Shown here: positions 1 to 35,657 of the stretch, one piece after another | Numbering within the stretch: the stretch's first letter is position 1 | How the letters are laid out: every line of letters starts with the position of its first letter | Origin: Actinomycetota bacterium | Lineage (GTDB): Bacteria; Actinomycetota; Acidimicrobiia; Acidimicrobiales; Microtrichaceae | Length of the DNA: 35,657 bases | Direction of reading: 5' to 3' | NCBI GenBank assembly: GCA_947473395.1 | Contig: CANJEC010000004.1 | Coordinates: 1-35,657, forward strand | Program-made: the position numbers and the translations under genes | Notes under the pieces: model-generated | What the model was told of the DNA's origin: nothing | The model's input: the letters and a program-made list of their open reading frames with translations, nothing else | The model's database searches: none

Positions 1-103
1 GACCGGCAAACATTTTCGACAAGTCCTGCAGGAAAAAGTTCATGGATTCGAACGGGTTGTCATCCCCAGAGGGATCGGAACCGAAGGGGTCAGAAAAACT
101 CAC
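1..103 (-). CDS. 5' end of a minus-strand gene running off the window start; N-terminus MSFSDPFGSDPSGDDNPFESMNFFLQDLSKMFAG, possibly a DUF2342/zincin-type metalloprotease
   Basis: Open frame from GTG (complement of 101-103) to the window edge; -10-like TAGCAT (complement of 110-115) 6 nt upstream of the GTG; N-terminus resembles actinobacterial zinc-dependent metalloproteases (recalled pattern, not searched). Confidence 0.45.
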   Translation of the reverse strand, partial: MSFSDPFGSDPSGDDNPFESMNFFLQDLSKMFAG

Positions 104-139
104 ACCCTCATGCTAGGTCTCTGCTGGCACCAATGAAGC

Positions 140-1096
140 TCAGGACCTAAGAAGTCGTCCAGCTACGCCTAGAGCCGTGTCGGCCACAAGGATCTCGACC
201 ACCCAGGTGGTTGTAGTACTTGTGGGGCGCGATTCAGTGAGCGTTGTGATTCCTATGAACGCTCCATCCGGGTCAAAAACCAGTCCTCCGGTCAACATCT
301 CTGGGTCTGCAGGTTGAGCTGTTGACTGAAACTGTTGCCCTGCTGCGCCAGTGGGTGCGTCAGTGGGTGCGTCAGTGGGTGCGACAGCGACTGGAGCCAG
401 AGGTCGGATTTGAGCCCCGAGTTCTGCGTGAAGAGAACCTTCTTGATCTGCAGCTGTACCCGAATCTCCCGCAGCGAGATGGCCGACTCGGGCCGTGACT
501 CCAAGAATCGGGTCTGCGTAGAACACGGTGACCTGCTGTGTTGCTTTCGGGAACTCTGCTGTTGCTACTGAGGTTCCAGAGCTTGGCCGAATAGGGCGCA
601 GAACTGCCAGGTCGGAGGCAGGATCTGTAGCGATGATCTCTAACTGTTCTTGGCTTCCGTCTGCGCAAGCCGCCCAGACTTCATCATCCGGTGCAAGCAG
701 ATGTGCAGGCAGGAGAAGGTGGCCCTTTGGGTCGAACCGAAGCGCCGTTGCCACGGTGGATGCGGCCAAGCTGATGATGGTGACCTCGGCTACGAACTCG
801 GTCTTCAGCCACGCCTGTTGGGTAGCCGCTCGATCTGCTGACATTTTTGAGGGCTCTTGCTCGGGAAGCTGCCGGGGCTCAGACATCTGCATTGGTCGAG
901 TTGTCCCGAGAGCGAATCCCGTTCCGAGCAGGGCCAAAACCGCGAGCAAGACTGACCCGGCGATCCATCCGGAGCGTCGCTGATCAACCCTGCAGCGAGA
1001 TTCAAGCCCCACCTCACTTGGGTGCTGCCAGACTCGCTCGGCCGTTGGGTGAGGCCTGATTTCGGGGCCGAGTTCTTCTGGTTCGATCTCGGTCAT
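140..1096 (-). CDS. Membrane-anchored trypsin-like (S1/HtrA-type) serine-protease-like protein, possibly catalytically degenerate
   Basis: ORF track entry 140..1471 trimmed to ATG at 1096 (MTEIEPEELGPEIRPHPTAERVWQHPSEVG...); one TM segment; HtrA-like 'ASDLAVLRP' segment; C-terminal 'GGLVFDPDGAFIGITT'; TAACCT 7 nt upstream of the start. Confidence 0.65.
   Translation of the reverse strand: MTEIEPEELGPEIRPHPTAERVWQHPSEVGLESRCRVDQRRSGWIAGSVLLAVLALLGTGFALGTTRPMQMSEPRQLPEQEPSKMSADRAATQQAWLKTEFVAEVTIISLAASTVATALRFDPKGHLLLPAHLLAPDDEVWAACADGSQEQLEIIATDPASDLAVLRPIRPSSGTSVATAEFPKATQQVTVFYADPILGVTARVGHLAAGDSGTAADQEGSLHAELGAQIRPLAPVAVAPTDAPTDAPTGAAGQQFQSTAQPADPEMLTGGLVFDPDGAFIGITTLTESRPTSTTTTWVVEILVADTALGVAGRLLRS
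351..386 (-). repeat. Three copies of a 12-bp tandem repeat (gtgggtgcgtca, last copy gtgggtgcgaca) encoding APTDAPTDAPT
   Basis: Read directly from the sequence. Confidence 0.9.
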
Positions 1097-1332
1097 CGAC
1101 TCAAGGTTAGCTAGGTGATCTCGTAACAAGGTCGCGGCATAGCAGCAAGCGGCAGCTCTGAGTAGTAAAGAATCTCTGCGGTCACCTACTGAATGCCTCG
1201 ACGATGTGGGACCATGAACAGGATCTTCCCTAGGATGAAGACAGTGCCGAGCGGTCAGATGTTGAACAAACCTATGAAGAAACCCATGCAGGTCAACCTG
1301 TTTCTCTTTTCCACGACTACGAGGCACCTGCT

Positions 1333-1548
1333 GTGAGCAATGTGGTGTACCTCGTCCTCGTTGTAGCCCTGAGCTGTGTGGGCATGCTGCTGCTGTGGGT
1401 GAAGAACAGAGATCCAATCTCGCCTGGTTCGTCTGTGGATCAGTTCCAAGACAAGATGCAGGCCCTCGCACCGCCTGAGTCTGAAAGAGACCGCTCCTCG
1501 AGTGCTTCCCCGGATCAAGGAACCTCGCGTCAGAACCGGGGAGTGTGA
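1333..1548 (+). CDS. Small single-TM protein (71 aa)
   Basis: ORF with GTG start; MSNVVYLVLVVALSCVGMLLLWVKNRDP TM-like N-terminus; overlaps the start of mreB. Confidence 0.5.
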   Translation: MSNVVYLVLVVALSCVGMLLLWVKNRDPISPGSSVDQFQDKMQALAPPESERDRSSSASPDQGTSRQNRGV

Positions 1549-2554
1549 TCTGGCACGCGACCTAGCGATCGACCTGGGTACTGCCAACACGTTGGTCTAC
1601 GCCAGAGGAGAGGGCATCGTCTTGAACGAGCCTTCTGTTATCGCGCTCAACAGCAGGACAAACGAAGTCCTTGCCATGGGACGAGATGCATGGAAGATGA
1701 TTGGCCGCACACCGAGCTACATCGTGGCGGTGCGTCCGCTGCGCAAGGGTGCCATCACCGACTTTGAGGTCACTCAAGAGATGATTCGGCTGCTCCTCAA
1801 GCGCGTAGGAGTTAATCGGTTCAATCGCCCCCGAGTGGTGATCTGCGTACCCTCTGCAATTACTGCGGTAGAGAAACGTGCCGTAACAGAAGCAGCTCGA
1901 AAAGCTGGCGCAACAGAAGCGCAGTTGATCGAGCAGCCAATGGCAGCAGCGATCGGGGCGGGATTGCCGATCAATGAACCAATGGCAAACATGGTGGTCG
2001 ACATCGGCGGCGGCACATCAGAGACAGCACTGATCTCTTTGGGGGGAGTGGTTGCGCTGCAAGCAGTGCGAATCGGTTCCTTTGATATTGATGCGGCAAT
2101 CATCACGTATATTCGCCGCGAATATGGGATTGCCATCGGGGAACAGACCGCCGAAGAGATAAAGATTCTGATCGGATCGGCGCACCCAACTCCCGAAGAG
2201 GGTAGGGCCGAGGTGCGCGGCAGAGAGCTGATGTCGGGGCTTCCTCGCACCATCATCTTGTCTGCAGGCGAAGTTCGAGTCGCGATTTCTGACCCTGTCA
2301 ATGCCATGGTCGACTCCGTGCTCGCTTGCCTGTCCGAGGCACCACCCGAACTAGCCCAGGACCTTATTGAGCATGGTATTCATTTGGTAGGCGGCGGATC
2401 GCTCCTGAAAGGCCTCGATCTGCGTATCGCTAACGAGAGTGAGGTTCCTGTGCAGTTGGTTCGACAGCCACTCGAATCGGTTGTGCTAGGTGCGGGGCGC
2501 GTAGTTGAATCCTACGAGGAGTTGCGAGACATGTTTATGGGCGCACGTCGATAG
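1502..2554 (+). CDS. mreB: Rod shape-determining protein MreB
   Basis: LAIDLGTANTLVYARGEGIVLNEPSVIAL, VRPLRKGAITDFEVT, VVDIGGGTSETALISLGG and VGGGSLLKGL are MreB/actin-fold motifs; exact start uncertain. Confidence 0.95.
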   Translation: MLPRIKEPRVRTGECDLARDLAIDLGTANTLVYARGEGIVLNEPSVIALNSRTNEVLAMGRDAWKMIGRTPSYIVAVRPLRKGAITDFEVTQEMIRLLLKRVGVNRFNRPRVVICVPSAITAVEKRAVTEAARKAGATEAQLIEQPMAAAIGAGLPINEPMANMVVDIGGGTSETALISLGGVVALQAVRIGSFDIDAAIITYIRREYGIAIGEQTAEEIKILIGSAHPTPEEGRAEVRGRELMSGLPRTIILSAGEVRVAISDPVNAMVDSVLACLSEAPPELAQDLIEHGIHLVGGGSLLKGLDLRIANESEVPVQLVRQPLESVVLGAGRVVESYEELRDMFMGARR

Positions 2555-2587
2555 GTTGCACGGTCCAGACTCAATGAATGGAGGGAA

Positions 2588-3352
2588 ATGTCATTACTTG
2601 AAGTGCAAGAAGTAGGGGTGCGCTTTGGTGGAGTCCTAGCACTAGAGAGTCTGTCCTTCTCTCTTGAAGCAGAACAGATCTGCGCTCTCATCGGCCCAAA
2701 CGGGGCTGGAAAGACCACCTTGTTCAACGTGATCTCTCGGATTTACGAGCCCTCACAGGGACAAGTTCACTTTGACGGGCATGACTTGCTTGCCGCTCCT
2801 GCGCATAAAATTATGGACTTTGGCGTTGCCCGAACGTTTCAGAATCTGGCGCTTGTTCCAGGCTTGACGGTGCTACAGAACGTGATGATCGGTGCCTATG
2901 GCCGGAGTCGAGGCGGTATCTGGACATCTACCTTGCGGCTACCACCTGTTCGTGCCGAGGAACGTCGAGTCACGGCGCGCTCCCTGCAGATTCTGGATCG
3001 GCTGGGGCTTTCTGAAGTTGCCTCACGACCCTGCACGGGGCTCCCGTATGGCACGCTCAAGCGTATTGAGTTTGCTCGTGCGCTTGCATCGGAGCCCAAA
3101 TTGCTCATGCTTGACGAGCCAGCGAGCGGTCTGACCCATGGTGAAGTCGAGGAGCTTGGGCTGCTGATCCAGCAGATTCGTGATGAGTTCTCGCTCACGG
3201 TTTTGTTGGTTGAGCATCACATGTCCATGGTGATGGCAATCTCGCAGAAGGTGGTGGTGATGGACCTAGGTCGAAAGATTTCCGAGGGCACCCCAGCAGA
3301 GGTTGCTCAGGACTCAAGGGTGATTGCAGCGTATTTAGGGGCCCCGGCGTGA
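2588..3352 (+). CDS. livG: Branched-chain amino-acid-type ABC transporter ATP-binding protein
   Basis: Walker A GPNGAGKTT, LivG-like GVARTFQNLALVPGLTVLQNV, LLMLDEPASGL; ggaggg RBS before ATG. Confidence 0.93.
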   Translation: MSLLEVQEVGVRFGGVLALESLSFSLEAEQICALIGPNGAGKTTLFNVISRIYEPSQGQVHFDGHDLLAAPAHKIMDFGVARTFQNLALVPGLTVLQNVMIGAYGRSRGGIWTSTLRLPPVRAEERRVTARSLQILDRLGLSEVASRPCTGLPYGTLKRIEFARALASEPKLLMLDEPASGLTHGEVEELGLLIQQIRDEFSLTVLLVEHHMSMVMAISQKVVVMDLGRKISEGTPAEVAQDSRVIAAYLGAPA

Positions 3353-3404
3353 GCTCGGCAGGTAATGGCCTGAGCTCGGCAGGTGATGGCGTGAGCTCGG
3401 CAGG
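3349..3404 (+). repeat. 21-bp tandem repeat (about 2.7 copies) covering the livF start region
   Basis: gtgagctcggcaggtaatggc / ctgagctcggcaggtgatggc / gtgagctcggcagg at 3349-3369, 3370-3390, 3391-3404. Confidence 0.95.
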
Positions 3405-4110
3405 ACATCTTCTTGAAGTGACGACTCTTGGTGCCGGCTACGGAATTGTTGAAGTGCTCTTTGGGGTCGACTTGGTGGTCGATCCGGGCGAGGTTGTCGT
3501 GGTGCTCGGCGCAAACGGTGCTGGCAAGACCACCACCTTGCGAGCCATCTCGGGCATGATCGCAGCGACGGGGCAGGTGAAGTTTTTGGGAGAATCCGTG
3601 TTGGGTCGTCGGCCGGATCAGCTGGTGAAACGCGGCATGGCCCATGTGCCTCAGGGGCGCGGCACGGTGACCTCGCTCACCGTGGAGGAGAATCTGCGAA
3701 TCGGTGCTTTTGTGCGTTCGGATGAGCAGGTCGAGTCCGATATTGAGCAGTGGTTTGAGGCGTTTCCTCGTCTTGGCGAGCGGCGTGATCAGCTTGCTGG
3801 TTCGATGTCTGGTGGTGAGCAGCAGATGCTGGCCATTGCTCGTGCGTTGATGTCGCGGCCCAAGTTGTTGTTACTTGACGAGCCCTCCTTGGGCCTGGCG
3901 CCTTTGGTCACTCATGAGGTCTTTGATCGCCTCCGTGAGATTTCGACTTCTACTGGGACTGCAGTGTTGTTGGTTGAGCAGAATGCAAACCTTGCTCTGG
4001 AGTTCGCTGCACGGGCGTATGTGCTTGAGGCCGGTCGGATTGTTATCTCCGGTAATGCCGCGGATCTTCAGGGCGACGCTGCAATCCAGAAGGCGTATCT
4101 CGGTGTCTGA
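3349..4110 (+). CDS. livF: Branched-chain amino-acid-type ABC transporter ATP-binding protein
   Basis: GANGAGKTTTLRAISG, HVPQGRGTVTSLTVEENLRIGA, SGGEQQMLAIARALM; GTGA overlap with livG. Confidence 0.93.
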   Translation: MSSAGNGLSSAGDGVSSAGHLLEVTTLGAGYGIVEVLFGVDLVVDPGEVVVVLGANGAGKTTTLRAISGMIAATGQVKFLGESVLGRRPDQLVKRGMAHVPQGRGTVTSLTVEENLRIGAFVRSDEQVESDIEQWFEAFPRLGERRDQLAGSMSGGEQQMLAIARALMSRPKLLLLDEPSLGLAPLVTHEVFDRLREISTSTGTAVLLVEQNANLALEFAARAYVLEAGRIVISGNAADLQGDAAIQKAYLGV

Positions 4111-4173
4111 GGCCATGCAGGTAGTCGGCGCAATTTTGACAGCAGACGCAGGTCTGCGTGATTGGTTGGATTC

Positions 4174-5058
4174 GTGACGGACTTTCTTCAGATTCTTCTT
4201 GTGGGAATTGGCGACGGTGCGGTGTACGCGATGCTGGGCCTTGGGCTCGTGGTGATTTACCGCTCCACCGGATTATTGAACTTTGCCCAAGGTGAGATGG
4301 CAATGTTCTCGACCTTCATCGTTTGGACCATGTGGAGTCTGGGATTGCCGATGTGGTTAGCCATTCTGGGCGGAATGGCCGGAGGTTTCTGCGTTGGTGC
4401 TTTGGTGCATCAGGTTGCGGTTCGGCCTGTAGGCGATCCGCATGAAAAGCCGCTCGCAGTGGTGATTGTTACCATTGGACTTTTTCTAGGCGTGAACGGC
4501 GCTGCGCAGCTTATTTGGGGAACCCTTGATCGCAGTATGCCCCCGCTGTTTGGCCGCGGTCAGGTCACCGTCTTTGGGGTAGCTGTTGCTTGGCAGAAAA
4601 TCGGTGCAGTCATTGTGCTCGGCGTGATGGTGCTGCTCTTTTATCTGCTGTTTCAGCACACCAAGCTTGGTTTGGCCATGCGTGCTGTGGCTTCGAATTC
4701 GGAGTCGGCTTCACTCGTTGGCATTCCGGTTCCACGTTTGTTGATGCTCGGGTGGGGACTCGCTGCTGCAGTGGGAACTGTTGCTGGCGTCTTTATTGCG
4801 CCAAACCTGGGCCTGGGAACGAACTTGATGCAGCTGACCTTGATCTTCGGTTTTGCGGCGATCACTCTTGGCGGATTTGATTCCCTAGTTGGCGCGGTAG
4901 TTGGCGGCTTTGTGGTGGGAGCGCTCTCTTCGGTGATGCCTCGATACATCACGATTTTTGAAAAAATGCCGCTAGCCCCAGCGTTTATTCTGATTCTGGC
5001 AGTGTTGCTGTTCAGGCCAGAGGGACTCTTTGGCAAGAAGCAGGTGACCCGCGTATGA
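4174..5058 (+). CDS. livH: Branched-chain amino-acid-type ABC transporter permease
   Basis: GDGAVYAMLGLGLVVIYRSTGLLNFAQGEMAM motif; ORF track starts at TTG 4162, GTG 4174 preferred. Confidence 0.92.
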   Translation: MTDFLQILLVGIGDGAVYAMLGLGLVVIYRSTGLLNFAQGEMAMFSTFIVWTMWSLGLPMWLAILGGMAGGFCVGALVHQVAVRPVGDPHEKPLAVVIVTIGLFLGVNGAAQLIWGTLDRSMPPLFGRGQVTVFGVAVAWQKIGAVIVLGVMVLLFYLLFQHTKLGLAMRAVASNSESASLVGIPVPRLLMLGWGLAAAVGTVAGVFIAPNLGLGTNLMQLTLIFGFAAITLGGFDSLVGAVVGGFVVGALSSVMPRYITIFEKMPLAPAFILILAVLLFRPEGLFGKKQVTRV

Positions 5059-6134
5059 GCACCTCCGTTACTGCAGGTGCTTCTGCTCACCGAAGCCCCC
5101 GCGACTGGGCGCTCAAGGTTGCTCCTTGGGTTGTTCTGTTTGTGATTCTTGCGATTGTGCCGTTTCAGTTTCCGTCATTTCGGGTAGAACAAATTTGTTT
5201 CTGGATGACCCTGGCGATCGCTGCTTGCGGACTCAATCTGTTGACGGGTTATAACGGCCAAATCTCTGTGGGCCACGGGGCCTTGTTCGGGATTGGTGCG
5301 TACACCACAGGAATTTTGATTACCGAATTTGGAGTTCCCTTGTTTGGTGCAACCGTGGCATCAGCTGTGGTGTGTTTCGCCGCAGGGATCCTGATTGGAT
5401 TGCCAGCACTGCGTATCAAGGGCCTCTACCTTGCCCTCGTCACCTTGGCAGTGGCGACCCTGTTCCCACTCTTTTTGGAGCAGTTCAGCGCGATCACGGG
5501 CGGCAGCGGGGGCCTGCAAATTACAAGCCCTCAGCTCTATCGCGGTGAGATGCGAGAGCGGCCAATTCGGTTGGAGTCCCCGATCGCTGGGCTAGAAAAT
5601 GACCAGTGGAAGTACTTCGTGTTCCTAGGTATCACCGTTGTGATCTTCATCTTGTCTCGCAACTTGATCAAGAGCAGGGTGGGGCGATCGTTGGTTGCAG
5701 TACGCGACAATGAAGTTGCTGCTGAATCCTCGGGAATCCCGGTATCGCAAGTGAAAATAGTGACGTTCGGTTTGAGCGCGGCTATTGCTGGAATCGGTGG
5801 ATCGCTGTTTGCCCTCGATCAGGGTCAGCTCTACCCGAGTTCGTTCACTATCGTTTTGTCTATCTACATCCTTGTGGCGGTTGTTGTGGGTGGGGCGGCA
5901 AGCATTATCGGCCCTGCAATCGGGGCAGTTTTTTATGGCCTGTTCTCGGACGTGATTATTCAACAGATGCCTGATCGGATTCAGCCCGCTCGGGCAGTTA
6001 TCCTTGGAGTTTTGTTGATTCTGTTAATGCTGCTAGCCCCGGGTGGGGTCGTTGGAGGGTTTCGCACGCTTCAGGCCAAGTGGTCCGCCCGAAGGAGTTC
6101 TGCCCATAACCCGAGTCCAGACCCCATCTCGTAA
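5055..6134 (+). CDS. livM: Branched-chain amino-acid-type ABC transporter permease
   Basis: LNLLTGYNGQISVGHGALFGIGAYTTGIL, LPALRIKGLYLALVTLA; ATGA overlap with livH. Confidence 0.92.
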   Translation: MSTSVTAGASAHRSPRDWALKVAPWVVLFVILAIVPFQFPSFRVEQICFWMTLAIAACGLNLLTGYNGQISVGHGALFGIGAYTTGILITEFGVPLFGATVASAVVCFAAGILIGLPALRIKGLYLALVTLAVATLFPLFLEQFSAITGGSGGLQITSPQLYRGEMRERPIRLESPIAGLENDQWKYFVFLGITVVIFILSRNLIKSRVGRSLVAVRDNEVAAESSGIPVSQVKIVTFGLSAAIAGIGGSLFALDQGQLYPSSFTIVLSIYILVAVVVGGAASIIGPAIGAVFYGLFSDVIIQQMPDRIQPARAVILGVLLILLMLLAPGGVVGGFRTLQAKWSARRSSAHNPSPDPIS

Positions 6135-6160
6135 CAGCAGAGCGCAGACCGCCCACAACC

Positions 6161-6200
6161 AGTACCTACAAATAGCAACCAGTACCTACAAATAACAACC
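6161..6200 (+). repeat. 20-bp direct tandem repeat upstream of the binding-protein gene
   Basis: agtacctacaaatagcaacc (6161-6180) / agtacctacaaataacaacc (6181-6200), one mismatch. Confidence 0.95.
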
Positions 6201-6226
6201 AGTTTCCCTTCCCCTTAGGAGTAGAG

Positions 6227-7567
6227 ATGAAAAAAACCTCGGTACAAGTCAGCGCAGCACTGCTGCTCGGGTTCGCCCTAATCGGCGGAGCTTGCGGAGG
6301 ACGCGATGATTCCTCCTCGAGTGCGTCAACTGAGACCACCGCTAGCGACTCAACAGAAGCTGCGTTTATTGACCCGGCTGCGGATTGCACCGATTACAAG
6401 GGCACTCAAGGAGTTGCGGGCGACACCATCAAGATTGGTACGGTCCGACCCGAGTCTGGCTCCTATGCCATTTATGACAATGTCACCAAGGGTCTCGAGG
6501 CTTACTTCAAGTCGGCGAACGCCTCTGGTGGGCTTCCTGCAGCAGACGGTAAGAAGTATCAGGTTGAACTCATCAAAAAGAATGACGAGTACGACCCAGC
6601 TAAGACTCCGGCCTTGGTCAAACAACTTGTAGAAGAAGATGGCGTCTTTGCCCTAGTCGGCAATATCGGCACCGAGACCAACAAGTCCGTGCGTGATTAC
6701 CTCAATGAGAACTGTGTTCCCAACATTGGGCTCGCTACGGGTTCTACCCAGTGGGGAGACGCGAATGCGTACCCGTGGTACATCTCGGGTCTGCCCTCTT
6801 ATGCAACAGAGGCGAACGCCTGGATTAGCTATCTAGAAGAGGTCAACCCAACAGCCAAGATTGCGTTGCTGTATCAGGATGACGATTTCGGTCAGAGCTA
6901 TAAGGCCGCCATCGAGAAAGCCATTGAAGGCACCAAGATCACCTTGGTTGGTGAAGAGGGTTTCAACCCGCTTGCCGGTAGCACCACAGAGGCATCGGTC
7001 ACGAAGCTGTCGCAGTCGGGCGCAGATACCTTCATCGTGGGCGTCGGCGGAACTGCTTGCCCGTTGACCTTGTCCTTTGTGCCCGCGACTTGGACTCCCA
7101 TGACCATAATTTCGGTTACGTGTGCATCGAAGACGGCTCTGGCCCTAGCCGGAGGCAAGGATCAGGGTGTCTACATGGCTCAGCCCACGCTCGACCCTGC
7201 TGACCCTGCTGATCAGACCAACCCGAAGGTTGTGGAATTCGCAACTCAGGGTGCGGCCGCTGGCCTAGATGAGGCACAGATCCAGGGTGGCATTGCGTCG
7301 GTTGGTTGGGGCTTTGGATCCATGTTTGCCCTGGGACTCAAGAACGCAACCACTGTTGATCGGGCTGCGGTCATGAATGCCTTGTACTCGCTTCAGGACA
7401 CCACCTTTGGTCTCATCCGTGATGAGGTAACCGTGAACACTGATGGCGCCAAAGACCCTTGGGCCATCGAAGGATTCAGAATCGTTCAGCGTGAAAACGG
7501 TGCTTGGGTTGAGATGGCGCCTGTGACCAACGAAGAGGGTAAGTCGAATAGCTTCGCCGGTCAGTAA
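6227..7567 (+). CDS. ABC transporter substrate-binding lipoprotein (LivJ/LivK-like periplasmic binding protein)
   Basis: Lipoprotein signal LLLGFALIGGACGG; IKIGTVRPESGSYAIYDNVTKGLEAYFKSAN, ALLYQDDDFGQSYKAAIE; taggag RBS. Confidence 0.9.
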   Translation: MKKTSVQVSAALLLGFALIGGACGGRDDSSSSASTETTASDSTEAAFIDPAADCTDYKGTQGVAGDTIKIGTVRPESGSYAIYDNVTKGLEAYFKSANASGGLPAADGKKYQVELIKKNDEYDPAKTPALVKQLVEEDGVFALVGNIGTETNKSVRDYLNENCVPNIGLATGSTQWGDANAYPWYISGLPSYATEANAWISYLEEVNPTAKIALLYQDDDFGQSYKAAIEKAIEGTKITLVGEEGFNPLAGSTTEASVTKLSQSGADTFIVGVGGTACPLTLSFVPATWTPMTIISVTCASKTALALAGGKDQGVYMAQPTLDPADPADQTNPKVVEFATQGAAAGLDEAQIQGGIASVGWGFGSMFALGLKNATTVDRAAVMNALYSLQDTTFGLIRDEVTVNTDGAKDPWAIEGFRIVQRENGAWVEMAPVTNEEGKSNSFAGQ

Positions 7568-7600
7568 TCCGGCGTTCGTGTAGCTAACTGATTCGTAGCT

Positions 7601-8230
7601 TTAGAGCTGCTCGCCGAGTTCGATGGCGAGCAGCTCTTCTGCTGCTTGGCGCACCTGCAAGTCTCGGTCTTGGGTCAGTTTTCTGAGCATGGCCGTCACC
7701 TGTGGGCCCTCGAAAGCAGCGAGTGCAAGGACTGCTCGCCTACGCACCGTGGCCCGATCAGAACATCCCGAAAGGACGGCGGGCAAACCGTCTGGGTCGC
7801 CAATTGACCCGAGGGCAGCAACGGCAGCTTCGCGACACAGCGCATCTTCATGAGTGACTGCTAGGTGGCAAAGCATCTGAACAGTCTCAAGGTCCGCGTC
7901 GGTTCGTTCACCGCAGGCAAAGGCGGCGACCTCTACTACGGAGTCATCTGAATCACTCAGGAGCTGGCGGAGTTCTCTTTGGGCAGAGTCAGAGTAAGCA
8001 GCAATGACAGCGGCCCGCCTACGAGTTACTGCTGCAGAATCGGTCAGGCCAGCAATGAGTTCTTCGCTGCTCAGCGTGCCCATCCGCTGCTTCGCAGCGA
8101 GAGCACTGGCGCGAACCTCTGCATCGGTGTCTGTTAATCCTGCTTGGGCCACCGAGAGTTGTCCGAGGTGGCCTGCGCTCACGACGTTGCGACGGCGAGA
8201 TGCAGGGTCGTCATGTGAGTTCGGTGACAT
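7601..8230 (-). CDS. HEAT-repeat domain protein
   Basis: Repeated LTDSAAVTRRRAAVIAA, LLSDSDDSVVEVAAFA, ALGSIGDPDGLPAVLSGCSDRATVRRRAVLALAAFEGP helical repeats. Confidence 0.8.
   Translation of the reverse strand: MSPNSHDDPASRRRNVVSAGHLGQLSVAQAGLTDTDAEVRASALAAKQRMGTLSSEELIAGLTDSAAVTRRRAAVIAAYSDSAQRELRQLLSDSDDSVVEVAAFACGERTDADLETVQMLCHLAVTHEDALCREAAVAALGSIGDPDGLPAVLSGCSDRATVRRRAVLALAAFEGPQVTAMLRKLTQDRDLQVRQAAEELLAIELGEQL
7603..7637. terminator. Putative bidirectional terminator hairpin between convergent genes, embedded in the 3' end of the HEAT-protein gene
   Basis: Perfect 13-bp inverted repeat agagctgctcgcc (7603-7615) / ggcgagcagctct (7625-7637), 9-nt loop. Confidence 0.7.
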
Positions 8231-8298
8231 GTGCTTGCCGTTCCTCGGCTTTCCCTAACCGACTCAGCGCGGAACGCGGTTGAGTAATTTTGGTGCTT

Positions 8299-8325
8299 GG
8301 GCGCCGCAAACAACCTCCGGCGCCC
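8299..8325. promoter_or_regulatory. Dyad (gggcgcc N13 ggcgccc) abutting a -10-like TACACT at 8327-8332; candidate operator
   Basis: Perfect 7-bp inverted repeat directly upstream of the putative -10 for the gene at 8365. Confidence 0.5.
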
Positions 8326-8364
8326 CTACACTGTAAGTCGCATACCTATCAAGAGGAGCGGTTC

Positions 8365-8892
8365 GTGTCGCAGCACATGGTTATCTTTCAAAATCCAGAC
8401 GGCGATCCTGGCTACAACCAGTTCGAGTCGATCGATGAGGCCGTGAGCTTCGTTGAGAAGATCCGAAATGACCAAGGAGTGGACAGTGTCCGCATCTTTG
8501 AGCTGAACGAGGTCAAGTTTGAACTCAAGCCGTACTACAAGGTCAAGCTGCAGGCTTTGACCACTGGGTCTGCCCCAGCGGCTGCACCAGCACCAGCACC
8601 AGCACCAGTTGCTGCACCGGCACCAGCACCGGCACCAGCGCCAGCTGCTGCTCCTGCGCCTGCGCCTGCGCCAGCTGCTGCTCCGGCACCCGCGCCAACT
8701 CCGGACCCGGCCTTTAGTCCGTTCGCTTCGCCAACGGCTCCTGCACCTGCTCCGGCACCTGCACCTGCTCCTGCTCCGGCACCTGCTCCGGCACCTGCTC
8801 CGGCGTCAGCTCCTGCTGCAGCACCAGTTCCACCAGCGGATCAGCCGGCCGAAGAGAGCCAGCCCACCCGCCGCGGATTGTTCGGCCGCTGA
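8365..8892 (+). CDS. Hypothetical protein: ~70-aa N-terminal domain, long Pro/Ala-rich tract, conserved-looking RRGLFGR C-terminus
   Basis: GTG at 8365 preceded by aagaggag RBS; MSQHMVIFQNPDGDPGYNQFESIDEAVSFVEKIRNDQGVDSVRIFELNEVKF... then (AP)n. Confidence 0.75.
   Translation: MSQHMVIFQNPDGDPGYNQFESIDEAVSFVEKIRNDQGVDSVRIFELNEVKFELKPYYKVKLQALTTGSAPAAAPAPAPAPVAAPAPAPAPAPAAAPAPAPAPAAAPAPAPTPDPAFSPFASPTAPAPAPAPAPAPAPAPAPAPAPASAPAAAPVPPADQPAEESQPTRRGLFGR
8577..8826 (+). repeat. Low-complexity gcaccagca/gctcctgca-type tract encoding (Ala-Pro)n
   Basis: Read directly; mixed Ala and Pro codons. Confidence 0.85.
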
Positions 8893-8949
8893 GCAGTTGA
8901 TCAACCGAGTTGCCTAGCTACTCGTAACGAGATCAAGTCTTATGTTCGC

Positions 8950-8974
8950 AGTGCCCGGGTTTTGCCCGGGCACT
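8950..8974. terminator. Putative terminator hairpin between convergent genes
   Basis: agtgcccggg (8950-8959) / cccgggcact (8965-8974), 10-bp perfect stem, 5-nt loop, no U-tract. Confidence 0.65.
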
Positions 8975-9015
8975 TGCGCGTCCGGGCTGAGTGCCTGCGT
9001 CAGTCTGGGGAGCGC

Positions 9016-9375
9016 CTAGGTGACTAGGAAAACAACTCCAACAAGCACCACGCTCAGGACTACGCCAATGATTGCCGCGATACCAATCACGGTCAGCGCT
9101 AGGAGCATGGTTGATCTTGCGCGAACGGCCGGGGTGATGGTTACATCTCGTGCCCTCCGACCCCGGATAGGTACCCCTTCGGAATCAGACGTGTCACTGT
9201 CATCTTGCAAGACCGAACCGAACCTGCTGGGGATTGCCTCAGTAAATTCATCTGACGCAACTCCGACGGCCAATCCCGTGGCAGGCTGAGGGACCGGCCG
9301 ACGTCCAAACAGGGCGTATCCAAAGCCAAGAGCGCTCAGCACCACTATCAGGATTCCAACGAACAGCGTGAACAT
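9016..9375 (-). CDS. Small membrane protein with N- and C-terminal TM segments (119 aa)
   Basis: MFTLFVGILIVVLSALGFGYALFG ... MLLALTVIGIAAIIGVVLSVVLVGVVFLVT. Confidence 0.65.
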   Translation of the reverse strand: MFTLFVGILIVVLSALGFGYALFGRRPVPQPATGLAVGVASDEFTEAIPSRFGSVLQDDSDTSDSEGVPIRGRRARDVTITPAVRARSTMLLALTVIGIAAIIGVVLSVVLVGVVFLVT

Positions 9376-10567
9376 GACAGACCAGACACTACCAACCGAG
9401 CAAGGGTCCTCGACAGTTAGTTCGAGCGCTGATTCCGCGGCTGGCTTTGGCAGTGCATCTACTCCGGCAAGTCTCGAAGTGGATGTCGAGAACGATTCCA
9501 GCTCACAACTTGAAAAAGGCAGTCAACCCAAAACTCGCTGGGTCGCCTTGGGCCTTTTGGGAATATTCGGCGCAGCGCTCATTGCTGCGATCTTCTTGAT
9601 TCGTCTTCCGTTCTATCTGGTGCAACCAGGCTCAGTTCGACCCGCAGAACAGCGTATTGACATCTCGGGGGCCAAGAGCTTCGAGAATAAGGGTGACATT
9701 TTGTTCACCACAGTCTTTGTCGATCAGGCAACGCCTGCGCTGATGCTGCGGGGCTGGCTTGATGATGCAGTCGAGATCCGCACGCGTGACGAGATGTACC
9801 CGGACGGTGATCGCAAGGCCAGTCAGGAACAGAACCAAGTGCGGATGGACCTGTCGAAGCTAACTGCGACCCGCGTGGCCTTGCAGTACCTCGGGATCGA
9901 GGCAACCTACGACGCGGATGGCACTCGCGTGCTTGCCGTTCAGTCGGAAGCGCCATCAGCGGGTGTGTTGTTGCCCGGCGATGTCATCATTGCAGTGGAT
10001 GGCGCAGAAATTGCACTGCCCTCTGATATCGCTCCTGAGTTGGCAGATCATGCTCCTGGGGACCAAGTGCAGGTAGTGGTCCGCAGACCGGCGCCGGACG
10101 GCCAGCAAGTTCGCCAGGAACTCGACGTGACCTTGGGCGCTGCCGGCGATGAGGCTGGGCGCCCGATCTTGGGCATCGAGGCGGAACCGGATGCTCCTTC
10201 CATTGATTCGGCCGTGAACGTCACCGTTGACTCTGGCACGGTGTCTGGACCATCGGCGGGACTCGCTTGGACCTTGGCGATTCTGGATCGCCTGACTCCT
10301 GGATCCCTGACTAGGGGTCGAACCGTCGCTGTGACTGGAGAGATCCTCGATGATGGAACTGTCGGACCGATCGGGGGAATTCTTCAGAAGGTCTCCGCTG
10401 TGAAACGTGCCGGCGTGAAGATGTTTATTTATCCTGCAGCTACCCCGCCTGAGGAGCAAAAGGAAATGCGAGCCTTGGCTGGAAAGCAACTTGAGCTCCG
10501 CCCAGTTGAGAATCTGGATCAGGCAGTTCAGGCGCTTTCACCCCAAGGGATTCAGTTGCCAGGGTGA
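9374..10567 (+). CDS. Membrane-anchored PDZ-domain, Lon-like (S16) serine protease, YlbL type
   Basis: N-terminal TM, PDZ segment 'GVLLPGDVIIAVDGAEI', catalytic 'SGPSAGLAWTLAILD' and 'AVTGEILDDGTVGPIGGILQKVSAVKRAGVKMFIYP'; GTG 9368 is an alternative start. Confidence 0.92.
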   Translation: MTDQTLPTEQGSSTVSSSADSAAGFGSASTPASLEVDVENDSSSQLEKGSQPKTRWVALGLLGIFGAALIAAIFLIRLPFYLVQPGSVRPAEQRIDISGAKSFENKGDILFTTVFVDQATPALMLRGWLDDAVEIRTRDEMYPDGDRKASQEQNQVRMDLSKLTATRVALQYLGIEATYDADGTRVLAVQSEAPSAGVLLPGDVIIAVDGAEIALPSDIAPELADHAPGDQVQVVVRRPAPDGQQVRQELDVTLGAAGDEAGRPILGIEAEPDAPSIDSAVNVTVDSGTVSGPSAGLAWTLAILDRLTPGSLTRGRTVAVTGEILDDGTVGPIGGILQKVSAVKRAGVKMFIYPAATPPEEQKEMRALAGKQLELRPVENLDQAVQALSPQGIQLPG

Positions 10568-10605
10568 GCTTTGTTAGGTTCCGCCACACGCGGCCCCCGG
10601 ACTTC

Positions 10606-10611
10606 TAGCAT
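10606..10611 (+). promoter_or_regulatory. -10-like TAGCAT 7 nt upstream of ATG 10619 (leaderless promoter candidate)
   Basis: Motif and spacing read directly. Confidence 0.5.
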
Positions 10612-10618
10612 TGCACCC

Positions 10619-12718
10619 ATGACTGACATGTTGCCCGACCCGCCCGAGATTGATCCAGCGGTCTTGGCAGGCACTCACTTCGAGAAAGTTCGAAAGGGCC
10701 TCGACCCCGTTTCGGTGCAAGCGACCCTCGGAAGGGCAGCAGATGCGCTGCGAATTTGGGAACTACGGGACCGTCAGCTTCGGCAGAAGGTGGCAGCGCT
10801 AGAAGAGCAAGTCGTTGAGTCCCAGAACCTTGACGAGTCGCGAATGGTCTCGGTACTCGGTGAGGAGACTGCCAAAATCGTTACCGCTGCAAAAGAGGCC
10901 GCAACGGCAATTCGAACCAAGGCAGAAGAACAGGCTGAACGACTTCTACGAGAGACCGAAGCCTCCTCGACAGCTGCAGCAGAACTACTGATTAGCGAGT
11001 CAACGGAACAACGCAATGAGGCCAACCGCCTTCGGTTGGAAGCCACAGTTGAAGCTGAACGTATGAGCGCCGAATCAACAGCGGCTGCAGACGCGTTGAG
11101 TGCTGCCGCGTTGCAGCGACATGACGAATTAATTGAACAGGCTGAGTCGCTCCTTGAGCTGAGGACCAACGAGGCGGAGCTAGCCGCCGATGCCATTCGG
11201 GTTGCTTCTCTCGCTGAGGTTGCTGCAGCGAACTCCGAAGCGAATGATATTCGCGTGGATGCAGAGCAGGCTGCTGCTGCGAGCAAGGAACAGGCTCGCG
11301 AGGAGGGCCGCGCCATGGTTGCCGAAGCCAAGGCAATCAAGGAGCGCATGTTTGAAGACCTTGCTGCTAGGCGCACCACCGCCCGCCGCCAGATCGAGGC
11401 TTCTCGAGGTGGTCGTGATCGGATTGTGGAGTTGCTTCGTGCCGCAGTTACGGATGTCGCAAGCACGATCGAAGGCCTCGAGGACTCCGAGGCTGAGGTA
11501 CAAGCAGCGGGACTCGACGCAGCGAATCAGATCGAGGACGATATCGATGATGTCCTCGCAGAGTTGCTGCCGAACTCGGGAGAACCGAGCCCGGTAGAAC
11601 CGTCAGAGTCGAACTCGGAGCCGGCTCTCAGTCTGGTTGAGTCTCTTCCGGAGGTTGAGGCTGTTGAGGTCGTTGAGACCGTTGAGGCTGTTGAGGTCGT
11701 TGAGGCTGTTGAGGTCGTTGAGACTGTTGAGGCGCTCGTGCTTGTCGAGACGGTTGAAACCGTTGAGAGAGTTGAAACACTCGAGGTTGTCGAGACGCTT
11801 GAGATTGTGGATTCCCTCGAGGAAGTTGAGATTGTCGAGAGGCTGGAGATAGTCGAGACAGTTGAGATTCTCGAGACACTCGAGCTAGTTGAGGACCCTC
11901 CGGGCGAGGACGCACCGCTCGCAGATGAAGCACCCCTCGCAGATGAAGCTGCCGAAAGCGGAGCCACCGTGCATGACCTGTTTGCACGAATCCGCTCGCA
12001 AGGCCTGATCGAGGATCAGCCAGAGGTTCCGCGTGATGCCTCTATGGACGAGCGAGACAGGTTGCTCCTGCCCGTCGAGAAACAGCTGTCAAAGGCCCTT
12101 CGCCGCCTTGCATCTGATGAACAAAATGATGCTCTGGATTACCTGCGGCGTATCAAGACCTCGCGTCCCGATTTTGCGAAGGTGCTGGATGCCCCAGAAC
12201 GTGTGCTGACGAAGTTCGCCGATGCTCTCATTGATGACTTCACTCAAGCTGTTGCCGCTGGATCAGAGTTCTGGGCGACGGTTTCGGGTGTCTCTGCTGA
12301 TTCCCTCTTTAGCGAGGATGATCAAATCGAGGAGTGCCTGCGATCCAACCTGGAGCAGTTCTTAGAGACTCATCGGGCTCATCTGGAGCGCAACTTCAGA
12401 GATGGTGACGAGGAGGGCCTTGAGAACAGCGAGCGAGCTGAACGCATTCGAGCTACGTATCGCGATTGGCGGTCTGGTTCGCTGAACGAGCTTGCTGGAG
12501 ATCTTGCAACTGCTGGTTTTGCCCAAGGCGAGCGATTGGCTGCGGGGCCAGGAACTCAGTGGTGTTGGGCAGTGGACCACGGTGGCTTGCCGTGTGCTGA
12601 CGGCGAGGACAACGCACTTGAGGGGGCGATTGCCTGTGGAGACCCGTTCCCGACTGGCGATATCACCCCGCCTGCACACCCCGGCTGCCGATGCATCCTT
12701 CTACCGGCGCATCTGTAG
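10619..12718 (+). CDS. DivIVA-like N-terminus, long coiled coil, VEx repeat tract and phage MuF-like Cys/His C-terminal motif (699 aa)
   Basis: N-term 'THFEKVRKGLDPVSVQATLGRAADALRIWELRDRQLRQKVAALEEQ'; Ala/Glu heptads; C-term 'WCWAVDHGGLPCADGEDNALEGAIACGDPFPTGDITPPAHPGCRCILLP'. Confidence 0.8.
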   Translation: MTDMLPDPPEIDPAVLAGTHFEKVRKGLDPVSVQATLGRAADALRIWELRDRQLRQKVAALEEQVVESQNLDESRMVSVLGEETAKIVTAAKEAATAIRTKAEEQAERLLRETEASSTAAAELLISESTEQRNEANRLRLEATVEAERMSAESTAAADALSAAALQRHDELIEQAESLLELRTNEAELAADAIRVASLAEVAAANSEANDIRVDAEQAAAASKEQAREEGRAMVAEAKAIKERMFEDLAARRTTARRQIEASRGGRDRIVELLRAAVTDVASTIEGLEDSEAEVQAAGLDAANQIEDDIDDVLAELLPNSGEPSPVEPSESNSEPALSLVESLPEVEAVEVVETVEAVEVVEAVEVVETVEALVLVETVETVERVETLEVVETLEIVDSLEEVEIVERLEIVETVEILETLELVEDPPGEDAPLADEAPLADEAAESGATVHDLFARIRSQGLIEDQPEVPRDASMDERDRLLLPVEKQLSKALRRLASDEQNDALDYLRRIKTSRPDFAKVLDAPERVLTKFADALIDDFTQAVAAGSEFWATVSGVSADSLFSEDDQIEECLRSNLEQFLETHRAHLERNFRDGDEEGLENSERAERIRATYRDWRSGSLNELAGDLATAGFAQGERLAAGPGTQWCWAVDHGGLPCADGEDNALEGAIACGDPFPTGDITPPAHPGCRCILLPAHL
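11647..11910 (+). repeat. Degenerate 9-bp (gttgagNNN) tandem repeat encoding (V/L)Ex triplets
   Basis: gttgaggtcgttgagaccgttgaggctgttgaggtcgttgag... read directly. Confidence 0.85.
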
Positions 12719-12721
12719 ATT
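12716..12721 (+). promoter_or_regulatory. -10-like TAGATT starting at the upstream stop codon TAG, 6 nt before GTG 12728
   Basis: Motif and spacing read directly. Confidence 0.45.
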
Positions 12722-12727
12722 GTAACG

Positions 12728-15676
12728 GTGCGCATTCCGAGTGACATGCCTGATCAGCCAAGCGGCGATCTAGGACAGACCAAAAAACGGGGAAGCTCTA
12801 ATCGAGGACGGACTCTGCTGGCAGTCTCCTTGGTCCTTGTTGTCATTTTGGCGCTGTCCATGCGCGCTATCGCAACTTTTTGGACTGACTTCCTGTGGTT
12901 TGACCAACTCGACTTGTCCAGTGTCTGGAGGCGACTGCTATCAGCCAAAGTCACCTTAGGTGCGGCCACCACCTTGGTCTTTTTTGTGTTGCTCTGGGGC
13001 AACTTGATGCTTGCGGATCGATTGGCTCCCAAGTATCAGGCGATCCCTGGCCCCGAGGACGAGTTGCTCGTTCGGTATCGCGAGCTTGTGGCTGGACGCC
13101 AACGAGTGTTGTGGCTGGTGGTGGCATTCTTTATTGCTGTGATTCCGGGATTCGGAGCCTCAGCACAATGGCAGGAGTGGCTGCTATTCAGGTTTGGCGG
13201 ATCATTCCCGCAGAACGACCCAGAATTTGGTGTCGATATTGGTTTCTACGTCTTCAAGCTTCCGTTCTTGTCATCAGTCGTGGACTGGATGTTTGGGTTC
13301 CTCATTGTCACCGCAGTGGTGGTTGCAGTCGTCCACTACCTCAACGGGGCGATTCGAGTTCACCCCATGGGCGAACGCGTGACGCAGCCGGCCAAGGCTC
13401 AGCTCTCTGTTCTGCTCGCCCTTGCTGCGTTCACCAAGGCGTTGGATTATTGGTTGCAACGCTTTGAACTGCTGACTTCATCTGGGTCATCGTTCGATGG
13501 TGCCGGCTACTCCGATATTTCGGCCGCTCTTCCCGCGATCCAATTGATGATTCTGATTTCGATTTTTGCTGGATTGATGTTGCTGGTCAACATCAGACGG
13601 AAAGGGTGGGCCCTACCCGCAATCATTTTGGGTCTCTGGGCTTTGATTGCAATTGTTGCCGGTGGCGTCTATCCCGCATTTGTCCAGCGTTTTCAAGTGG
13701 AACCTGCAGAACTTGCCAAAGAGAAGCCGTACATCGAGCGAAATATCAGCGCAACACGAACAGCACTCGACCTGAGCAACGTTGGCAAGGTGGATTTCAA
13801 CTACGAGCCGGAGTTGACTGCAGAGGCTGCAAAGTCCGAGCAGACCAACATGGCGAATGCTCGCCTCTTGGATCCAACAATTGTGCTGCCCACGATTCAA
13901 GATCTGCAGGTGGAGCGTGAGTACTACCGCTTCTTAGATGTTGACGTTGATCGCTATGACATAGCTGGCAAGCGCACTCCGGTGGTCATCACGTCCAGAG
14001 AGTTGAACCTAGACGGCGTAACCAACCCGACTTGGGAGAAACTGCATCTGGTATTTACGCACGGCTACGCGGCCGCCCTTGCACCCGCGAACGAGGCCAA
14101 CGATCGCGGCGAGCCCGAGTTCTTGGTTCAGGGAATTCCGCCCGAGTCAACGGATGCTCCAGAGTTGGATCAACCAGAAATCTATGTGGGTGAGGGGATG
14201 TCTGGCTATGCCATCACCGGTACCAAGCAGACCGAGCTGAGTTCAGACAACGTCACTACGGAGTACAGCGGAAAAGACGGCGTGCCCGTTGATTCCACCA
14301 TTCGTAAAGCCGCTTTTGCCCTTCGTTTCGGAGAGATCGAACCGCTGATTTCTGACAGTGTGACTGACTCTTCAAAGATTGTGTACAACCGCGACGTCGT
14401 AGATCGGGTGCGAGAGATTGCGCCTTTCTTGGAGCTCGACCAAGACCCGTATCCGATTCTGCGAGATGGCCGTGTGCAGTACATCGTCGATGCCTACACG
14501 ACGACGAGCCATTATCCCTACGCTCAGAGTGTCAATGCCGCTGAGGTTTCAGCAGGTACCTCTGGCACCTTCAACTACATCCGCAATTCGGCCAAGGCGC
14601 TTGTTGATTCTTACGACGGTTCCGTAACGCTCTACTTGACTGATGAGTTGTACGGAGGTCAGACAGATCCCATTATTCAGGCGTACGCTCAAGCCTTCCC
14701 GGGCCTGTTTACGTCCAAAATCCCCGACTCAGTGAAGCAGCACTTCCGCTATCCGGAGTTCATGTTTAAGACTCAGACTGTTGCTTGGGGTCGCTACCAC
14801 CAGACGGACCCGTCGACGTTCTTTAACAACAGCGACCGATGGGTGGTGGCACAGCAGCCCTCTGATCGCGGTGCTGGAGCAGTGCAGGCGGATAGCAGTT
14901 CCGGTGCGTCGGCCGAGGCTCAAACAGCGATTGACCCCTACTACCAAGAACTCAAGATCGGCTCAGCAGAGACTGCTCAGTTCGTGCTGACCCGCCCGTT
15001 TGTGCTCTCTTCGGGAGATGGAACCGGCCGAAACCTCACCTCGGTCATGATCGCTCGAAACGACCCGGATAACTACGGCAAGCTTGAAGAGATCGTGATG
15101 GTTACCTCTGCCGATGGCAAGACCGAGCGCAACAACAGCGTTGATGGGCCAGTTCAGGCAAATCGCAAGATGGTGACGTACGGACCCGTGACCGAGTACC
15201 AAACCCTGACTGGTCAGATTGGTTCAACCATGCGTTACGGCAACATTTTGATCCTGCCGCAGGGCGACTCACTGGTCTATATGAGACCAATTTACGTGGC
15301 ACAAGAGGACAGCACCAGGTTCACCGTCAAGAAGGTCGTGATGGTCTCTGGCGATGCAGTGGGCTTTGGAGACAGCGTTGAGCAGGCCCTAGCGGACCTT
15401 GTGGATTCGAAGCCTGACGGGGCTGCTGTCATTCCATCGGTAACGGTTCCATCAACGAACTCCGATCCTGGAAACAGCAGTACCACGGTTCCTTCCGGCG
15501 AGGAACGCACAGCAACCGAACTGATTGCGCAGGCTGATCAGAAGTTCACCGAAGCAGATGAGCGACTCAAGGCTTCAGACCTAGCTGGCTATGCAGCCCT
15601 TGTGGCCGAGGCGCGAGTGCTTATTGCGCAAGCCTCGGCAAAACTTGTTGCCGAGGGTGCTACAGCCAAGCCCTAG
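12728..15676 (+). CDS. UPF0182 family large membrane protein
   Basis: Seven-or-so N-terminal TM segments then large extracellular domain: 'TDFLWFDQLDLSSVWRRLLSAK', 'VYPAFVQRFQVEPAELAKEKPYIERNISATRTAL', 'FRYPEFMFKTQTVAWGRYHQTDPSTFFNNSDRW'. Confidence 0.93.
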   Translation: MRIPSDMPDQPSGDLGQTKKRGSSNRGRTLLAVSLVLVVILALSMRAIATFWTDFLWFDQLDLSSVWRRLLSAKVTLGAATTLVFFVLLWGNLMLADRLAPKYQAIPGPEDELLVRYRELVAGRQRVLWLVVAFFIAVIPGFGASAQWQEWLLFRFGGSFPQNDPEFGVDIGFYVFKLPFLSSVVDWMFGFLIVTAVVVAVVHYLNGAIRVHPMGERVTQPAKAQLSVLLALAAFTKALDYWLQRFELLTSSGSSFDGAGYSDISAALPAIQLMILISIFAGLMLLVNIRRKGWALPAIILGLWALIAIVAGGVYPAFVQRFQVEPAELAKEKPYIERNISATRTALDLSNVGKVDFNYEPELTAEAAKSEQTNMANARLLDPTIVLPTIQDLQVEREYYRFLDVDVDRYDIAGKRTPVVITSRELNLDGVTNPTWEKLHLVFTHGYAAALAPANEANDRGEPEFLVQGIPPESTDAPELDQPEIYVGEGMSGYAITGTKQTELSSDNVTTEYSGKDGVPVDSTIRKAAFALRFGEIEPLISDSVTDSSKIVYNRDVVDRVREIAPFLELDQDPYPILRDGRVQYIVDAYTTTSHYPYAQSVNAAEVSAGTSGTFNYIRNSAKALVDSYDGSVTLYLTDELYGGQTDPIIQAYAQAFPGLFTSKIPDSVKQHFRYPEFMFKTQTVAWGRYHQTDPSTFFNNSDRWVVAQQPSDRGAGAVQADSSSGASAEAQTAIDPYYQELKIGSAETAQFVLTRPFVLSSGDGTGRNLTSVMIARNDPDNYGKLEEIVMVTSADGKTERNNSVDGPVQANRKMVTYGPVTEYQTLTGQIGSTMRYGNILILPQGDSLVYMRPIYVAQEDSTRFTVKKVVMVSGDAVGFGDSVEQALADLVDSKPDGAAVIPSVTVPSTNSDPGNSSTTVPSGEERTATELIAQADQKFTEADERLKASDLAGYAALVAEARVLIAQASAKLVAEGATAKP

Positions 15677-15699
15677 GCAAGGTTGTATCCTCACAGGTC

Positions 15700-16371
15700 G
15701 TGAACACCTTGGCCGCAATGATGGCGCTCCTTGAAGCGCTTGACCCAGAAAAGCTCATTCGAAGTGGCGGGTACATTCTGCTTTTTGCGATTGTCTTTGC
15801 CGAATCAGGGCTGTTGATCGGCTTCTTCTTACCCGGAGACTCCCTGTTGTTTATTGCCGGTATGGCTTCTGCTGGAACGCTGGTACATCAAGCGGGGGCC
15901 GATGCGATACACCTAAATATCTGGGTGGTCCTGATTGGTGTGTTTATTGCCGCTGTTGCAGGCGATCAGGTTGGGTACGCGTTCGGCAAGAAGACAGGGC
16001 CCGCACTCTTTAAGCGGCCCGACTCACGGTTCTTTAAGCATGAGCATCTTGAAAAAGCTCAGAACTTCTTCGATGTCCACGGACCCAGAGCGATTGTGCT
16101 TGCACGCTTCGTCCCGGTCATCCGCACCTTCTGCCCGATCGTCGCAGGTGCCGGCAAGATGGAGTATCGGGTATTTTTTCGGTACAACCTGCTTGGCGGT
16201 CTGTTGTGGGGGGTCGGAGTGACGCTGCTCGGGTTCTTCCTGGGCAACATTCCACTAGTAGCGGAGAACATAGAAATCGCGTTATTGATGGTTGTTGGCA
16301 TCTCGATTCTGCCGATTGCGATCGAGGTCATTCGATCAAAGCGCAAGAGTAAAACCTCTGTTGAGGTCTAA
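15700..16371 (+). CDS. DedA family membrane protein
   Basis: FAESGLLIGFFLPGDSLLFIAG, GDQVGYAFGKKTG, GPRAIVLARFVPVIRTFCPIVAGAGKM are DedA/SNARE-associated family motifs. Confidence 0.92.
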   Translation: MNTLAAMMALLEALDPEKLIRSGGYILLFAIVFAESGLLIGFFLPGDSLLFIAGMASAGTLVHQAGADAIHLNIWVVLIGVFIAAVAGDQVGYAFGKKTGPALFKRPDSRFFKHEHLEKAQNFFDVHGPRAIVLARFVPVIRTFCPIVAGAGKMEYRVFFRYNLLGGLLWGVGVTLLGFFLGNIPLVAENIEIALLMVVGISILPIAIEVIRSKRKSKTSVEV

Positions 16372-16407
16372 GAAGTCGCTCTAGGCCGCAACTGCTTCTA
16401 GTATCTC

Positions 16408-16450
16408 GAAGTCCTTGTTTTGACGCGGAGCCCATTCTCCGTTGGACTTC
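16408..16450 (+). ncRNA. Candidate structured 5' leader element upstream of the pyrophosphatase gene
   Basis: Outer stem gaagtcc (16408-16414)/ggacttc (16444-16450) enclosing inner stem cggag (16426-16430)/ctccg (16437-16441). Confidence 0.4.
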
Positions 16451-16460
16451 TCTGAGTTTC

Positions 16461-16484
16461 TGAGTAGAAACCCCTTTCTACTCA
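16461..16484. promoter_or_regulatory. Strong inverted repeat (tgagtagaaa cccc tttctactca) upstream of the pyrophosphatase gene
   Basis: Perfect 10-bp stem, 4-nt loop. Confidence 0.7.
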
Positions 16485-16524
16485 GCTGTGATCATCCGTT
16501 CTTTGACCCTTGGGGGTTCTTTTC

Positions 16525-18909
16525 ATGCCGCTTCAATCGACACTTCCGCAAGTTCTTGCCATGAGGACAGAAGGCACCTTTCAGGTGTTCACACTCGGCA
16601 GCCAAGAGTGGTACTTGCTGATTTTCTGCGTGGTCGTATCATTCATCGCCCTCATCGCAGGCTGGTTCATGATGCGTAGCGTGCTGGCCAAGGACCCTGG
16701 CACCGAGAAGATGGGCGAGATCGGCGAGGCCATCCAAGAGGGCGCGATGGCCTACATCAAGCGGCAGTTCAAAACGATTCTGTTGATGGTGGTACCGCTA
16801 GCTGCGGTCATCTTTGTGACCTCCACCGAAATCATCAACGAATCAACGAATGAGGGCCTTGATCGAATCAACGCCGGACTGTTCCGCACCCTGGCATTCC
16901 TGACAGGTGCGCTGGCATCTGGGTTTATTGGCTTCTTGGGAATGTGGCTCGCCACCCGCGCCAATGTTCGCACCGCAGCAGCCGCAAAGACGGGTCGCAT
17001 GGATGACGCCCTGCAGGTGGCCTTCCGTGCCGGTGGAACAGTCGGGCTGTTTACGGCTGGCCTTGGGCTGCTCGGCGCAACGCTGATCGTCATGATCTTT
17101 CAGAACACTGCATCGTCAATCTTGATTGGCTTTGGATTCGGCGGGTCGCTTCTGGCGCTGTTCCTTCGCGTTGGCGGCGGAATCTTCACCAAGGCAGCAG
17201 ACGTGGGTGCTGACTTGGTTGGCAAGATCGAAGCTGGAATCCCCGAGGATGACCCTCGTAACCCAGCAACTATTGCCGACAACGTGGGCGACAACGTGGG
17301 CGACTGCGCAGGCATGGCATCAGACCTGTTTGAGTCATTCGGCGTGGTGCTCGTTGCAAACATCATTCTGGGTGTCACGGCATTCAGGGCCATTGGCATT
17401 GAAGGAAGCAACGCTGCAAAGGGGCTGATCTTTCCACTTGCCATGATGGCAGTTGGACTCTTGGCCTCTCTCATCTCGATCTTCATGGTCAAGGCACGCG
17501 AGGGCGAGACAGATGCTCTCAAGCCAATCAACCGCGGCCTAAACGTGGCTTCGGTGCTGTCGCTCTTTGGTGCGGCCGCTCTGGCATTCCTCTATGTAGG
17601 TGACCCACGAGGTTCCTCGGTAGACAATGTCGGTCTGAGGATGTTCCTCGCAATCCTCGGCGGTGTGGTACTCGGTCAGGTTGCGAGTCGCATTACGCAG
17701 TACTACACCTCGAGCCAGTTCAAGCCTGTTCGCGACATCGCAGAATCTGGACGCACGGGACCAGCCACGGTGGTGCTGTCTGGTATCTCGAGTGGTATGG
17801 AATCTGCAGTGTGGGCAGTAGTGGCAATTGCCGCAGCGATTCTGGTTGCACTCGGACTTGGCGGAGGAAGCACACTGTTTGCCTTCTACCTCGTTGCGCT
17901 CACCGGCATTGGCATGTTGGCGACAACAGCCATCGTGGTGGCAGAAGACACCTTCGGCCCGATTGCTGATAACGCTCAGGGCATCGCAGAGATGGCAGGC
18001 GAGTTCCACGGCGAGACCGAGACCATCCTTGATGGCCTCGACACCGTGGGTAACACCACCAAAGCAGTCACCAAGGGCTTCGCCATTGGTTCTGCAGTCA
18101 TCGCTGCAGTGGCACTCTTTGCCTCGTTCCGTGAGACCATCGCGGCTTCGGCCGATACCAAAGTTGGTGAGGTTCTTCGAGCCGATAACGTTGAAGCCGC
18201 ATTCAATGCAGTGGCCATCAACATTGCAGACCCCAAGGTCTTTGCTGGCGCTCTTGTGGGCGGAACCGTTGTCTTCATGTTCTCCTCGCTGGCCATCTTG
18301 GCAGTGAGTCGCACGGCTGGAACAGTGGTGCAGGAAGTCCGCAGGCAGTTCCGTGAGAAGCCCGGGATTATGGACTACACCGAAAAGCCGGACTACGGCC
18401 CCGTCATTGACATCTGCACCAGTGCTGCGCTTCGTGAACTCACCACACCAGCATTGCTTGCAGTGTTGATGCCCGTAGCAATCGGATTCGGGCTTGGCGC
18501 CTTTGCGCTCGGTGGTTACCTTGCTGCCACCATCGTTGTTGGTGCACTCATGGCTAACTTCTTGTCCAACGCTGGTGGCGCCTGGGATAACGGAAAGAAG
18601 TACATCGAAGAGGGCAACCTTGGTGGCAAGGGTTCAGATGTCCACACTGCAGTAGTCATTGGCGACACTGTTGGTGATCCGTTCAAAGACACTGCCGGCC
18701 CGGCTATCAACCCACTCATCAAGGTGATGAACCTGGTTGCACTGCTCATCCTTCCGGCGATTATCGCCATGGAAAACAACAACGCTCGCTTCTTGATTGC
18801 AGCAGTTGCTGTGGTCATCGTGGTTGCCAGCATCATCTACTCCAAGAAGCAAGCCACTTCATTTGGTGATGATGAGGCTGATGCAGTGCCCGTCGCAAAT
18901 CTCACCTGA
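16525..18909 (+). CDS. hppA: Membrane-bound H+-translocating pyrophosphatase, K+-independent type by signature
   Basis: GGIFTKAADVGADLVGKIEAGIPEDDPRNPATIADNVGDNVGDCAGMASDLFES; GNTTKAVTKGFAIGSA with Lys/Thr at the K+-dependence positions; ..AGGAWDNGKKYIEEG.. Confidence 0.96.
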   Translation: MPLQSTLPQVLAMRTEGTFQVFTLGSQEWYLLIFCVVVSFIALIAGWFMMRSVLAKDPGTEKMGEIGEAIQEGAMAYIKRQFKTILLMVVPLAAVIFVTSTEIINESTNEGLDRINAGLFRTLAFLTGALASGFIGFLGMWLATRANVRTAAAAKTGRMDDALQVAFRAGGTVGLFTAGLGLLGATLIVMIFQNTASSILIGFGFGGSLLALFLRVGGGIFTKAADVGADLVGKIEAGIPEDDPRNPATIADNVGDNVGDCAGMASDLFESFGVVLVANIILGVTAFRAIGIEGSNAAKGLIFPLAMMAVGLLASLISIFMVKAREGETDALKPINRGLNVASVLSLFGAAALAFLYVGDPRGSSVDNVGLRMFLAILGGVVLGQVASRITQYYTSSQFKPVRDIAESGRTGPATVVLSGISSGMESAVWAVVAIAAAILVALGLGGGSTLFAFYLVALTGIGMLATTAIVVAEDTFGPIADNAQGIAEMAGEFHGETETILDGLDTVGNTTKAVTKGFAIGSAVIAAVALFASFRETIAASADTKVGEVLRADNVEAAFNAVAINIADPKVFAGALVGGTVVFMFSSLAILAVSRTAGTVVQEVRRQFREKPGIMDYTEKPDYGPVIDICTSAALRELTTPALLAVLMPVAIGFGLGAFALGGYLAATIVVGALMANFLSNAGGAWDNGKKYIEEGNLGGKGSDVHTAVVIGDTVGDPFKDTAGPAINPLIKVMNLVALLILPAIIAMENNNARFLIAAVAVVIVVASIIYSKKQATSFGDDEADAVPVANLT

Positions 18910-18949
18910 TTTGCTAGCAGCGCATGCCGCTTACTGCGAGACTCACTAG

Positions 18950-19981
18950 ATGCACGTTCCGCTTGAACCTGAGTTGGGCGATCTAGAAGGTGTCCTCGCG
19001 CCTGCCGGGGATGCGTTGTTGGGCAAGGGGGTCAGCTGGTCGCTGGGAGTCGAGGACCGCCAGCAGCCAGCTGGCAGAGTCCTAGCCCTGTTGCTAGCAG
19101 AGAATCTGCAGCAGTTCCGCAGCTTTGAATTCGGTGTGCTGAACGACCTTGACCCTGAGCAACTGCATGACTATCGAGTGTCTCTGCGACGAGCCCGGTC
19201 GCTGCTGAGTTCTGGCAGGTCCGTGTTTCCGAGTGCGCAGCGCAAGGAATTGCTGGAGCAACTCGCAGAGTTTGGAAGAGTCACCTCTCGGGTACGAGAT
19301 CTTGACGTTCTGCTCGAGGACTTGCCCCAGCTGTACAGCGCTGTTGGCCTTGGCGGCGAGCAGCATTCCTCTGAGTCGCAGGAGTTGCGAGCTGCACTAC
19401 TGCGCAACCGGTCAGGTGCGTTTGAAGACTTAGCTGCTCGAATCGACCCTGAGGGGGGAGAAGCTGCCAAGTATCAGGCGATGCTGCGCTTGTGGAACGT
19501 GCTGGGCTCGGTGCACCGCCTCGGTGGGGATGACCCCGGCAAGGATGCCCTTCGACCGTCCGTTGTCGTTGCCCAGGCAACCATCCTGAGGCAGTTCAGA
19601 AAGGTTCGATCAGCTGGCCGAACCGCGAAGAAAACAAATCAGGTCAGTGATTGGCACCGGCTTCGCAAGCGCGCCAAAGCCTTGCGATATGCGCTCGTTG
19701 CGTACTCGCCGCTGCTGAGCGAACCCACTGTGTCCGACCTGGTTTCTCGCCTGCGAAAACTGCAGAATGTTCTTGGCCTGCAACAAGATCACGCAGTGCA
19801 GATCCAGTTAATTGAGTCAGCGGGCCTCGATGCGGGCGGCCGCACAGCGCTGCTAGCCGGGGCAATCTCAGAACAACTCCGCCTTGAAGCCCTCAAAGAT
19901 TTTCAGAGCTGCTCTGCAGCTTGGTCACGCTTTGATCAGTCAGGGTTCAAAGATGACGTAGCCGCTGCAGTCACGCTCTGA
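18950..19981 (+). CDS. CHAD domain-containing protein
   Basis: LHDYRVSLRRARSLLSSGRSVFP, RVRDLDVLLEDL, WHRLRKRAKALRYALVAYSPLL, LQNVLGLQQDHAVQIQLIE. Confidence 0.88.
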   Translation: MHVPLEPELGDLEGVLAPAGDALLGKGVSWSLGVEDRQQPAGRVLALLLAENLQQFRSFEFGVLNDLDPEQLHDYRVSLRRARSLLSSGRSVFPSAQRKELLEQLAEFGRVTSRVRDLDVLLEDLPQLYSAVGLGGEQHSSESQELRAALLRNRSGAFEDLAARIDPEGGEAAKYQAMLRLWNVLGSVHRLGGDDPGKDALRPSVVVAQATILRQFRKVRSAGRTAKKTNQVSDWHRLRKRAKALRYALVAYSPLLSEPTVSDLVSRLRKLQNVLGLQQDHAVQIQLIESAGLDAGGRTALLAGAISEQLRLEALKDFQSCSAAWSRFDQSGFKDDVAAAVTL

Positions 19982-20052
19982 TTTCTGATCTGACTGCTGC
20001 CCTGCAGCCTGCACTGCTGGCCTACTGGCCTACTGGCCTGATGCCCTACTGC

Positions 20053-20658
20053 TCAGGCTTCGTCCTTCTCAAGCGGGGGCAGGAACTCAAAGTTCAGGTC
20101 ACCGAGGCGCACCAATGTCGAAGCAATCCAGCCACCCATAGCGCTGAAGTGGTCATCAAGGATCGACCCATCGGCAAGCGTGGCTTCGTCGAGTTCGTAG
20201 CTACCCTCGTAGCTAATCTCGATGGCATGTTCAGTTTCGGTGAGGTCTTCGTTCGAGACGGCCTCAACCGTTGGGCCTGATCGCGTCAGACGCTCAGAGC
20301 CAATCATCGGGCTCTCGGTGGGCAGGACATCAAGCACCCGGCGCGGGTTAGGGGCCTCGGTGAGGCGCTGAATGCGCAGCACAACCTCGATGTCAATGGT
20401 GGGTGCCTCGGGAAGTTCTTCTTCGATGTACCAAGAGCGGTAGGCGGTTTGCGACCAGGTTGGCCACTCCAAGGTGAGGTCAGCGCGAACCCGCGGCGGT
20501 AGGCCTTCACCGGGGACTCCATAGCTCGTCTCCCAGGTGAGATCACCGAGGAGAACGTCCGTGTGGAATCGCTCCTCAAAGGCCTGCCGCTCTAGAAGTG
20601 CATTCTCCATGGCATCGCGTAGAGCGCCAATCGCATCAGTGAAGACGTGGTCCAACAT
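20053..20658 (-). CDS. Conserved-looking hypothetical protein (201 aa)
   Basis: Intact ORF with acidic composition, fits between convergent/co-directional neighbours; no recognised domain. Confidence 0.6.
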   Translation of the reverse strand: MLDHVFTDAIGALRDAMENALLERQAFEERFHTDVLLGDLTWETSYGVPGEGLPPRVRADLTLEWPTWSQTAYRSWYIEEELPEAPTIDIEVVLRIQRLTEAPNPRRVLDVLPTESPMIGSERLTRSGPTVEAVSNEDLTETEHAIEISYEGSYELDEATLADGSILDDHFSAMGGWIASTLVRLGDLNFEFLPPLEKDEA

Positions 20659-20721
20659 GTGTTCTGCAGGCTACCGCGAGCAGCCGGGCATGTCGGCACG
20701 ACTCCCCTTGGCATGGCCGGC

Positions 20722-22521
20722 CTAGATAGAGGCCAAGGAGGAGCCGTCTACCTCATAGAGGGCCGAGGATCCTGCTTGCACAGCAGGGACGAGACCGCCA
20801 GCCTGCGGCAAGATCTGCTCGGCAAAGAATCTTGCCGTGGTGATCTTTGCCGCAAGGTATTCGGTATCTGCAGATCCGGCGTCAAGTTCTGCCTGTGCAG
20901 CAAGTGCTTGTTTGGTCAGTAACCAGCCACCGGTAACGGTTCCAAAGATCCGCAAATACGGTGTAGCTCCGGCGAGTGCCTGAATGGGATCCGCCAAACC
21001 ATTCGTCATGATCCAGTCGGTGACGCCGGTCAAGGCCTCTACTGACTCAGCTAGAGCGGTGCGCATTGAATCGAACTCTTTGCCAGCGGCCTCAAGGTGT
21101 GCATCCGTATCGCGCATGCTCTGAAGATGGCCGTTCACTACTGCGCCCATTCGCAGTCCGAGTTTGCGCCCAACAAGGTCCATTGCTTGGATTCCGTTGG
21201 TGCCTTCGTAAATGGGAGCGATTCGCATATCGCGATAGTGCTGAGCAACACCTGACTCTTCGATATATCCCATGCCGCCAAATACCTGGATTGCGGTAGA
21301 GGTGACCTCCATGCCGATATCAGTACACCAAGCTTTGGTGACAGGAGTGAGCAACTCTGCAAGGTCATCTTGCAGTTCGGCCTCTTCGCCCTCGAGTGCC
21401 CGTGAGAAGTCAATCGCCGCGGCGTTATAGACAATGAGCGCTCGCATAGCCTCAACATGGCTCTTCATGAACAGCAGCATGCGACGCACATCTGGGTGCT
21501 CGATGATGAACGCAGCCTCTTTGGACTCGCCACCGATTTTACGACCTTGCTTGCGCTCTTGAGAGTAGGCAAGGGCTTTTTGGAACGCGGCGTCTCCAAG
21601 TGCCACGCCCTGGATTCCAACGGCAATGCGGGCGGAGTTCATCATGGTGAACATGGCGCGCAGGCCTTGGTTCTCTTCTCCAACTAGGTAGCCAGTAGCG
21701 CCACCCTCATCGCCAAAACTCATGACGCAGGTGGGTGAGGCGTGAATGCCCATCTTGTGTTCAATCGAGACGCAGCGAAGATCATTGCGCTCGCCAGGTT
21801 CACCCTCGGAGGTGAGCAAGAACTTCGGCACAATGAACAGCGAGATTCCACGGGTTCCGGCCGGCGCATCGGGTAGCCGGGCCAGGACCAAGTGGATGAT
21901 GTTTTCTGCCATGTCGTGCTCGCCGAACGAGATGTAGATCTTTGTGCCGGTGACCTTGTAGGTACCGTCGCTTTGTGGAACGGCTTTCGTAGTGCAGAGT
22001 CCGACGTCGGACCCAGCCTGCGGCTCAGTCAAGTTCATGGTTCCAGTCCATTGACCGGTCACCAGTTTGCGCAAGTAGAGCTCTTTTTGCTCCTCGGTGC
22101 CCCATTCCTGCAGGCATTCAATTGCTCCGGTGGTGAGCCCAGGACACATGGTGAGCGCACCGTTGGATGCAGTCTCGAACTCAAGCGCACAGGCTTGCAC
22201 TGCTTCCGGGAATCCAGCGCCGCCAAAGTCAACCTCGGCGTTCAGACCCTGCCACCCCGCTTCGACAAATTTTGCGTAGGCCTCTTTGAAGCCGGCTGGG
22301 GTTTGCACACCCTCAGGTGACCAGACCAAACCCTCGCGATCGCCCGACGCATTCAGCGGGCCAAAAACCTCTTGCATAAACCGGCCTTGTTCCTCGAGTA
22401 CCGAGGCAACGGTGTCTAGATCGGCCTGTGCGTAGAGACTGCTTTGCGAGAGCTGTTCAATCTGGCCGATGTGGCGCAGAGCGAAGAGTGCATCTTTTAT
22501 TGGGGCGCGATAGTCGTACAT
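20722..22521 (-). CDS. Acyl-CoA dehydrogenase
   Basis: GTMNLTEPQAGSDVG, KIYISFGEHDMAENIIHLVLARLPDAPAGTRGISLF, QVFGGMGYIEESGVAQHYRDMRIAPIYEGTNGIQAMDLVGRKL. Confidence 0.95.
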   Translation of the reverse strand: MYDYRAPIKDALFALRHIGQIEQLSQSSLYAQADLDTVASVLEEQGRFMQEVFGPLNASGDREGLVWSPEGVQTPAGFKEAYAKFVEAGWQGLNAEVDFGGAGFPEAVQACALEFETASNGALTMCPGLTTGAIECLQEWGTEEQKELYLRKLVTGQWTGTMNLTEPQAGSDVGLCTTKAVPQSDGTYKVTGTKIYISFGEHDMAENIIHLVLARLPDAPAGTRGISLFIVPKFLLTSEGEPGERNDLRCVSIEHKMGIHASPTCVMSFGDEGGATGYLVGEENQGLRAMFTMMNSARIAVGIQGVALGDAAFQKALAYSQERKQGRKIGGESKEAAFIIEHPDVRRMLLFMKSHVEAMRALIVYNAAAIDFSRALEGEEAELQDDLAELLTPVTKAWCTDIGMEVTSTAIQVFGGMGYIEESGVAQHYRDMRIAPIYEGTNGIQAMDLVGRKLGLRMGAVVNGHLQSMRDTDAHLEAAGKEFDSMRTALAESVEALTGVTDWIMTNGLADPIQALAGATPYLRIFGTVTGGWLLTKQALAAQAELDAGSADTEYLAAKITTARFFAEQILPQAGGLVPAVQAGSSALYEVDGSSLASI

Positions 22522-22527
22522 CAGGCC

Positions 22528-22533
22528 ATGTTA
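22528..22533 (-). promoter_or_regulatory. -10-like TAACAT 6 nt upstream of ATG (22521) for acyl-CoA dehydrogenase
   Basis: Motif and spacing read directly on the minus strand. Confidence 0.5.
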
Positions 22534-22602
22534 CCGGTGGGTAAGTTCATCAACACCTCGGCGAACAGAACTCGGGCAAAAAATGAGGGCCGAACCTGTG
22601 GC

Positions 22603-23310
22603 TTAACTCGACAGATGCGGGCTCATCACTGCAATGGGCAACCCGATTCCAACGGAGTTTGTCCGCAATCTGGCAATCTGGCGTCCGGTCTGAACTGCAG
22701 CTTTGGCAGTACCGAGTAGTTCACCAAGCGCCGCTACGGTGCTGTCAAGATCGGTAGCGACGAGTGCCAAGCCAAAGATCTGTGCAGGGGATTCGCTGGC
22801 GGCCTCACCGTGATCGGGACCCATGAGTTCGACAATTACATCGCCTGCCCAAAAGAATGTTTGGCACATCGGCGACCCATAACTCGAAGTGCTTCGACTA
22901 CCGCGGACCTCAAACCCTGCCGACTCAAAGGCGGCGATACTGCGTTGGGAGTCACCTGTGCTGACCACGATGTGGTCAATTGATGTGATGCCATTGGGGT
23001 GAGGCTGCGATGCAACCTCGTTGAGCAAAGGACCTGTGTCGCTAGCTGGCAGCAGTGTCAGGCCATCGATGGAAGGGTGCTCTGAAATCGAACTGCCGCT
23101 ACCGATCCCTTGAATCTGCCAGCCCTGAAAGGGTTCGCCTTGGCCAGTGCACTGAATGATTGTCTGTCCCAGTGTGACCGTGCCCTCTGCCGAGACGAAG
23201 AAGCCCGCAGCGCTCCAAGCGGCAGCAGTATCTCCAAGCCTGAGCAGTTCAAGCTGAAGCGGTCGGGCTGCAGCGGGGCAATCTAGGGGATCAAAAGTGT
23301 CAGCCGGCAT
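22603..23310 (-). CDS. VOC/glyoxalase-like domain protein
   Basis: ITSIDHIVVSTGDSQRSIAAFESAGFEVRG.., VIVELMGPDHGE..FGLALVATDLDSTVAALGELLG; start trimmed to MPADTFDPLD at 23310. Confidence 0.7.
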   Translation of the reverse strand: MPADTFDPLDCPAAARPLQLELLRLGDTAAAWSAAGFFVSAEGTVTLGQTIIQCTGQGEPFQGWQIQGIGSGSSISEHPSIDGLTLLPASDTGPLLNEVASQPHPNGITSIDHIVVSTGDSQRSIAAFESAGFEVRGSRSTSSYGSPMCQTFFWAGDVIVELMGPDHGEAASESPAQIFGLALVATDLDSTVAALGELLGTAKAAVQTGRQIARLRTNSVGIGLPIAVMSPHLSS

Positions 23311-23316
23311 GGCGGA

Positions 23317-23326
23317 ACGGTACCGT
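23317..23326. promoter_or_regulatory. Palindromic acggtaccgt: overlapping TACCGT -10-like boxes on both strands between divergent genes
   Basis: TACCGT (+, 23321-23326) then 7 nt then GTG 23334; TACCGT (-, 23322-23317) then 6 nt then ATG 23310. Confidence 0.55.
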
Positions 23327-24017
23327 GGCCACCGTGACCCTGACCGACACGGCGACAAATGAGGTAGATCTCAATCGCCGTGCGCTCACTTGGCTGCTGA
23401 TCGCGGCTGCTGGGTACGTGGCCTGTTCACTGATGGCGAACGTCATGTCCGTCAGGATTCTTCGCGTCGGCCCCGACTGGGCAAGCTTCTCGATTGACGC
23501 CGGAACCCTGACCTACCCGCTCACGTTCACGCTTCGAGACCTTGTTCACAAGGTCGGCGGACGATGGGCTGCCCGGGTCATCATTTTGAGTGCCGCCGCC
23601 TTCAACATTGTGTTAGCGCTCGGGTTGTACCTTGCAGCGATCCTGCCTGCTGATTCAGAGGTGCCAGGGCCGGCACAGGAATGGTTTGGTCCAGTACTCA
23701 ATCCCGTCACCAGAATTGTGCTTGCCTCAGTAGTGGCACAAGTGATCGCAGAGTTCGCTGACACCGAGGTGTATCACCGCTTTGTCATGCGATTCGGGCA
23801 TCGGGTGCAATGGGGAAGAGTGCTGACCTCGAACGCGATCGCAATCCCGATTGACTCAATCGTGTTTGTGCTTATCGCCTTTGGTGGCACGCTTCCCTGG
23901 TCGGTAGCAGTGTCGATCATCTGGGCGAACATCGTGGTGAAAGGCTTGGCCACAATCCTGAGCATCCCGCTGATCTATGCAGTTCCAGAGGACCTGACGC
24001 GACCTCCGCTGGATTGA
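23325..24017 (+). CDS. VUT/YhhQ family (queuosine precursor transporter-like) membrane protein; start at GTG 23325 or GTG 23334
   Basis: SLMANVMSVRILRV, LTYPLTFTLRDLVHKVGGRWAARVIILSA, AEFADTEVYHRF, TSNAIAIPIDSIVFVLIAF are VUT family motifs. Confidence 0.85.
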   Translation: MATVTLTDTATNEVDLNRRALTWLLIAAAGYVACSLMANVMSVRILRVGPDWASFSIDAGTLTYPLTFTLRDLVHKVGGRWAARVIILSAAAFNIVLALGLYLAAILPADSEVPGPAQEWFGPVLNPVTRIVLASVVAQVIAEFADTEVYHRFVMRFGHRVQWGRVLTSNAIAIPIDSIVFVLIAFGGTLPWSVAVSIIWANIVVKGLATILSIPLIYAVPEDLTRPPLD

Positions 24018-24140
24018 CGGCGCGACTGCAGCAGCGCCGAACCTAGGCAGGGTGTTGATACGGGGAACTTCGCCTACAACGTGAACTGCGCTCCTGTCGG
24101 CAGGTGCCAAGAGAAGCGCAGACCAGAATCGGAAAGTGAA

Positions 24141-24230
24141 TTAGGAGTTGCGACCGGCGTTTGGCTTACGGCCATGATTGGCCTTCTTACGCCGCACGTT
24201 TGCTTTTTTCTTCTGCGTGCGTTGTGACAT
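24141..24230 (-). CDS. 29-aa basic microprotein, bL37-like ribosomal protein candidate: MSQRTQKKKANVRRKKANHGRKPNAGRNS
   Basis: Not in the ORF track; ORF read directly; 'KKANHGRKPNA' resembles the mycobacterial bL37 'SKANHGKRPN' motif; TAACAT 7 nt upstream of ATG. Confidence 0.7.
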   Translation of the reverse strand: MSQRTQKKKANVRRKKANHGRKPNAGRNS

Positions 24231-24383
24231 GGAGAACATGTTAGTGGAGGTCACCCCTCGGACTCCAGACGAGCCAGAGCGACGTAGCGCTCAACATGCT
24301 CAGATGGGGAAGGAGCGCTGAACCAAGTACCGTGTGGCCATGCTGTGCGAGCCTGTTCAGCACCTCACTTTCAGGAACTTCAC

Positions 24384-25466
24384 GTGGAACGATTTGGATT
24401 TGTCGGCTTACCCAATGCAGGGAAGTCATCGCTATATAACGCTCTAGCCGGTGGGGGTGCCTTGGCAGCCCCCTATGCCTTTGCCACGGTTGACCCAAAC
24501 GTTGGCGTAGCGAAGGTTCCCGATGATCGGTTGCAGCGTTTGGCAATCATGAGTCAGACAAAAACCATTGTTCCCGCCAGCGTGCAGTTTGTGGATATTG
24601 CCGGACTTGTTGAGGGTGCCGCTCAGGGCGAGGGCCTTGGTAATCGCTTCTTGGCTCACATTCGAGAAGTTGACGCGATTGTCTTTATCCTGCGCGCCTT
24701 CATCGACACCGACGTAGACGGATCCTCGGATCCAGTCGACCAACTCAATACCCTCGAAGTTGAGTTGGTGTACTCCGATCTTGAGACCCTTGAGAAGCAG
24801 GCAGACAAAAGGCGCAAGGCGGCTCGGGCAGACAAGACGCTCGCCGATGAGGTGGCTGCAATGGACGCAGCCCTTGAGTTGCTCCAAGCAGGAACCCCCA
24901 TCTATCGCTCCCAGCTTGATGAAGCGCAGCGGCATTTACTGAAACCGTTCTTCTTGCTTACGGCCAAGCCTGCAATGGCTTTGGTCAATCTCGATGAGGA
25001 ACAACTCGTTGACCCCGAGCCCCTTCTAGCTCCAGTACGTGAAGCCTTTGGTTCAGGTGCAGGCGACCAAGTCATTGGCCTGTGTATCCAACTCGAGGCC
25101 GAAGCGGCCATGCTCGATGAAGAGTCACGCGCCGAGATGCTCGAGGCTCTTGGATTGGGTGAAGGTGCACTCCCAGCTTTCTTACACGCGGCCTATCAGA
25201 TGCTTGGCCTGCGAACCTTTTTTACCACCGGAGAGAAAGAGACCCGAGCTTGGACGTTCCGAACGGGATCCAAAGCACCGCAATGCGCTGGAGTGATCCA
25301 CACAGACTTTGAGCGTGGGTTTATTCGAGCAGAGACCATCCACTGGGATGAACTGCTGGAGTTGGGCTCGTGGGCAAAGGCGCGTGAGGTGGGTAAAGCC
25401 CGCATCGAGGGCAAGGAATATGTAGTGGCCGATGGCGACGTGATGGATTTTCGATTCAATGTGTAG
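24384..25466 (+). CDS. ychF: Ribosome-binding GTPase YchF/Obg-like
   Basis: FGFVGLPNAGKSSLYNAL, ATVDPNVGVAKVPDDRL, VQFVDIAGLVEGAAQGEGLGNRFLAHIREVDAI, LRTFFTTGEKETRAWTFRTGSKAPQCAGVIHTDFERGFIRAE; ORF track starts at 24345. Confidence 0.96.
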   Translation: MERFGFVGLPNAGKSSLYNALAGGGALAAPYAFATVDPNVGVAKVPDDRLQRLAIMSQTKTIVPASVQFVDIAGLVEGAAQGEGLGNRFLAHIREVDAIVFILRAFIDTDVDGSSDPVDQLNTLEVELVYSDLETLEKQADKRRKAARADKTLADEVAAMDAALELLQAGTPIYRSQLDEAQRHLLKPFFLLTAKPAMALVNLDEEQLVDPEPLLAPVREAFGSGAGDQVIGLCIQLEAEAAMLDEESRAEMLEALGLGEGALPAFLHAAYQMLGLRTFFTTGEKETRAWTFRTGSKAPQCAGVIHTDFERGFIRAETIHWDELLELGSWAKAREVGKARIEGKEYVVADGDVMDFRFNV

Positions 25467-25505
25467 CCGGCCAAAGTTTTTGCGCAGACTGCGTAACTCA
25501 GGGCC

Positions 25506-25829
25506 ATGGCCTGGCTAACCCGAGAGGGGCAGGTGCTAGCTAGTGCCGAGGTTGCACAGACCCGGGCCGAGCGCCGGCGCGGACTTTTGGGCAGAAGTGA
25601 TCTTGAAGGCGTGTTCGTTTTGAAAGCAAAGTCGCTTCATACCGTGGGCATGAAGTTTCCCATTGATGTTGCTTTTTGTAACGCAGAGGGCACCGTGTTG
25701 CGCGTGCTCACCCTCGCACCCAACCGGGTCACGCTCCCGGTGCTTGCTGCAAAATCAGCTGTTGAGGCGCCTGCTGGAGCCTTTCGTCTCTGGGGGGTCG
25801 TGCCTGGCGACCGATTGGAAGTCAGGTAA
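25506..25829 (+). CDS. DUF192 family protein
   Basis: RAERRRGLLGRSDLEGVFVLKAKSLHTVGMKFPIDVAFCNAEGTVLRVLTLAP. Confidence 0.88.
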   Translation: MAWLTREGQVLASAEVAQTRAERRRGLLGRSDLEGVFVLKAKSLHTVGMKFPIDVAFCNAEGTVLRVLTLAPNRVTLPVLAAKSAVEAPAGAFRLWGVVPGDRLEVR

Positions 25830-26680
25830 TGGGGACTGGAAGCCCGCGTTTGGTACTTGTTGGGACACCAATTGGCAACCTTGGCGATCTTTCGGAGCGG
25901 GTAACGCAGGCTTTTGCTGCTGCGGATGTCGTGGCATGTGAGGACACTCGCCGAACCGGCAAGCTGCTCGCCCACCTTGGAGTACGAGCCCCTCGCCTGC
26001 TGCGTCTTGATGAGCACACCGAGTTTGAGCTTGGTCCCGAGATACTCGCCCGAATTTCGAGCGGCGAGGTTGTAGCCGTTGCAAGCGACGCTGGCATGCC
26101 AGGTCTGAGCGACCCCGGCGCAAGAGTCGCCGCACTTGTGGCCGAGGCAGGGTTGCAGATTGAGGTGATTCCTGGCCCGTTTGCAGCAGCCGTTGCATTG
26201 GTGGGGAGTGGGTTATTGACCCACTCTGGCAGATTTGTATTCGAAGGCTTCTTGCCGCGAAAGGGGCCCGATCGGGCTTCTAGGCTGGCGGAGTTGCTGG
26301 GGGAGTCACGCACCATCGTGCTGTACGAAGCGCCACATCGACTTGAGCGAACCTTGACAGACCTAGCGCAGGTGCTCGGCGAAGATCGTCAGGTGGCACT
26401 GTGTCGAGAACTCACCAAGCTGCACGAAGAGACCTGGCGTGCAACGTTGGGGCAGGCCATTGAGCGTTGCCAACAGGTTGCGCCGCGAGGGGAGTATGTC
26501 TTGGTGGTTGACGGCGCTGCGCCGCTACCCGAGGCGACCGATGAGACCATTCTGAGAGCGATCCAAGCGGCCCTCGGCGCTGGGGCTACCCGCCGTGACG
26601 CAGCGGTCAGTGTCGCTCAGCAATTTGGCGTTGCCCCGAACCGCGTGAAGCGGCTGCTCACCCTGTCGGAATCCCCCTAG
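25829..26680 (+). CDS. rsmI: 16S rRNA (cytidine 1402-2'-O)-methyltransferase
   Basis: LVLVGTPIGNLGDLSERVTQAFAAADVVACEDTRRTGKLLAHLG, SDAGMPGLSDPGARV, FEGFLPRKG; overlaps the preceding stop (TAATG). Confidence 0.95.
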   Translation: MGTGSPRLVLVGTPIGNLGDLSERVTQAFAAADVVACEDTRRTGKLLAHLGVRAPRLLRLDEHTEFELGPEILARISSGEVVAVASDAGMPGLSDPGARVAALVAEAGLQIEVIPGPFAAAVALVGSGLLTHSGRFVFEGFLPRKGPDRASRLAELLGESRTIVLYEAPHRLERTLTDLAQVLGEDRQVALCRELTKLHEETWRATLGQAIERCQQVAPRGEYVLVVDGAAPLPEATDETILRAIQAALGAGATRRDAAVSVAQQFGVAPNRVKRLLTLSESP

Positions 26681-26727
26681 CTAGAGCCTCAATGGCCCGA
26701 GCTCTGCAAACTGGGTACATTGCTGCA

Positions 26728-27777
26728 GTGATTGAACCAGTGACTTCTGAACAACCCGCTCTGTACCTAGAGCTGAATGGCTCCTCCGAGTTTGTCAATG
26801 ATGTGTGTGGCATTGGCAACGCACTCGTAGACGTTCTCAGCCAAGAGTCCGACGAGTTCGTTCAGTCGGCGGGTGTGCCGAAGGGGTCCATGACCCTCAT
26901 TGACGAGGAGCGAGCGACCTCGCTCTATGCGCAAATGGGTGCCGGCATCGAGATCTCGGGAGGCTCCGCAGCAAACACCATCGTTGGCGTAGCGGCCCTG
27001 GGTGCAACTGCGCAGTACATCGGCAAGGTGCGCGATGACCAACTTGGCGCAGTATTCGCTCACGACATTCGCGCAACAGGAGTGACCTATCAGATTGACT
27101 CAGCAGCCACTGGGCCATCAACAGGTTGCTGCTTGATCTTGATTACGCCTGATGCACAGCGAACAATGAACACCTTCCTCGGCGCATCGGTGCATCTCTC
27201 CCCAGAGGACATCGACCTTGTAGCAATTGCCGCCTCAAAGATTTTGTACCTTGAGGGCTATCTGTTTGACCCGCCAGAAGCGCAGGAAGCCTTTCGTGCC
27301 GCAGCGGCCTGTGCACATGACGCCGGACGCCTGGTGGCTGTGACGCTGTCAGACAGTTTTTGCGTAGAGCGTCACCGTGAGGCCTTCGTCGACCTGCTGC
27401 AGAATCACTCTGACTTGGTGTTTGCCAATGAGGCGGAGATCTGCTCGTTGTTCCAGACAGATTCCTTTGATGAAGCACTAGAGCAAGTCAAAAAACTGAA
27501 CGTGACTGCCGCAGTGACTCGCTCCGAGAAGGGCTCAGTTGTGGTTCATGAAGATCATGTTCTCGAAGTGGCTGCAGCACCACTCGACGACCTTGTAGAC
27601 ACCACGGGTGCTGGGGACTTATATGCAGCAGGCTTTTTGTACGGTGTCAGCCAGGGCCTTGATCTAGCTACCTGCGGTGCCTTGGGGTCGGTGGCGGCTG
27701 CAGAGGTGATCTCACATCTCGGTGCTCGGCCAGTGGCCAGCCTGAGTGAGTTAGCCAAAACGGTTCTTGGTGGCTGA
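26728..27777 (+). CDS. PfkB family sugar/adenosine kinase
   Basis: CGIGNALVDVLSQ, SGGSAANTIVGVAALGATAQYIGKVRDDQLG, DTTGAGDLYAAGFLYG; TACATT 6 nt upstream of GTG 26728; ORF track starts at 26692. Confidence 0.92.
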   Translation: MIEPVTSEQPALYLELNGSSEFVNDVCGIGNALVDVLSQESDEFVQSAGVPKGSMTLIDEERATSLYAQMGAGIEISGGSAANTIVGVAALGATAQYIGKVRDDQLGAVFAHDIRATGVTYQIDSAATGPSTGCCLILITPDAQRTMNTFLGASVHLSPEDIDLVAIAASKILYLEGYLFDPPEAQEAFRAAAACAHDAGRLVAVTLSDSFCVERHREAFVDLLQNHSDLVFANEAEICSLFQTDSFDEALEQVKKLNVTAAVTRSEKGSVVVHEDHVLEVAAAPLDDLVDTTGAGDLYAAGFLYGVSQGLDLATCGALGSVAAAEVISHLGARPVASLSELAKTVLGG

Positions 27778-27840
27778 GCGGTCCTTGTTCGCAAGTTACC
27801 CAACGACCAACCCATAAGGTCACTAGCTAGTTCCGGCTGA

Positions 27841-28584
27841 TCAGCAGTTCAGGCTGCTCAGCAGTGCAGGCAGTTCACCGATGTGAGCACAACTGTGGAA
27901 TTGCTCGGCCTGCAGATCAGTCGAGTCGTGCTCCTCAAGCGCCCACGTGACGTGATAGGGAACATGCACTGCTTGTGCGCCGAGCTCGAGCACCGGCAGC
28001 ACATCGGAACGAACCGAGTTGCCCACCATGAGGAATTCCTTGGCCGGCACCGAGCGTTGGTGCAGAACTCGCTGGTAGGACGCAGCAGTCTTGTCGCTCA
28101 GAATTTCGATGCCAGAAAAGACCGGGGCGATTCCCGATTGCGCAATCTTGGACTCCTGATGAAGCAGGTCACCCTTGGTGATGAGTAGCAGCTCGTAGGA
28201 CCCAGCAAGTGCATCAAGGGCGGCGGTCACCCCGTCGAGAAGTTCCACCGGATGATTGAGCAGTTCATGGCCCCACTCAAGAATCTCCGCTATGACGGAG
28301 GCTGGGATCTCACCTTCTGATATCTCGATTGCTGTCTCGATCATCGACAAGGTGAACGCTTTTGCTCCGTACCCGAGCAGCTGCAAATTGCGCCGTTCGA
28401 TGTTGATCAGTTGAGTCTCGATGAGATCCCGGCGAGAGGAGTCGCTGCTAGTTGGATTCTGTAGGCGAGAGGCCTGAGTCCACGGGGCAATGAGTTCACA
28501 GAAGCGTTCCGTTGTGAGCAAAAAATGGTTCTCGCTGTGCCAGAGGGTGTCATCAGCATCGAATCCGATTGTTGTTAGCGCCAC
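27841..28584 (-). CDS. HAD family hydrolase
   Basis: IGFDADDTLWHSENHF (motif I), LLLITKGDLLHQESKI, KEFLMVGNSVRSDVLPVLELGA. Confidence 0.9.
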   Translation of the reverse strand: MALTTIGFDADDTLWHSENHFLLTTERFCELIAPWTQASRLQNPTSSDSSRRDLIETQLINIERRNLQLLGYGAKAFTLSMIETAIEISEGEIPASVIAEILEWGHELLNHPVELLDGVTAALDALAGSYELLLITKGDLLHQESKIAQSGIAPVFSGIEILSDKTAASYQRVLHQRSVPAKEFLMVGNSVRSDVLPVLELGAQAVHVPYHVTWALEEHDSTDLQAEQFHSCAHIGELPALLSSLNC

Positions 28585-28733
28585 AGGTCATCTCCAGGAG
28601 TATTGCCAAATCATGTCAGAGGCTGGCAGCGGCAGGTGGCGCGGAGGAGATCAGGAGGGCAAGTGGGTTGCAAAAAGAAGTATTCGACCAAGACCTGTAT
28701 GCTGTCCCCTTCAGTCAGTTCAAGGAGGACTCG

Positions 28734-29624
28734 GTGGGGCATCGGTCAACTGAACAAGAGCAATGTCCGGCATGTGGCGGACCTGGCCGCGATCGCAACT
28801 ACCGAATCGAGAGTTTTGATCTCTTCCGCTGCAGACTCTGCGCCACGGAATACCTCGTGCAGAGCCCTGATCGTGACCCAGTAGAGAGCACCTATTGGGA
28901 TGGCTACAAGTTTGAGCTCTACGCAACTGACCTAGTGCAGGCAAATTACGAGGACCGCTATGAGCAGATTCTGAGCGGAGTCGAGATGCAACATGGCCCG
29001 CTTGAGTCAGTGCTTGACATTGGATGCGGCATTGGGAACTTCATCGACTGGGCATCTCGTCGCGGTATGCGAGCAGTCGGCGCCGATGTCGACGCAGGAG
29101 CAGTTGAAACTGCCCAAGGGCGGGGCCTGACGGCTTACAACGTTGATGACCTGCCCGCTGAGATTCCAGATGGCTCAGTTGACCTCCTCACCCTGTGGGA
29201 CGTGATTGAGCATGTGCATGATCCCCGTGGTTTGTTGCAGCGCTCCCTGCGTTACCTTCGACCTGGCGGCCTCGTGGTCATGGAGACCCCCGACGTACAG
29301 TTCCCCGCTCGACCGTTTGTGATTGGTGTGCGCAAGATTGCCGAGCCGATCCGTTGGAGCGACATGTTGTACTACGCGGATCATCAGGTGTACTTCTCGG
29401 GCCGCGGCCTGAGCACACTCATGGCACGCTGCGGGCTGAATGTGGTTGATCAGCAAGGCCTGCGCTCACCGACTGCCAAGATGGCCAACGTTATGGAGCA
29501 CTGGGCGGCGACGGGAACGGGTGCCGGCAAGCTGGGCCCAGCGTTGTATAAGCCGGTTGACCTAGCGATGCGAGCTATCGGCATGACCAACAAGCTGATC
29601 ATGGTGGGCCAACTTCCCGAGTAG
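28734..29624 (+). CDS. Class I SAM-dependent methyltransferase with N-terminal zinc-ribbon-like segment
   Basis: aaggagg RBS then GTG 28734; CPACGGPG..RCRLCATEY; VLDIGCGIGNFIDWASRRGMRAVGADVDAGAVE, LLTLWDVIEHVHDPRGLLQRSLRYLRPGGLVVMETPD. Confidence 0.9.
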   Translation: MGHRSTEQEQCPACGGPGRDRNYRIESFDLFRCRLCATEYLVQSPDRDPVESTYWDGYKFELYATDLVQANYEDRYEQILSGVEMQHGPLESVLDIGCGIGNFIDWASRRGMRAVGADVDAGAVETAQGRGLTAYNVDDLPAEIPDGSVDLLTLWDVIEHVHDPRGLLQRSLRYLRPGGLVVMETPDVQFPARPFVIGVRKIAEPIRWSDMLYYADHQVYFSGRGLSTLMARCGLNVVDQQGLRSPTAKMANVMEHWAATGTGAGKLGPALYKPVDLAMRAIGMTNKLIMVGQLPE

Positions 29625-29721
29625 GGCCGCACTACACCGAAGGAGTGTCTCCGTCCTCAGTGCTCACTGATGTCGGGTCCGCACTCACTGCCGATACGCT
29701 AGTGGCACTCGGCCGTAATGC

Positions 29722-32721
29722 ATGGCGGCCCGAACTTTGGGGAACCGGTTGCAAACCATCGATCAACCGACCACGACCCAAGCGCCGCGGCAGCGACCAC
29801 CCTGGAGTACGGCTGCGGCCATTGGCCTTGCGATCGCCGCAATCCCACTGCTGATCCTTGCAATCTTCAATAAGTGGGGTGTGCTGGTTCTGGTGGTGAT
29901 CGCACTCACTGTCGGCCTATCTATCTGGGTCTGGCAACGAGGACTGCTTTTTTATGAAGCAGTTGCTTTCCTGATCCACTTCGATGGCCTTGGAGCAGGA
30001 CCAATTCGAATGGGGCGCGCCGTTGCCCTCGTGGCCGGTCTGCTCATGATTTACAAACTGGTGGTGCAACGTTGGCGTCCACCCGCTCTTCCCTTGCGGA
30101 CCTGGGCGCCCGTGTTCGTGTTGCTGACCTGGGCTGCTGCTAGTGGGCTTTGGTCTGCCGAGGCACTTTCGTTTTTGAACACCATGGGGCAGTTCATGCT
30201 CGGTGTGGTGTTCTTTTGCATTACGGCGCTCATGGTGGACAGTCACCGAGCGCTGCACAAATTTCTTCGGGCCTACTGGATCGGCGGACTTTTCGGTGCC
30301 TCGCTAGGAATCCTGGCTCTGTTTTTGGGGACTCGCTCCGTTGGATTCGGAAAGGATCCCAACTTCTTTGGCTTGTTGATGGCTTCGATGATTCCGCTCA
30401 CCGTCTATTACCGCAGACACGCCGCCACAGTGAAAATCAAGTGGTGGTACACCTTTACGCTGTTTGCAGTATTGGGCGGTGCGGCCGGGGCGGGCAGTCG
30501 CTCTGGACTGATCGGTGCTGCGATTGCGCTGTTTGGCACCATGGTGACTCGGCCCGGCCTGAGCGCTGGTCGCAGGTCCCGGGTGGCTATCGGCGCATTG
30601 TTGCTTGCAGTCATGGCCTTTGGAGTTGGGTTCATTGCTAACCCAAATAATTTGGAGCGCGGATTCTCTGACCGCGGTGCCGGGCGCTTGGACTTTTGGA
30701 CTGTGACAAGTGCGTTGATTCAGGAGCAGCCGGTGACGGGCTACGGGTTTGGTCAACTGCGGCTTCTGATCTCTCCGAACCTGCTGGTGACTCCGGGAAG
30801 CCAGCAACTCAATGAGGACCGAGCCGACGTGTCTTCTCATAACACTTGGATGGACGTAACAGGAGACCTTGGCGTCATTGGGCTCTTGATGTTCGTCTCG
30901 ATCTTCTTGATGACGATGCTGAATCTGTTACGGCCGCGATGGTTACAGATGAAGGAGATCTCCGTCACCTTGTTTGTGATGATGCTGCCGGTGCTTTCAA
31001 GTTCCATGTTCTTGCCGCTCCTGAATAACAAGCTGGCTTGGGCAGTCATTGGGCTCGCTGCTGGTTTGCAGGTTCCTTCTTGGAGATCTCGCTGGAAAGG
31101 CATGTCAGGAGTTGGGCAAGCAGAGGAACCCCCGGTTGGTCACGAGCTTGAAAGGATCGCGCCCGAGGCTTACTCCCCAAGTCCGACAGCATCACGGCCT
31201 GGCACGTGGACGGACACCTGGGTTGACTCTGCGAGTCTTGAGCAGACCCAGTCTGGCAAGGTTGAGCGCTGGCAAACTGAGCGGCTCGTGCCGGGAAGCG
31301 AACTCGACCTTGCCTCTGGTCAAGTCGCATTCCAACAGTCCTCGCCGCTTGATGAGGACGAGGTACCGCTCGCAAGGTGGGACCTGCGTTTTTCTACACG
31401 GGCCCGCCGGCAGATTGTTGCCACGGCTCTGATTGGCGGCATTCTTGGCGGGGTGGTTGCGAGCATGCTTCCCGTTCACTACACCGCGACCGCTGCAGTG
31501 ATCCCCCCACGCCTCGACCGTTCCGTGCCGAGTGAGTATGTCTTGATTGACCGTGAGCGGTTACAGGGCGTGTTGACCACTGTCGTTTCTCTTGCGTACG
31601 CACAGGAACTCAAAACGCTGTCTGGGGTTGATCTCACTGTTCGGCAGATCAGCGATCGGATGTCAGCCACCCGCCCCAAGTTGGGCTTGTTAGTTCAGTT
31701 GCAATACAGCGATACCAGCCAAGCCAATGTGCTGGCCGTGCAGCCGTATCTCGTTACAGCGATGGACAATATTTTCGAGAACAGTCGTACTGCGGCAGAG
31801 GCGCAAGTTGCCGACGAGCTGCGACCAACGATCCCTGGCGAGGCTCGGTACTACTCGGGTGCCTTCTACATCCGTGCCTATCAGGATGCAGTTTTAGGCC
31901 AAGAGCAGCCTTCAGTCTTTTGGATTGTCCTAGTCTCGATCGCATCCGCAGGGCTGCTCGCAACGGGGTTGGTCATGGCTGGGAGTCGGTTCCCAAGAGT
32001 CGACCCTCGAGATGACGTCTATGAGTTCACCGGTCTACGCAAATGGACTCACGTGAGTGGCGGAACCCGCAAGAAGACAAGGTCCACCCCGAAACAACTC
32101 GAACAGATCATCACCTCAGCGGTAAACGCTGGCACCTCTGACGAGTTCCCGAGTCGGATAGTGGTCGCTGCTCCGAGAGATGGGGTCGAGGTGCGCAGAT
32201 TAGCGGCTGGTCTTGCCGCCGCCTGCGTGGCAGATGGGCGCAGAGTGGTCCTAATAGATGCGCAGCTAGCTCATCCAACTCTTAGTGCAAGATTGGCTCG
32301 GCGTACCTCTAAAGGTGTGGCCGACCTAGAGGCCGCAGCGCTAAGCGGAAACGAGGGCAGCCTGACCGTGGAAGGAGTCATGCGCCCCGTCTCGGCTCGT
32401 CGCCTCCCGAGAGAAGCTCGTCAGCTTCTGGGCGCAGATGCAGATCAGCTGCGCTTTATCCCAGCCGGGTCGCGTTCGGCGCGCAAGCAGAAGATCATCG
32501 ATGGGGCCTGGCTAGATCAGATCAGCCCCGAGGTAGTTGTTGTGGTGCTCGCGCCTCCAACCCTTGGCAGTACTGCAGTGAGTGCTCTGATGGAATGGAG
32601 CGATGCCTCGGTCTTGGCAGTCACCGAGGGAATCACCAGAACTCAAGATGCCGAGGATGCAGCGGGTACAGTGCAGCTATTTTCTGCTGGCGCTGAGGGA
32701 ATCGTGTGTATCAACAACTAA
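29722..32721 (+). CDS. Three-module membrane protein: O-antigen ligase/Wzy-like + Wzz-like + degenerate BY-kinase-like C-terminus (999 aa)
   Basis: ~10 N-terminal TM segments with 'SSHNTWMDVTGDLGVIGLLMFVSIFL'; Wzz-like 'RRQIVATALIGGILGGVVASMLPVHYTATAAVIP ... VFWIVLVSIASAGLLATGLVM'; kinase-fold 'SRIVVAAPRDGVEVRRLAAGLAAACVADGRRVVLIDAQLAHPTL' without Walker A. Confidence 0.85.
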   Translation: MAARTLGNRLQTIDQPTTTQAPRQRPPWSTAAAIGLAIAAIPLLILAIFNKWGVLVLVVIALTVGLSIWVWQRGLLFYEAVAFLIHFDGLGAGPIRMGRAVALVAGLLMIYKLVVQRWRPPALPLRTWAPVFVLLTWAAASGLWSAEALSFLNTMGQFMLGVVFFCITALMVDSHRALHKFLRAYWIGGLFGASLGILALFLGTRSVGFGKDPNFFGLLMASMIPLTVYYRRHAATVKIKWWYTFTLFAVLGGAAGAGSRSGLIGAAIALFGTMVTRPGLSAGRRSRVAIGALLLAVMAFGVGFIANPNNLERGFSDRGAGRLDFWTVTSALIQEQPVTGYGFGQLRLLISPNLLVTPGSQQLNEDRADVSSHNTWMDVTGDLGVIGLLMFVSIFLMTMLNLLRPRWLQMKEISVTLFVMMLPVLSSSMFLPLLNNKLAWAVIGLAAGLQVPSWRSRWKGMSGVGQAEEPPVGHELERIAPEAYSPSPTASRPGTWTDTWVDSASLEQTQSGKVERWQTERLVPGSELDLASGQVAFQQSSPLDEDEVPLARWDLRFSTRARRQIVATALIGGILGGVVASMLPVHYTATAAVIPPRLDRSVPSEYVLIDRERLQGVLTTVVSLAYAQELKTLSGVDLTVRQISDRMSATRPKLGLLVQLQYSDTSQANVLAVQPYLVTAMDNIFENSRTAAEAQVADELRPTIPGEARYYSGAFYIRAYQDAVLGQEQPSVFWIVLVSIASAGLLATGLVMAGSRFPRVDPRDDVYEFTGLRKWTHVSGGTRKKTRSTPKQLEQIITSAVNAGTSDEFPSRIVVAAPRDGVEVRRLAAGLAAACVADGRRVVLIDAQLAHPTLSARLARRTSKGVADLEAAALSGNEGSLTVEGVMRPVSARRLPREARQLLGADADQLRFIPAGSRSARKQKIIDGAWLDQISPEVVVVVLAPPTLGSTAVSALMEWSDASVLAVTEGITRTQDAEDAAGTVQLFSAGAEGIVCINN

Positions 32722-32734
32722 GGCACTACCGATC

Positions 32735-33517
32735 ATGATTCAACAGCCGAGTTTGCAGTGGATTGATAACCATTGCCACCTTGAAGATGACTCGACCCTA
32801 GGTGCGGTTCTTGAGGCCTCTTCGAAGGCCGGGGTCACCCAGATGATTACCGTCGGTACCGATGCCGTCAGTTCGGCTGCGTGCCTAGCGCTCGCAGCAC
32901 AATACGAGCAGGTGTGGGCCACCGTTGGGCTCCATCCACATGAGGCTGCAGAAGGCCTTGACGAAGTGCTGAAGGTCCTCAAGGCCAACGCAGGGAATCC
33001 CAAGATGGTTGCCATTGGTGAATGTGGGCTGGATTATCACTACGACCATGCGCCGCGAGAGATTCAGCGCAAGGTATTTGCACAACAGATCTCCTTGGCG
33101 CATGAATATGACCTGCCGCTTGTGATTCACACTCGCAATGCATGGGAGGAGACCTTTGAGATCCTTGATGCCGAGTCGATTCCAACGCGTACGGTGTTTC
33201 ATTGCTTTACTGGCGGGGTAGCAGAAGCTGCTGCTTGCATTGAGCGGGGAGCGCTGCTCTCCATCAGCGGTATCGTGACCTTTCCGAGTGCTGATGATGT
33301 TCGTTCCGCAGTGTGCAGCACTCCTTTGAGCGCCCTCATGGTAGAGACGGATTCGCCGTTCCTGACACCCGTGCCGCATCGCGGTAAGCCAAATACTCCT
33401 GCGCTCGTTGGTCTGATTGGCGCAGAGATTGCTCGCCTGCATGAGGTTGGTGTCTCGATAGTTGCCAACGAGACCACCGCAACCGCTCTGCAGTTCTATG
33501 GCCTTGATGCACAGTGA
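32735..33517 (+). CDS. tatD: TatD family metal-dependent hydrolase
   Basis: WIDNHCHLEDD, WATVGLHPHEA, AIGECGLDYHYDHAPREIQRKVFAQQISLA, LPLVIHTRNAWEETFEIL, VFHCFTGG, LMVETDSPFLTPVPHRGKPNTPALV; start trimmed to ATG 32735. Confidence 0.95.
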   Translation: MIQQPSLQWIDNHCHLEDDSTLGAVLEASSKAGVTQMITVGTDAVSSAACLALAAQYEQVWATVGLHPHEAAEGLDEVLKVLKANAGNPKMVAIGECGLDYHYDHAPREIQRKVFAQQISLAHEYDLPLVIHTRNAWEETFEILDAESIPTRTVFHCFTGGVAEAAACIERGALLSISGIVTFPSADDVRSAVCSTPLSALMVETDSPFLTPVPHRGKPNTPALVGLIGAEIARLHEVGVSIVANETTATALQFYGLDAQ

Positions 33518-33876
33518 ATCGGCTTCCACCTCGAATGATTCTGGCCTTGGCATTGACGGCGGTTGCCGTGCTCCTGCTAGCGGTTGGGGCGCTTCGCAGT
33601 GACCCCGAGTCCAAACCAGAAGACCAAGCTCAAACAGGGTCTGAGAACAGTTCCACGAGTACTTCCACTACCAAGGCTTCGGTTCAGGAACAGTCCACCA
33701 CGACTACCTCGATCAAGCTCTTGCCAGATTGGTACCCCAAAGGGTCAAGCCGATATTCAGATCGCGCTCCGGCAGTCACAGTGACTACCTTGCCCCCGAC
33801 GACCACCACCACAACCAAGACGAGTTCTACAACGAGCAGTGTCGGCCGCGCGAATTCCTCAGTTGCAGGAAACTAG
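33514..33876 (+). CDS. Small Thr/Ser-rich, N-terminally membrane-anchored or secreted protein
   Basis: GTGA overlap with tatD stop; MILALALTAVAVLLLAVGALRSDP TM/signal, Thr/Ser-rich tail. Confidence 0.65.
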   Translation: MNRLPPRMILALALTAVAVLLLAVGALRSDPESKPEDQAQTGSENSSTSTSTTKASVQEQSTTTTSIKLLPDWYPKGSSRYSDRAPAVTVTTLPPTTTTTTKTSSTTSSVGRANSSVAGN

Positions 33877-33882
33877 CCGGCC

Positions 33883-34794
33883 ATGCTCGGTGCTGGAGAA
33901 ATAACTGAGCTACTAGAACGCTACGGGCTGACGGCGCGAAAGGCCTTAGGGCAAAACTTTGTTGCTGATCCCAACACGGTGATGAAGATTGCTCGGCTTG
34001 CTCAAGTCGGGGCAGGAGACCATGTGGTCGAGATCGGCCCTGGGTTGGGTTCGCTGACCTTGGCTCTTGCCGATACTGGGGCGCAAGTGCTCGCAGTAGA
34101 AAAGGACGAAACCCTGCTGCCGGTGCTGAGCGATGTGTTGAACGCCTACGGCGCAGAACAGGTACAGGTCGTGCAGGCGGATGCACTGACGGTGAACTGG
34201 CCCGAACTCTTGGCTTCGGCAGCTCCCGTAGCTGACCAAGCTTTGGTAGGTGGCGAGGACACTGTCGACACTGGGGACACCCAGTGGACGCTCGTTGCGA
34301 ACCTTCCGTATAACACTGCTGTTGCGCTGATCATGGGAGTGCTCGCAGACGCACCGATGGTTCAGCGCATGGTGGTGATGGTGCAATCCGAAGTGGCCGA
34401 TCGCTTGGTGGCCGGCCCGGGTGGGCGAACGATTGGCATCCCTTCGATTCGATTGGCCTGGTTTGCAGAAGCAGAACTTCTTGCCACTGTGCCACCTGAA
34501 GTATTCATTCCGCGTCCCCGGGTCACCTCGGCACTCGTTGGGATCACCCGCCGCGAACCGCCCTCTACGAGGGTGAGTGAATCGCAACTCATGGCACTTG
34601 TCACCCGCGCGTATAGCCAGCGACGCAAGATGCTCCGCTCAACTCTGGGCAAGGCAGTATCTGCCGCGGCTTTTGAGGCTGCGGGAATTGCAGGTACCTC
34701 GCGCCCAGAGGAACTCGATGTCGTTGCCTGGGCGCGATTGGCCGAAGCAGTGAACGCCCACCCTGTAGAAGTTGCGCCCGAGGCTCTGCCCTAA
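33883..34794 (+). CDS. rsmA: 16S rRNA (adenine1518/1519-N6)-dimethyltransferase
   Basis: RYGLTARKALGQNFVADPNTVMKIARLA, VVEIGPGLGSLTLALAD, VANLPYNTAVALIMGVL, FIPRPRVTSALVGI. Confidence 0.95.
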   Translation: MLGAGEITELLERYGLTARKALGQNFVADPNTVMKIARLAQVGAGDHVVEIGPGLGSLTLALADTGAQVLAVEKDETLLPVLSDVLNAYGAEQVQVVQADALTVNWPELLASAAPVADQALVGGEDTVDTGDTQWTLVANLPYNTAVALIMGVLADAPMVQRMVVMVQSEVADRLVAGPGGRTIGIPSIRLAWFAEAELLATVPPEVFIPRPRVTSALVGITRREPPSTRVSESQLMALVTRAYSQRRKMLRSTLGKAVSAAAFEAAGIAGTSRPEELDVVAWARLAEAVNAHPVEVAPEALP

Positions 34795-34797
34795 CCT
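34792..34797 (+). promoter_or_regulatory. -10-like TAACCT starting at the rsmA stop codon, 6 nt upstream of GTG 34804
   Basis: Motif and spacing read directly. Confidence 0.45.
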
Positions 34798-34803
34798 TGC
34801 AGC

Positions 34804-35514
34804 GTGCGGATTCAACTTGAGGCCCCAGCAAAGCTCACGCTCTCCCTGCGAGTAACTGGTATCCGTGATGACGGCTATCACCTGATCCGTGCTGAGATGG
34901 TGAGTCTGGATATCTTCGATTCTCTGAGCGTCGACCCTGAGGGATCCGAGTTTGTCGTCGTCACCCAGGGCCAGAGCGCGCAGGGAGAACAAGACGACCT
35001 CGTGCAACAAGCGCTCAGAGCAGTCAACCGCCAAGCCGGAATCCTGCTCACCAAGCGGATCCCGGCCGGAGCAGGCCTAGGTGGCGGAAGTTCCGATGCT
35101 GCGGCGATATTGCGATGGGCAAATCAGCGTGACCCACAGGTGGCTGCAGCAATCGGAGCAGATGTTGCATTCTGCGTTGCTGGTGGCCGCGCAGATGTAA
35201 GCGGCATTGGAGAAGTGGTGTCCCCGCTCGCGCATGTAGAGCAAACCTTTACGCTGTACACGCCTGCCATGCACTGCTCTACCCCAGTTGTTTACCAAGC
35301 TTGGGATGCCCTCGGGGGGCCAGTGGGCGAGAACGGAAATGACCTCGAGCCTGCCGCGCTACATGCCTACCCGGCACTAGCAGAACATCGAGATTTCCTT
35401 GGTTCAGCTACAGGACAGCAACCCCGACTAGCCGGCAGCGGTTCGACATGGTTTGTTGAAGGAGCCCATGAGGGCCCCGGCCTTGTCATCGCTCACACGT
35501 TGGCGCCGCAGTAG
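34804..35514 (+). CDS. ispE: 4-diphosphocytidyl-2-C-methyl-D-erythritol kinase (compact, 236 aa)
   Basis: APAKLTLSLRVTGIRDDGYHLI, KRIPAGAGLGGGSSDAAAILRWAN, GNDLEPAAL, LAGSGSTWFVE. Confidence 0.93.
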   Translation: MRIQLEAPAKLTLSLRVTGIRDDGYHLIRAEMVSLDIFDSLSVDPEGSEFVVVTQGQSAQGEQDDLVQQALRAVNRQAGILLTKRIPAGAGLGGGSSDAAAILRWANQRDPQVAAAIGADVAFCVAGGRADVSGIGEVVSPLAHVEQTFTLYTPAMHCSTPVVYQAWDALGGPVGENGNDLEPAALHAYPALAEHRDFLGSATGQQPRLAGSGSTWFVEGAHEGPGLVIAHTLAPQ

Positions 35515-35533
35515 ACCTGCAGCGGACGAGGAG

Positions 35534-35635
35534 TTACTTGCCGCGAGCTCGACGCTGATGACGCGTGCGCCTCAGAAGCTTTTTGTGTTTTTTCTTTCGC
35601 ATGCGCTTGCGGCGCTTTTTGATAAGTGAGCCCAT
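35534..35635 (-). CDS. 33-aa bS22-like (AURKAIP1/COX24-domain) ribosomal microprotein: [33 protein letters not shown]
   Basis: Not in the ORF track; ORF read directly; closely matches the actinobacterial '[33 protein letters not shown]' pattern known from mycobacteria. Confidence 0.9.
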   Translation of the reverse strand: [33 protein letters not shown]

Positions 35636-35657
35636 GGCGCTGTTGACTCTAGGTGCA

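Follow-up and report, generated by a model that had tools for sequence, protein, structure and literature searches.

The window analysed here, a stretch of 35,657 nucleotides from an Actinomycetota bacterium, encodes a 699-aa protein in which a DivIVA-like N-terminus, a probable coiled coil and a Val/Glu-rich (VE) linker are fused to a C-terminal domain that is, by profile comparison and predicted fold, related to the MuF proteins of phage heads (phage Mu gpF, SPP1 gp7). The gene adjoins UPF0182 in 60/60 loci, and not portal or terminase genes. Since this combination of DivIVA with a phage-head domain stands before UPF0182 in every one of these loci, it looks like a phage part that was turned into a part of the cell envelope. 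The reading that we favour, as somewhat more likely than not, is that a phage MuF domain was captured and became part of a DivIVA scaffold that binds UPF0182 through its MuF end. We regard as evenly balanced the broader proposal that the domesticated domain is a dedicated cytoplasmic partner of UPF0182 across several actinobacterial classes, tying UPF0182 to the pole or division site. MuF is known as a head domain of phages and prophages, and 87% of chromosomal muf genes have a portal or terminase gene nearby (Jamet et al., 2017; PMC5576092). We found no earlier report in the open-access literature of a DivIVA-MuF protein, of an Acidimicrobiia MuF protein or of this operon. With a MuF domain that has settled in a host operon in a large share of the phylum and is under strong purifying selection, a virion part has clearly become a cell part. 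The uncharacterised, widespread UPF0182 thereby gains a specific partner that can be tested and a candidate location (pole or septum), and the MuF fold can be studied in a stable cellular context.

The fusion gene, its parts and its two immediate neighbors have the following window coordinates:

9368..10567, + strand, SepM-like S16 (Lon_C) peptidase with a PDZ domain (Lon_C 6e-13, PDZ_2 4e-11)
10619..12718, + strand, DivIVA-coiled coil-VE linker-MuF fusion gene (ORF and translation, 699 aa; conserved family)
10676..10972, + strand, DivIVA domain, residues 20-118 (PF05103 4.7e-5)
10946..11578, + strand, Ala/Glu-rich segment, probable coiled coil, about residues 110-320 (from the sequence, judged by eye)
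11624..11908, + strand, VE-repeat linker, about residues 336-430 (58% V+E; the fastest-evolving part)
12032..12715, + strand, MuF-like domain, predicted long helical bundle with a C-terminal Cys/His tail (phrog_2662 6e-8; AF2 model; BFVD; hhalign)
12566..12694, + strand, MuF tail motif W..D..GG.PC.DxEDN.L.G...FPTG...PPAHPGCRC (alignment A1)
12728..15676, + strand, UPF0182 (PF03699 6e-235), the constant downstream partner

The ATG at 10619 was taken as the start of the fusion ORF, rather than the TTG at 10571 that would lengthen it, because the first start available in a relative (L006) is the ATG equivalent to 10619. The 699-aa ORF and the C-terminus quoted in the initial annotation are exact, as is its placement of the gene between a PDZ-S16 protease, whose gene ends 51 bases upstream, and UPF0182, which begins 9 bases downstream. 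The S16 protein also matches the NF041438 SepM family (5e-37), under that model's cut-off. The annotated window ORFs are cellular, including MreB, branched-chain amino acid transport genes, a HEAT protein, DedA, H+-PPase, CHAD, Wzy_C and others (some of these names were read from translations), and no phage genes were seen among them, which bears out the earlier statement that the window holds no other phage gene. The MreB gene lies at 1502-2551 (PF06723, 8e-127). At 8290-8892, upstream of the S16 gene, is a gene for a protein with Ala/Pro repeats whose N-terminal half is non-repetitive; searched whole with tblastn, this protein matched many relatives' loci, some of the matches probably coming from the repeats.

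At the N-terminus of the fusion, the PF05103 match of the window protein is borderline, scoring 23.8 bits alone and 28.3 bits in a whole-genome scan with a cut-off of 28. The same model is above cut-off in 9/10 diverse relatives (L281 falls under it), as is TIGR03544 in 5/5 fusion relatives scanned, supporting the DivIVA-like N-terminus first read from the window. The VE tract that had been described was found again within the limits listed above; an LED-repeat Pfam match on it was under cut-off and was discarded as due to composition. A PDB sequence search with the N-terminal half of the fusion found nothing. The fusion resembles DivIVA/Wag31 (PF05103, NF050102) in that a DivIVA domain at the N-terminus leads into a probable coiled coil, but differs in its extra C-terminal MuF domain and in being, in at least three members, a paralogue of a DivIVA-like gene beside sepF. 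In these genomes (G005, G009, G020), the sepF-adjacent place typical of DivIVA is held by a separate, canonical DivIVA-like gene and not by the fusion, which is therefore an additional DivIVA paralogue there. On the same ground, we rejected the fusion as the sole DivIVA of the window's family.

A MuF-type domain was found in 79/99 relatives at the order level, and in 57 of a sample of 397 genomes from the phylum, other classes included. The gene is present at the same locus in relatives, and neither of the two results that the initial annotation had named as refuting it (a C-terminus unrelated to MuF, or a gene missing from this locus in relatives) was obtained. Among the 20 order-level relatives without a domain match, four carry a diverged copy, and five (G028, G041, G052, G060, G098; the G028 genome is only 55% complete) have no detected UPF0182 gene, the fusion also being missing. 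In three more (G022, G023, G033), the UPF0182 match starts close to a contig start, at a distance of about 360 bases or less. The eight remaining MuF-negative loci comprise one with a DivIVA protein at this position without MuF (L277), one whose protein resembles the fusion family by eye and is under the search threshold (L275), three in which S16 and UPF0182 adjoin and the fusion gene is gone (L273, L276, L279), and three that are ambiguous (L272, L278, L282). In some lineages the gene is lost entirely, or its product has lost the MuF domain or the Cys/His tail, and UPF0182 without a MuF partner was seen both elsewhere in the Actinomycetota and in one cyanobacterium. Three loci (L071, L098, L104) come from MAG records titled Bifidobacterium breve that hold an Acidimicrobiia locus, and their organism names look wrong.

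Where present, the fusion gene lies immediately upstream of UPF0182 on the same strand, in 40/40 order-level loci and 20/20 wider loci (in four of the latter, where automatic gene picking had overlooked the MuF ORF, adjacency comes from match coordinates), with a median gap of 52 nt. The pairing persists where S16 is not adjacent; the protease is a frequent, but not constant, upstream neighbor, and is missing beside the gene in several families. The trio of protease, MuF protein and UPF0182 that had been proposed as a unit stands with respect to UPF0182, which adjoins the gene throughout, but not with respect to S16, which is missing beside it in many lineages. Two genomes, G048 (L280, L281) and G271 (L228, L229), have two UPF0182 genes each, with a MuF-family gene beside each, and all four of these MuF-family genes are without the Cys/His tail. 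Two weak domain matches lie away from UPF0182 (G021:C16, G469:C97). Five loci (L044, L063, L231, L235, L238) carry upstream, on the same strand and replacing S16, a gene that by eye encodes a FecR-like lipoprotein, preceded in turn by another large ORF on the same strand, and in L066 a large membrane ORF lies directly upstream of the MuF gene.

In the mechanism that we propose, the MuF domain of a tailed phage would have been captured, probably once and early in part of the Actinomycetota, onto the C-terminus of a DivIVA-type coiled-coil protein. The DivIVA end would hold the fusion at the cytoplasmic face of a curved membrane (pole or septum), the coiled coil would oligomerise it, the VE linker would be flexible, and the MuF helical bundle would dock UPF0182, presumably co-expressed, or a complex that contains it; where present, the S16/PDZ protease, expected outside, may act on the same complex. 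The model for MuF as a docking module is the phage head, in which this helical bundle attaches minor head proteins to the portal; SPP1 gp7 binds strongly to the portal, yet assembly can proceed without it (PMC6316719). UPF0182 is the best candidate for the partner of the MuF end because the linkage is fixed and the two genes have duplicated jointly. We infer from these features a polar or envelope function for the fusion. UPF0182 can do without the module, since it occurs elsewhere without MuF and the module has been lost in a few Acidimicrobiales.

The AF2 model of UPF0182 (pLDDT 89) has long N-terminal helices followed by a large mixed domain, and its seven long N-terminal helices are probably transmembrane. 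A fold search with this model against the PDB gave no significant match, the corresponding sequence search found nothing, and UPF0182 showed no resemblance to portals in the fold search, a point against the docking model. We take Rv3193c to be the M. tuberculosis member of UPF0182, and Rv3194c-Rv3193c to be a PDZ-Lon protease and UPF0182 that are adjacent in mycobacteria. An equivalent S16-UPF0182 adjacency was observed in L285 and L287, where, in contrast to the window, no MuF gene lies between the two. Rv3193c, with 7 TMH, is a TnSeq hit in a strain mutated in rv0954, whose product belongs to the divisome (PMC8093794); this genetic link between mycobacterial UPF0182 and a divisome gene is in line with the docking model.

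The main rival to docking on UPF0182, possible but in our judgment rather unlikely, is that the fusion works as a second DivIVA and organises the envelope or nucleoid independently of UPF0182, the adjacency being merely an inherited operon; the MuF part might then act, for example, by DNA binding. In line with this, the title of an SPP1 paper that appears in the reference lists of the MuF literature calls gp7 DNA-binding, DivIVA alone persists at the locus in L277, and the fusion is extra to the canonical DivIVA-like gene beside sepF in the three genomes mentioned. Such independence does not sit well with a fusion-UPF0182 pair that is kept while the rest of the operon changes, and that is doubled where UPF0182 is doubled. 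Distances between MuF domains and between UPF0182 proteins also correlate (r 0.45, Mantel 0/2000; partial r 0.26 given S16), a correlation that shared vertical descent alone could also give.

Within the genus, dN/dS was 0.015-0.036 for the MuF part, 0.03-0.07 for DivIVA and 0.05-0.12 for the coiled-coil segment, while dN of the linker reached 0.16-0.30, compared with 0.005-0.05 in the MuF part, and its dN/dS was higher. Selection is strongly purifying and is concentrated on the DivIVA and MuF ends. A chance ORF was rejected on the basis of the low MuF dN/dS within the genus and the order-wide conservation. The description of the domain as host-adopted, made initially from the window alone, gains strong support from conservation across the order and phylum, from synteny and from purifying selection. 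In a tree built from a short alignment, with a phage sample partly gathered with the cellular profile, a single branch (support 0.92) divided the cellular MuF domains from 32/33 phage sequences, a topology consistent with a single old capture of the domain.

These measurements also bear on the suggestion that the protein serves the host in phage interference, either with MuF as a decoy or dominant-negative on phage portals, or by mis-targeting virion proteins to the pole. MuF does bind the portal in SPP1 (PMC6316719), and phage relatives of the domain are present in environmental virus contigs. Defence genes, however, move and diversify, whereas this gene combines low dN/dS with vertical inheritance and a fixed linkage to UPF0182, and no defence neighbors were noticed. 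Because of the purifying selection and vertical inheritance, we consider this role improbable.

The MuF relationship of the C-terminus was examined by several routes. The family phrog_2662, which consists of portal-MuF fusions, matches the window domain at 6e-8 across about 207 residues and is matched by 48/53 order-level relatives (best 8.1e-16). Profile-profile comparison with hhalign, against phage sets partly gathered by a search seeded with the cellular alignment, gave 99.1% probability for mostly standalone phage MuF proteins and 98.9% for portal-MuF fusions. Since seeding of this kind affects the phage sets, the phage comparison proteins were themselves tested for MuF identity against PHROGs, in which they match head-morphogenesis, minor head and portal families; one of them, from Brevundimonas phage Strzyga, is a genuine portal protein that ends in MuF. 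When the AlphaFold (AF2) model of the domain (pLDDT 91.9) was used in a fold search of BFVD, a comparison of predicted with predicted structures, 62 viral matches were obtained at E <= 0.001, with TMq up to 0.72. Those top matches that carry a name were for the most part minor capsid, head-morphogenesis and portal proteins, portal-MuF among them; a usable name was missing for many of the 50 best matches listed.

Curated MuF models gave weaker matches. PF04233 had no hit on the window protein and matched 17/53 relatives weakly (best 8.5e-6), TIGR01641 matched the window protein at E 0.011, under cut-off, and relatives reached at most 28.4 bits on these models, compared with a cut-off of 29.6. 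Searching phages with the window protein by tblastn returned weak single hits (best 5e-3), 25/37 of them in genes annotated as head, capsid or portal, the remainder in unannotated, hypothetical or unrelated genes; the same search with relative L063 found nothing. In the PDB, a sequence search with the MuF profile returned coiled-coil noise only, a fold search with the MuF model gave nothing significant, and no solved structure of the MuF fold was found. PHROGs, the sub-threshold NCBIfam and Pfam matches, the fold search and the profile comparison that the initial annotation had suggested all agree with the MuF relationship it proposed. A generic coiled coil with a convergent Cys/His tail and no MuF ancestry would account for PF04233 and TIGR01641 being under their cut-offs on the window protein and for the empty PDB sequence and fold searches. 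We nevertheless judge it very improbable in view of the long phrog_2662 match and its recurrence among relatives, the 99% hhalign match to standalone phage MuF proteins that share C..C..N....FPTGD..PPAHPxC.C, and the kinds of protein named among the top viral fold matches. Least credible of all is a prophage remnant or gene-transfer-agent part lying by chance beside UPF0182, for although the domain is phage-related, the annotated window ORFs include no phage genes, the neighbors are housekeeping genes, and the domain is kept in place across the order and other classes under purifying selection; a prophage origin in situ was ruled out by the conserved locus and cellular neighbors.

The C-terminal domain of the fusion ends in ...PPAHPGCRCILLPAHL, and the cellular tail closely resembles the phage tail VEWLVAEGCDDCQENADASPIGIDETFPTGDTEPPAHPNCMC. 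Its putative metal ligands are C217, H245, C248 and C250 (alignment A1 numbering). W208, C248 and C250 are invariant in 53/53 order-level relatives, H245 is kept in 50/53 and C217 in 48/53, and position 220, the second Cys of CPDC, is Cys in 26/53, Ala in 18 and Gly in 9. In the window copy, CPDC reads CADG, so that C217 is retained and the second Cys is replaced by Gly. Metal binding by the tail is plausible, and what had been called a zinc-binding end is intact only in part in the window copy, one motif Cys having been lost in the window's lineage. The family members in L274, L280, L281, L283, L284 and L290 stop short of the tail, and class-level relatives L225, L226, L228 and L229 have degenerate or missing tails.

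Compared with known systems, the domain shares with the phage MuF superfamily (PF04233, TIGR01641) and phrog_2662 a helical domain followed by W...C..C...FPTG..PPAHPxCxC, in addition to profile and fold matches. In contrast to phage MuF, the cellular form lies in a conserved chromosomal operon, fused to DivIVA and not beside portal or terminase genes, with one motif Cys fewer in the window's lineage and no tail in some cellular lineages. MuF polymorphic toxins also join MuF to another domain, but they are phage proteins with MuF at the N-terminus and the toxin at the C-terminus, whereas the fusion has MuF at its C-terminus and no toxin domain (Jamet et al., 2017; PMC5576092). One MuF protein from a viral contig (L151) is 489 aa long, and its C-terminal half is ADP-ribosyltransferase-like (phrog_3895).
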